From an uncultured Acidimicrobiaceae bacterium (GTDB taxonomy: Bacteria; Actinomycetota; Acidimicrobiia; Acidimicrobiales; Ilumatobacteraceae): 64,000 nt of DNA. Below, piece after piece: positions 1 to 64,000 of the stretch. The stretch is from NCBI GenBank assembly GCA_937890395.1, contig CALACK010000070.1, positions 62,001 to 126,000 on the forward strand. Reading direction: 5' to 3'. A program made the translations under genes and the position numbers. Under the pieces are notes generated by a model. It saw only the letters and a program-made list of their open reading frames with translations. It had not been told where the DNA came from and made no database searches. Position 1 is the stretch's first letter. Each line of letters opens with the position of its first letter.

Positions 1-512
1 ATAACAAGCGTTTCGTCTACTGTGCCGTGATAACACCAATCGTGCACCAAAATTTTCGGACGCTTAGTCAAATGTCTTGCGATTCGTAACACGAATCGAT
101 TTGCATCAGTTGCACTTACGGCGAATTGCCATTTTGTCAAGCCAAATCGACGCGTGAGTTCTTCACCTACCCAATTCGCGTCCCGCGTTGGCAACATCGT
201 CGTTGCACCTTTATTCATTTGTGCCGAAATCGCCTCAGTGATTTCTTTGACTCCGTGACCGGTCATTGAGCCAGTGTCTCCAAGACAGAAATCTATGTAG
301 TCAAGATCATCAATATCAGTAAACATTGCGCCCTGGGCTTGGCGAACATGGATAGGAAACGATCCAGGCAAACGCGTCATCCATGGCATTGGTACCCCAC
401 CCACCAAGGTATTGAAACTTGATGCGGTCGCGATTTTTGATTTTGGGTGAAGTTTTTCGAAGAGTATCTCTTCAATCTCGAGCACTTCGTCTAGGCGATT
501 TCGATTGATCAT
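1..512 (-). CDS. class III PLP aminotransferase, GSA aminomutase-like (partial, C-terminus outside window)
   Basis: Reading the minus strand from an ATG at 512 gives an open frame to the left edge, about 170 residues. The N-terminal part resembles class III aminotransferases of the glutamate-1-semialdehyde aminomutase type: a segment reading GGVPMPWM, then an FTDIDDLDYIDFCLGD stretch (the usual G-x-x-x-x-D-x-D-G-x-x-Y-I-D region), GSMTGHG, and TRDANWVGEEL. The PLP-binding lysine lies beyond the window, so activity cannot be judged. It is divergent from the carbamoylase at 550 with only about 37 bases between starts, so the two probably share a promoter region. A role as transaminase in the adjacent nitrogen-compound pathway is inference; hemL itself is unlikely given the context. 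Confidence 0.75.
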   Translation of the reverse strand, partial: MINRNRLDEVLEIEEILFEKLHPKSKIATASSFNTLVGGVPMPWMTRLPGSFPIHVRQAQGAMFTDIDDLDYIDFCLGDTGSMTGHGVKEITEAISAQMNKGATTMLPTRDANWVGEELTRRFGLTKWQFAVSATDANRFVLRIARHLTKRPKILVHDWCYHGTVDETLV

Positions 513-549
513 CTATCCATCATGGCAAATAAGGGTGTAAAATTCGTAA

Positions 550-1815
550 GTGGCTATAGGAGACTTCAGTAACCAAAATCTTGAATTGAGAATTGATAGT
601 GAACGATTGATGTCGCGAATTAGTGCCCTTGCCGAGATATCTCCAATTGATGGCGGAGGAAATTGCCGGCTCGCGCTTACCGATGAAGACATGCACGGCC
701 GCAACCTTCTTGTTGATTGGATGCGTGAGTGCGATCTAGAGATTTCAATAGATGCAGTCGGAAACATAATTGGCGTCTGGAATGTCGGCGTAGGTGCCCC
801 GGTGATGTCTGGTTCACATATTGACACCGTTCGCACCGGCGGAAGATTTGATGGCTGTTACGGCGTGCTTGCTGCCCTTGAAGTAATTCAAACTTGTCAA
901 CAAGCAGGAGTTACTCCAGTGCGACCACTTGCAGTCGGAATTTTCACTGACGAAGAAGGTGCAAGATTCGCCCCCGACATGCTCGGATCTCTCGTCTATG
1001 TCGGCGGCATGCCGTTAGAAGAGGCTCTCGATGTGATCGCGATTGATGGAGCAAAACTCGGCGATGAACTTGTAAGAATTGGCTACTCGGGGGTCGCCCC
1101 TTGCCCAGGTCTTGTGCCGCATGCATTTGTCGAACTGCACATCGAACAAGGACCGATGCTTGAGGCAAATGGTGTGCGAATTGGTGCCGTGACCAGTGTG
1201 CAAGGAATCTCGTGGCAAGAAGTTTCGATCACAGGTCAATCAAATCACGCTGGCACAACGCCGATGTCTTTGCGACATGACCCAGCTTTAGTGGCTGCTG
1301 AGATCACAGTGTTTCTTCGTCAACTTGCGAAAGAAATGGGCGGCGATCAAGTTTGTACTGTTGGAAAAGTTGATATTCATCCGAATCTAACCAATGTTGT
1401 CGCTGCCAAAGCAACGATCACACTTGATGTGCGTAATACCGATGAAGCACTTTTGAAATCTGCCGAATCAAAGATCGCTAAATATTTGCAAGTTGTCGCG
1501 TCGGCTGAAGGCGTAAAGATCACTACTCGAGAACTAGCGAGATTTGAACCTGTCGTGTTTGACGGTCGCGTTATCGATTGTGTTGAAAAAATCGCTAGGG
1601 ATCAAGGGAACACAGTACAAAGAATGCCATCAGGCGCGGGTCATGATGCACAAATGTTGGCGCGAGTTTGCCCTTCTGGAATGATTTTCGTCCCAAGCGT
1701 CAAAGGCATTAGTCATAACCCAGCTGAATTCACTGAGACTGATGATCTCATCGCTGGCGCCAATATTTTGCTACACACAATGCTTTCACTAACTACTCTC
1801 GAAGATACAAACTAA
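550..1815 (+). CDS. Zn-dependent M20 amidohydrolase, N-carbamoyl-L-amino acid hydrolase / allantoate amidohydrolase family
   Basis: The 421-residue product belongs to the M20 family that removes a carbamoyl group from N-carbamoyl-L-amino acids, ureidoglycolate or allantoate. Visible metal ligands and family motifs are GSHIDT (H90, D92), RFDGCYG (D101), FTDEEGARF (E135/E136), ELHIEQGP and, near the end, GISHNPAEF. The PSGAGHDAQ motif before it is also typical. Length is normal (about 410-420). The GTG at 550 gives a short extra leader; a TTG at 586 or the ATG at 610 would also fit the usual N-terminus, and no strong ribosome site decides it. It is followed after 15 bases by the D-carbamoylase-like gene. 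Which substrate is used cannot be told from sequence. Confidence 0.85.
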   Translation: MAIGDFSNQNLELRIDSERLMSRISALAEISPIDGGGNCRLALTDEDMHGRNLLVDWMRECDLEISIDAVGNIIGVWNVGVGAPVMSGSHIDTVRTGGRFDGCYGVLAALEVIQTCQQAGVTPVRPLAVGIFTDEEGARFAPDMLGSLVYVGGMPLEEALDVIAIDGAKLGDELVRIGYSGVAPCPGLVPHAFVELHIEQGPMLEANGVRIGAVTSVQGISWQEVSITGQSNHAGTTPMSLRHDPALVAAEITVFLRQLAKEMGGDQVCTVGKVDIHPNLTNVVAAKATITLDVRNTDEALLKSAESKIAKYLQVVASAEGVKITTRELARFEPVVFDGRVIDCVEKIARDQGNTVQRMPSGAGHDAQMLARVCPSGMIFVPSVKGISHNPAEFTETDDLIAGANILLHTMLSLTTLEDTN

Positions 1816-1830
1816 ACTACAAGATCTGAT

Positions 1831-2754
1831 ATGACTCGTCTACTGAAAGTTGCAGCGGCACAACTCGGACCAATTCAGCGCACAGATAATCGGCAAATAG
1901 TCGTGAAGCGTTTGATTGAGCTACTTCGAAATGCACATGCACAGAAGGCCGAGTTAGTTGTGTTTCCCGAATTGGCACTCACGACGTTCTTCCCTCGATG
2001 GTTTGTTGATGACATTTCACAAGCCGATCATTGGTACGAGACTCAAATGCCATCGCCGATAACTCAGCCATTATTCGATGAGGCAAAAAAACTTGCTGTT
2101 GGATTCTGTTTGGGATACGCAGAACTAACACCAAACGGTGAACGCTTCAATACGCAAATATTGGTTGAGCGCAATGGAGAAGTTGTCGCCAAATATCGTA
2201 AAGTTCATATTCCTGGGCATGAGACTCATGAACCTGATCGCCCCTTTCAGCATGCAGAGCGCTACTATTTCAAACCGAGCGACGAAGGCTTTGGGGTATG
2301 GCAGGCATTTGGCGGGCGCATCGGAATGATGATCTGCAACGATAGACGTTGGCCAGAAAGTTATCGCGTAATGGGGTTACAAGGCGTTGAAATGATCCTC
2401 TGTGGTTACAACACGCCGCTGCAATACATCCCTGACCCAACTCAAGATCCACTGCAAAGTTTTCACAATGCATTAGTTATGCAAAGTGGCGCATACCAAA
2501 ATGGCACATTTGTAGTTGGCGTGGCAAAAGGTGGCATCGAAGAAGGTGTCGACAGTTTGGCTGATTCAAGCATCATTGCGCCATCTGGTGAGCTGCTAGC
2601 CAAGACATCTACAAGTGGTGATGAGGTTGTCACGGCAACCTGTGATCTCGACTGGTGTTACAACTACAAAAACACCTTGTTTAACTTCGACCGTTACCGT
2701 CGACCTGAGGTTTATGGGCGAATAACTAGTCAACGAGGCGCAATCTTTACATAA
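1831..2754 (+). CDS. N-carbamoyl-D-amino acid hydrolase-like carbon-nitrogen hydrolase
   Basis: The 307-residue protein has the nitrilase-superfamily triad in the arrangement of D-carbamoylases: E47 in VVFPELAL, K124 in YRKVHIPGH and C169 in MICNDRRWPES. Length and the TTFFPRW segment after the catalytic glutamate match N-carbamoyl-D-amino acid amidohydrolases (about 304 residues), which release ammonia and CO2 from carbamoyl amino acids. It follows the M20 enzyme closely, so both carbamoyl stereo-specificities may be present, yet no hydantoinase is seen here. Beta-ureidopropionase or another omega-amidase activity is a possible alternative. A 36-base gap with a tiny AGCCC/GGGCT hairpin separates it from the next gene. 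Confidence 0.85.
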   Translation: MTRLLKVAAAQLGPIQRTDNRQIVVKRLIELLRNAHAQKAELVVFPELALTTFFPRWFVDDISQADHWYETQMPSPITQPLFDEAKKLAVGFCLGYAELTPNGERFNTQILVERNGEVVAKYRKVHIPGHETHEPDRPFQHAERYYFKPSDEGFGVWQAFGGRIGMMICNDRRWPESYRVMGLQGVEMILCGYNTPLQYIPDPTQDPLQSFHNALVMQSGAYQNGTFVVGVAKGGIEEGVDSLADSSIIAPSGELLAKTSTSGDEVVTATCDLDWCYNYKNTLFNFDRYRRPEVYGRITSQRGAIFT

Positions 2755-2790
2755 TGTAAACCTGAAGCCCAATAGGGCTATGGTTAAGAC

Positions 2791-5412
2791 GTGACTAGTC
2801 ACCTCACAGCGACATCTACGGGCGATCTAACCGATGGTCGAGTTGCGCTCACCGTTAACGGTGTAGCCGTCACTGTTCGCAATGATCATCCACATTTATT
2901 GGCGGCTCTGCGCGAAGAACTAGATATCACATCACCGAAAGATGGTTGTTCACCAACGGGCCAATGTGGCTGTTGCACTGTGCTTGTTGACGGCAAGGCA
3001 ATAGTCAGTTGTCAACTGTCACTTGAAAAAGTATCTGGCGCTCAGATCACAACGCTTGAAGGTGTCAGTCAGACTGAGCGTGATGCATTTGCGAATGCTT
3101 TTGCAGCCTGTGGCGGTTTGCAATGTGGATTTTGTATTCCAGGTATTGTCGTTCGCGCGAAAGCGCAAATTGACAAAAAGGGTGCTGACTTAAAACGAGA
3201 AGATATGGCGCGACATCTTGGCGCACATTTATGTCGATGCACTGGTTACGTAAAAATTCTTGATGCAATCGAAACCGTCGCCAAATCACAGACGCGCGAA
3301 ATGATTACAACTGGCGGTCTGGGCGTGCGCGTTATGAAACTCGAAGCTGAAGCGCTTGCGCTCGGTGATCGAGGGTACATCGATGACATGCGCGTCAACG
3401 ATATGTTGCACGCTGCATTGGTTTTCACTCAACATGCGCGAGCTGATGTTCTTGACATAGACGTAACTGCTGCATTACAACAACCTGGAGTTAAAGCCGT
3501 TTTCACCGCTGCTGATATTCCCGGAGAGTTAATGATGGGAATTATCTACAAAGACTGGCCGGTGATGATTCCGGTTGGCGGCAGAACTTCTTACGCGGGT
3601 GATGTTTTGGCAATAGTTGTTGCCGATTCAAGAATGAATGCTCGCAATGCCACTGCTGCTGTCGAAGTTTCATATAATCCGCTGTCGCCGATTACTGATG
3701 CTCGCAAAGCGATCGATACTAATGATCTCGCGGTTTGGAAAACCGAAAGCAACATTCTTAGTAAGTCGAGTTATAAACGCGGAGACTGCGACTCGGCTAT
3801 TGCCTCAAGTGATTTTGTTGTTCGGGAAAAATTTGTGACACAAAGAATCGAACATGCTTTTCTTGAACCAGAAAGCACCTTGGCTGTTCCAAGTACTAAT
3901 AACGATCTCAAGCAACTGCATGTCTATTCGGGCGGGCAGGGAGTCTGGGATGATCGCAATGACATTGCTCGCTTACTTGCGGTTGACAATAGTCAAGTAA
4001 CAGTCACACTGGTAACGAACGGTGGAGCATTCGGCGGCAAAGAAGACATGAGTAATCAAGCGCATGCTTCTCTGGCTGCTTGGCTCTTAGGTCTTCCAGT
4101 TAAGTGCACTCTGACTCGCGAAGAAAGTTTTTTGATGCACGCCAAGCGGCATCCAATTGAAATGGATTATGAATTAGCTTGTGACAAGAACGGCAAACTT
4201 ACTGCATTGCGAGTTCGTGCAATCGGTGACTCTGGTGCATACGCGAGTGTAGGTATGAAGGTTCTTGAACGCATGGCAGGTCACGCCAGTGGCCCCTATC
4301 AAGTCGGAAATATAGATGTTGAAGCAATCGCCGCTCGCACGAACAACCCAATCTGCGGTGCATTTCGTGGCTTTGGCGCAAATCAAGCGCAATTCGCAAT
4401 GGAAGGCGTACTCGACAGACTTGCCGAGAAGGTTGGCATAACAGGCTGGGAGATCCGCTTCAGAAATGTTATTAAACCCGGAATGGTCTGGGGACCCGGT
4501 CAGATTATGGATGATGGATGTCTTGGCGCAGAATTATGCTTGAATGAAATTAAGCCAGAATATGACGCTGCAATATTGGCAGGAAAAGCAGTTGGACTGG
4601 GTCTTGGTCTAAAAAATAGCGGCCTCGGCAATGGTTTCAAAGAAATCTCAAAAGCTGTCGTACATTTCAAACACGATGGTCGCATTGAAGTTCGCCACGG
4701 TTGGACAGAAATGGGACAGGGTATCAATACGGTTGCTGCACAAGTAGCAGTACACGAACTCGGCGTTGACGCGTCACTAATCGACGTGATCGTTGATACG
4801 ACTCGCGAACTGGGCTTCGGGCAAACCACTGGATCTCGTGGAACCCTGATGGGTGCCGGCTCGGTGAAAGATGCGTGCGATGTTGCTCGTGCTGCAAATT
4901 TTGCGAAAGGTGTTGACCATGTCGGTGAATACCGAGTCGACTGGACAAATAAAATGGGTGAACCAGGAGTTGAAAATCCGATTATTCACTCAACATTTAG
5001 TTATGCCGCTCAGATGGTCGTAATTGATCGCGTGTCGCAAAAGATTGAGCGAGTAGTTGCAGTGCACGACGTGGGTCGGATAGTTAACCCGACACTTTGT
5101 GAAGGTCAAGTTGAAGGCAGTGTACATATGGGTCTTGGTTATGCGCTTACCGAAGAGTTTCCGTCTGATCCGGTCACGGCGTTTCCAACCAATATGACGC
5201 TGCGCAGTCTTGGGATTTTGCGCGCCAAAGATGTACCTAAGATTGAAGTGAAACTTATTGAGTCGGCGCAACCTAATTCTCCGTATGGCATAAAGGGCGT
5301 CGGCGAAATAGGTCTTGTGCCAACAGCGGGTGCCGTAGCGGCTGCGCTAAAAGAACTTGACGGTCAATGGCGCAATACGCTGCCGATGCGTCGCGATAAA
5401 CAAGAAGACTGA
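2791..5412 (+). CDS. fused 2Fe-2S / molybdopterin-binding hydroxylase, XdhD / SDMH-type
   Basis: A GTG start gives 873 residues combining two xanthine dehydrogenase subunits. Residues about 10-165 hold two 2Fe-2S motifs: DGCSPTGQCGCCTVL (plant-type cluster) and LQCGFC with HLCRCTGY (second cluster). The rest is the molybdopterin subunit: GDRGYIDDM at the start, GGAFGGKED, CGAFRGFGANQ, GQTTGSRGT and, near the C-terminus, GVGEIGLVP with the catalytic glutamate. This fused small-plus-large layout without a FAD domain is known from the selenium-dependent xanthine dehydrogenase (TIGR03311) and XdhD groups, whose loci also carry ssnA, as here. Selenium use is not shown by the sequence. It needs an electron acceptor; the FAD subunit at 7511 could serve (inference). 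Confidence 0.88.
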   Translation: MTSHLTATSTGDLTDGRVALTVNGVAVTVRNDHPHLLAALREELDITSPKDGCSPTGQCGCCTVLVDGKAIVSCQLSLEKVSGAQITTLEGVSQTERDAFANAFAACGGLQCGFCIPGIVVRAKAQIDKKGADLKREDMARHLGAHLCRCTGYVKILDAIETVAKSQTREMITTGGLGVRVMKLEAEALALGDRGYIDDMRVNDMLHAALVFTQHARADVLDIDVTAALQQPGVKAVFTAADIPGELMMGIIYKDWPVMIPVGGRTSYAGDVLAIVVADSRMNARNATAAVEVSYNPLSPITDARKAIDTNDLAVWKTESNILSKSSYKRGDCDSAIASSDFVVREKFVTQRIEHAFLEPESTLAVPSTNNDLKQLHVYSGGQGVWDDRNDIARLLAVDNSQVTVTLVTNGGAFGGKEDMSNQAHASLAAWLLGLPVKCTLTREESFLMHAKRHPIEMDYELACDKNGKLTALRVRAIGDSGAYASVGMKVLERMAGHASGPYQVGNIDVEAIAARTNNPICGAFRGFGANQAQFAMEGVLDRLAEKVGITGWEIRFRNVIKPGMVWGPGQIMDDGCLGAELCLNEIKPEYDAAILAGKAVGLGLGLKNSGLGNGFKEISKAVVHFKHDGRIEVRHGWTEMGQGINTVAAQVAVHELGVDASLIDVIVDTTRELGFGQTTGSRGTLMGAGSVKDACDVARAANFAKGVDHVGEYRVDWTNKMGEPGVENPIIHSTFSYAAQMVVIDRVSQKIERVVAVHDVGRIVNPTLCEGQVEGSVHMGLGYALTEEFPSDPVTAFPTNMTLRSLGILRAKDVPKIEVKLIESAQPNSPYGIKGVGEIGLVPTAGAVAAALKELDGQWRNTLPMRRDKQED

Positions 5413-5415
5413 ATC

Positions 5416-6486
5416 ATGGCTAATCAAACTGCAGGCCTTATTTGTGCGCACCATCATCTCTATTCGACTCTCGCCCGAGGTATGCCTGCAACCGCGAAAA
5501 CGCCAACTAATTTCTTAGAGATTTTACAACAGGTATGGTGGCGCCTTGATGCCGCGCTTGATGACGAGATGATTTACTGGTCGGCGATGCTTGGGGCCAC
5601 CGAATCATTAATGAACGGCACCACATGCATCATTGATCATCACGAATCCCCGAACTGTATTGAAGGCTCGCTTTCAACAATTGAGCGCGCCTGCAAAACA
5701 GTTGGCGTGCGTGTCAATGCTTGTTATGGCATCACAGACCGATGGGATGACAGCGGCAACTTGCATTCAAAAGTTTCACCAATTTCGAAAATGACACAAG
5801 CGGCCAAACGCGGTCTTGCAGAGTGTGATCGTTACTTGAGTGAGGGTGGTCGTGGAATGGTCGGCGCTCATGCCGCATTTACATGCAGTGATGAAACATT
5901 GAGTGCGGCGAGTGATTTGGCGGTCAAACATAAGACCGGTGTGCATATACATGTTGCCGAGGGACTCGACGATTCACATGCTGGCGCACGACTTGAGAAT
6001 CTAAGCAAAGATAACTGGCTTCTGATTCACGCAGTACACCTTGATCGCAAACTCTCTGGATACATCGTGCATAATCCCAGATCGAATATGAACAACTCAG
6101 TCGGATACGCCAGACCAAGCACGCTTACAAATAAGGTTTTGATCGGCACAGATGGAATCGGTGCCGACATGCTTGAAGAGGCAAGGTTGGCGTATGTTCG
6201 CTTGCGCGAATTTGAGATTACTGAAACGCCAACAACTGTTTGGTCTTGGATCGAAAATAGTTATGAACTTTTTCCTGAAGCAAAAAATGACAGAGTGACT
6301 TTTGATTATGATCACGTCGACAGCCCTTGGCATGTGGCATTTACGCCCGGCATCGGGGTAACCGACGTCGAAGTCGATGGAGAGAAAGTTTTAATATCAG
6401 GTTTGCCAACGCGAGTTGATATTCATGAAGTTAGAGCGAAAGCAGCAGAACAAGCAACACGTCTACATGAAAGGTTGGCAAGTTGA
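5416..6486 (+). CDS. ssnA: SsnA-like metal-dependent aminohydrolase, short N-terminus
   Basis: The 356-residue protein is an amidohydrolase-superfamily TIM barrel most like SsnA, a putative aminohydrolase of selenium-associated purine or heterocycle loci. Visible: the HxH metal pair in [54 protein letters not shown] and the aspartate in [10 protein letters not shown]. SsnA proteins are usually about 440 residues; here the N-terminal beta-sandwich strands (about 55 residues before the HxH) are missing, while the matching C-terminal strands remain. The start is 3 bases after the stop of the upstream hydroxylase and in the same frame. It is translationally linked to the next gene by a TGATG junction. 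A guanine-deaminase-like or chlorohydrolase reaction is possible. Confidence 0.75.
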
Positions 6487-7514
6487 TGAGTCAAGATGCA
6501 AATAAGAAGTCAACACGAGTTGCGCTCTATCTACAAGACGCGCACAAAATCTCTGAGGGTATGGAGTTTTCTAAATATGCCGAAGCAAAGGGCTTTGAAG
6601 CAGTATGGCAAGCCGAAAGTCGTTTAGTTCGTGAAGCGACGGTGCCAATGGCGGCATTCGCGTCAGTCACGACAACTTTAAAAGTCGGCTCCGGAGTTGT
6701 CGACTGTTGGAGTCGTAACCCTGCTCGCCTTGCAGCAACATTTTCAACTCTCGATGACTTGGCACCAGGTCGCGTTATTTTGGGAATAGGCGCTTGGTGG
6801 GATCCATTGGCACAGAAAGTTGGCATCTCTCGCGCCAAACCGTTACGCGCGATGCGTGAGATTGTTACATCTGTGCGCGCACTTTTAAACAACGAGACCG
6901 TCACATTTAACGGCGAATTTGTTCACCTTGATGGCGTCGAGCTTGATTACGTATATCAAGAGCGTCGAGCAAAAGACGTGCCGATTTATATTGGCGCTAC
7001 TGGTATGCAAATGATGGAGTTAACTGGTGAAATTGCCGATGGAGTCGTGCTGAATTATCTGGTCTCACCCGAATACAACCAGAAAGCAATGGAGGCATTA
7101 ACTATCGGCGCCGATCGTGTCGGTAGATCGGTTGATTCAATAGACCGACCTCAACTTGTCGTCTGCAGTGTGCATGAAGATCGCAAAACTGCTCTTGACA
7201 TGGCGCGCCAAATGGTTACGCAATATCTCGGGCAACAACCTCACATCATGAAAGCATCGGGCGTTCCGCAATCAATTCTTGACAAAGTCGGCTCGGTTTT
7301 AACTTGGCCTGCAACTCATGAACAGGTTGTTGCTGCATCAAAACATGTGCCCGATGAGATTGTGCAGATGCTCACCGCGAGTGGAACCCCAGCAGAGGCG
7401 CGACAACGTGTTACGCACTATCTTAAGAACGGTGCGACCTGCCCAATTTTGTATCCACTTGGTGATGTGAAAGCGATGATTGATGCGTTTTCGAATTGGG
7501 ATGGTATCTCATGA
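6486..7514 (+). CDS. luciferase-like (LLM class) flavin oxidoreductase
   Basis: The 342-residue protein has the luciferase-like monooxygenase TIM-barrel fold: an early QDAHKISEG segment, [41 protein letters not shown] and [22 protein letters not shown]. The last two resemble methylenetetrahydromethanopterin reductase-type enzymes that often use coenzyme F420. The ATG at 6486 overlaps the SsnA stop by one base; a TTG at 6483 is the alternative. It overlaps the next gene by four bases. Its place inside a molybdenum hydroxylase operon suggests an oxidative step on the same substrate, but neither cofactor (FMN or F420) nor reaction can be fixed from sequence. Confidence 0.82.
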
Positions 7515-8362
7515 CTGTGGCTATTCCGCAGACATTGCGTGAAGCTCTGGCGTTTAGTAGCGCCAACCCGAACGCCCAGATTATTCAAGGTGGTACCGAT
7601 CTGATGGTTGAAATAAATTTCAACCACAGAAAACCAACAGATGTAATTGCTTTGCGGCGAGTCGAGGAAATTCGCAATTACGCATACACAGCCGACAAAT
7701 CAAAAGTGATTGTCGGAGCAGGCTTGCCATATCAAAAAATGGAGCACGGTGAGATCGCCGAGTTGTTTCCGGCTTTGGCGCAAGCTGCTCGCACGGTAGG
7801 TTCTCCACAAATTCGTGCCGCCGGTTCAATCGGGGGCAATCTTGGCACTTGCTCACCCGCTGGTGATGCGTTACCAGTTCTTAGTGCGCTAAACGCTGAA
7901 GTTAATTTACGAACCGAAACTGGCTCGCGGGATATTTCTGTTCACGACTTTATGATTGGTGTTAAACGTAACGACCGTAAACCAGGAGAATTAATTATTT
8001 CAGTCACTTTGCCGATCATTCAAGGCTGGCAGGGATACGCCAAAGTCGGTGTTCGTAATGCGATGGTAATTTCAGTCGCCTCATGTTGTTTAGTTGTCGA
8101 CCGAAAACTTGGCGCTATAAGTGTTGCGCTTGGTGCGGTTGGTCCGACTATTATTCGCTGTCGCGAGACAGAACAATGGTTGGCTACACAAATAGATTTG
8201 AAATCTATCTCAGCTGTTGCGCCTAATCTGTTGAAAGAGTTCGGCGAACGAATCGCTAATGAATCAAAACCAATTGACGATCATCGAAGCACAGCCGCGT
8301 ATCGACGCCACGCTGTTGCAACATTGTCTCGTCGTTTATTAGTGAGAGCGAACACCAAATGA
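7511..8362 (+). CDS. molybdenum hydroxylase FAD-binding subunit (CoxM/XdhB-like)
   Basis: This 283-residue subunit carries FAD in the three-subunit xanthine dehydrogenase/CO dehydrogenase family and passes electrons from the iron-sulfur clusters to the acceptor. Evidence: the PCMH-type FAD motif [11 protein letters not shown] near residue 27, then [16 protein letters not shown] and CSPAGDALP for the pyrophosphate and flavin site, and a C-terminal CO_deh_flav_C region. The ATG at 7511 overlaps the preceding stop by four bases (ATGA); an upstream TTG at 7496 is less likely. It overlaps the 2Fe-2S subunit gene by four bases, so the three subunits are translationally coupled. It may also serve the fused hydroxylase at 2791. 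Confidence 0.9.
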
Positions 8363-8847
8363 TGCCAAATACTGAGATTTACAACTTAAGAGTCAACGGC
8401 AAGAATCACGAGGTGCGTGACGCTTGGGTTGGAGAGAGTTTGCTCTATGTGCTGCGAGAACGACTCGGGCTACCCGGTTCTAAAGGCGCTTGCGAGCAAG
8501 GCGAATGTGGCAGTTGCACGGTGATCATGGATGGTCAGGCAGTCTGTTCATGTCTGGTTATGGCGGCAACTGCAATTGACGCCGAGATTAAAACAATTGA
8601 GGGTCTCACACCTGATGGTGAACTCACCGAGGTGCAAGACGCTTTCATCACCGAAGGTGGGGTGCAATGTGGTTTTTGTACGCCAGGTCTAGTCGTTGCG
8701 ATCGAACATCTGCTTGACAATAACCAGAGTCCTACTGAAATTGAAATCAAAGAGGCGATCTCTGGAAACATCTGTCGATGCACTGGCTACGGTCGCATTT
8801 TTGAAGCTGTACAGACTGCAGTTGCGACTCGTAGGGCGGCAAGATAA
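8359..8847 (+). CDS. molybdenum hydroxylase 2Fe-2S subunit (CoxS/XdhC-like)
   Basis: The 162-residue protein is a full-length small subunit with two 2Fe-2S clusters. The plant-type ferredoxin cluster is bound by KGACEQGECGSCTV, with the fourth cysteine in QAVCSC. The alpha-helical domain binds the second with VQCGFCTPG and ICRCTGYGR. The start ATG overlaps the FAD-subunit stop by four bases and its TAA overlaps the start of the large subunit by one base. The gene order medium-small-large is the classical coxMSL order. It relays electrons from the molybdenum centre to FAD. Confidence 0.93.
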   Translation: MMPNTEIYNLRVNGKNHEVRDAWVGESLLYVLRERLGLPGSKGACEQGECGSCTVIMDGQAVCSCLVMAATAIDAEIKTIEGLTPDGELTEVQDAFITEGGVQCGFCTPGLVVAIEHLLDNNQSPTEIEIKEAISGNICRCTGYGRIFEAVQTAVATRRAAR

Positions 8848-11117
8848 TGAGCAATGCAACAAAAATATCTACGAACCGCGATATTCTCGGTGCCTCGGCA
8901 CTTCGTCCTGATGGAGCTGCAAAAGTTTCAGGAAAGTTTGAATTTTCATCTGACTTACACGCTGAACACATGCTGTGGGGAGCGACACTGCGCAGTCCAC
9001 ATCCGTTTGCGCGAATAATCAGTATTGATTTTTCAGCGGCATACAAAATATCAGGAGTAGAAGCGATCATCACGGCGCAAGATGTGCCAGGCAAGAAGAC
9101 TTACGGTCTGATTGCAAGTGATCAACCCGTTTTTGCCAGTGAAATAGTGCGCTATGTGGGCGAACCGATTGTGGCTGTTGCAGCGGATCACCCAGAGACA
9201 TGTCGTCGAGCGCTTGCAGCAATAAAAGTCGTATACGAAGTTCTTACGCCAATAACTGATGCCGAAGTTGCGTTACTTCCACAGACGTTACAGATTCACC
9301 CAGACGGAAACCTAATACGACATCAACGAATTGTTACCGGCGATCAAGATCTTCAAGGTGATGTGATAGTTGAAGGCACTTATGAGATGGGTATGCAAGA
9401 TCAGGCCTTTCTTGGATTAGAAGCCGCATTGGCGATACCCGACAGTGGTGGTGCTGGGGTCGAAATGTATGTTGCAACTCAATGGTTACATGAAGATCAG
9501 AAACAGATTGCGGCTTGTTTAAATTTGCCTCTTGACAAAATTCGATTGACTCTTGGTGGTGTTGGTGGTGCATTTGGTGCCCGTGAAGACATCAGTTTGC
9601 AAGTGCATTGTGCGTTGCTTGCATTGCACACGAGTCGACCAATAAAGATGCAATACAGTCGCGAAGAGTCTTTCTACGGTCACGTACACCGCCACCCAGC
9701 GAAGATTTGGATTCGCCACCATGCAACACGTAGTGGTGTAATTCAGCGAATTGAATCTCGTATGGTTTTTGACGGCGGTGCATACGCATCAACTTCTTCG
9801 GCAGTATTGATCAATGGCATCACACACATTCAAGGGCCTTACAAATGCAGTAACGCAACTGTTGATGGTTTCGCAGTGCGAACAAATAATCCACCATGTG
9901 GAGCGATGCGCGGCTTCGGTGTTGTTCAGGCGTGTTACGCCCATGAAAGTCAGATGGATAAATTGGCTGTTGCGTGTGGTTTATCGCCTGTTGAAGTACG
10001 TCTGGTCAATGCAATGGTTACTGGCGACAAACTAATTACTGGTCAAGTTGTTGAAAGTGTTGCACCTGTTGCTCGATGTATTACCGAAACTGACTCGATC
10101 GCAATGCCCGCGCCGCTCGCGCACGATGCAAATGCACTCGAAATTGTTGGTGGTTCTGGATTAACTTCACTTCCACACAACATCGTTCGCGGAGTTGGCT
10201 GGGGTGTGTCTATAAAGAATTTAATGTACAGCGATTCATTTGATGATTTTGCGACCGCTCGTTGTCGGCTACAAGACGGTGTCGTGCATTTGAAATACGC
10301 AACCGTTGAAGTCGGTCAAGGTTTTGTGATACTTGCCCCGCAAATTGCACGGTCTGTGCTCGGCGTAGATGAAGTCGTGATCGACCCTGTAGACACAAGA
10401 ATTGGTTCTGCAGGTAGTACTTCTGCTTCGCGACAAACATGGATGAGTGGCGGAGCGGTTGATGGTGCTTGCCGCTTGGTGCGCCAACGACTATTCGAAC
10501 ATGTTGGAAAACTTCATGACATTGATCCGCTAAGGCTAGTTATTGAAGATACTGATGTCGTCGACATGCTTGGTGATTTTCGCATCAGCGTGATTGAAGC
10601 ATCTACTGGTGTGCTTTTTGAAGAGACGTTTGAACATCACCATCGACCAACTGAAGAACTCGACGCGAACGGCCAAGGTAACTGCCATGTTGCCTTCGCA
10701 TTCGTCGCCCACCGTGCTGTAGTTGATGTCGATGTCGAACTTGGACTCGTAAAAGTGATTCAAATAGCCACGGCGCAAGATGTCGGTCGAGTGCTCAACC
10801 CAATTGCTGCACTCGGTCAGATCGAGGGTGGTATCGCTCAAGGTCTTGGTTTAGCGGTGATGGAAGAAATTGTTTTAGACAACGGCAAAATGCGTAATCC
10901 AAGTTTCACTGATTATTTGTTACCGACCGCACTTGACGCACCAGAGGTTGTCGCAATCATGATTGAAGAACCGGAACCACAAGCACCTTTAGGCGCAAAG
11001 GGCATTGGTGAGCCGCCATGTATTTCTGTGACCCCAGCGATTGCTGCTGCAATTCGCAATGCAACCGGTCGTGACCTACCTCGCGTACCCATTCGGCCAC
11101 AAGATATCTGTTTATAA
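8847..11117 (+). CDS. molybdenum hydroxylase large, molybdopterin-cytosine-binding subunit (CoxL/XdhA-like)
   Basis: The 756-residue large subunit has the aldehyde oxidase/xanthine dehydrogenase a/b hammerhead domain (GDVIVEGTYEMG region) followed by the molybdopterin-binding domains: GGVGGAFGAREDI, PPCGAMRGFGVVQ, EVGQGFVILAPQ and GSAGSTSASRQ. The active-site glutamate sits in GAKGIGEPP near the C-terminus. The AYXSFR signature of true form I CO dehydrogenases is absent in the MRGFG region, so CO oxidation is unlikely. Substrate is probably an N-heterocycle or aldehyde, in line with the carbamoylase and aminohydrolase genes upstream. It ends the operon and converges on the helicase gene. Confidence 0.9.
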   Translation: MSNATKISTNRDILGASALRPDGAAKVSGKFEFSSDLHAEHMLWGATLRSPHPFARIISIDFSAAYKISGVEAIITAQDVPGKKTYGLIASDQPVFASEIVRYVGEPIVAVAADHPETCRRALAAIKVVYEVLTPITDAEVALLPQTLQIHPDGNLIRHQRIVTGDQDLQGDVIVEGTYEMGMQDQAFLGLEAALAIPDSGGAGVEMYVATQWLHEDQKQIAACLNLPLDKIRLTLGGVGGAFGAREDISLQVHCALLALHTSRPIKMQYSREESFYGHVHRHPAKIWIRHHATRSGVIQRIESRMVFDGGAYASTSSAVLINGITHIQGPYKCSNATVDGFAVRTNNPPCGAMRGFGVVQACYAHESQMDKLAVACGLSPVEVRLVNAMVTGDKLITGQVVESVAPVARCITETDSIAMPAPLAHDANALEIVGGSGLTSLPHNIVRGVGWGVSIKNLMYSDSFDDFATARCRLQDGVVHLKYATVEVGQGFVILAPQIARSVLGVDEVVIDPVDTRIGSAGSTSASRQTWMSGGAVDGACRLVRQRLFEHVGKLHDIDPLRLVIEDTDVVDMLGDFRISVIEASTGVLFEETFEHHHRPTEELDANGQGNCHVAFAFVAHRAVVDVDVELGLVKVIQIATAQDVGRVLNPIAALGQIEGGIAQGLGLAVMEEIVLDNGKMRNPSFTDYLLPTALDAPEVVAIMIEEPEPQAPLGAKGIGEPPCISVTPAIAAAIRNATGRDLPRVPIRPQDICL

Positions 11118-11132
11118 CTACTTAATAGTTAT
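11114..11132. terminator. AT-rich hairpin between convergent genes
   Basis: ATAACTA and TAGTTAT form a seven-pair stem around a five-base loop. The hairpin spans the stop codons of the convergent hydroxylase and helicase genes. There is no U-tract, so terminator activity is only suggested by position. Confidence 0.25.
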
Positions 11133-12310
11133 TCAGTCGCTACACCAGCAGAAATCAATACTCCGCCGACTGCACCCGGTCTTGCTGCGACCTCGTCTAG
11201 CGCTGGCTCGAAATCTGGCGCAACAAAATCTGCCTCAACACCAGCATCACGGGCCAATTTGTTAACTGTTCGTTTTTGTGAAGATTCAACAAGTGAGATA
11301 ACTACACCTTTAGAACCAGCTCGCCCTGTGCGGCCTGATCTGTGAATGTAATCTTTATGATCTGCTGGTGGATCAAAGTGAACTACACACGGCACATCAT
11401 CAATATGAATACCGCGCGCAGCAACGTCAGTTGCTACTAGAGCATTAGACCTGCCTCGACGGAACTCTTCAAGTGAGCGTTCGCGTTGGGCCTGACTTTT
11501 ATTGCCATGAATAATCGACGATCTCACGCCTGAGTTATCTAGTTGCTTGGCGAGGCGGTCACAACCGTGTTTGGTTCGGCAGAATAAAATAATTCTTTCG
11601 TAGTGATTAACTAACTGAGAAATAGTTTCAACTCTGTCGTTACGACTGACCATCCAAAACTTGTGATCAATATCTGGTTCGGCTTCTTGTGAATTCGATT
11701 CATGCCTCTTTGGATTATTTTGAAACTCTTTAACTACTTGAGAGATGTCGCCATCTAAAGTTGCCGAGAACAATAAAACTTGGCGCTGTTTTGGAAGTGC
11801 ACGAAGCAATCGTCGAACTGCAGGTAGAAAGCCCATGTCAGACATTCGGTCAGCTTCGTCAAGCACTGCAATGGTTACAGATCCCAACGACATATCACGA
11901 CGCTCAATCAGGTCTTCGAGACGGCCTGGTGTAGCAACAATTATGCTGGCACCGCGAACGGCCTTTACCTGTGGACCATAACCGGCGCCACCATAAACAG
12001 AAGCAACTCGCAAATCAGTTCCTTCACATAGCATCGCTATTTCTTTGGCAACTTGGATCGCTAATTCGCGAGTTGGTACCAAAACCAATCCACCTGGTTG
12101 ACCTGGCTTTGACTTTTGCAAGCGAACTGCCAACACCAAACCGAAGGCGATCGTCTTGCCAGAACCCGTTGGGGCCTTACCGCAGACATCGTTTCCGGCT
12201 AGACCATCTGGCAACGCCGCTTCTTGAATTTCAAATGGTGATGCAATGCCACGCGCACTTAATTTGTCGGCAAACTTTGCCGGAACTCCGAGATCTACAA
12301 AACTTTTCAT
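11129..12310 (-). CDS. DEAD-box ATP-dependent RNA helicase (RhlE-like)
   Basis: The 393-residue protein has all DEAD-box motifs in order: Q motif region SPFEIQEAAL, motif I APTGSGKT, Ia VPTRELA, motif II VLDEADRM, motif III SAT, IV IILFCRT, V ATDVAARGIH and VI HRSGRTGRAG. It lacks a long basic C-terminal extension, so it is a minimal two-domain helicase for RNA remodelling (ribosome assembly or mRNA decay). The gene stops 12 bases from the convergent hydroxylase operon and lies immediately downstream of the sugar-lactone oxidase gene on the same strand (2-base gap). Confidence 0.92.
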   Translation of the reverse strand: MKSFVDLGVPAKFADKLSARGIASPFEIQEAALPDGLAGNDVCGKAPTGSGKTIAFGLVLAVRLQKSKPGQPGGLVLVPTRELAIQVAKEIAMLCEGTDLRVASVYGGAGYGPQVKAVRGASIIVATPGRLEDLIERRDMSLGSVTIAVLDEADRMSDMGFLPAVRRLLRALPKQRQVLLFSATLDGDISQVVKEFQNNPKRHESNSQEAEPDIDHKFWMVSRNDRVETISQLVNHYERIILFCRTKHGCDRLAKQLDNSGVRSSIIHGNKSQAQRERSLEEFRRGRSNALVATDVAARGIHIDDVPCVVHFDPPADHKDYIHRSGRTGRAGSKGVVISLVESSQKRTVNKLARDAGVEADFVAPDFEPALDEVAARPGAVGGVLISAGVATE

Positions 12311-12312
12311 AG

Positions 12313-13629
12313 TTATTTACCTAGCACTGTCTCGAGGTAGACGTTTGTAAACAGACGCTTCTGGTCAACTTGGTTACGAACCGATTGGAATAAATCCCAT
12401 TTTGGATATCTTGGTGCAAGAGTTTGCGCATTTTGAAAATGCAACTTGCCCCAATGTGGGCGTCCTTGATATGAGTTCATGATTGATTCAACTGCTTTAA
12501 AATACGGCACAAAGTCCATTCCTTTATATGTATGAACTGCGATATACGCAGATTCTCGATTACTCGCTGTACTTAGCGGAATCTCATCTGGGGCTGTAAA
12601 GCGAACCTCAACAGGAAAATTCAGGAAGAACCCACTATCTTCGACCAGTCTACGGACTCGATTCAACGCTTCGGCGCATGCTTCTCGAGGTATTGCGTAT
12701 TCCATCTCATAGAACTTGACAATTCGTTTACTGGCGAAGACCTTAAAACTTGAGTCAGAGTATTCATTTCTACCTGATGCTGGCAATGCCTTAGCCAGTT
12801 TGGGTATCAACGAGGGTCGAGCTCTTCCGAGCATGCAAACTGCGCCAAATGCATAGTTCTCCATGAACGTTTTTGAATACCAATGTGACATCTTCCCCAT
12901 TGGTTTAGTTGCCTCAAGAGTGCGATTATTGCGTTTTGTCAGGGCCCAGCCTGTGTGCGGCACCCAAAAAAACTCAAAATGATCATTATCGGCAATGTGA
13001 TGATCAAGATTCTCCAATAGTTCGTCGACACGCATAGGTTGCTCAATGACCGCGAGATTAAAGGCCGGAACTAGTTGAAGTGTGACAGTGCTGATAACTC
13101 CGAGCGCACCTAAACCCACACGCGCACAATGAAATAGATCAGAGTTCGATGTCGTTGAACAATCAACGACCGATGAATCAGCGAGAATAAGTCGCAGCGC
13201 TACTACTTGATTGGCGATGCCGGTGAACCTGATGCCCGTGCCGTGGGTTGAAGTCGATATTGCACCGGCGATTGTTTGATAGGCAATGTCACCGAGATTC
13301 TGCATCGCCAAACCATTCTGTTGCAGTATCAAATTTATTTTTGATAATTGGATTCCGGATTGCACTGTGACTGTCTTCGCGACTTTGTCAATAGCAATTA
13401 CAGCGTCGTAATCAGACAAATCAAGTAATACTTCTTCGGAAAGAGCAATTGCTGTGAAACTATGACCAGACCCCACAGCCTTGACTCTAAGTTTATTCGT
13501 TATCGCCAATTGCACGACCCGCTGAATTTCTTGTTCTGATTTCGGCTTAAATAGTGAAACGTTGTCGACATGTTGATTGCCAGCCCAATTTGACCAACTC
13601 GCCTTGCGCGGCGGCGCTTCAAAACTCAT
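12313..13629 (-). CDS. FAD-linked aldonolactone oxidase (D-arabinono-1,4-lactone / L-gulonolactone oxidase family)
   Basis: The 438-residue protein has an N-terminal PCMH FAD domain (KAVGSGHSFTAIA with the histidine that is often flavinylated, and STHGTGIRF) and a C-terminal ALO domain ending with the family motif HWGK followed by LHF. Such enzymes oxidise sugar 1,4-lactones with oxygen; in actinobacteria the physiological role is often unclear. The ATG at 13629 lies two bases past the stop of the upstream MFS gene; a TTG at 13635 would give a four-base overlap. Co-transcription with a transporter and helicase is likely. Confidence 0.85.
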   Translation of the reverse strand: MSFEAPPRKASWSNWAGNQHVDNVSLFKPKSEQEIQRVVQLAITNKLRVKAVGSGHSFTAIALSEEVLLDLSDYDAVIAIDKVAKTVTVQSGIQLSKINLILQQNGLAMQNLGDIAYQTIAGAISTSTHGTGIRFTGIANQVVALRLILADSSVVDCSTTSNSDLFHCARVGLGALGVISTVTLQLVPAFNLAVIEQPMRVDELLENLDHHIADNDHFEFFWVPHTGWALTKRNNRTLEATKPMGKMSHWYSKTFMENYAFGAVCMLGRARPSLIPKLAKALPASGRNEYSDSSFKVFASKRIVKFYEMEYAIPREACAEALNRVRRLVEDSGFFLNFPVEVRFTAPDEIPLSTASNRESAYIAVHTYKGMDFVPYFKAVESIMNSYQGRPHWGKLHFQNAQTLAPRYPKWDLFQSVRNQVDQKRLFTNVYLETVLGK

Positions 13630-13631
13630 CG

Positions 13632-14897
13632 TCAAACTCGAAGTTTGGCAATACGGGTGCTGGCCAGCCTTCTGATACCGATAACTACTAAAACGATCGC
13701 CAACAAAGTGCCCAAATTGCTAAGCATGTGAAAACCAAATGCTTTGCGAATGAAACCACTTGAGAATCCCGCCATCCCACCACAAAAGCTCATTAACAAA
13801 TCGGCCGCACCTTGTACTGTCACGCGTGAGCCTGCTGGTACAGATTCAACCAAGAGACTCGACCCTCCGATGAGCCCGAAACTCCAACCAAGCCCTAATA
13901 ACCAAAGTGACGGCCACAGCAATGTCGCTGCATCGCCTGCAAGAGCCGCCATAACAGTCGCTGAAACAAGTAACACACCACCAACAGAAATCGACAATAA
14001 CTTGCCGCGTCGATCGGCGAACTTACCGACGAGTGGACTGAATGCATACATGCCAGCGATGTGCAATGAAATCACATAAGGACTGACATCTTCATGACCG
14101 TGCAGTTTTAAATGAACCGGAGTCATCGTCATCACCGCGACCATCGTGACCTGCGAGATCACCATCGATGCAAGCGCGACACGCGCGTTTCGAATGCCAC
14201 TAATTGTGCGTAATGCAGCACCTAAGTTTGGCGTCACAACGCCCACACCTTGTTGTGAGATTAGTCCGCCACTAACCTCAAGCGGATCTGGTCGCAGTCG
14301 CACTGCAGCATTTGCCAACGCAAACACGAAGAAAAATGCTGACGCAATCCACGGACCGGTGTAAAGACTCCAGCCAAATGTACTTACACCAATCTGCTCT
14401 GCGGGTTTTATCAACACCGGTCCGAACACTGCTCCAAAAGTTGATCCGAATAAAATGTAACTCATCGCCTGACTGCGTTGGTCAGGAGCCGCCAAATCCA
14501 TCGCCGCGTATCGTGACAACAAATTCGATGCTTGTCCAGAACCATATAGAAAAAGACCTAGTAAAAAAAATGGCAACGAGTTTCGATTCACACCGAAACC
14601 CGCGATTAATCCACCGGCGATGGCCAGCGAGTAACCGTATTCGAGACCGACTCGCCTACCTCGCTTGCTCATAACACGCGCCAATACTTGCGACATGAAT
14701 GCTGAACCCATCGTGAATGTCGCACTCGACAAGCCACCCCAAGGTGTTTGCTGACCCAGGATGTCTTGAATAACAAACGCGCCGACCGTAACAGCAGCAG
14801 ACAATGACGCTGCTGCAACAACTTGCCCAGTTACCAATACCCGCAGCGTGCGCTTCTGTAGCGCAACAAGATCGAATTCTTGTTCTTTATTCGGCAC
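13632..14897 (-). CDS. MFS transporter
   Basis: The 421-residue hydrophobic protein has about twelve predicted membrane helices in two halves. A loop motif after helix 2 (RVMSKRGRRVGLEYGY) matches the MFS motif A position, and a second equivalent (GKFADRRGKLLSI) follows the first helix pair of the second half. The charged loop between helices 6 and 7 separates the halves. It resembles drug or small-molecule exporters; the substrate is unknown. It is next to the lactone oxidase with almost no gap, so the two may act on or move related compounds (inference). Confidence 0.85.
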   Translation of the reverse strand: MPNKEQEFDLVALQKRTLRVLVTGQVVAAASLSAAVTVGAFVIQDILGQQTPWGGLSSATFTMGSAFMSQVLARVMSKRGRRVGLEYGYSLAIAGGLIAGFGVNRNSLPFFLLGLFLYGSGQASNLLSRYAAMDLAAPDQRSQAMSYILFGSTFGAVFGPVLIKPAEQIGVSTFGWSLYTGPWIASAFFFVFALANAAVRLRPDPLEVSGGLISQQGVGVVTPNLGAALRTISGIRNARVALASMVISQVTMVAVMTMTPVHLKLHGHEDVSPYVISLHIAGMYAFSPLVGKFADRRGKLLSISVGGVLLVSATVMAALAGDAATLLWPSLWLLGLGWSFGLIGGSSLLVESVPAGSRVTVQGAADLLMSFCGGMAGFSSGFIRKAFGFHMLSNLGTLLAIVLVVIGIRRLASTRIAKLRV

Positions 14898-14921
14898 TAT
14901 GGCTATTCAAAATATTATGAC

Positions 14922-16229
14922 TCATTTAATTAAACTCTTTTCTAAAAGAAGATTCTCTAAGAATGTAGCTATTCGTTGATCACCAGCCGCGTTAACGTGC
15001 ATCCAGTCGAAGTATGGTGATGGTTCTAAATTGTCCATCACCGCTCTTGCATCTCCAAAATATTTGTAGTTTGAGATAACTGGTAGTAGCCGCTCATACA
15101 TTTCAGGCATCACAACACCAAGTTCATTGCCATACATTTTCGCCAAAGTTTGATCGTATTCTGTGGACGGGTTGCGTGTAAAAAGATTTGCCTGCAAAAC
15201 CGGCACGAACTTGGCACCTGCTTTTGATGTAAACGATTCAGCTTCTTCAATCGCTTTTCTAAAATCAGTTTCGGCTTTCAACTTTGAACTGTCAGAAATT
15301 TCAATGCCACCAAAAACAAACTTTCGAAACAAAATATCAGCAATGCGTGAGTATTTACTGATCTTTTGTAACGCATTTCCTAATTCCGGGATTTTTGAGA
15401 TCAGCCCAACTGGTAAATCTCTTTGAATAAAGCCGGTGCCAGATTCATTGACGCCGACATAAAAAATAACGATGTCGTCTTTGCTTAGATCGTCAATTGT
15501 CTTCAGGACTTGCACTCGATCGGTTGCTGTAGCAGCACTTTTTCCATAGTTTTCAACTATCAATCCAGATTTACGATCATTAAGCATCCGCTGAAGTATC
15601 GAGGGATGCGTGAATTGGTCAGACACTTCACCACAAAAAGTCGTTGAGCCACCGAAAATCAAGACGCGTCCATTAGGAGCCGAAGGCTGATTAGTTGTAA
15701 CTCGCAAACCATTGGTATTCGTATTTAATACCGGTTGCGAAAGTGCTCCCGGACCGTCTGCCCGCGAGTTGCGGAAGAGTTCAATATATTGAAATTGAGA
15801 TGACGACTGTGCGCTGGTTAAGAGTCGAAATGGAATCTCAAGGAACGAAAACAATACGCCGAAAACGAGCAAATTTACTGAAACCAACTTTCGAAGTTTC
15901 GGATTACTGGCGACAATCATTAATAACACCAACCAGGCGATAATGATTGCTCGAATCGGAGTGTGAAGAAAGGACGCACGCTCAAGCCACAGCAAAGTAG
16001 AACCAAAAGCAAATGTTGCCAAGCAGGACAATGATGGCGAGATACGAATCTTAGAGAAGTTGGTTAATTTACTGAGTGCCGCGAATAAAAATGTGTAAAC
16101 AACTGCACGTCGGCTCGAGAGCCCAGATGCCCAAATCGGCGCCATCGCCAAAATCGAGAAAATTAAAACGAGTGAAGAACCTTTAAAAAAATCTATGCGG
16201 TTTGACTTCACGAAGTTCGACGCAGTCAC
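14922..16229 (-). CDS. membrane-anchored SGNH/GDSL-type hydrolase-like protein
   Basis: A GTG start gives 435 residues. Roughly the first 135 contain four or five hydrophobic helices; the rest is an SGNH fold that should lie outside the membrane. Block I reads LIFGGSTTFCGE (GGST instead of GDSL), block III FYVGVNESG, and the catalytic Asp-His block DWMHVNAAGDQRIA is near the C-terminus. Such proteins act as esterases or O-acyltransferases on envelope glycans. The membrane region is too short for an acyltransferase-3 domain. Function is unassigned beyond the fold. Nothing recognisable is in the 95 bases upstream before the tRNA gene. Confidence 0.7.
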   Translation of the reverse strand: MTASNFVKSNRIDFFKGSSLVLIFSILAMAPIWASGLSSRRAVVYTFLFAALSKLTNFSKIRISPSLSCLATFAFGSTLLWLERASFLHTPIRAIIIAWLVLLMIVASNPKLRKLVSVNLLVFGVLFSFLEIPFRLLTSAQSSSQFQYIELFRNSRADGPGALSQPVLNTNTNGLRVTTNQPSAPNGRVLIFGGSTTFCGEVSDQFTHPSILQRMLNDRKSGLIVENYGKSAATATDRVQVLKTIDDLSKDDIVIFYVGVNESGTGFIQRDLPVGLISKIPELGNALQKISKYSRIADILFRKFVFGGIEISDSSKLKAETDFRKAIEEAESFTSKAGAKFVPVLQANLFTRNPSTEYDQTLAKMYGNELGVVMPEMYERLLPVISNYKYFGDARAVMDNLEPSPYFDWMHVNAAGDQRIATFLENLLLEKSLIK

Positions 16230-16324
16230 GGACTAAGTCTAGAACTTGTGCATAAAGCAGAAAGTACTCACACGAGGCTTTGTTAAATCTGTTAATGATC
16301 TTGTTAGTTTTTGAATTTCAATCG

Positions 16325-16408
16325 TGTCGAAGAGGGGACTTGAACCCCTACGCCCTTACGAGCGCCAGCCCCTTAAGCTGGTGCGTCTGCCAATTTCGCC
16401 ACTCCGAC
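16325..16408 (-). tRNA. tRNA-Leu with anticodon AAG
   Basis: An 84-base class II cloverleaf is clear: acceptor GTCGGAG pairs with CTTCGAC (one G-U), D arm GCG...CGC, anticodon stem CCAGC/GCTGG, a variable arm of 15 bases with its own stem, and T stem AGGGG/CCCCT with TTCAAGT loop. The seven-base anticodon loop is TTAAGGG, so positions 34-36 read AAG. This is the place where a GAG anticodon would be expected in bacteria. The discriminator base is A and CCA is not encoded. It lies just upstream of secG on the same strand. Confidence 0.9.
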
Positions 16409-16462
16409 GTGGAATAAAAATATACCGTAAAAAAATACCGTGAAACTATTAAATACTGAACG

Positions 16463-16699
16463 CTATGCCAGCAATAAACCCAATGCTATTACAGTCACGA
16501 TCCAAGTGAGAGCAAGAACTGTAGTAATGCGATTGAGGTTACGTTCTGCCGCTGCTGAACCGAGTGCCGCTCCTCCGCCGCCGCCGAACATATCTGAAAG
16601 GCCACCACCACGACCACTATGCAGTAGTACTCCGCCGATCATCGAGAACATCGCAATCACATTGATAACGACAGTTATATAGGTAATTAAATTTCGCAC
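16463..16699 (-). CDS. secG: preprotein translocase subunit SecG
   Basis: This 78-residue protein is the small auxiliary subunit of the SecYEG export channel. It has two membrane helices (about residues 3-26 and 55-77) separated by a glycine-rich loop containing the SGRGGGLSDMFGGG motif typical of SecG. Length is normal. In many bacteria it follows tpiA directly; here a peptide ABC transporter operon of about 5.7 kb lies between them. The next element downstream is not on this transcript side but the tRNA-Leu gene follows on the same strand 54 bases later. Confidence 0.93.
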   Translation of the reverse strand: MRNLITYITVVINVIAMFSMIGGVLLHSGRGGGLSDMFGGGGGAALGSAAAERNLNRITTVLALTWIVTVIALGLLLA

Positions 16700-16714
16700 G
16701 TTCGAATTCTACCC

Positions 16715-17689
16715 TTACGACTCAGGAAAGTGGCAGGCTGACATTTGGCCAGTCAGACGAACAGACAGCACAGGTTCTTCTTGGGCACAAATATCTGTTG
16801 CCTTCCAACATCGGGTTCTAAAACGACACCCCGACGGTGGATTAATCGGTGATGGCACGTCGCCTTCAAGCATTATCCGGTTTCGTGCCCGCTCGAGTTT
16901 TGGATCAGGAAGTGGCACCGCCGATAGCAACGCTTTTGTATATGGATGGGTTGGATTTTCATATACCGACTGCTGATCACCGATCTCAACTATTTTTCCG
17001 AGGTACATCACAGCAACACGATCTGCAATGTGCCTTACCACCGACAAGTCGTGGGCAATAAATAGATATGACATACCAATTTGCTTTTGAAGATCTTCGA
17101 ATAAGTTAACGATGCCAGCCTGAATACTCACGTCGAGTGCAGAAACAGGCTCGTCAAGAATAATCATCGCGGGATTGAGCGCCAGCGCTCGCGCTATACC
17201 AATTCTTTGTCTCTGCCCTCCCGAGAACTCGTGTGGGAATCTCTGAGAATGATCAGCGGATAGACCCACAAGTTCAAGCAGCTCGAGTACTTTATCGTTG
17301 TGGTCACCCGGAACTCCTTGTACTACTAGTGGTTCGGCGATCGAAGCACCGACAGTCATCTTTGGATCAAGTGAAGCAAATGGATCCTGAAACACAATTT
17401 GCATTTTGCGCCGCAATGCACGCAACTCTTCAAATTTTAGTGAACCCAAATCTTGACCATCAAATAAAACCTCACCCGATGTTGGCTCGATTAGCCTCAA
17501 GATGCATCGTCCAACTGTTGTTTTACCAGAACCGGACTCGCCAACTAAGCCGAGTGTTTCGCCCTTCGCAATTGAAAACGAAACATTCGTAACCGCCTGT
17601 ACGAGTCTTTTTTTGCCACCGGCTTTCTGTTTGCGTTTAATTTCAAAGTTTTTGACGAGATTTGTCACTCGTAGTAGTTCCGAATCCAT
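16715..17689 (-). CDS. peptide ABC transporter ATP-binding protein, DppF/OppF-like
   Basis: The 324-residue ATPase has Walker [10 protein letters not shown], the signature [15 protein letters not shown] and Walker [13 protein letters not shown], followed by the oligopeptide C-terminal domain with a cysteine-rich [14 protein letters not shown] segment that binds a 4Fe-4S cluster in related Dpp ATPases. The ATG at 17689 lies two bases past the stop of the partner ATPase gene; a TTG at 17701 is an alternative. It is the last gene of the SBP-permease-permease-ATPase-ATPase operon and powers uptake of peptides or similar solutes. Confidence 0.93.
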
Positions 17690-17691
17690 GA

Positions 17692-18666
17692 TTATGCCCA
17701 AACCTTTGGCAATTCATTAGCGCGGACACATGCAGTCAGTAAATCGCCGAATGGTTGCAGTTCTGGGATGTTCTCTTCGCATATAACCTCCGCAAAGTCG
17801 CAGCGAGTTCTAAAAGCACAACCCGTTGGCGGCGCCACCATGTTCGGCGGGAAACCCCTAATTGGTAGGAGTCTGGCTTTGCCCGGTCTTGGAAGAGATG
17901 CGAGTAGCCCTCGTGTATATGGGTGACTCGGATGCTCAAACAAGTTGTCAACCGTCCCCTGCTCAACATTTCGACCGGCATACATGACGTCGACTCTGTC
18001 AGCAAATCGAGCGATCACTCCAAGGTCATGGGTGATAAGTACGACCGCAGTTTTGAAATGTGACTGAATACGCTCGATCACTTCAAAAATTTGTGCTTGC
18101 ACCGTGACATCAAGCGCTGTGGTTGGCTCGTCAGCTATTAATAATTTTGGACTGTTCGCAATTGCGATTGCGATAACTACGCGTTGACGCATTCCGCCGG
18201 AAAACTCATGTGGAAATTGTCTGGCACGTTCTTCAGGCTGTGGGATGCCGACTATGTCGAGCAATTCAACTGCTCTAATATTGGCTTGCTTATTTGTCAG
18301 ATGTTGATGTGATTGCAACATCTCAGCAACCTGAGCACCGATTCGATGAACCGGGTTCAGAGCAGATAGTGGATCTTGAAAGATCATTGACATCAATCGA
18401 CCTCGTACAGATCGCATCTGCTTCGGCGTGTATCCGATGAGTTGCTCTCCTTCCAATAAGACAGAACCAGTTACGCGAGCCATAGAAGGTAGTAGACCCA
18501 TCGCCGCCAGAAAAGTTACAGATTTTCCTGAGCCAGACTCACCGACTACACCGACTAACTCTCCTTCTGCTACATCCAGATCAACTCCCCGCACTGCCTC
18601 AAGCGGACCAGACGGTGTATCAAAAGTTACATGTAAATTTCGAATTTCTAAAACTTTGTTCTTCAC
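17692..18666 (-). CDS. peptide ABC transporter ATP-binding protein, DppD/OppD-like
   Basis: The 324-residue protein is the second ATPase of the transporter: Walker [10 protein letters not shown], signature [16 protein letters not shown], Walker [16 protein letters not shown]-loop ITHDLGV, and the C-terminal oligopeptide domain with [14 protein letters not shown]. The GTG start overlaps the stop of the permease gene by four bases, which implies coupled translation. It is expected to form a heterodimer with the DppF-like ATPase encoded next. Confidence 0.93.
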
Positions 18667-19613
18667 TTTGCCCCACGATCGAGTCGAGGGTCGGTCGCGT
18701 CACGCAACGCATCGCCGATGAAATTAATACTCAACGCGATCACCGTTAATGCCATACAAGGAAACACCGCGAGCCACCAGAAACCGGTTAGTACGGCGCC
18801 TTTGGCTGTTCCTACCAAAATACCCAGCGACGTTGCGCCATCACCAGCCTGAGGACCGTAGCCGAAAAATGCCAGAGTTGACTCACCGATTATTGCTCCG
18901 ACAATAGAAAACGTCAGGGCGACCATTATCGGACCAACGGAATTGGGTAAAAGATGTCGAATAATTATGTAACGGCGGCTCGCACCTACAGCTCGGGCTG
19001 CCTCTACGAATTCGCGCTCTTTTAATGAGAGAACTTGACCACGAACAATGCGAGCGACGCCCATCCAGCCGAAAATTCCGAAAAGAAAAATTATGAATCT
19101 AACTGAACTCATATCACCAGTAATTGGTCTAAGCCAGGTCAATGCTCCAAGAACATTGCGCACGACTAGTAACGACACGAGGAATGGAAAGGCAAGAAAC
19201 AAGTCCGTGACCCGCATCATAATGTCATCAAATTTTCCGCCCCTAAAACCAGCGACCGCTCCGACCAGTGCACCGAGTGTTACTGAAATGAGTCCACTCG
19301 CCAAACCAATTAGCAGTGAAACCCGTACCCCGTAAATCAATCGACTGTATAAATCCCGACCGATGTCATCTGTTCCTAACCATGCTTGGGCTCTCGGCGT
19401 CAAAAAAGAATTCGGCGGAACTTGAACTGCTTCATTGACTCCGTATCTTGCAGTAAATGGAGCCAGAACCACAAATAACGTCAAGGCGCCCAGTATGAAG
19501 CAACTCACCACAGCGGCCTTATTCGCCATGAATCGTCGTAACGCCATTTGGCGAGGCGAATAGGTTGACTCTATTTTGTCATTCAAGTCGAATCCTTGGG
19601 TCGAGCCAGGCAT
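18663..19613 (-). CDS. peptide ABC transporter permease, DppC/OppC-like
   Basis: This permease has an N-terminal OppC_N region (RRFMANKAAVV before the first helix), a periplasmic loop ending in GTDDIGRDLYSRLIYG, and the EAA loop EAARAVGASRRYIIIRHLLPN that contacts the ATPases. About six membrane helices are seen. The chosen ATG at 19613 (316 residues) overlaps the DppB-like gene by 35 bases; a TTG at 19586 would reduce this to eight. A still longer frame is unlikely. It pairs with the DppB-like permease. Confidence 0.9.
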   Translation of the reverse strand: MPGSTQGFDLNDKIESTYSPRQMALRRFMANKAAVVSCFILGALTLFVVLAPFTARYGVNEAVQVPPNSFLTPRAQAWLGTDDIGRDLYSRLIYGVRVSLLIGLASGLISVTLGALVGAVAGFRGGKFDDIMMRVTDLFLAFPFLVSLLVVRNVLGALTWLRPITGDMSSVRFIIFLFGIFGWMGVARIVRGQVLSLKEREFVEAARAVGASRRYIIIRHLLPNSVGPIMVALTFSIVGAIIGESTLAFFGYGPQAGDGATSLGILVGTAKGAVLTGFWWLAVFPCMALTVIALSINFIGDALRDATDPRLDRGAK

Positions 19614-20553
19614 AAGCGATATCAGCAAGTAAATTAAAGGCCAACACCGAAGAAACAATCACGACCATCCACGGCATTAGTAAAGGGAAGTCTCCTTCGC
19701 CGAATGATTTTAAGAAATACAATCCCATACCAGGATAAGAAAAAATATTTTCGGTAATAATCAACCCACCTACAATTGATCCAAAGTCGAGCGCGGCAAT
19801 TGTGACAAGCGGTATTAATGCATTTCGCATTCCGTGATTAAATAGAATTCTTCGTTCGCTGATACCTTTCGAACGTGCTGTTCTCATATAGTCAGAATTC
19901 AAAACCTCGATTAATGAGGATCGCATATATCGGCTATAAATTGCGACGATTTGAATCGCCACCACTATTGTCGGCAGAGCCATGAATTTCAACATTAAAA
20001 AAAGGTTAAATCCAACATGACCTGCCGGGTAAACACCTGAAGTCGGAAACAGACTTGAACCAAACCAACGCTGCCAATAGACAGCAAACAAAAGCTGTAA
20101 CAGGATCGCACTAATAAATGGCGGCACTGAAATACCTACGAAAGCGCTGGTGGTGAAAAAGATATCGCGGCGTCCACCGGGCTTCAACGCCGCAAATACT
20201 CCAGTGATTAAACCAAAAAATATACCGACTACGGAGGCAACTGTTCCAAGTCGCAGAGTATTTGCCATCGCATCTTTTAATGCTGGCCAAACTTCTCGAC
20301 TGCCCTTGATGGAGCGCGGCCAATTACCGGTTAGAAAATTCTTGAGCCAAGTAAAGTACCCTTTAACGTAATTCGGGTCTAGACCATTGATGTCTATATA
20401 TTCCTGTATTTTCTCTTTCGTCGCACGTGGATTGATGCGTTTATAACTCTCAACTGGATTAGTCCCGATGCGTAAGGCTATATATACCATAAACGTTACT
20501 AACATCAATGTAGGCACAGACCAAGCAGCACGCCGAAAAATATAACGAAACAT
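19579..20553 (-). CDS. peptide ABC transporter permease, DppB/OppB-like
   Basis: The 324-residue permease starts with the typical MFRYIFRRAAWSVPTL first helix and has the conserved DppB region LDPNYVKGYFTWLKNFLTGNW, the EAA loop YMRTARSKGISERRILFNHGMRNALIP, and the final segment FSYPGMGLYF. About six helices. It is the first permease gene after the binding-protein gene, from which it is separated by 150 bases that hold a strong hairpin (20635-20675), a common way to keep binding protein mRNA in excess. Confidence 0.93.
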   Translation of the reverse strand: MFRYIFRRAAWSVPTLMLVTFMVYIALRIGTNPVESYKRINPRATKEKIQEYIDINGLDPNYVKGYFTWLKNFLTGNWPRSIKGSREVWPALKDAMANTLRLGTVASVVGIFFGLITGVFAALKPGGRRDIFFTTSAFVGISVPPFISAILLQLLFAVYWQRWFGSSLFPTSGVYPAGHVGFNLFLMLKFMALPTIVVAIQIVAIYSRYMRSSLIEVLNSDYMRTARSKGISERRILFNHGMRNALIPLVTIAALDFGSIVGGLIITENIFSYPGMGLYFLKSFGEGDFPLLMPWMVVIVSSVLAFNLLADIAYAWLDPRIRLE

Positions 20554-20634
20554 TAGTTAAACGATATCCACTTTCATAATCATCAATGAAATTGACTACA
20601 AAATCGAAACTCAATGAATTTCAGTTATAACACG

Positions 20635-20675
20635 AAGGTGCGCCGACCTGACAGTTAGTCAGACCGGCGCACCTT
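20635..20675 (-). terminator. intercistronic hairpin between binding protein and permease genes
   Basis: AAGGTGCGCCG and CGGCGCACCTT form an 11-pair GC-rich stem, extended past a two-base mismatch by CTGAC/GTCAG, with a five-base loop. It lies 29 bases after the binding-protein stop and 82 before the permease start. On the minus strand no clear U-run follows, so it may act as an attenuator or RNA-stabilising 3' end rather than a full terminator; a T4 follows on the plus strand. Confidence 0.65.
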
Positions 20676-20703
20676 TTGTAAAACTAGTTTTAGTCGATAG
20701 CGA

Positions 20704-22440
20704 TTAGCTATTGACTTCAACAGTCGCTTCGCCTGCGAGCAGGTTTGTCACTGCATACTGACCGTCATTTGTAGTCGCATATGCACCTGGTAGAACTTGA
20801 AACGCAGTTGTCCAAACCATCCACGAAGAGTTTGCACACTCGGTGATTGGGTTGAGACATTCCGGCCATTGTTCAGCGCCGAACACAATTTGTCCGTCAC
20901 CATCAAGATCTGTCCAGAGGTGGATGTTATTAAATGCTGCGTAGTTATTAAGTTGTCCGTCAACTGGACCGCCAACTCTGTCTGTACGCCAGAAACCTGA
21001 CTTCGGAAATTGCATCAATGGCAACATCATGTGATCTTTTGCCATCAGTGCAAGAACTTGTTTTACCTTGTCAGCACGGGTTACTGCATCAGCATCAATA
21101 TCTGCTGCATACAACAAATCGGAAGCCTCAGTGTTGCACCATCCACCACTGTTTTGACCAATATTTTTATTGGCTTCAGTTGGAATTAGATCACAAGCAA
21201 ATGAACTAGTCAAGTAACTCGGATCTGGTGGTGCAGTACTGATGTACATCGCCATGTCGTAATCCATTGCTGGAAGACGTTCTTGGAAGTAACAGGCAGC
21301 ATCACAATTGTCTGCTCGCACTTTGAAGCCCGCTGCATTAAGCAGCGGAATCAAATAAGCCTGTGTGCTTTCTCGACGAGTATTACCCGTGTTGATAATC
21401 CAACGAATATCTGGCACTTTGCCACTTGGGTCGGCCCAGTAACCATCAGCGCCCTTTGTCCAACCATTTTCAGTCAGAAGCGCATCGGCTGCTGCAACGT
21501 CATATCCATTAGCAAATTCATCACCATTGCAATACTGACCTGGCACCATTGGGCCACACTGCAACAACTCTTTGCCACCAAGCGGAACGTAGATCTGCTC
21601 GAACAATGCTTCACGATCGATTGACATCGAGAATGCGGCACGGAAATTTGGATCAGCGAATGGTCCACACTTCTGTTGGAAATAGAAACCCTCGTAATCA
21701 CCACCGTATTCAAGCTTGACATCAATGTTGTCTTGCTTAGCTGCTGCTTCGATACCAGCAAAGAACTGCGGATAAATAAAGTCAACTTCACCAGCTTTAA
21801 TCGCTGCAATTTCTGTATCGCTGTCTGCTTTTGGAACCATCACGAATTTCTTGGTGACAGCTTTGTCGGTGCCCCAATAATTGTCGTTAGGTACAAAAAT
21901 AATTTGGTCTGGACTCCATGTCTTAATTTTGTATGGGCGACCAGAGAAAGGAATGTTTTCAGCGAAATCGCCCGACACATCCATTGTGTTTTTCACAGAG
22001 GCTGCCTTAATCAAACCACTGAATAACCCACGCCAAGGTGCATAAACAGCCTTCATCGTTACAACAACTTGCTTGTCGGTTGCTCCTGCTTCGACAGCTG
22101 TTACCTGGTCGTATCCCGAAGTCGAGATCGAAGCAGGCGTGTTAAGTGAAGCTTCCCATGTTGCTTTGAAATCGGCAGCAGTGATTTGTGAACCATCATC
22201 CCAAACTGCAGCTGGATTGATGTCATAAGTAATTGTCATTCCACCTACGCTTGCTGGCTTCACATAGTCGTAACTCACCGCTGCACAATCATCCAAACTT
22301 GTCGGATAACTTGCTGGCGCGACTACTTCTGCTGGTGTCGTATCTACGGCAGCCTCGTCGCTACCACTACATGCTGCTGCTATTAATGAAACAGTTAGTA
22401 GCGCTACTGCGCGACGCACCAATTTATTGTTCTTTCTCAT
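20704..22440 (-). CDS. peptide ABC transporter substrate-binding lipoprotein (family 5)
   Basis: From the ATG at 22440 the product is 578 residues. It starts with MRKNNK, a hydrophobic stretch and the lipobox IAAAC, so it should be exported and lipidated at the cysteine near residue 22. The rest is an SBP_bac_5 (DppA/OppA) fold: ITYDINPAAVWDDGSQITAADFKATW near the start and LLQCGPMVPG and WRIINTGN-like segments later; residues about 200-230 and the RAAFSMSIDREAL segment are typical. The longer upstream frame is rejected because signal peptide and ribosome site both point to 22440. Ligand is unknown; peptides are the default. Confidence 0.93.
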   Translation of the reverse strand: MRKNNKLVRRAVALLTVSLIAAACSGSDEAAVDTTPAEVVAPASYPTSLDDCAAVSYDYVKPASVGGMTITYDINPAAVWDDGSQITAADFKATWEASLNTPASISTSGYDQVTAVEAGATDKQVVVTMKAVYAPWRGLFSGLIKAASVKNTMDVSGDFAENIPFSGRPYKIKTWSPDQIIFVPNDNYWGTDKAVTKKFVMVPKADSDTEIAAIKAGEVDFIYPQFFAGIEAAAKQDNIDVKLEYGGDYEGFYFQQKCGPFADPNFRAAFSMSIDREALFEQIYVPLGGKELLQCGPMVPGQYCNGDEFANGYDVAAADALLTENGWTKGADGYWADPSGKVPDIRWIINTGNTRRESTQAYLIPLLNAAGFKVRADNCDAACYFQERLPAMDYDMAMYISTAPPDPSYLTSSFACDLIPTEANKNIGQNSGGWCNTEASDLLYAADIDADAVTRADKVKQVLALMAKDHMMLPLMQFPKSGFWRTDRVGGPVDGQLNNYAAFNNIHLWTDLDGDGQIVFGAEQWPECLNPITECANSSWMVWTTAFQVLPGAYATTNDGQYAVTNLLAGEATVEVNS

Positions 22441-22447
22441 TCTCCGA

Positions 22448-22454
22448 CCTCCCC
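22448..22454 (-). promoter_or_regulatory. strong Shine-Dalgarno site of the binding-protein gene
   Basis: On the minus strand GGGGAGG stands seven bases before the ATG at 22440, a near-perfect ribosome site. It fixes the start in spite of an open frame that runs 65 codons further upstream. Confidence 0.85.
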
Positions 22455-22525
22455 GTCGTATCAGGTCAAGATCAGACGATCTATGACTACGGTCACTGTA
22501 CATCAATAAGAGCGAGCGGGGGAAA

Positions 22526-23314
22526 TTAATCCTCTCGAAGACGGTATTGACAAATACGGGCAAATTCAGCCGAATCAAGGCTTGCGCCACCCACCAAAAC
22601 CCCGTCAATATCTGGCTGCGACATAATCTCAGCAATATTGCTGGCTTTCACACTTCCCCCATATTGCAGTCGGACTGCTGAGGCAGCCAATGGCGAAGAA
22701 ACTTTAGCTACTTCTTCTCGGATAGAACTGATCACTTGTTGTGCATCTTGGGCAGTTGCAGTTTTGCCGGTTCCGATTGCCCAAATCGGCTCGTAAGCAA
22801 TAACCATTGATCGAACTTGTTCGACTGAACGCTTGGTGAGAGCAGCACGAACTTGACCGAGAACCTTTTCATGAGTCCGACCTGCTTCGCGATCAGCGAG
22901 TGTTTCACCAACACACAAAATTGGCGTCATACCGTGTTTTTGAACTGCAATTATTTTTGCGGCGACGACTTCATCGGTTTCACCGAAAATTTGACGGCGC
23001 TCACTGTGGCCGACGATCACATAACTCACATTGAGCTTTGTTAAAAACTGCGCAGAGATCTCACCTGTAAATGCACCTGAATCAGATTCGTGACAATGCT
23101 GTGCGCCCAAAATGAATCGCAGTTCATCTGCGTCAATCAAAGTTTGTGCACTACGTAAATCTGTGAACGGTGGATGAATTGTTACATCAACGGCAGCAAA
23201 ATCATCTTTTGTCAACAGATAAGCGAGTTTTTGAATGGATTGAATTGCCTCGAAATGATTGTGATTCATCTTCCAGTTACCACTAACAATTGGTTTTCTA
23301 GTTTCAGTTGACAT
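22526..23314 (-). CDS. tpiA: triosephosphate isomerase
   Basis: The 262-residue protein interconverts dihydroxyacetone phosphate and glyceraldehyde 3-phosphate. Catalytic and binding segments are all present: SGNWKMN (Asn and Lys), VGHSERRQIFGE (His), AYEPIWAIGTG (Glu) and LQYGGSVK for phosphate. The ATG at 23314 is preceded by an AGGAG site six bases upstream and overlaps the pgk stop by 11 bases. It ends the gap-pgk-tpiA glycolysis operon, although the transporter operon follows on the same strand after 85 bases. Confidence 0.97.
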   Translation of the reverse strand: MSTETRKPIVSGNWKMNHNHFEAIQSIQKLAYLLTKDDFAAVDVTIHPPFTDLRSAQTLIDADELRFILGAQHCHESDSGAFTGEISAQFLTKLNVSYVIVGHSERRQIFGETDEVVAAKIIAVQKHGMTPILCVGETLADREAGRTHEKVLGQVRAALTKRSVEQVRSMVIAYEPIWAIGTGKTATAQDAQQVISSIREEVAKVSSPLAASAVRLQYGGSVKASNIAEIMSQPDIDGVLVGGASLDSAEFARICQYRLRED

Positions 23315-24413
23315 TTGGTGCTCCTCGCAACGCGCTTAATCCTGGCAAGTCGCCGAGTTCAAGAAACTCTAGTGAAGCACCACCACCAGTAGAAACGTGG
23401 TCAACATCTTTCTCAAAACCAAATTGAGCAAGCGCCGCCGCAGAGTCGCCCCCGCCTACAACGGTGAAGGCTTTGGTCTCAGACATCGCCTGGGCTACTG
23501 TGCGCGTGCCAGCGGCAAAACGCACATCTTCAAACATCCCCATCGGCCCATTCCAAAAAACACTTCGTGCACCCATGATTATGTCGGCGAACGCAGCGGC
23601 GCTACCCGGACCAATGTCTAAGCCTTTTGCGCCATTAGGTAGGCGAACTCCAAATGTTGCGAAATTTCCATCTTTGTCAACTCCGACGATGTCTTCAGGT
23701 AGATAGATCTTCAAGTCAGAATCCAGAAGTTTTTTACAAAAAGAAATCTGATCTGGCTCACAAAGTGAGTCGCCTATCGGAAACGATTTTGCTGCCAGAA
23801 ATGTAAAGCACATTCCCCCACCAATTACGAACGAATCAACGACTTTCGACAACGCATCGATCACACCGATTTTGTCGCTAACTTTCGCCCCACCCAAAAC
23901 GGCAACAAATGGTCGTTTTGGGTTGTTTCGCATCTCTCCTAAAACCTCAACTTCGTGTTGTAGCAATCTGCCCGCGGCTGAAGGCAATGACTTTGGTGGT
24001 CCAACTATTGATGCATGAGATCTGTGTGCTGCACCGAATGCGTCATTGACATAAAGGTCTACTCCGTTAATTAAATGTGCGACAAAGGCTGGGTCGTTTG
24101 ATTCTTCGCCCGAACTAAATCGCAAATTTTCAAGCAACACAACGCCTGGTGCGATCTCCGATAGACGATTCTGAATCGGCACCATCGAATACTTAATGTT
24201 CACCTTGCCATTGGGTCGACCGAGGTGACTGGCGCAAATAACTTTTGCACCACGATCTGTTAGCCAACTAATAGTCGGCAGCGCAGCACGAATTCGAAAA
24301 TCGTCAGCGATTACTCGAGCATCATCGGGGCCAGACATAGGCACATTAAAATCGGTGCGCACAAGCACAGTCTTTCCGTGTACATCTCCGAGATCTTCAA
24401 GTTGTGGAACCAT
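23304..24413 (-). CDS. pgk: phosphoglycerate kinase
   Basis: The 369-residue protein transfers phosphate between 1,3-bisphosphoglycerate and ADP. Motifs: VLVRTDFNVPM, ASHLGRPNGK, VNDAFGAAHRSHAS, the hinge GGAKVSDKIGV and the C-terminal VGGGDSAAAL with STGGGASLEFL. It is about 20-25 residues shorter than most bacterial Pgk proteins, with no key motif missing. It starts at the base before the gap stop (adjacent genes) and overlaps tpiA. Confidence 0.97.
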   Translation of the reverse strand: MVPQLEDLGDVHGKTVLVRTDFNVPMSGPDDARVIADDFRIRAALPTISWLTDRGAKVICASHLGRPNGKVNIKYSMVPIQNRLSEIAPGVVLLENLRFSSGEESNDPAFVAHLINGVDLYVNDAFGAAHRSHASIVGPPKSLPSAAGRLLQHEVEVLGEMRNNPKRPFVAVLGGAKVSDKIGVIDALSKVVDSFVIGGGMCFTFLAAKSFPIGDSLCEPDQISFCKKLLDSDLKIYLPEDIVGVDKDGNFATFGVRLPNGAKGLDIGPGSAAAFADIIMGARSVFWNGPMGMFEDVRFAAGTRTVAQAMSETKAFTVVGGGDSAAALAQFGFEKDVDHVSTGGGASLEFLELGDLPGLSALRGAPNVN

Positions 24414-25424
24414 TTAATTTTTAAGTGCTGCCCCGATATACGACGCGATATCTACAAGTCGATTTGAATATCCCCACTCATTGTCATACCAGCCCAACAC
24501 TTTGACAAGCGAACCCATGCTCATCGTTAGATCACTGTCGAACACGCAACTATGCGGGTTTGTAACAACGTCGCTAGAGACAATTGGGTCGACGCAATAA
24601 GCAAGAATATTTTTCAGAGGCCCAGAAGCGGCAGCGTTGAACGCAGCGTTAATCTCATCGACCGAAGCAGGCTTTTTCAAATTGGCTACTAAGTCGGTTA
24701 TTGAACCCGTTGGCACCGGCACTCGAAGCGAAGTGCCATCAAGTTTGCCTTTCATTGATTGCATCACAAGACTTGTGGCGCGAGCAGCACCTGTGCTTGT
24801 CGGAATGATATTTATTGCTGCGGCACGCGCCCGTCGAAGGTCACTGTGCGGCCCATCAACTAATGATTGGTCGCCCGTGTAGGCGTGAATCGTTGTCATC
24901 AAACCATTCTCTACTCCGAATGCGTCATCTAAGACTTTCACCATTGGTACAAAACAATTTGTCGTACAACTGGCGTTTGAGACAACTTTGTGATTTTTGG
25001 GGTCAAAATCTTGGTGATTAACGCCATACACAAAAGTCGCATCCGCATTAGTCGCCGGTGCAGAAATAATCACACAAGGCGCACCTGCGTCTAAGTGAGC
25101 CGACGCTTTGTCGCGATCCGTAAAAAAACCTGTTGACTCAATCACGAGATCTACGCCAAGACTGCCCCAACCCAAATCTTTCGGATCACGTTTTGACAGA
25201 ACCTTTAGCAGTTTGCCGTCAATATTGATTCCGTCATCTGTTGCTGATATCTCATTTGGCAATACACCCAATACCGAGTCGTACTTGAGCAAATGAGCCA
25301 TTGTTTTTAGCGAGCCAAGATCATTCACAGCAACTATTTCGATATCTGCACCTGATTGCTGAATCGCTCTGTAAAAATTTCTGCCAATTCGTCCAAAACC
25401 GTTAATTCCAACTCTGATTGTCAT
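24414..25424 (-). CDS. gap: glyceraldehyde-3-phosphate dehydrogenase, type I
   Basis: The 336-residue enzyme oxidises glyceraldehyde 3-phosphate with NAD. It has the Rossmann start VGINGFGRIGRN, the catalytic cysteine in SNASCTTNC, and WYDNEWGYSNR at the end. Length is normal. In many actinobacteria yvcK and whiA stand between rapZ and gap; here only nine bases separate gap from rapZ. Confidence 0.97.
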   Translation of the reverse strand: MTIRVGINGFGRIGRNFYRAIQQSGADIEIVAVNDLGSLKTMAHLLKYDSVLGVLPNEISATDDGINIDGKLLKVLSKRDPKDLGWGSLGVDLVIESTGFFTDRDKASAHLDAGAPCVIISAPATNADATFVYGVNHQDFDPKNHKVVSNASCTTNCFVPMVKVLDDAFGVENGLMTTIHAYTGDQSLVDGPHSDLRRARAAAINIIPTSTGAARATSLVMQSMKGKLDGTSLRVPVPTGSITDLVANLKKPASVDEINAAFNAAASGPLKNILAYCVDPIVSSDVVTNPHSCVFDSDLTMSMGSLVKVLGWYDNEWGYSNRLVDIASYIGAALKN

Positions 25425-25433
25425 GTCTAAACC

Positions 25434-26300
25434 TTAGTGCCCCGAGTCGTCTCGCAGAATGTCACGGTGTGTAATTCGGGGTTGTTGACCATTATCAACA
25501 AGCCAATGAGCAATTTGCTCGGCGATCACTACAGACCGATGGTGACCGCCCGTACACCCAATCGCGATAGTCAGATAACTCTTTCCTTCTGCTTTGTATG
25601 CGGGAAGCAGCAACATCAGCATGCTGTACAACTCGGCGAGAAACTTATGCGAGAGATCATGAGACAGCACATATCCACTTACGGCTGATTCAAGACCAGT
25701 CAGCGGTCGTAGTTTTTCATCCCAATGAGGGTTCGGCAAAAAGCGAACATCGAATACAAGGTCAACGTCCGTTGGCAATCCATGTTTATAACCAAAAGAA
25801 ACTATTGACACTTGCATCGTGTCAACTTGCTGATCACCAGAAAATAGTTCGCCGATTTTCGATTTCAGTTGGTGCACTGTCAAGTTCGAAGTGTCGATAA
25901 CTAAATCTGCTTCACCTTTAACTGGTTCTAACCACACACGCTCCTGTGCTATTGCTTGCTCAACGCCCAATTTTTCATCAGCCAAAGGATGCTTACGACG
26001 CGTCGATCCATATCGCTTGACTAGTTCAGCTGTTGTCGCATCCAGATACAACAATCGCACACGATGTGAACTTTTACGCAAATTTATAAGAACATCAATG
26101 ATTCCGCGTTGCGCAGTCGGTGTACCGACGACGAGAGCTAATTTTGAAAGTTTTGATCCGACCGAAGCAATCTCTACAACTTTGTCGATTAGCTCAATCG
26201 GCATATTGTCAACTACAAACCAACCTAAGTCTTCTAAATCATCAGCGGCCAATGAACGACCCGCACCCGACAGACCGGCAATCAATAAAATATCAGCCAC
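25434..26300 (-). CDS. rapZ: RapZ / YvcJ family nucleotide-binding protein
   Basis: A GTG start gives 288 residues. The P-loop GLSGAGRS near residue 8 has the arginine seen in many actinobacterial members, followed by the family segment DLGWFVVDNMP. Near the C-terminus is GCTGGHHRSVVIAE, the most conserved RapZ signature. RapZ proteins bind nucleotides and, in enterobacteria, guide decay of small RNAs for amino-sugar synthesis; in Gram-positives their role is less clear. It follows uvrC, the usual neighbour. Confidence 0.93.
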   Translation of the reverse strand: MADILLIAGLSGAGRSLAADDLEDLGWFVVDNMPIELIDKVVEIASVGSKLSKLALVVGTPTAQRGIIDVLINLRKSSHRVRLLYLDATTAELVKRYGSTRRKHPLADEKLGVEQAIAQERVWLEPVKGEADLVIDTSNLTVHQLKSKIGELFSGDQQVDTMQVSIVSFGYKHGLPTDVDLVFDVRFLPNPHWDEKLRPLTGLESAVSGYVLSHDLSHKFLAELYSMLMLLLPAYKAEGKSYLTIAIGCTGGHHRSVVIAEQIAHWLVDNGQQPRITHRDILRDDSGH

Positions 26301-26343
26301 TGAATTAAGACTATCTAATGCTGTCTAACGCAGAGTTCTAATA

Positions 26344-28203
26344 TCACGAATGAAAGCGTTGAAAAACCCCCAGCGCAACTGACTCGGGCAACCAAGTCAA
26401 AAGTGCGAGGTCTTCAAGTGTGGCTTGTTTAACCGCAGTGACACTTCCCAATGCTTTGATCAGTTTCGCTGCTCGAGCTGCACCAAGACCACTAATGCCG
26501 TCAAGCGAACTCGCTGTCATTGCTTTGCCTCTCAACTCACGATGGAATCTGTTGGCAAAACGATGCGCCTCATCACGAATTACTTGCAGCATGAATAATG
26601 CATCACTGCCGCGTGGTACTTCAACCGGCTCTGAATTCCCCGGAATAAAAACTTCTTCAAAACGTTTTGCAAGGGAGGCTACGGGTATCTCATTTTCAAG
26701 ACCAAGTTCACGAACTACTTGCTCGGCGACACCGAGTTGACCCTTGCCGCCATCAACCAAAAGTAACTGCGGGGCATACGAAAACTTACCCGGTCGTTCA
26801 CCTCGCTCATTGACCGGTTGATCGCGTTCAGCGATATACGCGCTGAGTCGCCGTGTTAAAACTTCGCGCATCGCCGCATAGTCATCATTGCCAGGCACAT
26901 TCTTAATTTTGAAACGACGATATTCACGTTTCATCGGTAAACCATCTTCTAGAACCACCATTGATCCAACGTAATTTGTGCCTTGCAGATGTGCCATGTC
27001 ATAACATTCAATACGCAGCGGCGCCTGAGGCAAATTCAAAAGCTCTTGCAACTCAGTTAGTGCACGTGATCTTGCAGTGTGATCTGACGCACGGCGCATT
27101 CGATGGCGATCGAGTTCTTGTCGAGCATTCTTGGTTACCAGTTCGTGAAGTTCGCGTTTGTCACCGCGTTGCGGCACACGAACTTCTACGAGCGAATCTC
27201 GCAATGAACTCAACCATTGTTCGAGAACCTTGACATCTTCTGGTTCGACAGGTACGAGCACAATCTTGGGAATACCAAGTACTGGCGATTCTTCGTACAA
27301 ACGTTCGATGATTCGGCCAGACAAACCCGCACTGGTGACCTCTTCGACTTTGTCTACCACGAAGCCTTTTCGCCCTACGACGCGACCCTTACGAACATAG
27401 AAAACCTGCACAGCCGCTTCAAACTCATCTTCGGCGACACCAATGACATCTAGATCTTCGTCGCGCTCACCCACCATTTGTTGACGTTCAAGTGCAAGAT
27501 TTATAGCTTCACGTTGATCTCGCAGTCTTGCTGCTTTTTCAAACTCTTGAATTTTTGAGGCCGCTGCCATCTCGGTTTCTAAACGCAGACATACTTCATC
27601 ACTCTCGCCATCCATAACATCCAAAAAATCTTTTACGTGAGTGGCATATTTTTCTGCACTGACGTTGCCAACACATGGCCCCGAGCATTTTTCAATGTGA
27701 AACAATAAGCACGGGCGTCCAAGTCGCTCGTGCTGCTTAAACGTCGCCGGCGAACATGTTCGAACGGGAAACGTCCTGAGCAACAAGTCCAAGGTCTCAT
27801 GTATCGCCCACGGATGTGGGTACGGACCAAAGTAACGAGTTCCCTTACGCTTTCGTCCGCGCATAACCATTGCTCGCGGCCATTGCTCGTCAATAGTCAC
27901 CGCCAAGAATGGATAACTCTTGTCATCGCGTAATCGGATGTTAAAACGTGGCGCGTACCTGTTAATCAAACTATGTTCGAGAATTAACGCTTCAATTTCG
28001 TTGCGAACTTCAATCCATTCGACACTCGCTGCCGTGGTTACCATATTCAGAGTACGAGGATGCAATGTTTCAGCACTTGCAAAATAACTATTTAATCTTG
28101 ATCGTAGATTATTTGCTTTGCCAACGTAAATCACGCGACCATGAGAATCTTTAAATTGATACGAGCCAGGCTGATCGGGAATAACTCCACTTGGTCGTTG
28201 CAT
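26344..28203 (-). CDS. uvrC: excinuclease ABC subunit C
   Basis: The 619-residue nuclease makes the 3' and 5' cuts in nucleotide excision repair. Domains in order: GIY-YIG nuclease (PGSYQF, VIYVGKA; residues about 10-90), cysteine motif and UVR domain (around residue 210-240, where it meets UvrB), the RNase H-like endonuclease (LLLVDGGKGQL, RDEAHRFANRFHR) and C-terminal helix-hairpin-helix pair (LDGISGLGAARAAKLI). It lies 13 bases downstream of uvrA. Confidence 0.97.
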   Translation of the reverse strand: MQRPSGVIPDQPGSYQFKDSHGRVIYVGKANNLRSRLNSYFASAETLHPRTLNMVTTAASVEWIEVRNEIEALILEHSLINRYAPRFNIRLRDDKSYPFLAVTIDEQWPRAMVMRGRKRKGTRYFGPYPHPWAIHETLDLLLRTFPVRTCSPATFKQHERLGRPCLLFHIEKCSGPCVGNVSAEKYATHVKDFLDVMDGESDEVCLRLETEMAAASKIQEFEKAARLRDQREAINLALERQQMVGERDEDLDVIGVAEDEFEAAVQVFYVRKGRVVGRKGFVVDKVEEVTSAGLSGRIIERLYEESPVLGIPKIVLVPVEPEDVKVLEQWLSSLRDSLVEVRVPQRGDKRELHELVTKNARQELDRHRMRRASDHTARSRALTELQELLNLPQAPLRIECYDMAHLQGTNYVGSMVVLEDGLPMKREYRRFKIKNVPGNDDYAAMREVLTRRLSAYIAERDQPVNERGERPGKFSYAPQLLLVDGGKGQLGVAEQVVRELGLENEIPVASLAKRFEEVFIPGNSEPVEVPRGSDALFMLQVIRDEAHRFANRFHRELRGKAMTASSLDGISGLGAARAAKLIKALGSVTAVKQATLEDLALLTWLPESVALGVFQRFHS

Positions 28204-28216
28204 TTCGGTACCAGGC

Positions 28217-31186
28217 CTATTTTTTCTTACGAATCGTTTTACTTGTCTTTGTTGCTTTGGATGAATTGCTGGTATTGACGGTTTTTACGGTCGTTACGGT
28301 CGTTACGGTTTTCTCGGTTTTCGCTGTTTTTAGAATCGGTTTTTTTGTCGAAGGTTTTACTTGAAGCATTTTGGCTAAATATCGACCTGTATGTGACGCT
28401 TCGATGGCGGCCACAACTTCTGGCGAACCCTCTGCGACGACGGTGCCGCCACCGTTGCCACCCTCAGGACCAAGATCAATGACCCAATCTGCTGTCTTAA
28501 TCACATCAAGGTTGTGCTCAATCACCAACACGGTATTACCTTGATCAACTAGTCGCGCAAGAACAATCAACAATCTGCGAACATCTTCGAAATGTAACCC
28601 AGTCGTTGGTTCATCGAGCAAATAGATCGTGTGGCCAGTACTGCGTTTCGATAGTTCACTTGCAAGTTTTACGCGCTGCGCTTCGCCACCAGAAAGTGTC
28701 GGCGCAGATTGCCCGAGGCGAACGTATCCAAGACCGACATCGACAAATGTTTGCATATGCCGAGAAATTCTTGGTTGATTGGCGAAGAAATCAACAGCGT
28801 CCGAGACAGGCATATCTAAAATATCGGCGATATGTTTGCCCTTGAAAGTGATGTCGAGTGTGTCGCGGTTATACCTAGCACCCTTACAAACTTCACAAGG
28901 CACGAAAACATCAGGCAAGAAGTGCATTTCAATCTTGATTGTTCCGTCGCCGCTGCAAGCTTCACATCGACCTCCAGGAACATTAAAACTAAACCGACCG
29001 GGCATGTAGCCACGCACTTTTGCTTCGGGCGTCGACGCAAACAACTTGCGGATGTCATCAAACACACCTGTATATGTTGCTGGGTTAGATCTTGGCGTGC
29101 GACCGATCGGTGATTGATCCATGTCAATTACTTTGTCGAGGTGCTGTATCCCATCGACTCCCGTGTGACGTCCGGGCGCTTCCTTCGATTTATAAATCTT
29201 CTGCATCAACGAAGGCAATAAAATATCCCTAATCAGCGTGCTTTTGCCACTCCCAGATACCCCAGTGACGGCTACGAAACATCCAAGCGGAATCTTGACG
29301 GTCAAGTTTTTCAAATTATGCTCGCGCGCACCTCTGATCGTAAGAAACTCTTTATTGGGTAGTCGGCGCATCGCAGGTATTTCAACACGACGCGTACCAA
29401 CGAGGTACTGGCCAGTTATTGATTCTTTTACTCGCAGTACACCATTGACAGGCCCACTGTAGACAACTTGCCCACCGTGCTCACCCGCACCCGGCCCGAT
29501 ATCGACCAACCAGTCGCAAGAGCGAATTGTGTCTTCGTCATGCTCTACGACAATGACTGTGTTACCTAAATCTCTGAGTCGTTGGAGTGTTTCAATCAAC
29601 CGATGATTATCGCGTTGGTGCAAACCAATACTTGGCTCGTCGAGAACATAAAGTGTGCCAACCAAACCTGAACCTATTTGACTGGCCAACCGAATTCGTT
29701 GTGCCTCTCCGCCGGCTAATGTTGCCGCTGCCCGAGACAATGTTAGATAGTCGAGCCCGACATCTAGAAGAAATCCGAGACGTGCGTTAATTTCTTTTGT
29801 AATTCGCTCAGCGATCATCGTGTCACGATCTGATAATTCGAAACTAGACAAAAACTTTGCTGATTCACCGATTGACATACTGCATACGTCTGAGATGTGT
29901 TTGCCATCAACAAGAACTGCCAACGAAGACGGCTTGAGCCGTGCACCCTTGCATTTAGGACAAGGTACTTCGCGCATGTAACTTTCAAATTGTTCACGTG
30001 CCGAGTCACTCTCGGAACTCTCGTGACGCCGTTTGATCCAAGGGATTACACCCTCATATGACGTGCTGTACTCGCGAGTGCGACCGTAACGGTTGCGATA
30101 TTTGACCATCATGTTGTCGTCAACACCATTCATCACGATTTTTTGTGCCTTGGCCGACAATTTTGACCAACTCTTATCGAGGTCAATCTCAAATCGATCT
30201 GCAACAGCCTCGAGCATCCGCGTGAAATATTGTGTGTGTGCCGATCTCCACGGCGCTATCGCACCTTGATTAATGCTTAAATTTGGATCTGGAACGACTA
30301 GTTCGACATCGACTTCATATTTCGTGCCGAGACCAAGACAGGTTTCACAAGCACCGAATGGCGAATTGAATGAGAAATTTCTAGGCGCTAGTTCTTCAAA
30401 ACTGGCACCACATTTCGGACATGCCAAGTGCTGGCTAACCGTTATTGGCTCTTCACCCTCGCCTAGGTCTATTTCAGCGACACCATCTGCCAATCGAAGT
30501 GCGGTTTCAAGTGAGTCGGTAAGTCTGCGTGTTATTCCCTCTTTGCGAACTAAACGGTCGACAATAATGTCAATCTGATGCTGTTCATATTTTGCAAGTC
30601 GTTTGTCTTTTTTAAGAAACTCACTAATCTCAACTACTTCGCCATCAACTCGCGCTCGCGAAAAACCTTGTGCCGCGAGTTCTTGAAGCAATGTGTCGTA
30701 TTCGCCTTTTCGACCGCGCACAACCGGAGCCAGAACCTGAAACCTTGTGCCCTCTGGAAACTTCAAAATACGGTCGACTATTTGCTGAGGTGTCTGGCGC
30801 GAAAGTTCCGTCATATCTTTCGGACAATGTTGCACACCAATTCGCGCGTATAGAAGACGCAAATAGTCGTAAACCTCAGTGATCGTGCCGACTGTTGATC
30901 TTGGGTTGCGAGATGATGACTTTTGATCAATTGATATCGCTGGCGATAAGCCATCAATCAGATCAACGTCAGGTTTATCCATCTGACCTAAGAATTGACG
31001 CGCGTATGAGCTCAAAGATTCGACGTAGCGCCTTTGACCCTCGGCATAAATCGTGTCAAACGCCAAACTTGATTTACCAGAGCCGGATAATCCAGTAAGA
31101 ACGATTAATTTGTCGCGCGGCAACTCAACATTGATATTTTTTAGATTGTGCTCACGTGCACCGCGCACGACTATCTGATTTGCCAT
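28217..31186 (-). CDS. uvrA: excinuclease ABC subunit A
   Basis: The 989-residue damage sensor has two ABC modules. Module 1: Walker [11 protein letters not shown], a zinc site ([15 protein letters not shown] with CETCLGLG), signature [12 protein letters not shown]. Module 2: [24 protein letters not shown] zinc motif, [12 protein letters not shown] and [10 protein letters not shown]. The ATG at 31186 is preferred to a GTG one codon upstream. The last 45 or so residues are an unusual threonine/valine/lysine-rich tail, partly encoded by 9-base tandem repeats near 28280-28310. It is directly downstream of uvrB. Confidence 0.96.
28277..28310 (-). repeat. 9-base tandem repeat in the 3' end of uvrA
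   Basis: On the plus strand a unit close to ACGGTCGTT recurs about three times in a row, followed by related TTTTCTCGG units. It encodes alternating Thr-Val repeats in the UvrA tail and keeps the frame. Such a repeat can change copy number by slippage in multiples of three codons. Confidence 0.6.
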
Positions 31187-31206
31187 CACAGGCAGGCTAC
31201 AAACTG

Positions 31207-33243
31207 TTAGTGAGCATCTCGTAGCTCGCGCTTTAATTCTTTAACCTCGTCGCGCAAGCGGGCTGCATATTCAAACTTCAATTCTTCAGCGGCCTGATTC
31301 ATTTCTTCTTCAAGTGTCGAGATAAGACGAGCTAATTCGCCATGTGGAAGTGCTCTCAGTTCACGCATCACTTTGTCGCGCTCGTGATCCTTACGTTTTC
31401 CCTTACCTGGATATGGGGCTCCGTTGGCGCCACCAGACGCGGGGCGAAGAACCGACAATATGTCACCAATCGCCTTACGCACGGTTTGCGGATTAATGCC
31501 GTGTTTAAGATTGTAAGCGATCTGTAACTCGCGCCGTCGAGACGTCTCGGAGATTGCGAACTCCATTGCAGGTGTTCGATTATCTGCGTACATGATCACT
31601 TGACCATCAACATTTCGTGCGGCGCGTCCGATCATTTGGATAAGTGAGGTTTGGCTGCGGAGAAACCCTTGTTTGTCTGCATCCAAAATTGCGACCAGTG
31701 AAACTTCTGGAAGGTCAAGACCCTCTCGCAACAAGTTGATCCCGACCAGCACATCGAATTCGCCGAGCCGCAGCGCACGCAAAATCTCAATTCGTTCGAT
31801 CGTGTCAATGTTTGAATGTAAATAGCGGACACGCAGCCCTTGTTCGATTAAATACTCTGAAAGATCTTCAGCCATCTTTTTAGTCAATGTTGTAACCAAA
31901 GTTCGATCACCTTGGGCAGTTTTAGATTTAATCATTTCTATCAAGTCATCAATTTGTCCGAGTGTTGGCCGCACCATTACCTCGGGATCAATCAATCCGG
32001 TGGGTCGTACGATCTGTTCGACAATTTGGTCACTAAGAGATAACTCAAATTTTGCAGGCGTCGCTGAGAGAAAAATACATTGGTTCAGCCTCTCCATTGT
32101 CTCTTCAAATTGCAACGGCCGGTTATCCATTGCCGAGGGCAATCTAAAACCATGTTCAACCAAGGTTTGCTTTCGGCTTCGGTCGCCTGCAAACTGACCG
32201 TGTAGTTGAGGTATTGCAACGTGGCTTTCGTCGATCACAAGCAAAAAATCTTTCGGAAAGTAATCCAGCAAAGTAAACGGCGGTTCACCAGATTTTCGAC
32301 CATCAATGTGCATTGAATAGTTTTCAATACCGTTGCAATAACCGACTTCTTTCATCATCTCAAGATCAAACATCGTTCGCATTCGAATCCGTTGCGCCTC
32401 AAGCAATTTGCCCTCTGCTTCAAAAATCTTTAGGCGATCTGCTAGTTCGATCTCAATCTTGGCCATCGCGATACGCATTCGCTCCTCGCCCGCAACATAG
32501 TGAGTCGCCGGAAACACAACGACTTCTGATAAATCGCGCAATGTTTCGCCAGTAACCGGGTCGATCACACTGATTCGTTCGACCGTGTCACCGAACATTT
32601 CAAATCGAGTTACTGTCTCTTCATACGCGGGATGAACTTCAATTGTGTCGCCACGCACCCGAAAGTTTCCTCTGCCAAGAGTGAGATCATTTCGGTCATA
32701 TTGCAGCCCAACAAGACGCGCCAAGATACTTCGCTGGTCATAGTCAACACCCACATGCAGCTCAAGTAAGTTACCGCGGTACTCGCCTGGATCACCCATG
32801 CCGTAGATACAACTGACCGATGCGACGACAATTGTGTCGCGACGAGTCAACAATGCGGCAGTCGCTGAATGTCTAAGACGGTCGATTTCATCGTTGATCG
32901 AAGAATCTTTTTCGATAAATGTGTCGCTCGACGCAATGTAAGCCTCTGGTTGGTAATAGTCGTAATAACTAACAAAATATTCAACACGATTATTCGGAAA
33001 GAACTCTCGCATTTCTTGGGCTAGTTGGGCCGCCAAAGATTTATTCGGTGCCAAAATCAAAGTTGGTCGTTGCACTTTTTCTATCGTCCATGCGATTGTC
33101 GCCGATTTGCCAGAGCCTGTAATTCCAAGAAGCGTCTGAAAGCGATCTCCTCGTTCAACACCCTCGGCAAGTTTTACTATTGCTTCTGGCTGATCACCCG
33201 CAGGGGTAAAAGGAGACTCAACTATAAATCTTCTATCGGTCAT
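31207..33243 (-). CDS. uvrB: excinuclease ABC subunit B
   Basis: The 678-residue helicase-like protein verifies DNA damage and recruits UvrC. It shows Walker A GITGSGKS, the beta-hairpin region with [11 protein letters not shown] and SSDTFIEKD, the [10 protein letters not shown] motif II, motif [11 protein letters not shown] and a C-terminal UVR domain ([19 protein letters not shown]). The ATG at 33243 overlaps the coaE stop by four bases and matches the usual MTDxxF start; longer frames upstream lie inside coaE. Confidence 0.97.
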
Positions 33244-33833
33244 TTGAGAGATGTGATCCAAGACCACGCAGTTTCAACCTGTCTTGAAAGTGCATCTCGA
33301 TCACCCGAATTATCAACGACGTGGTCTGCGATCGCAAGTCGTTGCTCACGAGTTGACTGTGCTGATACTCTCGCTTTGGCGTCATCAATCGTCATGTTGC
33401 GTTGCGAAACAATGCGTTCGATTGCGATTTGTGGGTCGAGATCTACGACCAACACACCATCTAGCTCTTCGCGTGGATTCTCGACCAGCAACGGAATATC
33501 TAACACGACGATTTTGTCTGTGGCACGATAGCTCTCAACTCGCTCATTCATAACTCGGCGGACAACCGGATGAATCAGAAGATTAAGTTTCTTAAGAATT
33601 TCACCATCCTTAAAAACTTCGTTGGCTACAGCAGAACGATCTAATGAACCGTCCATTGCGACAACTTTGTCACCGAACATTTCGACCATGCGTAGAAAAA
33701 TCTCCGCACCAGGTTTTTGCAATTCGCGAACGATCAAATCTGCATCGATGATTATTGCACCGCGCATTTCTAAAAGCCTTGAGACCTCTGACTTTCCACA
33801 ACCGATACCGCCAGTGAGCCCAATGAGAATCAT
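33240..33833 (-). CDS. coaE: dephospho-CoA kinase
   Basis: The 197-residue P-loop kinase catalyses the last step of coenzyme A synthesis. Motifs: [11 protein letters not shown] (Walker A), [14 protein letters not shown], and [10 protein letters not shown]. There is no C-terminal fusion domain such as that of mycobacterial CoaE. It is translationally coupled to uvrB (ATGA overlap) and follows rpsA by 77 bases, a common actinobacterial order. Confidence 0.95.
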
Positions 33834-33878
33834 TTGGATCTCACCGTACCTAGAGCAGTTTGCTTGACGCTAATTAAA

Positions 33879-33890
33879 GAGCCTTCGCTC
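33879..33890 (-). terminator. possible weak terminator after rpsA
   Basis: On the minus strand GAGC-GAAG-GCTC forms a short four-pair hairpin with a stable tetraloop followed by TTTAATT, 20 bases past the rpsA stop. It is too short to be a confident terminator and may only reduce readthrough into coaE. Confidence 0.3.
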
Positions 33891-33910
33891 GAGAAGTGGT
33901 CTGTGTTTGT

Positions 33911-35233
33911 TTATTGAGGGGTTTCAGTTGCAGGTACCTCTGCGACTTCGACCGCTGGTGCGTCTGTTGAAACAACTGCATTTGGATCAAAAAACTCGGC
34001 CCAAGCTGACTCACGAGTTGAATCGTCTCCGCTGACCCAGTTGCCTTGTTCATCAGTTTGAAACTGACCGCGATATTCTTCTGCCAATTCTCCACCCTCT
34101 GCGGCTTGCTTAATTGACAAGCTAATTCGACGACGAGCAAGATCAAGATCAATAATTTTTACCCAGAGTTCTTCACTAGGTGTAACTACTTGTTCTGGTG
34201 CCTCAACATGGTGCGTTGACATCTCGGAAATGTGAACGAGACCTTCAATGCCATCACCAACTTGAACGAAACCACCAAACGGAACGAGTTTTGTGACTCG
34301 ACCATAGACAAGTTGACCAACCTGATGGCTTGAAGCAAACTCTTGCCATGGATCTTGTTGAGTTGCTTTAAGCGAAAGACTGATTCGGTCGCGCTCGCGA
34401 TCTATTTCTAGAACTTTTACAGAAACTTCGTCACCAATTTTTACGACTTCACTTGGATTATCAACATGCTTCCATGACATTTCAGAAACGTGAATCAGAC
34501 CATCCATGCCACCTAGATCGACGAATGCTCCGAAAGCGACAACGCTCGACACTCGACCGGTACGAATTTCACCGATCGTGAGATTTTCAAGGAAGTCAGA
34601 TTGAGTTCCTTTTTGACTTTGCTCTAATAGCGCACGTCGAGAAAGCACGACGTTGTTACGTTGACGATCGAGTTCGAGAATTTTGGCTGTGATTCGTTGA
34701 CCAAGATATGGCGCGAGATCGCGCACTCGTCGTAACTCAACGAGAGATGCTGGCAAGAAACCTCGAAGACCAATGTCAACGATTAGTCCGCCCTTGACTG
34801 CTTCGATGACTACGCCTTCAACAGTTCCGTCGCTGTTTTTAATCTTTTCAATATCACCCCATGCGCGCTCATATTGAGCACGTTTTTTAGAAAGAAGTAA
34901 ACGACCCTCTTTGTCTTCAAGTGTGAGAATCAAAGTCTCAATCTTATCGCCTAGTTTGACAATTGTATTCGGATCAGCATCTTGCCGAATCGAAAGTTCG
35001 CGATTCAGAATTACGCCTTCAGTTTTGTATCCAATCTCTACGAGAACTTCATCTCGCGTAATTCGCACGACAGTGCCAGTGACTAACTTTCCTTCTTTTA
35101 GCTCGACCATTGTCTCGTTGATTGAGTCCGCAAACGAAACATCGCGCTCAGTAACTTTTCGAGGGATGTAATTTCCTTCTGAGTCGAAGGTTCCCATTGC
35201 TGGGGAAGTCATTATTGTTTGATCGGTTGACAC
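33911..35233 (-). CDS. rpsA: 30S ribosomal protein S1
   Basis: The 440-residue protein has four S1 RNA-binding domains (about residues 45-115, 130-195, 215-285 and 300-370): signs are GTVVRITRDEVLVEIGYKTEG, GFLPASLVEL, VVAFGAFVDLGGMDGLIHVSE and VPFGGFVQVGDGIEGLVHISE. It helps load mRNA on the ribosome. The N-terminal acidic leader and Pro/Glu-rich end are typical of the actinobacterial four-domain form. GTG at 35233 is the likely start; ATG at 35212 is possible. No good Shine-Dalgarno site is visible, in line with self-regulated S1 mRNAs. Confidence 0.95.
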   Translation of the reverse strand: MSTDQTIMTSPAMGTFDSEGNYIPRKVTERDVSFADSINETMVELKEGKLVTGTVVRITRDEVLVEIGYKTEGVILNRELSIRQDADPNTIVKLGDKIETLILTLEDKEGRLLLSKKRAQYERAWGDIEKIKNSDGTVEGVVIEAVKGGLIVDIGLRGFLPASLVELRRVRDLAPYLGQRITAKILELDRQRNNVVLSRRALLEQSQKGTQSDFLENLTIGEIRTGRVSSVVAFGAFVDLGGMDGLIHVSEMSWKHVDNPSEVVKIGDEVSVKVLEIDRERDRISLSLKATQQDPWQEFASSHQVGQLVYGRVTKLVPFGGFVQVGDGIEGLVHISEMSTHHVEAPEQVVTPSEELWVKIIDLDLARRRISLSIKQAAEGGELAEEYRGQFQTDEQGNWVSGDDSTRESAWAEFFDPNAVVSTDAPAVEVAEVPATETPQ

Positions 35234-35333
35234 AAGTGTTGCTTTCGGTGGATGGGAGAGGCGGATAGGACGCTTTAGCCTACCCGAGCTGCCTCACAAA
35301 TTGCCGATACCTGGGCGATTTAGCTACCAGTCT

Positions 35334-38051
35334 CTAGGACTTGGCCGACGCCCAAGTATCGCCCCATGCGAGATTGACCTCAAGCGAGACAGATAATTTC
35401 GCTGCCGAGCACATCGTGTCACGCACGAGTTTCTCGACGGCAACTTCTTCACCAGCTGAAGCCTCAAGAATCACTTCGTCATGAACCTGCAACACTAGTT
35501 GCGAGTCGAACTTGCCAACTTCTAATGCTGAATCAATACGCACAAGTGCAACTTTGAATATGTCGGCAGCAAGACCTTGTATACCTGAGTTCATTGCTTG
35601 ACGCTCGCCTATTTGACGAATTCGAAAATTGGGATTTTGTAATTCCGGAATCGTTCTTCTGCGACCAAACAGGGTTTCTGTGTATCCGCGCTTGCGTGCC
35701 TCTTCGACTGTTTCATCCATATATTTTTTCACTCGTGGAAAAGCTTTGAAGTAGGCGTCAAGAATTTCACTGGCCTCGCTGACACCGATTGCCAGTCGTT
35801 GCGCAAGCCCGTAGGCCTCCATCCCATACGCGAGACCGTATGAGACCATTTTCGCTTTCGACCTTTGCTCACTAGTCACCTTATTTAATGCAACGCCAAA
35901 TACATTCGCTGCAGTCACATTATGAACGTCAACATTATTATTGAATGCTTCAATCAAACCTGGATCGTTGGCAAGATGTGCAATGCACCGTAATTCAATT
36001 TGATTGTAATCAGCGACCAAAAATCGCATTCCTCCACGCGGAACAAAAGCAGTTCGAAATACTTTTCCTTGTTCGCTTCGAATCGGAATATTATGCAGAT
36101 TCGGTTGATCGCTGCTGAGTCGACCTGTTCGCGCTACGGTTTGATTGAATGTTGCGTGAATTCGCTTATCAGAGCCAACACTCGATAACAATCCTTCTCC
36201 ATATGTCGAACGTAATTTTTCGACTTCGCGATACTCGAGCAATGGCTCAATGAACTCAGGCCATTGATCTTTGAGTTTCTCTAGAGTTGCTGCGTCCGTA
36301 GACGGGCCCGTCTTATTCTTTTTTCCAGGAGTCAACTTTCTATCTTCATAAAGAATCTTTCGAAGTTGCAATGGAGAGTTGAGATTAAACTCTTGTTTCG
36401 CGATCTGATGTAAATGTCTCGTCAGTCTTAGACATTCGCCAGTCAAACGATCGTTAATCGCGTGCAATTGTTTGCCATCAACAAGCACGCCAAGAAACTC
36501 CATTTTGGCCAACACTCGCACGAGTGGATGTTCTATTTCGAAATAAAGTTTGAGCAAATTTTGTTGCTCAAGAGCGTTGACTAAAAGATCTGCAACAACA
36601 CAAACACCTAAAGCATTATTAGCCGCAAGTGCACTGGCTGAACTTTCTGAATCAACGGCGTCAAAACTTAATTGTCCCTCTTTGGTGCTCGTTGTAGATG
36701 GTGCAAATACGAGACCGGCGTAGCGTTCAACGACTTGATTGATTTCATAACGAGACTCGGATGGGTCAAGTAAATACGCTGCTATAGCCGTATCAAGCAT
36801 CATGTGTTTCAAATCGATGTCAAGATGCAACAAACTTCGCAACAACGGCTTGACGTTATGACCACGGAATTGCCAATTATCGAGCAGAAATTTTTTCACA
36901 GCCGAATCAGTTAAAAGTGCCTTCGTGATCCAACTAACGGAGCGAGTCGACTTGTCAGTGACCACGGCGATCCCAAGCAAATCAGATCTTCCAGGGTCGC
37001 CGACCCATGCTGCCGCTGTATCGCTGACAGAATTAACTTCCAGAGCTGCAAGCGCCGAGTCTGCGTCTTTACAAATAGATACGACTGCATTCAAGACACT
37101 TACCGATCCTTGATCAGGGCCAACTGCAGATTGTGTTTCGTTAGACGCATCAGATGTAGAGGCATTAGTGAGATCAATTGGAAAGTGCTTAAAAGCTTCA
37201 ATAAATCTTGCATTCATAGTACGAAATTCAAATGTTGCGAACATCTTCTTGACTTCATCTACTCGCGGCGTGGGCATCGACTGGTGTATATCGATATCAA
37301 CTGGCGCATCCCGACGCAAAACCATCAATTTTGCATTTCGAATCACTCGCTCGCGATTTTCTATTAACGCCTGTTTAAGTTTGGGTGTCTGCTCATCAGC
37401 ATGATCAAAAATATTCTCAAGCGTTAAATATTTTACGATTAGTTTGGCGGCTGTTTTCTCACCGACTCCCGGCACGCCATCTAAATTGTCGCTTGGGTCT
37501 CCGCGAAGCGCTGCGTAATCGGCATATTGCTTAGGGGTCACACCGGTTCGCTCGAAGATGCCCGCTTCGTCATAAAGCGCGTAATCACTTACGCCACGTT
37601 TGTTATAGAGAACTCGAATATGAGGATCTCGAACTAATTGATAGTTGTCACGGTCGCCAGTAACGATTATCAAATCATCGCCGAACTGTTCGGCGCGCTC
37701 GGCAACGGTCGCAATTAAGTCGTCACCCTCAAATCCGGCTGCATCAATCGCAAAAACGCCCATAGCGGTCAACAATTCTCGAATCAAATCAAGCTGTTGA
37801 TACAAAATATCCGGCTGTGCTTCGCGTTGCGCCTTGTATTCTGGAGCAGCCTCGTGCCTAAAGGTTTTTTCCTTTCGATCAAAAACGACAATTATTCCGT
37901 CTGGTTTGTGATCCCGCAACAGCGTCAACAGCATCGAAGTAAATCCATACACAGAATTAGTTACTTGACCACTTGCGGTAACCATGTCCGTTGGCAACGC
38001 GAAAAACGCGCGATACGCCAAAGAGTTGCCGTCGAGCACCATCAATTTCAT
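35334..38051 (-). CDS. polA: DNA polymerase I
   Basis: The 905-residue enzyme fills gaps in repair and removes RNA primers. Residues 1-290 are the 5' nuclease (MVLDGNSLAYRAFFAL, GFEGDDLIAT, GVPGVGEKTA). The middle 3'-5' exonuclease domain is present but degenerate: the Asp-Glu pair of ExoI and the Asp after HNVK are not seen, so proofreading is likely lost, as in other actinobacteria. The polymerase domain is intact: FLVADYNQIELR (motif A), YGLAYGMEAYGLA (motif B) and QVHDEVILEA (motif C). The gene is upstream of rpsA on the same strand. Confidence 0.97.
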   Translation of the reverse strand: MKLMVLDGNSLAYRAFFALPTDMVTASGQVTNSVYGFTSMLLTLLRDHKPDGIIVVFDRKEKTFRHEAAPEYKAQREAQPDILYQQLDLIRELLTAMGVFAIDAAGFEGDDLIATVAERAEQFGDDLIIVTGDRDNYQLVRDPHIRVLYNKRGVSDYALYDEAGIFERTGVTPKQYADYAALRGDPSDNLDGVPGVGEKTAAKLIVKYLTLENIFDHADEQTPKLKQALIENRERVIRNAKLMVLRRDAPVDIDIHQSMPTPRVDEVKKMFATFEFRTMNARFIEAFKHFPIDLTNASTSDASNETQSAVGPDQGSVSVLNAVVSICKDADSALAALEVNSVSDTAAAWVGDPGRSDLLGIAVVTDKSTRSVSWITKALLTDSAVKKFLLDNWQFRGHNVKPLLRSLLHLDIDLKHMMLDTAIAAYLLDPSESRYEINQVVERYAGLVFAPSTTSTKEGQLSFDAVDSESSASALAANNALGVCVVADLLVNALEQQNLLKLYFEIEHPLVRVLAKMEFLGVLVDGKQLHAINDRLTGECLRLTRHLHQIAKQEFNLNSPLQLRKILYEDRKLTPGKKNKTGPSTDAATLEKLKDQWPEFIEPLLEYREVEKLRSTYGEGLLSSVGSDKRIHATFNQTVARTGRLSSDQPNLHNIPIRSEQGKVFRTAFVPRGGMRFLVADYNQIELRCIAHLANDPGLIEAFNNNVDVHNVTAANVFGVALNKVTSEQRSKAKMVSYGLAYGMEAYGLAQRLAIGVSEASEILDAYFKAFPRVKKYMDETVEEARKRGYTETLFGRRRTIPELQNPNFRIRQIGERQAMNSGIQGLAADIFKVALVRIDSALEVGKFDSQLVLQVHDEVILEASAGEEVAVEKLVRDTMCSAAKLSVSLEVNLAWGDTWASAKS

Positions 38052-38111
38052 ATCTAGAAACTAGTCGCGTTTCGAGGTTGGTTTAGATCGATGTCACACG
38101 ATTTGAAAAAA

Positions 38112-38687
38112 TTATGGGTGAATCGCACCACTAATGATTCGCTGTGCAATTTCGCCCATTTTGACTCGTTCTGTCATTGCAAGTTTCTGGATGAATGCAA
38201 AAGCATCGCTTTCACTCATCGCATATTTATCTAGCAAAATACCTTTAGCTCGGTCAACAAGTTTTCGTATCTCAAGTTGTGCACCAAGTGAAGCCACCTC
38301 ACCTGATAACGCCTGCATCTCGGCGAAACGCGCAATCGCCAACTCAATCGCCGGAACAAGGTCTGACTTTTGAAATGGCTTCACAAGGTACGCGAGAGCT
38401 CCTGCATCGCGCGCCTGCTCGATGACCTCACGCTGACTAAATGCTGTCAGCATCACAACGGGACAGATCTTTGTTTCTGAAATCAATTTCGCCGCTTCAA
38501 GTCCAGTCATCACCGGCATTTTGATATCCAAGATCACGACGTCTGGATTCATTTCTTTGACTAGTGCGACTGCTTCGTCACCGCGACCGCAATCGCCAAC
38601 GACTTCATATCCTTCTTCTTCTAGAATTTCACGCAGATCAAGACGGATTATCGCCTCATCTTCGGCGATCACTATTCGAGTCGTCAT
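38112..38687 (-). CDS. pdtaR: response regulator with ANTAR RNA-binding domain (PdtaR-like)
   Basis: The 191-residue protein has a receiver domain (residues 1-120: acidic pocket AEDEA, phospho-acceptor in VVILDIKMP, switch Lys in YLVKPF) and a C-terminal ANTAR domain (about 130-188: RKLVDRAKGILL and SESDAFAFIQKLAM). ANTAR proteins bind hairpins in mRNA and prevent transcription termination. The length and arrangement are those of actinobacterial PdtaR (Rv1626), which pairs with the sensor PdtaS; no kinase is next to it. It lies between polA and a small helical protein gene. Confidence 0.93.
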   Translation of the reverse strand: MTTRIVIAEDEAIIRLDLREILEEEGYEVVGDCGRGDEAVALVKEMNPDVVILDIKMPVMTGLEAAKLISETKICPVVMLTAFSQREVIEQARDAGALAYLVKPFQKSDLVPAIELAIARFAEMQALSGEVASLGAQLEIRKLVDRAKGILLDKYAMSESDAFAFIQKLAMTERVKMGEIAQRIISGAIHP

Positions 38688-38702
38688 TAAATTAAGCGCA
38701 AC

Positions 38703-38996
38703 TCAATTAATAAGTTTGTCAAGCAACTGATCTTGATGCACCTGATGATCGGCAATTGCTTTGAGTAAATGATCGCGATGACGTTGAATAACTTCGAGAT
38801 GCCGTTGTGCTTCATGATGTTCAAGTGCCGCATTTGGGGTTTCAGCAACCATCGCTCTGACTTCTTTATCGCGAGCGTCATCTAGGATAAATTCAAGTTG
38901 GTCATTTGTTATTCGCAATTCATCTTGCAACTCACGAATAGTCTGCGTTCCTCGACGTAGTCGTCTTTCAACGAAACGATCAGCGAAATTAGACAT
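38703..38996 (-). CDS. small helical protein of unknown function
   Basis: The ATG at 38996 gives a 97-residue, charged, nearly all-helical protein with likely coiled-coil character; the middle is rich in Glu, Asp and Arg and the end (KAIADHQVHQDQLLDKL) in His and Leu. A longer frame upstream would run into the tRNA gene, so it is rejected. It lies 15 bases upstream of the ANTAR regulator gene on the same strand and so is probably co-transcribed. I do not recognise a family; no catalytic motif is visible. It has amino-acid usage and codon pattern of a real gene. Confidence 0.65.
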   Translation of the reverse strand: MSNFADRFVERRLRRGTQTIRELQDELRITNDQLEFILDDARDKEVRAMVAETPNAALEHHEAQRHLEVIQRHRDHLLKAIADHQVHQDQLLDKLIN

Positions 38997-39037
38997 GGGC
39001 ACATATTTAAGTGTATTGAGAGAGAATTGCCGCAAAG

Positions 39038-39120
39038 TGCCCGAGATGGGAGTCGAACCCACACACCCTTTCAGATAACGGATTTTGAGTCCGTCGCGTC
39101 TGCCATTCCGCCACCCGGGC
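39038..39120 (-). tRNA. tRNA-Leu with anticodon CAA
   Basis: An 83-base class II cloverleaf: acceptor GCCCGGG with CTCGGGC, D arm with GGCAGACGC, anticodon stem ACGGA/TCCGT around loop CTCAAAA (anticodon CAA), a long variable arm, and T arm GTGGG TTCGACT CCCAT. Discriminator A, no encoded CCA. It reads UUG codons and stands alone between the small helical protein gene and fabD. Confidence 0.95.
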
Positions 39121-39255
39121 TTGCGCGTATATAGTACAGATTTTTAGTCGTTTTATTAGCCGGTTTATTAAATACAGACAGCACGCATCAGGTTCACAGC
39201 AACGACCTGATTTGCTTCTACTATGTACAGAACGATGAAGGGTTTTTAAAAGACG

Positions 39256-40431
39256 ATGCTTGCGTTCACCTTTCCCGGTCAAGGGTCACAGCGGCCTGGC
39301 ATGGGGCAACCTTGGGTTGGCCATGAGAGTTGGGATCTCGTTGATGAAGCATCAGAAATCGCAGGTCGCGATGTTGGTGCACTATTGCTTAGTGCAGACG
39401 CAGACACTTTAAAAGATACGCGCAACGCGCAGCTCACCACCTTTGTTTCAAGTTTGATGGTACTTGATGCAGTTGAACGTCTCGGCTTTGAGCCAAGCCT
39501 TTGCGCTGGTCATTCGCTCGGCGAATACACGGCACTAACCGCTAACGGCGCTCTCGGATTTGACGATGGGGTTCGACTGGTGATTGAACGGGCGGCGGCA
39601 ATGCATGAGGTCGGCCAAACATCGCCCGGAGTGATGTCTGCGGTACTCGGTCTCGAAGACGAAGATGTTGAAACTGCATGTCGTCGAGCTGATAGCGATG
39701 TTTGGATCGCAAACTTTAATGCCCCGGGCCAAGTAGTAATTGCCGGTTCATCTGAAGGTGTTGAACTCGCAAGTGTCCACGCCAAGCAAATGGGCGCGAA
39801 GCGGATTATGTCTTTGCCTGTATCTGGCGCGTTTCATACTCCATTTATGAGCGGAGCACGTGATCGATTGCGCGAAGCGATCGCGGCGGCCAAACCACGT
39901 GATAGTGATGTGCCGATCGTCTCGAATGTCGATGCCAAGGCACACAATCTCGGTGAGGAGTGGTCGACACTTTTGTCTGCACAGTTGTCAAGCCCTGTTC
40001 GTTGGCGGCAATGTTTATTGACTATGTCAGAAAATGGTATTCGAAATTTTATTGAACTCGGGCCAGGTGGTGTACTGACTGGCATGGCGAAGCGAACTCT
40101 CACTACCGCACGCACACTTAGTATTTCGACCCCTGATGAACTTAACAAACTAATCGAATGGATCGGTGAATCAGCCAAACCAAACCCAATGTTGTATGAA
40201 GGTGAACACCTATTTGCTGTTGAACGACTTGTCGTTAGCCCGAGTGCTGGCGTTTTCACTCCAAAGAATTCTCTAGCCGACGGTACGCGAATTAGCGTTG
40301 GTGATGTGTTGGGGATGGTCGGAGATCATGAAGTTCGATCACTATTTGACGGCGTGTTGCAAAACTTCATTAGCGTTGAGGGTGAACGGGTCACTGCGCA
40401 TCAGCCAATCGCTTGGCTCCGGACTATTTAG
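39256..40431 (+). CDS. fabD: malonyl-CoA:ACP transacylase with extra C-terminal lipoyl/biotinyl-like domain
   Basis: Residues 1 to about 310 are a complete FabD, which moves malonyl groups from CoA to ACP: FPGQGSQ, the nucleophile in AGHSLGEYTAL, the catalytic His in SGAFHTPFM, and the GPGGVL region. Residues about 326-391 are an extra all-beta segment with the spacing of a biotinyl/lipoyl barrel: SPSAGVF, then ISVGDVLGMVGDHEV, then FDGVLQNF and ITAHQPIAWL-like ending. At the place of the modified lysine (MKM) there is MVG, so it should not be biotinylated. Ordinary FabD is about 310 residues. It heads the fab operon. Confidence 0.93.
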   Translation: MLAFTFPGQGSQRPGMGQPWVGHESWDLVDEASEIAGRDVGALLLSADADTLKDTRNAQLTTFVSSLMVLDAVERLGFEPSLCAGHSLGEYTALTANGALGFDDGVRLVIERAAAMHEVGQTSPGVMSAVLGLEDEDVETACRRADSDVWIANFNAPGQVVIAGSSEGVELASVHAKQMGAKRIMSLPVSGAFHTPFMSGARDRLREAIAAAKPRDSDVPIVSNVDAKAHNLGEEWSTLLSAQLSSPVRWRQCLLTMSENGIRNFIELGPGGVLTGMAKRTLTTARTLSISTPDELNKLIEWIGESAKPNPMLYEGEHLFAVERLVVSPSAGVFTPKNSLADGTRISVGDVLGMVGDHEVRSLFDGVLQNFISVEGERVTAHQPIAWLRTI

Positions 40432-40440
40432 GGCTCATCA

Positions 40441-41391
40441 ATGCCGAAGATTCCAAATTCTGCTGTCAATGGTGTAATCACAGGCTGGGGTCGAGCGTTA
40501 CCAGAGAAGGTCGTGACGAACGCAGACCTTGCCAAAACCCTTGATACATCTGATGAGTGGATAATCGAACGCACCGGAATCGAACGACGACATATTGGTG
40601 GCTCGACAGCAAGCCTGTCAATTGAGTCAGGGCGTAAAGCAATTGAAATGTCAGGCGTTGACCCGTCAACAATTGACGCTTTAATTCTTTCAACCACTAC
40701 CCCAGACCGAACGGTGCCAGCAACGAGTGCCGCAGTGCAACACGGGCTTGGTCTGCGATGCGGAGCGTTCGATGTGAACGCCGCCTGTTCAGGTTTTGTT
40801 TACGCACTCGTCGCGGGCCACGGACTTCTGGCGATCGGATTGAAAAGAGTTTTAATTATTGGCACCGACACTCTTTCACGAATCACAGATTGGACAGATA
40901 GAAACACAGCCATTCTTTTTGCTGATGGATCAGGCGCAGCCGTTCTTGAATCTGTTGATGGACCCGGTCAATTATTGGGTTGGGATATCGATGCTGACGG
41001 CTCGTTAGAAGATCTTCTTTACGCCGAAATCGGCGGAACATTAAAGATGGAAGGCAAAGAAGTTTTTCGCCGCGCTGTACGAATCATGGTTGACTCTGCA
41101 GAAAAATCCTTAGCGGCCGCGGGTTTGACATCAAATGACATCACACTTGTCGCACCTCACCAAGCCAACGTTCGCATCATTGAGGCAGCGTGCAAGCGAC
41201 TAAATATTCCAATGAGCAAAGTCTCGTGGGTTGGCAACGAGAGCGGAAATACATCGTCGGCTTCTATCCCACTGGCATTATTTGAGGCTGCGGATACGAA
41301 TCGTCTTAAGACTGGTGACAACGTATTGCTGGTTGGCTTCGGAGCAGGTATGACTGCTGCCAGTGCAATCATAAAATGGAAGCAACCATGA
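40441..41391 (+). CDS. fabH: 3-oxoacyl-ACP synthase III
   Basis: The 316-residue condensing enzyme starts fatty acid synthesis by joining an acyl-CoA primer with malonyl-ACP. The catalytic triad is visible: Cys in NAACSGF, His in APHQANVRI and Asn in GNESGNTSS. The C-terminal GFGAGMTA is typical. It starts nine bases after fabD and overlaps fabG by four bases. Confidence 0.96.
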   Translation: MPKIPNSAVNGVITGWGRALPEKVVTNADLAKTLDTSDEWIIERTGIERRHIGGSTASLSIESGRKAIEMSGVDPSTIDALILSTTTPDRTVPATSAAVQHGLGLRCGAFDVNAACSGFVYALVAGHGLLAIGLKRVLIIGTDTLSRITDWTDRNTAILFADGSGAAVLESVDGPGQLLGWDIDADGSLEDLLYAEIGGTLKMEGKEVFRRAVRIMVDSAEKSLAAAGLTSNDITLVAPHQANVRIIEAACKRLNIPMSKVSWVGNESGNTSSASIPLALFEAADTNRLKTGDNVLLVGFGAGMTAASAIIKWKQP

Positions 41392-42092
41392 GCCGTGTTG
41401 TACTAATTACCGGTGGTTCAAAAGGAATCGGACTCGCGTGTGCTCAGCATTTTGCAAATCTAGGTGACAAAGTCGCAATTACTTATAACAACACGAAACC
41501 AACGAGTGATTTTTTTGCGGTCAGATGTGATGTAACTTCGCAGGCCGAAGTTGATGCCGCATTTGCAGCCGTCGAAGAAAAATTTGGCACGGTTCAAGTT
41601 CTTGTCTCAAATGCGGGTGTCACTAAAGATTTGCTTCTGCTTCGAATGAATGAGAGCGATTTCACTTCGGTGATTGATGCGAATTTAACTGGGGCATATC
41701 GAGTGTGCAAACGCGCCACTCAAGGAATGCTGAGGGCAAGATCTGGTCGGATCATTTTGATGTCTTCAGTTGTCGGTCTGCTTGGTTCAGCAGGTCAGGC
41801 AAATTATGCCGCTTCTAAATCGGGCTTGGTTGGTCTCGCCCGCTCGCTAGCGCGAGAACTTGGGTCGCGTTCGATAACCGTGAATGTGGTCGCACCTGGT
41901 CCTGTTGAAACAGATATGACGGCTGCGCTAACTGATGAACAACGCGCAAAAATGATCGATGCGGTACCTCTTGGTCGCACAGCGACCCCCCAAGAAATTG
42001 CAGGCGTGGTTGCCTTTCTTGCATCCGCAGATGCCGCATACATCACGGGTGCAGTAATACCAGTGGATGGCGGATTAGGCATGGGGCACTAG
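41388..42092 (+). CDS. fabG: 3-oxoacyl-ACP reductase
   Basis: The 234-residue short-chain dehydrogenase reduces 3-ketoacyl-ACP with NADPH. It has the glycine motif TGGSKGIG, SNAG, the catalytic Ser in LMSSVVG, and YAASK (Tyr and Lys). The ATG at 41388 overlaps the fabH stop as ATGA; the ATG at 41376 would extend into fabH and is less likely. It is followed after nine bases by the ACP gene. The position between fabH and acpP makes FabG rather than another SDR the best call. Confidence 0.94.
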   Translation: MSRVVLITGGSKGIGLACAQHFANLGDKVAITYNNTKPTSDFFAVRCDVTSQAEVDAAFAAVEEKFGTVQVLVSNAGVTKDLLLLRMNESDFTSVIDANLTGAYRVCKRATQGMLRARSGRIILMSSVVGLLGSAGQANYAASKSGLVGLARSLARELGSRSITVNVVAPGPVETDMTAALTDEQRAKMIDAVPLGRTATPQEIAGVVAFLASADAAYITGAVIPVDGGLGMGH

Positions 42093-42101
42093 ACTTCTCG
42101 C

Positions 42102-42341
42102 ATGGACCAACAACTATTTGATCGATTTAAAAAATGTGCAGTTGATGTTTTGGCGGTTGATGCTGGCAAAGTGTTACTTGAGGCAAAATTTAAAGAAGAC
42201 CTAGGCTCAGACAGTCTTGACCTCGTTGAGTTTGTGATGGCACTCGAAGAAGAATTCGGTATATCAGTACCGGAGAGCGATCTTGAAGGTGTCGACACAG
42301 TCGGCAAAGCGTTCGATCTCGTTACTTCGAAAGTCTCCTGA
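42102..42341 (+). CDS. acpP: acyl carrier protein
   Basis: The 79-residue acidic helical protein carries growing acyl chains on a 4'-phosphopantetheine arm. The attachment serine is in [11 protein letters not shown], and the following helix with [12 protein letters not shown] is typical. The N-terminus has a cysteine ([10 protein letters not shown]) that is uncommon but harmless. It lies between fabG and fabF in the fatty acid operon. Confidence 0.95.
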
Positions 42342-42360
42342 TTTTCTAAAGCCTTAATTT

Positions 42361-43548
42361 ATGCAAGGAGCAGGACATCGAGTTGCGATAACGGGCTATG
42401 GCGTTGTAGCACCTTGTGGCATCGGTAAACAGAACTTTTGGAAGGGACTTCTTGGTCCCGGTTTGAGCGGTTCGCATACTGTTGAAATTGAAAATTGGGA
42501 CGCGACACCTTACTTCGCCGGTCCAAAAGAACTTCGCCGTGCGGATCGATGTGAGCAATATGCTCTTGCAGCCGCACATGAAGCACTTACACAGTCCGGC
42601 GATCTGCCTTACGATCGCGGACGTATCGGCACGATCTTCGGTACCGGTATTGGAGGTTTACGCACTCTAGAAGGTCAGGTTGAAGTTCGAGTCGCAAAAG
42701 GCAAAGAACGAGTCTCGCCATTCTTGGTTCCAATGATGATGTCGAATGCGTCTGGTGCAGCAATTTCGATGCGGCACGGCTTTCGGGGTCCTGCTGAAAC
42801 AATTTGCACAGCGTGTGCTGCTGCTACACATGCACTTGGTTACGCCGCGCGACAAATTTCATGGGGAATGTGCGATGCAGTTATTTCAGGCGGTTCAGAA
42901 TCGGCAGCAACAATTACTGCGGTTGCAGGTTTTGAAAATATGACGGCATTGTCAACTTCGATGGTTAGTAAACCTTTCGACGCAACTCGAGATGGTTTCA
43001 TTTTTGGCGAAGGCGCAGCCGTCTTCGTGCTCGAGCGACTTGATTTAGCAATCAAACGCGGGGCAAAAATTCTTGGTGAGATTGTCGGTGCAGGTAGCAA
43101 CGCCGATGCCCACCACATCACTGCACCGTCGCCAGGTGGCGTTGGAGCAGCGGCATGTATGCAACTTGCGCTAACCGATGCTGACTTATCACCACAAGAC
43201 ATCAAACAAGTCAATGCACACGGAACCTCGACGCCATTAAATGACGCTGCCGAAGCGCAAGCAGTGTCGAAGATTTTCGGAAAGACCTATCCACCGATGA
43301 CCTCAATCAAAGGTGTGACTGGTCATCCACTTGGCGCAGCTGGGGCTCTTGAAGCGGCCGCAGTATTGCTTTCCTTTGAGCATCAATTGATTCCACCAAC
43401 TGCTAACACAACTGTCGTTGATTCTGAAATGGCGATTGACGTCGTCATCGGTAAGCCACGTGAGTGGGAGCCAGGCCCGACAATTTCAAACAATTTTGGT
43501 TTCGGTGGCCATAACGGCTCAATAATTATTTCGCCTTATCTAGATTAA
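42361..43548 (+). CDS. fabF: 3-oxoacyl-ACP synthase II
   Basis: The 395-residue condensing enzyme elongates acyl-ACP. The active-site residues are seen: Cys in ICTACAAATHALG, His in NAHGTSTPLND, Lys/His in SIKGVTGHPLGAAGA, and the glycine-rich end NNFGFGGHNGS. Length is a little short of the usual 410, mainly at the N-terminus, where the family's RRVVVTG start is VAITGYG. It ends the plus-strand fab operon and converges on fabZ with four bases between stops. Confidence 0.95.
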   Translation: MQGAGHRVAITGYGVVAPCGIGKQNFWKGLLGPGLSGSHTVEIENWDATPYFAGPKELRRADRCEQYALAAAHEALTQSGDLPYDRGRIGTIFGTGIGGLRTLEGQVEVRVAKGKERVSPFLVPMMMSNASGAAISMRHGFRGPAETICTACAAATHALGYAARQISWGMCDAVISGGSESAATITAVAGFENMTALSTSMVSKPFDATRDGFIFGEGAAVFVLERLDLAIKRGAKILGEIVGAGSNADAHHITAPSPGGVGAAACMQLALTDADLSPQDIKQVNAHGTSTPLNDAAEAQAVSKIFGKTYPPMTSIKGVTGHPLGAAGALEAAAVLLSFEHQLIPPTANTTVVDSEMAIDVVIGKPREWEPGPTISNNFGFGGHNGSIIISPYLD

Positions 43549-43552
43549 TTCT

Positions 43553-43981
43553 TCAGGCATCAACGATTACGAAAAATAATTCGCATTGGCATGCGACTTC
43601 ACCATTAACTGTTGCTTCGCCCGAACCTTTACCTGCTCTTGCCGAAATTCGAGTCAGAGTGATCGACATCTCAAGGGTGTCACCAGGAATCACCTGTCGG
43701 CGAAAACGCGCTGAATCAATACCACCAAACAGCGGCAACTTATTCGCAAACTTTGCATCGCTAAGAATTGCTATTGCACCTACTTGAGCAATGGCCTCAC
43801 ACATCAAAACCCCCGGTAATGTTGGTCGCCCTGGAAAGTGCCCAACAAAAAAATCCTCTTCGCCGGTTAGTCGCCAAATACCAGACGCGCTCTGACCAGG
43901 GTCTAGCGCGGTGACTTGATCCACGAAGAGAAATGGCGCTCGATGCGGAATAATCGAAGAAGGTTCTGGAAACTGGCTCAC
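43553..43981 (-). CDS. fabZ: 3-hydroxyacyl-ACP dehydratase, FabZ-like
   Basis: The 142-residue hotdog protein removes water from 3-hydroxyacyl-ACP. The FabZ signature is complete: IPHRAPFLFVD near the start, GHFPGRPTLPGVLMCEAIAQ with the catalytic His and Glu, and FRRQVIPGD. It completes the elongation cycle but sits on the opposite strand to the fab operon. Its start overlaps the stop of bcp? No: bcp lies downstream on the same strand, and the fabZ start at 43981 overlaps the bcp stop at 43978 by four bases, so bcp is upstream. Confidence 0.93.
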   Translation of the reverse strand: MSQFPEPSSIIPHRAPFLFVDQVTALDPGQSASGIWRLTGEEDFFVGHFPGRPTLPGVLMCEAIAQVGAIAILSDAKFANKLPLFGGIDSARFRRQVIPGDTLEMSITLTRISARAGKGSGEATVNGEVACQCELFFVIVDA

Positions 43982-44430
43982 TTCTCGAGAGCCTTTAGAA
44001 GATTCTTAGGCGTGTCTTTCGGCGAGATTTTGTACCACGCTTGTTCGATTTTGCCTTTTTCATCGATCAAAAATGCCGACCTTACAATACCCATATATTC
44101 GCGACCATACATTGACTTCTTTTGCCAAACTTTGAACGACTTGGCAACGACATGTTCTGTGTCAGCAAGCAGTGTGAAGCCGAGGTCAAATTTTTTATCA
44201 AACTTAAGTTGTTTAGTTGAGTCATCAGGACTAATACCGATTATCGCTGTTTTGCCAATTAGTTTACGAAGATCCCTCAACAAACAAGATTGCTCAGTGC
44301 ACCCAGGCGTGTCTGCCTTTGGGTAAAAATAAACCAAAACTTTCTGTTTTGGAAAATCTTTCAGAGATACTTTTTTCTCGTGTTGGTCAAGTAGCGAAAT
44401 CGCAGGCGCCTTATCTCCAACTTTCAACAT
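43978..44430 (-). CDS. bcp: thiol peroxidase of the BCP/PrxQ family
   Basis: The 150-residue peroxiredoxin reduces hydroperoxides. The peroxidatic cysteine is in the motif ADTPGCTEQSC and a second cysteine five residues on can act as resolving residue, the usual PrxQ arrangement. The thioredoxin-like fold is visible from VYFYPKA and the C-terminal YGREYMGIVRSAFLID. It is upstream of fabZ with a four-base overlap and ten bases downstream of trpA, so it may ride on the trp transcript. Confidence 0.94.
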   Translation of the reverse strand: MLKVGDKAPAISLLDQHEKKVSLKDFPKQKVLVYFYPKADTPGCTEQSCLLRDLRKLIGKTAIIGISPDDSTKQLKFDKKFDLGFTLLADTEHVVAKSFKVWQKKSMYGREYMGIVRSAFLIDEKGKIEQAWYKISPKDTPKNLLKALEK

Positions 44431-44439
44431 ATTGATAAT

Positions 44440-45246
44440 TTAGCGTGCCGCAATACTCTGGCTATCAAGCGCGAGTCGAACCTCTGCAACATAATTGCCC
44501 ACAGCGTCGGGCCCATCATCTAGTAACCGTCGTACTACAGAAGCACCTTGAATCACCCCATCCGCCACGACACACGCTTGCTGTGCTTGCTGAGCATTAG
44601 AAACACCCACGCCGACCAAAACTGGCACATCAGTAATCTTTTTTAACCGAGTCGCCATTGATATCGCGGTCGTAGCCAATTCTGCTCGCTCACCAGTAAC
44701 ACCCAACAAACCTACGGCATATACGAAACCACGAGTACGCGCTACCACACGAGGCAATCGCTGGTCTGGTGCAGTCGGGGCCGCAAGCATAATTGTTTCG
44801 ATACTGGCTTTATCAGCCTCTTCACACCAAGGACCTGATTCTTCGAGCGGTAGGTCCGGAACAATCGCAGCAACTACACCCGCATCACATAATGCGTTTG
44901 CGAACCGTTCGTGTCCGGCGCGAAACACGGTGTTGTAGTAGCACATCACAATCAGCGGAATCTGCACATCGACAGTTCGTAATTCATTAAAAATCGAAGT
45001 TGGCGTTGCACCGTCACGCAATGCTTTTTCAGAAGCTTGTTGAATCACCGGGCCATCCATGACTGGGTCGGAAAACGGGATTCCGATCTCAACTGCGTCA
45101 GCGCCATTGGCAGCCGCAGCCCGAATCGCGTCAATCCAACCTGTAAGTCCACCAGTTATATACGGCACGAGAATTTTTCGCGAGGATGAACGCGCACCGC
45201 GTAATCGCGATTCAAGGGCGCCAAAACTAGACCGTTCAGTATTCAT
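44440..45246 (-). CDS. trpA: tryptophan synthase alpha chain
   Basis: The 268-residue TIM barrel cleaves indole-3-glycerol phosphate to indole, which passes to TrpB. Catalytic Glu in AVEIGIPFSDP and Asp in the strand VAAIVPDLPLEES are visible, as is GVGVSNAQQAQ for phosphate. The usual LADGP is VMDGP, a mild change. It overlaps the trpB stop by one base. Confidence 0.95.
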   Translation of the reverse strand: MNTERSSFGALESRLRGARSSSRKILVPYITGGLTGWIDAIRAAAANGADAVEIGIPFSDPVMDGPVIQQASEKALRDGATPTSIFNELRTVDVQIPLIVMCYYNTVFRAGHERFANALCDAGVVAAIVPDLPLEESGPWCEEADKASIETIMLAAPTAPDQRLPRVVARTRGFVYAVGLLGVTGERAELATTAISMATRLKKITDVPVLVGVGVSNAQQAQQACVVADGVIQGASVVRRLLDDGPDAVGNYVAEVRLALDSQSIAAR

Positions 45247-46436
45247 CAGCCGGGCGATTCACCCAAGATTGACATCATCTGTGCAACATCTTTATCGCCT
45301 CTACCTGACAGATTCATCAGCACTGTTTGCCCTTGAATCTTTGGAGATTCTTTTGTGATCCACGCAACTGCGTGAGCACATTCAAGCGCAGGGATAATTC
45401 CTTCAGTTCGTGCCAGCAACTGAAAGCCTGCGATCACTTCTTCGTCGGTGACGCTTGGATACTCAGCACGACCAACAGAAGCCAAATACGAATGCTCAGG
45501 GCCAACACCCGGATAATCAAGCCCAGCACTAATCGAGTGAGCCTCTTGAACTTGACCGTGTTCATCTTGCATCAAGTAACTCTTCATACCGTGCACAACA
45601 CCTGGCACACCGCGACCAACAGCCGCACCACCAGCAGGCTCAACGCCGATCAAGCGTGTGTCCGCATCAATAAAACCTGAGAAGATACCCATTGCGTTTG
45701 AGCCCCCGCCAACGCACGCCACAACAACATTCGGATCTTGACCATCAAACATCACATTAAATTGATTACGTGCTTCTTTGCCGATCACACTTTGAAACTG
45801 ACGAACCATAAAAGGATACGGATGCGGACCCATCACTGAGCCGATTGCGTAATAACTTGACTCAACAGTTGCAACCCAATCACGCATTGCTTCATTGACT
45901 GCATCTTTTAACGTTCGGCTACCTGAGTTGACAGCTTCAACTTGGGCGCCAAGAAGTTTCATGCGAAAAACATTAAGTGATTGTCTTTCAACATCGACGG
46001 CACCCATGTAGACCTTGCACTCAAGACCAAGTAATGCTGCAGCAGTTGCAGATGCAACGCCATGTTGACCAGCGCCCGTCTCTGCAATAATTCGCTTTTT
46101 ACCCATTCGCTTTGCCAGCAAGGCTTGACCAAGCACACTATTTATTTTGTGTGAGCCGGTGTGATTTAGGTCTTCACGTTTAAGAACCAAACGGATACCA
46201 AGTTGCGCGCCAAGATTATGACACTCGGTCAATATCGAAGGTCGTCCTGCATACTCGCGCAATAGATCATCTAGTTCAGTTCTAAAAACAGTGTCATTCC
46301 ATGCAGCATCAAAGGCCGCTTCTAACTCTTGGCATGCAGGCACTAGAGTTTCCGGTACAAATCTTCCACCAAAATCACCAAACCTGCCGTCAGGACCCGG
46401 AGTGAGTAATTCGCGAGTTACGAATTTGCTAGTCAT
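45246..46436 (-). CDS. trpB: tryptophan synthase beta chain
   Basis: The 396-residue PLP enzyme joins indole and serine. PLP lysine in [23 protein letters not shown], the phosphate-binding [10 protein letters not shown] and the C-terminal LSGRGDKD are all seen, so it is the standard TrpB1 type. The upstream trpF is separated by 41 bases. Confidence 0.97.
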
Positions 46437-46477
46437 GTCTCACAACTTAACTGTTAGAGGAGCTCAATTGCCTTACA

Positions 46478-47080
46478 TTAACGAACTGCTCGTGCATTCG
46501 TGATGAAATCTCTCAACTTGATTCTGTCTTTTATTCCTGGAGAGATTTCTACACCAGAACTTACGTCAACTCCCCATGGCGACACAGCTCTGATTGAATC
46601 AGCGACATTAGCAACTGTTAATCCACCTGACAAAATGACCTTTAATGCTTTTGGAAGTTGCTCTAACAAAGCTAAGTCATAACCCGTACCAGTGCCCGGG
46701 TGCGCCGAATCTACCAAGACCATCTCGGTGCCGTAGCTATTAGAACTAGACGCTTCCGCCGATCCTGCAATCACCGATTTAGCAACCCATCGAACTTCGG
46801 CACTAACTTCGGCGACTTGCGCCCTTGATTCGTGACCATGAAGTTGAGCGCCCACCAACCCAGCTTCGTGCACGGTGTCAATCACATGTCGAGAATCTTG
46901 ATCACGGAAAACACCAATTGTTAAAATATTTGAAGGCAATTGATTGACAATTTCTCGTACTGCGTCCGTAGAAATCTTTCGCGGTGATTCTGCAAATAAA
47001 AAACCTAAAGCGTCTGCTCCAAATGCGACTGCATCTAATGCATCTTGGGTGTTAGTGATTCCGCAGATTTTGATAAACAT
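46478..47080 (-). CDS. trpF: phosphoribosylanthranilate isomerase
   Basis: The 200-residue protein isomerises N-(5-phosphoribosyl)anthranilate. It has the catalytic cysteine in IKICGITN, VGAQLHGHES (the QLHG motif), LVDSAHPGTG with the aspartate, and VILSGGLTVANV. It starts directly at the base next to the trpC stop. Many actinobacteria (Streptomyces, Mycobacterium) lack trpF and use the HisA-like PriA, so a real trpF is informative for the lineage. Confidence 0.94.
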   Translation of the reverse strand: MFIKICGITNTQDALDAVAFGADALGFLFAESPRKISTDAVREIVNQLPSNILTIGVFRDQDSRHVIDTVHEAGLVGAQLHGHESRAQVAEVSAEVRWVAKSVIAGSAEASSSNSYGTEMVLVDSAHPGTGTGYDLALLEQLPKALKVILSGGLTVANVADSIRAVSPWGVDVSSGVEISPGIKDRIKLRDFITNARAVR

Positions 47081-47854
47081 TTAGACGAGCAATTGACGAA
47101 CGCTATTTGAGATGTCATTCGAAGTAACTAGAGACTCGCCAACTAATACGGCGTCATAACCTGCATCTCGCAAACTACGCGCATCGTCGCGAGTTTTGAC
47201 ACCAGATTCAGCAACACGAAGAACATTCGCAGGCATCATCGCAGCCATACGCACGGCACGTTGGTGGTCAACCTCAAACGTATGTAAGTCACGTTGGTTT
47301 ACGCCGATTAATGTCGCACCATTCTCAATGGCCAATGTGAGTTCTGTTTCATCATGCACTTCAACAAGCGCATCCAAACCCAATTCAATTGAAAATCTAA
47401 AAAAATCCGATAGTTCGGATTTCGATAGTGCTGCCGCGATTAGCAATACGCAGTCGGCTCCCATAATTCGAGTATCGCAAATATCATGCCTTGAAACTGT
47501 GAAATCTTTGCGCAGTACCGGCAGATTCACCGACGTCCGCGCTTGCTGTAAATCGCTCACCGATCCCCCAAAAAACTCTGCGTCGGTCAGAACTGACAGA
47601 CAACTAGCACCACCCTGTTCGTAACTTAGCGCGATTGATGACGGATCTAAATCGCTATTAAGCGAACCGCGCGAAGGCGAACGTCGCTTTATTTCTGCAA
47701 TTACTGCAAGATTATTAGCCGAATTTACACGCAACCTCGCAGCAAACCCACGCGGCGCAGGAGTACTCATCGATTCGGTTATTAATGCTTCTAGATCGCG
47801 ATCATCTGCTTGCGCAATTTCACGATGCTTGGCAAGAATCTTGTCGAGATACAA
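47081..47854 (-). CDS. trpC: indole-3-glycerol phosphate synthase
   Basis: A TTG start gives 257 residues. The enzyme closes the indole ring. Motifs: VIAEIKRRSPSRG with the catalytic lysine, VLRKDFTV, LGLDALVEVHDE, IGVNQRDLHTFEVD and VAESGVKTRDD. It follows the small monooxygenase gene by three bases. Upstream trp genes (trpE, trpD, trpG) are not in this window. Confidence 0.95.
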   Translation of the reverse strand: MYLDKILAKHREIAQADDRDLEALITESMSTPAPRGFAARLRVNSANNLAVIAEIKRRSPSRGSLNSDLDPSSIALSYEQGGASCLSVLTDAEFFGGSVSDLQQARTSVNLPVLRKDFTVSRHDICDTRIMGADCVLLIAAALSKSELSDFFRFSIELGLDALVEVHDETELTLAIENGATLIGVNQRDLHTFEVDHQRAVRMAAMMPANVLRVAESGVKTRDDARSLRDAGYDAVLVGESLVTSNDISNSVRQLLV

Positions 47855-47857
47855 GAT

Positions 47858-48163
47858 TTAGATCCCCTTGCCACCAATCGGTGTGAGAAATGAAAATTCA
47901 GGAGCGGAATCAACAAACGGCGCGAGACTCTTTGACCATTTTCTAAATGCATCTGAACCGCTGTGTGCATCGGCGCTTGCCTTATCTGCGTAAAGTTCGT
48001 AGAACCAGACGACATTGGCTTCGACAGAATCATTATGGATCGCGTAGATAGTCGTGCCGGGCTCTGATTTTGCATTTTCAACGCCCTCCAACGCAATCTT
48101 GGTAAAGGCATCAAGTTGACCCTCTTTGATTTTCAACTTTACGATTACTCCAATTTGTGACAT
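47858..48163 (-). CDS. ABM-fold (antibiotic biosynthesis monooxygenase / YgiN-like) protein
   Basis: The 101-residue protein is a dimeric ferredoxin-like ABM domain: a first strand GVIVKLKIKEG, an EPGTTIYAIHND segment, then VVWFYELYADKASADAH and a final helix ending in SLAPFV. Such proteins are cofactor-free monooxygenases or quinol oxidases, or of unknown role. It is three bases upstream of trpC and 35 downstream of glyS, so it is probably the first gene of the trpCFBA unit. A link to indole or anthranilate chemistry is only a guess. Confidence 0.8.
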   Translation of the reverse strand: MSQIGVIVKLKIKEGQLDAFTKIALEGVENAKSEPGTTIYAIHNDSVEANVVWFYELYADKASADAHSGSDAFRKWSKSLAPFVDSAPEFSFLTPIGGKGI

Positions 48164-48198
48164 ATTCCCTCTCTGCTATTTGTTAAAAACTAATTCGA

Positions 48199-49506
48199 CT
48201 AGAACCCAAGTATTGTCTGAAATTCACTTAGCAACGAATCAATCGGGACTCGATGTTGATTCGTGCTGTCGCGTTCGCGAATAGTTACTGATTTATCTTC
48301 AAGTGAATCGAAATCGACCGTAACACAATAGGGAGTACCAATCTCATCTTGGCGTCGATATCGGCGACCGATTGCTTGGGTCTCGTCAAAGTCACACATA
48401 TAACGCGCACCCAAAAGAGAATGAATCTGCTTAGCAAGAGGCATCAGCGTGTCTTTCTTTGACAATGGCAAAACAGCGATTTGATACGGTGCCATTCTTG
48501 GGTGCAAACGCAGCACGGTTCTTGGCTCATCGTTCACAACGTCTTCGTCGTAAGCAGCCAGGAGAAATGCAGCCATAGTGCGATTAACTCCTGCTGCTGG
48601 CTCTACTACAAAAGGAACGTATCTCTCATTTGTCGCCTGATCGAAATATTCAAGTTTTTGTCGCGAGTGCTCGGCATGCTGTTTTAGGTCGTAGTCAGTT
48701 CGTTGTGCGATGCCTTCAAGTTCGCCCCAACCCCATGGAAACTTAAACTCAATATCACTCGTACCAGCCGAATAATGAGATAGCTCATCTTTCGCGTGCT
48801 CTCGAATTCGCAACAAATCTGCTGGAATTCCATAGTCGATGTACCACTGCAAACGAGTCTGGCACCAATACTCGTACCACTTAGTGCTCTCGCTTGGCGG
48901 CACAAAAAACTCGAGTTCCATTTGTTCGAATTCGCGTGTGCGAAAAATAAAATTACCTGGCGTAATCTCATTGCGAAAACTTTTACCAACTTGGGCAATG
49001 CCAAAGGGTGGCTTTTTACGACTTGTTTGCAACACATTAGCGAAATTAACGAACATCCCCTGAGCAGTTTCGGGACGCAAATAAACAGTTGCACCTTCAC
49101 CCTCAACAGGCCCTGCTTGGGTCTGAAACATGAGATTGAAAGCACGGGCTGGCGTAAAGACACATGCATTTTTAGATTCAGGACAATCGCGATCTTCTAG
49201 TTGATCTTCACGAAATCGCCGCTTACAAACTGTGCAATCAACCAATGGATCACTGAAATTGCTTAGGTGACCACTGGCTTCAAATACTTGTGGTGCGCCA
49301 AGGATTGCGGCATCGATCAGAACTACATCATCACGTTGCTGGACATTAGATCTAATCCACGCATCTTTAACATTTCGCAGCATCAATGAGCCAAGTGGCC
49401 CGTAATCATAGGAGGATCTGAAACCACCATAAATTTCACCGCTCGGATAAACAAATCCGCGACGTTTACAAAGGCTGACTATTTGGTCAAGATCTTTCGC
49501 TGGCAC
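48199..49506 (-). CDS. glyQS: glycyl-tRNA synthetase (single-chain, alpha2 type)
   Basis: A GTG start gives a 435-residue class II synthetase that charges tRNA-Gly. Motif 1 region GFVYPSGEIYGG with YDYGPLG, motif 2 FRNEITPGNFIFRTREFEQMELEFF, and motif 3 GVNRTMAAFL are visible, with a C-terminal anticodon-binding domain (YQIAVLPL, GRRYRRQDEIGTPYCVTVD). The length matches short actinobacterial forms. It lies downstream of recO with 29 bases between. Confidence 0.96.
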   Translation of the reverse strand: MPAKDLDQIVSLCKRRGFVYPSGEIYGGFRSSYDYGPLGSLMLRNVKDAWIRSNVQQRDDVVLIDAAILGAPQVFEASGHLSNFSDPLVDCTVCKRRFREDQLEDRDCPESKNACVFTPARAFNLMFQTQAGPVEGEGATVYLRPETAQGMFVNFANVLQTSRKKPPFGIAQVGKSFRNEITPGNFIFRTREFEQMELEFFVPPSESTKWYEYWCQTRLQWYIDYGIPADLLRIREHAKDELSHYSAGTSDIEFKFPWGWGELEGIAQRTDYDLKQHAEHSRQKLEYFDQATNERYVPFVVEPAAGVNRTMAAFLLAAYDEDVVNDEPRTVLRLHPRMAPYQIAVLPLSKKDTLMPLAKQIHSLLGARYMCDFDETQAIGRRYRRQDEIGTPYCVTVDFDSLEDKSVTIRERDSTNQHRVPIDSLLSEFQTILGF

Positions 49507-49535
49507 GCGTTAAGGCTATTACATGAACACTCTGT

Positions 49536-50264
49536 TTAGCGTTCAGGATGTTCGAAAACTGAAACTGAACGCAACTTTCTTTCAAGGTGGTGCTCCATGC
49601 AATGTGTAGCAAGATCTGCAACCTCTCGTGTGGCGAAGTTCTCAGGCAAAGCCAAAACTCTATTTAATTGTCCGCCAACAATGTCCTGAATAACTTTGAA
49701 GGCCTCTAATGACAAATTCGTTCCGGTGCGACAATCACGACACTGTGCCCCACCCTTGAACATGTCGAATGCAATTAGATACTCACCACCGACGCCACAA
49801 CCAACACAATTATTTACCTGTGCGCCGACACCCTCAACGACCAATAATTTAAAATAAAAAGCAGCCAATACTAACGAAGAATCATTTTCATTAAGCCAAG
49901 TCAGCGCACCCGCGAGCATTTTATATAAATGCGCGGTCGGCTCTCTATCCATACCGAGTTGATCAACCGCCTCAAGCATCGCCAGGCCTCTAGTAAGGCG
50001 ATCTAAATCGGTGTACAACCCTCGTGCTGAACTTACCAATTCAACCTGGCTAACGATGTCGAGATCTTTGCCGGTCGTAGAAAGTAGTACGTCAATGTGG
50101 CTAAGCGGCTCAAGTCGAGCGCCAAACTTAGATGTTGTCTTTCGCACGCCTTTAGCGACAGCTCGAATTTTGCCATAGTTTTCAGTCATCATCACAATTA
50201 TTCGATCGGCCTCACGCAAGTCGTATGTTCTTAATACAACTGCCATATCGCGATACAGACTCAC
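49536..50264 (-). CDS. recO: DNA repair protein RecO
   Basis: A GTG start gives 242 residues. RecO loads RecA with RecF/RecR and anneals strands. N-terminal OB fold: SLYRDMAVVLRTYDLREADRI, then KGVRKTTSKFGARLEPLSHID; a zinc motif CVGCG...CRDC in the last third. It overlaps the upstream gene by four bases (GTGA). The recO-uppS-glyS neighbourhood is common in actinobacteria; here the uppS place is held by a degenerate homologue. Confidence 0.94.
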   Translation of the reverse strand: MSLYRDMAVVLRTYDLREADRIIVMMTENYGKIRAVAKGVRKTTSKFGARLEPLSHIDVLLSTTGKDLDIVSQVELVSSARGLYTDLDRLTRGLAMLEAVDQLGMDREPTAHLYKMLAGALTWLNENDSSLVLAAFYFKLLVVEGVGAQVNNCVGCGVGGEYLIAFDMFKGGAQCRDCRTGTNLSLEAFKVIQDIVGGQLNRVLALPENFATREVADLATHCMEHHLERKLRSVSVFEHPER

Positions 50265-50854
50265 GAATCAATACCACCGAACCTGCGGTCGCGTCGCTGA
50301 AAATCATTGATTGCCATCTGTATATGTTCAACATCACAACGAAGCCAAGGCACATCTAAAAAAACAATTTCACTGTACGCAAGTTCCCAAACTAATGACT
50401 GTGGAATTATCGTTGGAGGTCCGAGGATTAAAGTCAAATCTGGCTCACCAGATGCTGGCGCAACAATTGTTGCAGCAAGCTTCGCCTCATCGATGAATTG
50501 ATTACTGCTGAGTTGTGCAACTGCACTAACGAATCGCTGCTGACCGTCAGGGCAAGTATCAATCACAACGAGCAAACCGTCTTCCGAAATAATCGAAACC
50601 CGGTCACCCGTGACTAGACCGCCCTGCGAAGAAACAATTGTGCTGCTGATCTTTGCTTTATCATTCGCATTATTGTCACCCCCATAAGGACAAATCGTTA
50701 GGTAACGAACACTTTCGCCACTTACTGCACGCACCAAAGCGTCTATCTGAACTTTCCATTGTTCAGGAGTTGTGGCGAGCCATTCAGTCAGGTTGCCCGC
50801 ACACACGAGTACATGCGACAAGTCCCCGGTTTGACTATGTTTGGTGTTCGGCAT
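50261..50854 (-). CDS. catalytically inactive cis-prenyltransferase homologue (NgBR/Nus1-like partner subunit)
   Basis: The ATG at 50854 gives 197 residues (a GTG at 50893 would add 13). It aligns end to end with undecaprenyl diphosphate synthase but has lost catalysis: the DGNGRW motif is replaced by AGNLTEW, the STENW region by YGGDNN, and RTSGE by ILGPP. It keeps the C-terminal third best: LVWELAYSEIVFLDVPW and the end QRRDRRFGG with the RxG motif. This is the pattern of eukaryotic NgBR, the non-catalytic partner that supplies RxG to the active site. It overlaps recO by four bases and is divergent, 74 bases away, from the catalytic gene at 50929. Partner function is inference. Confidence 0.75.
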   Translation of the reverse strand: MPNTKHSQTGDLSHVLVCAGNLTEWLATTPEQWKVQIDALVRAVSGESVRYLTICPYGGDNNANDKAKISSTIVSSQGGLVTGDRVSIISEDGLLVVIDTCPDGQQRFVSAVAQLSSNQFIDEAKLAATIVAPASGEPDLTLILGPPTIIPQSLVWELAYSEIVFLDVPWLRCDVEHIQMAINDFQRRDRRFGGIDS

Positions 50855-50928
50855 TGTTCTATTCTCACACTTATTCTCACGCCAATAAAGCACCTGTTGC
50901 TTAATCTTCAGTTAGTAGCGTTCTAGAG

Positions 50929-51597
50929 GTGACTCACAAGCCTGTTCATGTCGCATGCATTATGGACGGCAACGGTCGTTGGGCTCGCAAACGCGGTCTG
51001 CCGCGAACAGCTGGCCACACTGCAGGCGAGGAGACTTTATCTGATGTCGTTAGAGCAGCATCTAAGCGCGAGATAAATTATCTGACTGTTTTCGGTTTTT
51101 CAACTGAAAATTGGGTCCGCCCTCGGGCAGAAGTTAAACATATTCTTGGTCTCCACAAAAAGCTTTTTGGACGTATCGCCGAACTGAATGAAAACAATAT
51201 TCGAGTTAATTGGATTGGACGACCGTTTGACGAGGAAGGTTCTAAAACTCCAGTATTTGTGCAACGTGCAATTCGAAAAGCAATTCAAGACACTGCTAAT
51301 AATACGGGGATGGTTTTAACAGTCGCGTTCGATTACGGGTCTAGGGCTGAATTAACTCGAGCAGCACAAAAATTAGTGGGCAGTGACGAAATTTTGAATA
51401 TAGAGAATCTCTCGAAACATCTCTACGACTCTTCGCTCCCTCCAGTTGATGTATTGGTTCGCACTTCTGGCGAATCTCGAATATCAAATTTTCTTCTGTG
51501 GCAAATCTCAAAGTCCAAAATCTATTTCACTGACCGTCCATGGCCTGATTTTGATGCTGTTGAACTTGACGCTGCGCTTGCGCTAATTAATCACTGA
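50929..51597 (+). CDS. uppS: cis-prenyltransferase (undecaprenyl/polyprenyl diphosphate synthase), catalytic subunit with truncated C-terminus
   Basis: A GTG start gives 222 residues. Catalytic motifs are intact: MDGNGRWA (Mg-binding Asp), GH and FSTENW, and VRTSGESRISNFLLWQ. It makes the polyprenyl carrier for cell-wall synthesis from isopentenyl diphosphate. Two usual elements are lacking: the glutamate in the AYSE motif after LLWQ (here ISKSK) and the C-terminal RRFG tail, because the protein stops shortly after WPDFDAVEL. Human DHDDS shows the same two differences and needs NgBR. The divergent neighbour keeps exactly these two elements. Chain length of the product is not predictable. Confidence 0.9.
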   Translation: MTHKPVHVACIMDGNGRWARKRGLPRTAGHTAGEETLSDVVRAASKREINYLTVFGFSTENWVRPRAEVKHILGLHKKLFGRIAELNENNIRVNWIGRPFDEEGSKTPVFVQRAIRKAIQDTANNTGMVLTVAFDYGSRAELTRAAQKLVGSDEILNIENLSKHLYDSSLPPVDVLVRTSGESRISNFLLWQISKSKIYFTDRPWPDFDAVELDAALALINH

Positions 51598-51607
51598 AAC
51601 AAATAGC

Positions 51608-53515
51608 ATGCCAAATAATCTTGCAGATCAAGAAATTTTAGATGCCTTACATCAAGTAACTCACACAATCAAAAATTCAGAAGAACGACAAGGCCAAGAT
51701 GAGATGGCCGTGCTCGTCGGTCGGGCACTCCGCAACAACCGCCATCTAATAGTCCAGGCTGGCACCGGCACCGGCAAAACTCTCGGATATCTAGTGCCAG
51801 CAGTTAAGTCAGGTCGCAGAGTGGTTGTCTCAACCGTTACCAAAGCTTTACAAGATCAACTTTCACAAAATGATCTACCACTACTGGCCAACGCACTAAA
51901 TGAAACTCTTGATCATCCCCTCACCTGGACAGTTTTGAAAGGTAGAAGTAACTATTTATGCAAACAAAGAATTGCCGAGTTGGCCGATCGTGCGCAATTT
52001 CGATTAGAACTCGATGACGTTTCACCGAAAAGCAAGGCAGAAATAAAAAAACTTGTTGACTGGTCACAAATTACGGTTACTGGCGACGAGGGCGAACTTA
52101 ACTGGCAACCTCAACGACAAGCTTGGTCAATGGTCAGCGTGACTAGCGAAGAATGCCCGGGAGCATCGCGTTGCCCACAAGGAGATTCATGCTTTGCCGA
52201 GCGTGCCCGAGCACAAGCCCAGACATCCGACATTGTTGTAGTTAACGGTTGGCTTTACGCACTTGATATCAACGCCGAAGGAACGATCATTGGCGAACAT
52301 GATGTCGTTATTTTTGACGAAGCCCACGAACTTGAAGATGTTGTTAGCGAGTCGTCTGGCTTAGCAATTAGCCCGAGCCGCATTGCTGGTGTCGCCTCAT
52401 CAGTGCGAGCGATTATTCGCGAAGATTCAATCTCGGGCAATTTCGCTAAAAGTGCAAGCCGATTGCGTGATCAACTTGCACCACTAATTAATCAACGAGT
52501 GGCGCTGCCACTCAACAGCGAATCAAGAGAAATACTAAACGAATTACGTGGTCGTGTTAACGAAGCACTTGAGTCATTACGCACGATTGCCACTAGCGAT
52601 GATTCGGCGAAACAACGCAAACTTCGAGCCCAGTCTCTCTGTACCCGTCTGATCGGAGATTTGGATCTTGCACTTCAAGACCGTGCGGGTTACGTCGCGT
52701 ATGTCTCTGGCACTACCGATAGATGTTCACTTGAAATGCAACCACTCAATGTTGGTCCGGCACTCTATGAATCTGTTTGGTCAAAGCGAACTGCGATATT
52801 GACAAGCGCAACAATCCCCACAAACTTGCCAGCAAGAGTCGGCCTTCCAACCGAGAAGTTTGACGTCCACAATGTTGCTAGTCCTTTTGATTATGAAAGC
52901 AATGCTTTGCTCTATTGCGCGGCACATTTACCAGACCCAGCGCAAGGAAACCGAGACAAAGCGGTACATGCCGAAATAGAACAATTAATAATCGCTGCCG
53001 GCGGACGAACTCTTGCACTGTTCACGAGTTACGCACGATTGAACGCCGCATATAGCGACTTGAGCGAACGACTCGATTTTGAAATATTAAAGCAAGATGA
53101 CCTGCCAAAGATGGAACTTTTGCGAAAGTTCGCAGAGAGTGAATCCACATGTCTGTTTGCAACACAAAGCTTTTTTCAGGGTGTTGATGTTCCTGGATCA
53201 ACTTTAAGTCTCGTAATTATTGATCGGCTACCATTCCCTGTGCCGACTGATCCGCTATTGAGTGCTCGGCGCGAGGCGCATGGCAAATCAGCCTTCACCG
53301 CAATTGATATTCCGATTGTTGCTACGAAACTTGCTCAAGCTTCTGGGCGCCTAATTCGAACCCAGACAGACATGGGTGTTGTCGCAGTATTGGATCCTAG
53401 GCTCGTGACAAAGGGCTATGGTAAAACAATTATTTCGATGTTGCCCTCAATGGAGTTTACAAAAAGCATTGCACGCGCACAAGAATTCTTAAGTTACGCA
53501 GTAAGCAATCTGTAG
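51608..53515 (+). CDS. ATP-dependent DNA helicase, DinG family
   Basis: The 635-residue XPD/DinG-type helicase has Walker A GTGTGKTLGYL, a four-cysteine iron-sulfur insert (the first Cys in NYLCKQR, the others in CPGASRC and DSCF), the DEAH box VIFDEAHELEDV, and C-terminal motifs QSFFQGVDVPG and QASGRLIRT. It unwinds DNA with 5'-3' polarity, probably in repair or against R-loops. It starts ten bases after uppS. The 3' end overlaps the convergent response regulator gene by 22 bases. Confidence 0.93.
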   Translation: MPNNLADQEILDALHQVTHTIKNSEERQGQDEMAVLVGRALRNNRHLIVQAGTGTGKTLGYLVPAVKSGRRVVVSTVTKALQDQLSQNDLPLLANALNETLDHPLTWTVLKGRSNYLCKQRIAELADRAQFRLELDDVSPKSKAEIKKLVDWSQITVTGDEGELNWQPQRQAWSMVSVTSEECPGASRCPQGDSCFAERARAQAQTSDIVVVNGWLYALDINAEGTIIGEHDVVIFDEAHELEDVVSESSGLAISPSRIAGVASSVRAIIREDSISGNFAKSASRLRDQLAPLINQRVALPLNSESREILNELRGRVNEALESLRTIATSDDSAKQRKLRAQSLCTRLIGDLDLALQDRAGYVAYVSGTTDRCSLEMQPLNVGPALYESVWSKRTAILTSATIPTNLPARVGLPTEKFDVHNVASPFDYESNALLYCAAHLPDPAQGNRDKAVHAEIEQLIIAAGGRTLALFTSYARLNAAYSDLSERLDFEILKQDDLPKMELLRKFAESESTCLFATQSFFQGVDVPGSTLSLVIIDRLPFPVPTDPLLSARREAHGKSAFTAIDIPIVATKLAQASGRLIRTQTDMGVVAVLDPRLVTKGYGKTIISMLPSMEFTKSIARAQEFLSYAVSNL

Positions 53516-54183
53516 CCAGTTCCACGAACGGTCACAATAATTTTAGGATCATCTGGTAAGTTTTCTATCTTGACACGCAAACGTCGAATGTGAGCATCGA
53601 CTAACCGACTATCTCCAAGATATTCATAACCCCAAACTATTTCAAGAAGTTGATCACGAGACAAAACATTGTTCTGATTTTCAAAAAAAACTTGGAGCAG
53701 TCGATATTCGGTTTTAGTTAATGGCAGTTCGACACCATTCTTGAGAACGATTCCTTGGTGCGGTCTGAATTCAATATCGCCAACAATAAATCGTTCAATG
53801 TTTAAACCGGCGGTCGAAAGCAAATTCGTACGTCGCAGTGCCGCACGAATACGAGCCGCAAGTTCTTTGGCGACCACAGGCTTCGTCACATAGTCGTCAG
53901 CCCCAGCTTCAAGCCCAGCCACTAAATCATGAGTGTCTGTTTGAGCTGTAACAATAATTATCGGAACCAGACTTTTTGCGCGCAACATGCGACAAACTTC
54001 AAACCCCGACAGATCTGGCAACCGCAGGTCGAGTAACACCAAATCCACCGAAGTTGAATCAAACGCCGATAAACCCATCAAGCCATCCGCGGCCTCAACG
54101 ATTTCGTAGCCCTCGTCTTCGAGCGCAAGTTTTAATGCGGCCCGAATGTGATGATCATCTTCGATAAATAGAAGCCGCTGCAT
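53494..54183 (-). CDS. OmpR/PhoB-family response regulator
   Basis: The 229-residue protein has a receiver domain (acidic pair FIEDD, phosphorylated Asp in LVLLDLRLPD, Thr in VTAQTD, Lys in YVTKPV) and a winged-helix DNA-binding domain (TKTEYRLL, VWGYEYLGDSRLVDAHIRRLRVKIE, VRGTGYRL). It is divergent from a histidine kinase gene (54350), which is its likely partner. The system resembles MtrAB/CseBC arrangements because a GerMN lipoprotein follows the kinase. Targets are unknown. Confidence 0.93.
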   Translation of the reverse strand: MQRLLFIEDDHHIRAALKLALEDEGYEIVEAADGLMGLSAFDSTSVDLVLLDLRLPDLSGFEVCRMLRAKSLVPIIIVTAQTDTHDLVAGLEAGADDYVTKPVVAKELAARIRAALRRTNLLSTAGLNIERFIVGDIEFRPHQGIVLKNGVELPLTKTEYRLLQVFFENQNNVLSRDQLLEIVWGYEYLGDSRLVDAHIRRLRVKIENLPDDPKIIVTVRGTGYRLLTA

Positions 54184-54276
54184 GACTCATATTCTGCCCC
54201 AATAATTGAAAATGTTACATAAAAAGCACACTTTTAGATGAGATTTGTCATATCACGTAAGCAGTATCTAGTAACA

Positions 54277-54317
54277 CACCGGCGGGACGTCATGCTCCCC
54301 CTTGACTCCCGTCGGTG
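54277..54317 (+). promoter_or_regulatory. leader hairpin upstream of histidine kinase gene
   Basis: CACCGGCGGGA pairs with TCCCGTCGGTG (11 pairs, one G-U) around a 19-base loop with a C5 run; G5 follows the stem, so CCCCC/GGGGG pairing would be a competing structure. It lies 32 bases before the kinase GTG start. A TTGTCA box at 54245 with a TAGTAA element 18 bases on would start transcription just before it (weak). No U-tract follows. Confidence 0.45.
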
Positions 54318-54349
54318 GGGGTTTAACAGCAATCCGCAATGATTAAGAC

Positions 54350-55801
54350 GTGACAAAAACCCCAGAGACCTCGCTCGTGATCTCGCGAGCAGCATTAGTC
54401 ACAAATCTGCGCAACTGGCGCGGTCTTCGTGGACGCATGATTTTGTATTTTAGTCTTGCTTCATTCGCTGCGGCACTGGCTCTCAGCATTGTTACTTATG
54501 CATCAACCCGAACATACCTACTCAAACAGAGAACAGAATTTGCCACACGTCAGGCATTCAACAACGCCCAACTTGTACGCACCGTGATATCACTAAATTC
54601 AAGTGATGCCGGAGATTTGATGTCGAATATTCGTAGCGAGCGTGGCGGTTACGCAGTGCTTCATCTTGGCGACTCTGACTCTTTCTATCCGCAAGAGCCC
54701 CTGCGATTTACTCAATCTAATATGCCAACAGAATTCGTTGCTAAAACTTTGTCGGGAGTTACCGGTCGCCAGCGCTTCTTGTTTGATGGAGAACCCTATG
54801 AAGCCGTCGGTGTAAATATTAAAGCGATTGACGCACAATATTTTGAGGCTTTTCCGCTCAGTGATGTTGCTCGAACATTGTCTACGATTCGAAACACATT
54901 AATTCTTGGTGTTTTATTGATTACACTTACAGCCGGTCTTCTCGGACTAAGTATTAGTAATCGTGTGCTTCGCCCACTTAGACGAGTAACTTCGGTCGCA
55001 ACCGATATTGCGTCTGGTGGCCTTGACATTCGACTAGCCGATGAGACAGATCCCGAACTTGCTCGACTGGCGACTTCGTTTAACAACATGGTTGATGCGG
55101 TACAATCTAGAATTCAACGCGAGACAAGATTTGCTAGCGATGTCAGCCATGAACTTCGATCACCAGTTACTGCTCTAGCGGCTGCAATTGAAGTGCTACA
55201 AGCACGACGCGACGAACTCAGCGAACGAAATCAACAAGCTTTTGACATAATCGCAACACAAGTACGACGTTTTGATCGCACAGTTTTAGATTTGCTCGAA
55301 CTTTCTCGGCTCGACGCCGGCGCAGGAGCGACCAACGAGGAAACAATTCATCTCGCGAAATTCGTTCAACAGGTTGCAACACGGCATGGATTTAGTGAAG
55401 TGAATTTCAGATCGACACTTGATTCAAGTGACGAAATTATTTTGGATCGCAGAAGAATCGAACGGATAGTTCTGAATCTTCTCGAAAATGCTCGCGACCA
55501 TGCTGGTGGGGCGACCGCAATCTTGGTAACTGGCGACCAAAACGAATTAACCATCAGTATCGAAGATCAAGGCATTGGAGTCGCACAGAGTGAGCGAGAT
55601 CGAATATTCGAACGGTTTGCACGTGGTACATCATCACGAAATAGCGCGGGTAGCGGCTTAGGACTTGCGATTGTTCAAGAACACGCTCGTGCTTTACACG
55701 GTAGAGCATGGGTTGAAACTAGTAGCTCAGGTGGTGCAAGATTCATGGTTTCAATCGCGAGAAAATCGCCGACCGAGACAAACGAATCGCAACCACTATG
55801 A
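54350..55801 (+). CDS. two-component sensor histidine kinase with HAMP domain
   Basis: A GTG start gives 483 residues. Two membrane helices (about 27-48 and 180-202) flank an extracellular sensor region; a HAMP domain follows (RVLRPLRRVTSVATDIASG), then the H-box ASDVSHELRSPVTAL, N-box NLLENARDHAGG, G1 EDQGIGV and G2 GSGLGLAIV. It phosphorylates the divergent OmpR regulator (inference). It overlaps the GerMN lipoprotein gene by four bases, as mtrB-lpqB pairs often do. Confidence 0.93.
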   Translation: MTKTPETSLVISRAALVTNLRNWRGLRGRMILYFSLASFAAALALSIVTYASTRTYLLKQRTEFATRQAFNNAQLVRTVISLNSSDAGDLMSNIRSERGGYAVLHLGDSDSFYPQEPLRFTQSNMPTEFVAKTLSGVTGRQRFLFDGEPYEAVGVNIKAIDAQYFEAFPLSDVARTLSTIRNTLILGVLLITLTAGLLGLSISNRVLRPLRRVTSVATDIASGGLDIRLADETDPELARLATSFNNMVDAVQSRIQRETRFASDVSHELRSPVTALAAAIEVLQARRDELSERNQQAFDIIATQVRRFDRTVLDLLELSRLDAGAGATNEETIHLAKFVQQVATRHGFSEVNFRSTLDSSDEIILDRRRIERIVLNLLENARDHAGGATAILVTGDQNELTISIEDQGIGVAQSERDRIFERFARGTSSRNSAGSGLGLAIVQEHARALHGRAWVETSSSGGARFMVSIARKSPTETNESQPL

Positions 55802-56487
55802 CTGTGAATACAACAACAAAATATATAGTTCTTCGGAGCAAACAATTCGGTCGACAGATAGTTATTGTTTTGCCCTTGATACTTTTCATCAGTTCTTGCG
55901 GAGTACCAACCTCAAGCGAGTTTGTTCAAATACCTGAAGCAAACATTCCATTTGAACTTAATGTCACATCAACGACGACGACCACATCAACATTACCTAT
56001 CGTGGTCAACAGAAATTCAGATGAATCAGATTCTCAAAACGCCGTGTCTGAGATTGTTAGCGAGACAGTTGATCTTTACTTCATCATTGCCAATCGTCTG
56101 GTGGCGACCAAAATTCAAATCGTTAGTCCCGCTACGACCACTCAGGTACTCGCTGCCTTAGTTGCTGGCCCTCCTTCGGGTGAAGCTGGTTCGGGATTGC
56201 GTAGCGCAATAGCATCTTCGCTTCAGGCCGAAATCAATGTCACAAGAGGAATCGTCGTAATCGATGCCAACAATTTCTTATTAGCTGGACTTTCACCAAT
56301 TGACCAGCGTTTAGCAATTGCTCAACTAGTACTAACTTTTACCAGTCGACCTGGTATCGGTCAAGCCAAATTCAGTGTTAACGGAGATTTGATTGCAGTC
56401 CCGCGTGGGCGAGGCGACTTGAGTAAACCAGGTGATCCAGTCAGTTATGACGACTTCACTTCATTACTCGCCGACCGCAACGGCTAG
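55798..56487 (+). CDS. GerMN-domain lipoprotein (short LpqB-like)
   Basis: The 229-residue protein has a signal peptide ending in lipobox ISSCG (Cys near residue 34), a Thr/Ser-rich linker, and a GerMN domain (VDLYFIIANRLVATKI, LVAGPPSGEAGSGLRSAI, QRLAIAQLVLTFTS). Actinobacterial LpqB has the same domain followed by a beta-propeller and works with MtrAB; the propeller is absent here. It is coupled to the kinase gene by an ATGA overlap and may modulate its sensor. Molecular function of GerMN is unknown. Confidence 0.8.
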   Translation: MTVNTTTKYIVLRSKQFGRQIVIVLPLILFISSCGVPTSSEFVQIPEANIPFELNVTSTTTTTSTLPIVVNRNSDESDSQNAVSEIVSETVDLYFIIANRLVATKIQIVSPATTTQVLAALVAGPPSGEAGSGLRSAIASSLQAEINVTRGIVVIDANNFLLAGLSPIDQRLAIAQLVLTFTSRPGIGQAKFSVNGDLIAVPRGRGDLSKPGDPVSYDDFTSLLADRNG

Positions 56488-56513
56488 TCAGATTCGAAAC
56501 TAATAGAATCTGA
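56488..56513. terminator. hairpin between convergent gerMN and era genes
   Basis: TCAGATTC and GAATCTGA form an eight-pair stem with a ten-base loop, placed symmetrically between two convergent stops. An A4 run follows on the plus strand and no U-run on either side after the stem, so it is at most a weak bidirectional terminator. Confidence 0.4.
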
Positions 56514-56519
56514 AAACCA

Positions 56520-57359
56520 CTAATAGCCAAGTCGTTCAACACGTTCTGCGCGATGTTGCCAATCTTTATCAACGACTACGAATAATTCAAGATAAGCACC
56601 ATCAGGCATTTGTTTGCGAACCTCAATACCGACCTTTTTCAAAAGGTGTCCAGACTTACCGATAACCATTCCTTTTTGACTTTCGCGCTCAACAACGATC
56701 TCACATCGCACACGGGGCCACTCCCACTCGGTCACCCTCGTAGCAATCGAATAGGGCAACTCATCTCGTGTTACTGCCAACAGTTGCTCACGAACGAGTT
56801 CTGCAATCCATTGCGCCTGCGGTGTCTCAGAAACCATTTCGGCGGGAAACATTGCCTCACCCTCAATGGCTCTTTGTCTCAACGCCGACAACAGTATTTC
56901 AACCCCTTCACCAGTTTTTGCAGACACTGGAAAGTACTCAGCAGCTCCCAACGAAGAAGCCGTCGAAAGTTGTGCCAGGATCTTGGCCGAAGAAACAGCG
57001 TCAGTCTTGTTCAATACGACAATCGCCTTTGAAACATCAAGTTGCTGACTTACCCACTTATCGCCAGTACCGACTGTTTGAGTTGCGTCAAGCACAAGAC
57101 AAACAACGTCAACGTCGCGCATTGACTCGAGAGCCGTTGCGTTAACTCGTTCACCAAGCGCAGTAGTTGCTTTATGTAAACCTGGCGTATCCACGAAGAC
57201 CAACTGTGTGTCAGCAGTTGTTACGATTCCGCGAACTCTAGTTCGTGTGGTCTGTGGCTTATCTGAAACGATGCTCACTTTCTTGCCAATGAGCGCGTTC
57301 AACAGTGTCGACTTGCCAACATTGGGTCTTCCGACAAGTGAGATAAACGCCGTCCGCAC
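56520..57359 (-). CDS. era: GTPase Era
   Basis: A GTG start gives 279 residues. Era binds 16S rRNA during 30S assembly. G motifs: GRPNVGKST, the switch with RTRVRGI, DTPGLH, NKTD, and SAKTGEG; the C-terminal KH domain has GMVIGKSGHLLKKVG. It is slightly shorter than most Era proteins (about 300). It starts divergently from the small membrane protein gene, 45 bases away. Confidence 0.95.
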   Translation of the reverse strand: MRTAFISLVGRPNVGKSTLLNALIGKKVSIVSDKPQTTRTRVRGIVTTADTQLVFVDTPGLHKATTALGERVNATALESMRDVDVVCLVLDATQTVGTGDKWVSQQLDVSKAIVVLNKTDAVSSAKILAQLSTASSLGAAEYFPVSAKTGEGVEILLSALRQRAIEGEAMFPAEMVSETPQAQWIAELVREQLLAVTRDELPYSIATRVTEWEWPRVRCEIVVERESQKGMVIGKSGHLLKKVGIEVRKQMPDGAYLELFVVVDKDWQHRAERVERLGY

Positions 57360-57404
57360 GACAGAAGGCTACCGAGTATTCATTGCAAGATCTGGCACAA
57401 TTGA

Positions 57405-57848
57405 ATGATGTTAAACCTTGACTGGCGTAAATGGTTCGACCGAATGCAACCGCAGACATTGCAGATTTCGACGATGTTGCTCTACCTGAATGGTTTTTTT
57501 GCATTGATGAGCGTCGTAGATCACAATGATTATCTCGGCTACATTCGCGATCGTTACTGGTTTGGCTTTGTAATCGGTCTAGCTGTTGTGGTGTCACACG
57601 TTTTCGGCGGGTTACTGATGGCCAACGATCGCAAGCTTGGATATAAGTTCGGCGTGGTAGCCGCATTCTCGCCTTTCGTGCTTCGCTATTGGGCATTGAG
57701 TGATCTCGCAAGTCGAGCAGGTGGACAACTAAGTCTTTATCGCAAGATCAGTGGCGGCAATACGACCAGCTTGATTTTCGAGATCGCTTTGTGTGCATTA
57801 TTGTTACACACCCAAAGTAGATCTCATCAGCGCATCTGGTATCGCTAG
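57405..57848 (+). CDS. membrane protein of unknown function
   Basis: The 147-residue protein has four hydrophobic segments (about residues 18-38, 50-72, 83-100 and 125-140) separated by short charged loops, a start with WRKWFDRMQPQT, and a basic C-terminus. No family motif is recognised. Codon pattern and length suggest a real gene. It stands between era (divergent) and a MaoC hydratase gene 57 bases downstream; there is no clue to function. Confidence 0.6.
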   Translation: MMLNLDWRKWFDRMQPQTLQISTMLLYLNGFFALMSVVDHNDYLGYIRDRYWFGFVIGLAVVVSHVFGGLLMANDRKLGYKFGVVAAFSPFVLRYWALSDLASRAGGQLSLYRKISGGNTTSLIFEIALCALLLHTQSRSHQRIWYR

Positions 57849-57905
57849 AAGAATCAAGCTCTCGCCAATTAGATCGCAAGTGGCCAAATCTGCCAAACTT
57901 TAACT

Positions 57906-58364
57906 ATGACAAGACTCATCATCAAAGGTGTCGACGAACTTAAATCGTTAGTTGGCAATCACCTCGGTTACTCAGATTATTTGACAATCACACAAGACCA
58001 AGTAAATCGATTTGCAGATGCAACCGGCGATCATCAATGGATTCACATTGATGTTGAGCGTGCTAAGGCTGGCCCTTTCGGTGGACCGATTGCACATGGA
58101 TACCTCACCTTGTCGCTTGGCCCAGTATTTCTTCCACAAATATTTGGTGTAGATGGTGTAGCGATGGGTGTCAACTACGGTGCTAACAAGGTTCGCTTTC
58201 CATCCCCGGTACCAGTTGGCTCAAAATTGCGCGCAGGCGTCAAACTTCTTTCAGTTGAAGACGTCACTGGTGGTGTTCAAGTGACGCTTGAAACCACATT
58301 TGAAATCGAGAACGCCAAAAAGCCATCTTGCGTAGCCGAAGTTGTTTTCAGGTACTACCTCTAG
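57906..58364 (+). CDS. MaoC-like (R)-specific enoyl-CoA hydratase
   Basis: The 152-residue hotdog protein has the hydratase-2 motif: QVNRFADATGDHQWIHID with catalytic Asp and His, then GGPIAHGYLTLSL. Members hydrate enoyl-CoA or are dehydratases in lipid metabolism. It lies near an acyl-CoA dehydrogenase and a luciferase-like enzyme on the opposite strand, which hints at fatty acid or sterol breakdown (inference). Confidence 0.9.
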   Translation: MTRLIIKGVDELKSLVGNHLGYSDYLTITQDQVNRFADATGDHQWIHIDVERAKAGPFGGPIAHGYLTLSLGPVFLPQIFGVDGVAMGVNYGANKVRFPSPVPVGSKLRAGVKLLSVEDVTGGVQVTLETTFEIENAKKPSCVAEVVFRYYL

Positions 58365-58387
58365 GAGCAGTTCGTTTCTAGATATCT

Positions 58388-59359
58388 CTAGCGAAAATTG
58401 TTCATAACTTCGGCGAATAGTTCGACACTCTGAGTACTTGGATAATCTGCACACCACGGGATAAACCCGCTGCAACCCAAGTCAATATACTTTTGAACCT
58501 TCTCTGAAACTTGTTCAACTGTGCCAACCAAGTTTGCATTTTGCCAATCATCAAAAGCGTCACCTCGCAAACTAAGAGAGCCCTCAGCTTTAAGTTCTTT
58601 CTCAGTGCGACGAATGAATACATCGGGTGACCAGGTTTTTTGAATCTCCGATTCGTCACGACCGACTGCTAGACAGTGTCCTTTCAAAACTTCAATTTTG
58701 TGCGCGAACTCCTCCGGGGTTCCACCAAAATTCGAATAATTGGCGTATCGAGCAACGACTCGAAGTGTGAGTTGCTCACCGCCGCCGCCAATCCAGATTG
58801 GGGGGTGGGGTTTTTGTAATGGCTTAGGGTCGCAATTACCGCGAACCATCTTGTAATGCTTGCCGTCGTATGTTGTTTCTTCATTCGTCCACATTGATCG
58901 AACAATCTCGACGCACTCTCGTAACATCGCGATTCGCACTTTGGGCTCGGGAAAATCAAAGCCATAGCCGCGACATTCATTTTCGTACCATCCGGCACCA
59001 ATCCCCCAATCAAGACGACCGCCCGAAATCACATCAATCGTTGAAGTGATCTTTGCCAGCAAACTTGGTTCGCGATACAAATTGCAACCAACCATCTGAC
59101 CGAGTCGAATTTTCGTCGTCAACTGACTAATAGCAGCCATTACTGTCCAACATTCAAAAACTGTCTCATGCGCTGGACGTGGCACATTATGAAAATGGTC
59201 GTAAACCCAAATCGAGTCGTAGCCAAGTTTTTCGGCAAGTTGCGCAACCTCAATAGTTTTCTGCCACTTCGCTACAGGGTCAGCAATACTCACCAACTCC
59301 ATCTTCCAACCTTGTGGTATAAATACGCCAAACGTAATGTGTTGTTTTGCTGAACTCAT
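58388..59359 (-). CDS. luciferase-like oxidoreductase, probably F420-dependent
   Basis: The 323-residue protein has the bacterial-luciferase TIM barrel: YDSIWVYDHFHNV near the start, LGQMVGCNLYREP, DVISGGRLDWGIGAGWYE and PPIWIGGGGEQLTLR. These segments are typical of actinobacterial F420-dependent LLM proteins; FMN use cannot be excluded. Its start overlaps the acyl-CoA dehydrogenase stop by four bases, so the two are co-transcribed and likely act together. It converges on the MaoC gene. Confidence 0.88.
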   Translation of the reverse strand: MSSAKQHITFGVFIPQGWKMELVSIADPVAKWQKTIEVAQLAEKLGYDSIWVYDHFHNVPRPAHETVFECWTVMAAISQLTTKIRLGQMVGCNLYREPSLLAKITSTIDVISGGRLDWGIGAGWYENECRGYGFDFPEPKVRIAMLRECVEIVRSMWTNEETTYDGKHYKMVRGNCDPKPLQKPHPPIWIGGGGEQLTLRVVARYANYSNFGGTPEEFAHKIEVLKGHCLAVGRDESEIQKTWSPDVFIRRTEKELKAEGSLSLRGDAFDDWQNANLVGTVEQVSEKVQKYIDLGCSGFIPWCADYPSTQSVELFAEVMNNFR

Positions 59360-60576
59360 AACGGCAAATCCCCCGTTGCTGTTTTGGTCGAACCGTGATC
59401 TTTATACGCAGCAATTGTGCGTTGTGCGATTCGCATTTGGTGTATCTCATCAGCACCATCCGCAAAACGACTCCATCGCGCTTGTTGCAACATGTGCGCA
59501 AGTGGCGTATCAGTTGAGTAACCAAGTGCGCCGTGTACTTGTATCGCGCGATCAATAATTCTCCACAAACTATTTGCTACGAAATGCTTGGCCATTGAAA
59601 CTTCCGAAATAAACGAATGACCGTTTTCGAGTTTGTACGCAGCGTGTAAGACCATCAATTTGCATTGATAGAGCTCCATTGCTGAATCCGATATCAACCA
59701 CTGAATGCCTTGTTTTTCGGCAAGAATCGAACCATGCGAGTAACGCTTAAGTGCGCGGTCAACCATCATGTCAAGCGCGATCTCAGCTTGACCGATCCAA
59801 CGCATGCAGTGGGCTAAGCGCGCTGGTCCGAGGCGGTATTGACCTAACAAATGACCTTGTCCTCGTCCGCCCAACATATTTTTAGCCGGAACTCGAAGAT
59901 CTTTGATTTCTATCTCACAATGATTGTGCCCACCAGACATTGTCTCGACATCGCGAACAATATTGAAACCCTCGCTTGGAATATCAACGATGAAACAAGA
60001 ATTCGCAGCCTGAGGTAAGTCTGGATCATCTTCGGTTCGCGCTACTAACAACGCAAATTTCGCTCCACGTGCGCCGGATATAAACCACTTATGGCCGTTT
60101 AATATCCACTCATCGCCGTCTTGATAGGCATGAGTCTTAATCAATGTGGGGTCACTACCCGCCACTTCTGGTTCGGTCATCGCAAAGCAACTTCTTGATG
60201 TGCCTTCGCACAGTGGACGAAGATACTTTTCTTTTTGTTCCTCGGTACCCCAATGCAAAAGTGTGTGTTGGTTACCCTCGTCAGGAGCTTGGGCGTTCAA
60301 CACGAATGGTCCGATACTCACCTTGGCGGCTTCTGCCGAAACTGCAGCCATCGCTGTTGGACCAAGACCCATGCCGCCCCATTCTGCTGGCATATGCGGC
60401 AACCATAATTTCCATTCATTGCGGGCGACACCACGCAATTTGACAATTGTTCGAACCACAGCGCTGCGATCCTTCTCATCAGTCGCTTCCCACTCAGGTC
60501 TAACCCGAGTGTCCATAAATTCGCGCACCTTTAAGCGAACCTGTTCTACTTCGGGTGAAAAAGAAAAATCGATCAT
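59356..60576 (-). CDS. acyl-CoA dehydrogenase
   Basis: The 406-residue flavoenzyme introduces the alpha-beta double bond in acyl-CoA. N-terminal helical domain, the FAD and substrate segment CFAMTEPEVAGSDPT, the mid domain with WFISGA, LGGRGQGH and the C-terminal RAIQVHGALGYSTDTPLAHM with GADEIHQMRIAQ. The last segment resembles the large-substrate and ACAD-10/11-like group. It starts the two-gene unit with the luciferase-like enzyme. Substrate is unknown. Confidence 0.92.
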   Translation of the reverse strand: MIDFSFSPEVEQVRLKVREFMDTRVRPEWEATDEKDRSAVVRTIVKLRGVARNEWKLWLPHMPAEWGGMGLGPTAMAAVSAEAAKVSIGPFVLNAQAPDEGNQHTLLHWGTEEQKEKYLRPLCEGTSRSCFAMTEPEVAGSDPTLIKTHAYQDGDEWILNGHKWFISGARGAKFALLVARTEDDPDLPQAANSCFIVDIPSEGFNIVRDVETMSGGHNHCEIEIKDLRVPAKNMLGGRGQGHLLGQYRLGPARLAHCMRWIGQAEIALDMMVDRALKRYSHGSILAEKQGIQWLISDSAMELYQCKLMVLHAAYKLENGHSFISEVSMAKHFVANSLWRIIDRAIQVHGALGYSTDTPLAHMLQQARWSRFADGADEIHQMRIAQRTIAAYKDHGSTKTATGDLPL

Positions 60577-60659
60577 AAAAAACCCCTTCGACAGTTTGGC
60601 AGATCAGAGAGACACATTTGTCATCGGTATATCTACCATTTTGGCGTAGTCTGCAGAGC

Positions 60660-61379
60660 ATGAATTCGTCAGCCAAACATAAGCGCAAGTGGGATCGTAA
60701 TGATTTACCGCAAGGTTCTGAAAAAGTGGTCGCTGTTCAAGAAATGTTCGATGCGATCGCCCCGCGCTACAACTTCGTAAATCGCCTAATGACCTTCGGA
60801 TTAGATAAGAAATGGCGTAGACACACGATTGATTCGTTACTTTTACCGTCGGGTTCTCGAGTTTTGGATCTTGCGAGCGGCACTGGCGATCTTTGCATTG
60901 CATTACGACAGAACGGCTTTACGCCTCTCTCAATAGACATCTCACTGGGCATGCTGAAAGCTGATCGAAGTGGTTCTCCGAGAAGCCAAGCTGATATCCA
61001 GAGACTTCCTTTCCCAAATGCAAGTGTCGATGGAATCACCTGTGGGTTCGCACTGCGAAATCTTGAAAATCTGCAGACATTTTTTACCGAGATTGCAAGA
61101 GTCACAAGGTTCAAAGGAAGAATCGCTTTATTGGATGTCGGTATTCCAACAAGTCGCTTTGTGCGGTTTGGCAACGCAATTTATTTCGGCAAGATTGTGC
61201 CATTAATCGGTGGCATATTTTCAGATCGAGCCGCGTATAAATATTTGCCACGTAGTGTCGCCTACTTACCTAAACCCGAGATAATTACCCAAATGCTTGA
61301 AAGCTCAGGCTTCGCTGAAATTAAACACGAGCAACTATCAGGTGGACTGACTCAGCTTTTTACTGCAACCCGAAATTGA
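60660..61379 (+). CDS. menG: demethylmenaquinone methyltransferase (UbiE/MenG)
   Basis: The ATG at 60660 gives 239 residues; a TTG at 60618 would add 14. The enzyme methylates demethylmenaquinone with S-adenosylmethionine. It has the UbiE signature MFDAIAPRYNFVNRLMTFGLDKKWR, the SAM motif VLDLASGTGDL, and the later GFALRNLENL. It is followed after one base by menF, forming a menaquinone unit. Confidence 0.94.
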   Translation: MNSSAKHKRKWDRNDLPQGSEKVVAVQEMFDAIAPRYNFVNRLMTFGLDKKWRRHTIDSLLLPSGSRVLDLASGTGDLCIALRQNGFTPLSIDISLGMLKADRSGSPRSQADIQRLPFPNASVDGITCGFALRNLENLQTFFTEIARVTRFKGRIALLDVGIPTSRFVRFGNAIYFGKIVPLIGGIFSDRAAYKYLPRSVAYLPKPEIITQMLESSGFAEIKHEQLSGGLTQLFTATRN

Positions 61380-61380
61380 A

Positions 61381-62577
61381 ATGCGTGCAGTTACTAAATT
61401 AGTTTCGCAAATCACAGATAAGCCATTAGACCTAACTGGCTTCGCTAAAGACGATGGTTTCCTGTTCACAAAAAATGATTTAGGCATTGCTGCACAAGGT
61501 GTCGCAAAAAGAGTCAAACCAAGTGAAGTTTTATCAACTCTTAAAGCCATCGAGCATCAAAACTTGACGGATATTTCAAGCTCTGGCCCTATCGCTATTG
61601 GATGCATTCCGTTCGACATCAATCACCCACATGAGTTTCTAATCCCTCATGTTGTTGTAGGTAGAACACCAAACAACGAGGAGTGGATCACAATAATTGA
61701 CGACGCCAAGCCGGATTTTGTGCGAGAACCAAATAACTTAGCGACAAACGGAACTTTTACTGTTTCGCCAGGTGTCGCTGTTGAACATTATTTAGAAGCA
61801 GTGCGTGCAACGCGCGAATCGGTACGTAATGGAGATTTTGCCAAGGCTGTAATCGCACGAGATCTTGTAGTTACTTGTGATACGGCTATTGACTTGGATG
61901 CTGTTTTGTTGCGCTTACGCGACACATATAAATCTAGTTACCGATTTCTCTTTAATGGATTTTTCGGTGCATCACCCGAATTGTTGGTTTCAGTAAACGG
62001 TGCGGAGGTAACAAGTAACCCACTTGCAGGTACAGCGCGACGGACTGGCGATAAACAATTAGATTCTCAACTAGCGGAGCAACTAATCGCGAGCACCAAA
62101 AATCAGTTAGAACATCGAATCGTTATTGATATGGTTCACGACACTTTATTGCCGTGGTGTTCATATCTTGACTGGCAACCAGAGCCATCAATCGTCGAAA
62201 TTGGCAACGTTCAACATTTAGGCACAGAGATTTCTGGTCGATTGAGTGAACCCCGACCATCAGTGCTTGAACTTGCCTACGCTCTAACACCGACACCCGC
62301 ACTCGGTGGATACCCCCGCGAAGAAGCCCTGCGACACATACAAAAAGTTGAGGGATTAGATCGAGGACGTTACGGTGGCGCCGTTGGCTATGTCAGCACA
62401 AATGGCGATGGTTGTTTTGCAGTATCTATTCGTTGCGCCGAGATCACTGACAATCGACTACAGGCGCGATTATTCGCCGGTGGCGGAATCGTCGGTGACA
62501 GTGAACCACTTAGTGAATTGGCCGAAACCGATGCAAAGTTTCAAGCGATGCTCGTAGCGATCACACAAGATCATTGA
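61381..62577 (+). CDS. menF: isochorismate synthase (MenF-like)
   Basis: The 398-residue chorismate-binding enzyme converts chorismate to isochorismate for menaquinone. Motifs: AKAVIARDLVV, SPELLVSVNG, PLAGTARRTG, EHRIVIDMVHD, TPTPALGGYPREEAL and YGGAVGYVS. The context beside menG and menD makes MenF more likely than salicylate or anthranilate synthase. It overlaps the convergent menD by seven bases. Confidence 0.9.
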   Translation: MRAVTKLVSQITDKPLDLTGFAKDDGFLFTKNDLGIAAQGVAKRVKPSEVLSTLKAIEHQNLTDISSSGPIAIGCIPFDINHPHEFLIPHVVVGRTPNNEEWITIIDDAKPDFVREPNNLATNGTFTVSPGVAVEHYLEAVRATRESVRNGDFAKAVIARDLVVTCDTAIDLDAVLLRLRDTYKSSYRFLFNGFFGASPELLVSVNGAEVTSNPLAGTARRTGDKQLDSQLAEQLIASTKNQLEHRIVIDMVHDTLLPWCSYLDWQPEPSIVEIGNVQHLGTEISGRLSEPRPSVLELAYALTPTPALGGYPREEALRHIQKVEGLDRGRYGGAVGYVSTNGDGCFAVSIRCAEITDNRLQARLFAGGGIVGDSEPLSELAETDAKFQAMLVAITQDH

Positions 62578-64000
62578 TTGATATGTATAGCTACAGAGAC
62601 CATCTGATTAATTCGTTCATGTACCCGCACATTTTCACTACGATCAGTTGCGATTCTAATTAGTTGTGGCCCACGAATCACCAGCGCGTCTAATAATTGG
62701 TCAAGCGTAGAGACTGATGTCGTCTCTAAACCGTGCGCCTTAGCTAATAGCAACAGGTCGGCATTATGCGGTGTTCCGAAAACCTTTTCAAATTTCGCAC
62801 TATCAATCAATGCAGCTTGTGGCAGGAAAGAAAAGATACCTCCGCCACAATTATCAATTAATACAATCCTCAAATCGACATCTCGAGAGATCAAATTAAT
62901 TAGCGCATTTGAATCATGCAGAAACGCCAAGTCACCTATCAATAAAAATGTTGTCGCCCTACTAGATAACGCAACGCCAACGGCTGTCGAAATTACGCCA
63001 TCGATTCCATTAACTCCACGGTTGGCATAAACCCGTAGTCCAGATCGTGGTGCAGCGAACCATTCGACATCTCGTATGGGCATTGAGCTCGACACAAATA
63101 GATTTGAGTGCTCTGGAATTGATCGGCAAACGGCGCGAGCGATCGCGGGTTCACTAAGCGAAAGCTCATCAGCTAGAGAACTATTTATCGCATGCTGCGC
63201 CTTCTCTTCGGCGTCTGACCAACTTTTCATCCAGGCAGAATCTTGACTAGAAACGAATTTTAAAACCCAGTTACTGATTGCACTCAGATCTGACACGATA
63301 TGCAACTTTGTCATCTGCTCCGGATCGATTAGCACCGGCGTACTGGTAACGACAACTTGAGTTGCTTTAGTAGCGGCAAGCCAACTATTAACAACTTTAG
63401 AAACCAGTGGTTCACCAAAGCGCAAAATAACTTCAGGTTTTTGAGAATTGGCAAATTGCTCATCACGCAACATTGAATCCATTGCACTAATAACGACTTT
63501 ATTGTCTTCGACACGAGCACCGCTACGTGGATCAGCCAACACTGGCCATTTCATTTTGTTGGCGAGTTGCAGCAAGCCGCTGGCGTCACTCACATCCGCA
63601 CCAGCGATTATCAAGACGCGACGCTTTTTAATTAGTCTCGACAACCTTCGGCGCGTAATGAGATCTATTTTTCGAAAACTATTAGCACGAATTATCTGAT
63701 CAGTGATTGGCTTTAACTGCTTTGGCAGTTCATCTGAAATACCAATAAGTGGTTCTCTGAATTGTAAATTTACATGTACTGGCCCGGTTGATTTGTCTAA
63801 ATTTGCGCCTAATGATGAATACCATGCATTTCTCGCCAAAGTACGCCACTGATTTTTCTCGCGATCCACAGCAACCGGGGCATTGATAAAGTTTCGCACC
63901 GATTCGCCGTATAGATTTTGCTGATTAATAGTCTGAGGTGCACCAACATTTTGCAACTCTGGTGGACGATCGGCTGTGCAAACCAAAATCGGCACTCGAG
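62571..64000 (-). CDS. menD: SEPHCHC synthase MenD (partial, N-terminus outside window)
   Basis: The minus-strand frame is open to the right edge; about 476 residues of the C-terminal part are present. MenD is a thiamine-diphosphate enzyme that adds succinic semialdehyde to isochorismate. Visible: VCTADRPPEL with GAPQTINQQNLYG, GPVHVNLQFREPL, the middle domain, SSSMPIRDVEWF, VYANRGVNGIDGVISTAVG and LLIGDLAFLHDSNAL (thiamine site). The GTG at 63995 is only an internal codon, since about 90 more N-terminal residues are expected. Confidence 0.93.
   Translation of the reverse strand, partial: RVPILVCTADRPPELQNVGAPQTINQQNLYGESVRNFINAPVAVDREKNQWRTLARNAWYSSLGANLDKSTGPVHVNLQFREPLIGISDELPKQLKPITDQIIRANSFRKIDLITRRRLSRLIKKRRVLIIAGADVSDASGLLQLANKMKWPVLADPRSGARVEDNKVVISAMDSMLRDEQFANSQKPEVILRFGEPLVSKVVNSWLAATKATQVVVTSTPVLIDPEQMTKLHIVSDLSAISNWVLKFVSSQDSAWMKSWSDAEEKAQHAINSSLADELSLSEPAIARAVCRSIPEHSNLFVSSSMPIRDVEWFAAPRSGLRVYANRGVNGIDGVISTAVGVALSSRATTFLLIGDLAFLHDSNALINLISRDVDLRIVLIDNCGGGIFSFLPQAALIDSAKFEKVFGTPHNADLLLLAKAHGLETTSVSTLDQLLDALVIRGPQLIRIATDRSENVRVHERINQMVSVAIHINQ

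Follow-up and report, generated by a model that had tools for sequence, protein, structure and literature searches.

A lysine-less biotinyl-type barrel fused to or encoded beside FabD in Actinomycetota, a candidate docking subunit of fatty-acid synthesis

The window analyzed here, a 64,000-nucleotide stretch of DNA from an uncultured Acidimicrobiaceae bacterium, contains at 39256-40431 (plus strand) an uninterrupted ATG-to-TAG frame for a 391-amino acid protein in which FabD is followed by a further domain. This domain resembles the biotin carboxyl carrier protein (BCCP), yet it has no lysine to biotinylate, which raises the question of what it does on FabD. The parts of the protein are:

39256..40170, plus strand: FabD catalytic part, residues 1-305, with Ser87, Arg112 and His194 (TIGR00128; invariant residues; full-length model)
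40177..40212, plus strand: flexible linker, residues 308-319 (pLDDT < 50 in the full-length model; raised dN/dS)
40198..40428, plus strand: lysine-less biotinyl-type barrel, residues 315-391 (predicted fold; structural and profile matches to BCCPs)
40318..40329, plus strand: V355-H358, a short turn at the place of the biotinyl hairpin (EAMKM), which is deleted (BCCP alignment; joint alignment; model)

The FabD part and the C-terminal barrel

Residues 1-305 are an ordinary FabD. The protein passes the curated whole-protein cut-off of TIGR00128 (279.6 vs 260.9 bits, residues 1-282), and Ser87 (within GHSLG), Arg112 and His194, which we take to be the residues expected for FabD catalysis, show no variation in 49 aligned relatives. 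When its own genome was searched, this gene was the sole match. The full-length model is of high confidence (pLDDT 94.1), and its top structural matches are solved FabDs of 293-316 residues, which align with the FabD part only. An ordinary FabD stops near residue 305-316 without a barrel, whereas the FabD of the window has one added; within the FabDs compared, the tail is thus not a regular part of the enzyme, an alternative that the initial annotation had left standing. Just upstream of fabD lies a tRNA-Leu gene (anticodon CAA) at 39037-39120 on the minus strand.

The added domain starts near residue 315-323, behind the low-confidence linker. Predicted alone, the C-terminal 81 residues form a confident (pLDDT 92.8), all-beta structure of six strands. 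BCCPs rank first when Foldseek is run with this model (Pyrococcus BCCP 5gua, E 3.1e-05), and VIA-align likewise puts BCCPs at the top, with the E. coli structures 4hr7 and 1bdo at Z 11.9 and 4hr7 superposing at an rmsd of 1.0 over 67 residues. Moreover, a profile of barrel relatives matches the P. horikoshi BCCP 2d5d (E 4.8e-06). The proposal that FabD is joined here to a lysine-less biotinyl-type barrel, originally made by eye, is therefore upheld by structure prediction.

In the window barrel, the Pfam model Biotin_lipoyl (PF00364) scores only 14.1-14.6 bits, under its gathering score of 22.1. Nonetheless, barrels and BCCPs (AccB, and the BCCP domain of biotin carboxylase-BCCP fusions) have a common fold and Gly/Pro framework, and a one-to-one profile-profile comparison with AccB gives an E value of 5.8e-15. 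An AccA3-type profile slightly outscores AccB for 101 of 140 single barrels, whereas the profile-profile comparison favors AccB. Judged from these sequence comparisons, the barrel appears to descend from BCCP. We rejected membership in the YqeB, RND or RnfC families, cofactor-free barrel-sandwich domains of related fold, because the sequence matches are weak: TIGR03309 (YqeB) reaches 27.2 bits, far under its cut-off of 220, and HlyD_3 and RnfC_N match weakly as well. The gene contexts of YqeB, HlyD/RND adaptors and RnfC are also unrelated to those of the barrel.

To compare the biotin attachment site, 140 distinct barrels were aligned jointly with 45 true BCCP domains of the same phylum. Lysine occupies the biotin position in 45/45 BCCPs and in 0/140 barrels, so that none of the latter qualifies as a BCCP by the EXMKM motif with its biotinylated lysine. 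(The profile also found one sequence whose EAMK motif is intact; being a genuine AccB, it was left out of the barrel set.) The column holds Gly in 66 barrels and a gap in 55; the gap is found in fused Acidimicrobiales forms, and free forms mostly have Gly. In the window barrel, EAMK of BCCP aligns to a 4-residue gap, the hairpin is about 4 residues shorter than in BCCP, and a two-residue turn connects the two strands in the model. A substitution of MKM by MVG, as first annotated, was rejected since the alignments show that the lysine column is deleted. It is consequently very improbable that the barrel is a true carrier of another group or is modified at another residue: such a role would suit the carrier fold and the flexible tether, but the tip has no conserved lysine, with Gly or a deletion at that column, and fused forms have a shortened hairpin.

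The two-domain model has a pTM of 0.77 while both FabD and barrel are confident, which suggests that the barrel is tethered to FabD and not fixed on it. In a set of 25 FabDs from the genus, the linker (301-314) has a median dN/dS of 0.27, compared with 0.043 in the FabD part and 0.054 in the barrel; since dS is near saturation, these values are to be read as a contrast only. The barrel is thus under purifying selection similar to that on FabD. Seven residues, G316, E317, E323, R324, F364, W387 and R389 (window numbering), show conservation among barrels and not among BCCPs. This pattern of conservation suggests that the barrel has a binding surface of its own.

Distribution and gene neighborhood of the barrel family

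Every one of the 33 full-length FabD matches listed for the genus and family of the window has the fused tail. The same fusion, sought in other Acidimicrobiia FabDs as initially recommended, extends through much of the order, and several Acidimicrobiia families have FabD without the barrel. In other families the barrel is a free protein of ca. 90 residues. Of 392 genomes in a phylum-wide sample of Actinomycetota, 79 contain the family at E <= 1e-10; a few with the poorest scores are AccB itself, and the strong matches span more than 20 family groups. Thus, at least 20 family groups of Actinomycetota have the barrel, FabD-fused or free and often as a separate gene, and it is not peculiar to this FabD. 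We rejected the idea of an oddity or chance extension confined to the window, since conservation of the tail extends across the genus, the family and many other families.

A scan of contigs returned 37 relatives, whose records all bear titles of Actinomycetota groups; the scan detects only forms with RxGQP[VI]AWLR and covers other phyla weakly, and these may therefore also hold the barrel. One of the 37 records, a metagenome bin (L143), is titled Bifidobacterium breve; its barrel is of the Acidimicrobiia type and the title is probably mislabelled. A plasmid collection searched for the barrel gave no match. When 88 FabD sequences are placed on a tree, the fused state must have changed at least five times, and well supported branches demand at least three of these changes. 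This is a quick tree with some long branches, and it does not give the direction of change; it shows repeated fusion or fission of barrel and FabD. One genome (G050) has a second FabD without a barrel (L073:1620-2558) in addition to its barrel-bearing FabD.

In the window, the FabD-barrel gene is followed by four genes of fatty-acid synthesis:

40441..41391, plus strand: fabH, the next gene after FabD-barrel (PRK09352 and TIGR00747 over cut-off)
41376..42092, plus strand: fabG (best NCBIfam matches are 3-oxoacyl-ACP reductases)
42102..42341, plus strand: acpP, acyl carrier protein (TIGR00517, 76.4 bits vs a cut-off of 70.45)
42361..43548, plus strand: fabF-type ketosynthase (PRK07314, 401.4 bits vs a cut-off of 387)

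The order fabD-barrel-fabH-fabG-acpP-fabF recurs across barrel neighborhoods. Flanks were long enough to count neighbors for 127 distinct barrels: the next gene is fabH in 120, and fabD is fused to the barrel or lies directly before it in 111. Where the barrel gene is free, it mostly begins ahead of the fabD stop codon or within a few bases of it, although our choice of the start codon nearest that stop leans towards small gaps. The family is thus a set of domains of ca. 80-90 residues that are either fused to FabD or encoded between fabD and fabH.

By gene order in these 127 barrels, FabH is a more constant neighbor than fabD or accD. The main rival to the docking role proposed below is therefore that the barrel binds FabH or ACP alone and passes malonyl-ACP to the first condensation, the carboxylase not being involved. 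The 120 cases with fabH next speak for this, as do 12 barrels that stand before fabH without FabD alongside (e.g. L126, L165-L167). However, barrel fusions were seen with FabD only and none with FabH, and in two cases the gene immediately behind the barrel is a carboxyltransferase gene in place of fabH. We consider this alternative rather unlikely.

It is unlikely that the barrel only stabilizes or allosterically tunes FabD, with no other partner. Such a role would fit both the fusion to FabD and the tight coupling of the genes, as well as the fact that FabDs of other lineages work without a barrel, from which it follows that the barrel need not be catalytic. Yet the disordered predicted linker and the pTM of the full-length model speak weakly against fixed packing on FabD, and some barrels neighbor fabH or accD but have no fabD in the vicinity.

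Links to acetyl-CoA carboxylase and the comparison with plant BADC

In several groups (L126, L165-L170, L174, L175) the order is barrel-fabH-fabF-accD; the carboxyltransferase of one such cluster (L167) was confirmed by Pfam. In two distant lineages (L142:3932-5666 and L124:4112-5953), the carboxyltransferase gene lies directly behind the barrel with no fabH between, and PF01039 matches with E values of 5.7e-163 (L124) and 1.4e-121 (L142). The link to accD is found in a minority of clusters; the window lacks it, the carboxyltransferase genes of its genome being on other contigs.

We also counted by hand the occurrence of AccB in 119 genomes (barrel at E <= 1e-13, AccB at E <= 1e-14). AccB is present in 0/24 genomes with the barrel versus 55/95 others (Fisher p = 4e-08), a difference that counts as a trend only, since kinship was left uncorrected. 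There is a counter-example: L180:77-4211 encodes barrel-fabD-biotin carboxylase-BCCP-fabH, where a lysine-less, diverged barrel coexists with a true BCCP bearing EAMKH. Further, at other places the window genome encodes a biotin carboxylase-BCCP fusion with EAMKM and two carboxyltransferases; therefore, the barrel is no replacement for the carrier.

Descent from BCCP and the lack of AccB in the sampled barrel genomes could also be explained if the barrel were a functionless relic of an accB gene. This is hardly credible, given that its dN/dS is close to that of FabD (subject to the near saturation of dS noted above) and that it is conserved over many families with conserved residues of its own. 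Together with gene position, these features led us to disfavor a non-functional relic.

A lysine-less relative of BCCP in fatty-acid synthesis is already known from plants. Plant BADC proteins have 25-30% identity to BCCP, are without AMKL, and have been described both as inhibiting the plastid carboxylase and as helping to assemble it (PMC11926652). The definition of a BADC-type pseudo-BCCP (PMC11926652), BCCP-related and without the biotinylation motif, fits the barrel, and both act in or are encoded with fatty-acid synthesis. By this analogy of description, the barrel seems comparable in kind to BADC. BADCs are plastid proteins of a heteromeric carboxylase, whereas the barrel is bacterial, is tied to fabD and fabH and, in the window, has its hairpin deleted. 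To our knowledge, there are no FabD fusions of plant BADC.

Proposed role of the barrel

Because a lysine-less domain recurs between FabD and FabH genes across many Actinomycetota, we propose that the barrel probably serves fatty-acid synthesis as a docking subunit, one that is non-catalytic and has so far been overlooked. The strongest statement that we infer from the evidence is that it is a non-catalytic subunit of FabD or of the FabD-FabH step, and it is very likely a subunit of FabD or FabD-FabH of some kind. That the C-terminal domain is specifically a cargo-free pseudo-carrier, a docking subunit of FabD likely joining the carboxylase and/or FabH-ACP, we regard as about evenly balanced.

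According to this model, a biotinyl-type barrel would have lost its biotinylation hairpin and would carry nothing; the carrier fold would serve docking only, with a flexible linker in the fused form. The barrel would thereby keep FabD beside its supplier (acetyl-CoA carboxylase, the source of malonyl-CoA) and/or its client (FabH-ACP). The docking first suggested for the domain points the right way, in that fusions and gene order connect the barrel with FabD and FabH and, in some lineages, with the carboxyltransferase gene of the carboxylase; channelling of malonyl groups may follow from it. Reach to the carboxylase is suggested by the accD neighborhoods, by descent from a carrier that docks there and by the precedent of plant BADC; on these sequence-based grounds, docking to acetyl-CoA carboxylase is a tentative reading that falls somewhat short of an even chance. 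The fullest version, in which a dedicated Actinomycetota pseudo-BCCP acts as a cargo-free docking adaptor for malonyl transfer and physically joins FabD and FabH to acetyl-CoA carboxylase, is doubtful.

Bacterial type II fatty-acid synthesis is usually pictured as freely diffusing enzymes. If the docking role is correct, the presence of such a carrier-like, non-catalytic and conserved subunit would suggest that the malonyl step is physically coupled, and a central pathway would have in the barrel a component without a name as well as a bacterial counterpart to plant BADC, one that is easily tested because some lineages already fuse it to FabD.

In the cases checked, neither Pfam nor NCBIfam has a model for the barrel family as such, and a search of the open-access literature found no description of a FabD with a biotinyl-type domain or of the barrel as a free gene. 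As a bacterial family, in its position within the fab operon and in its fusion to FabD, the barrel thus appears to be new. One barrel-like domain lies outside a fab cluster: at L125:3873-5435, it ends a long frame by sulfotransferase and O-antigen-ligase-like genes.
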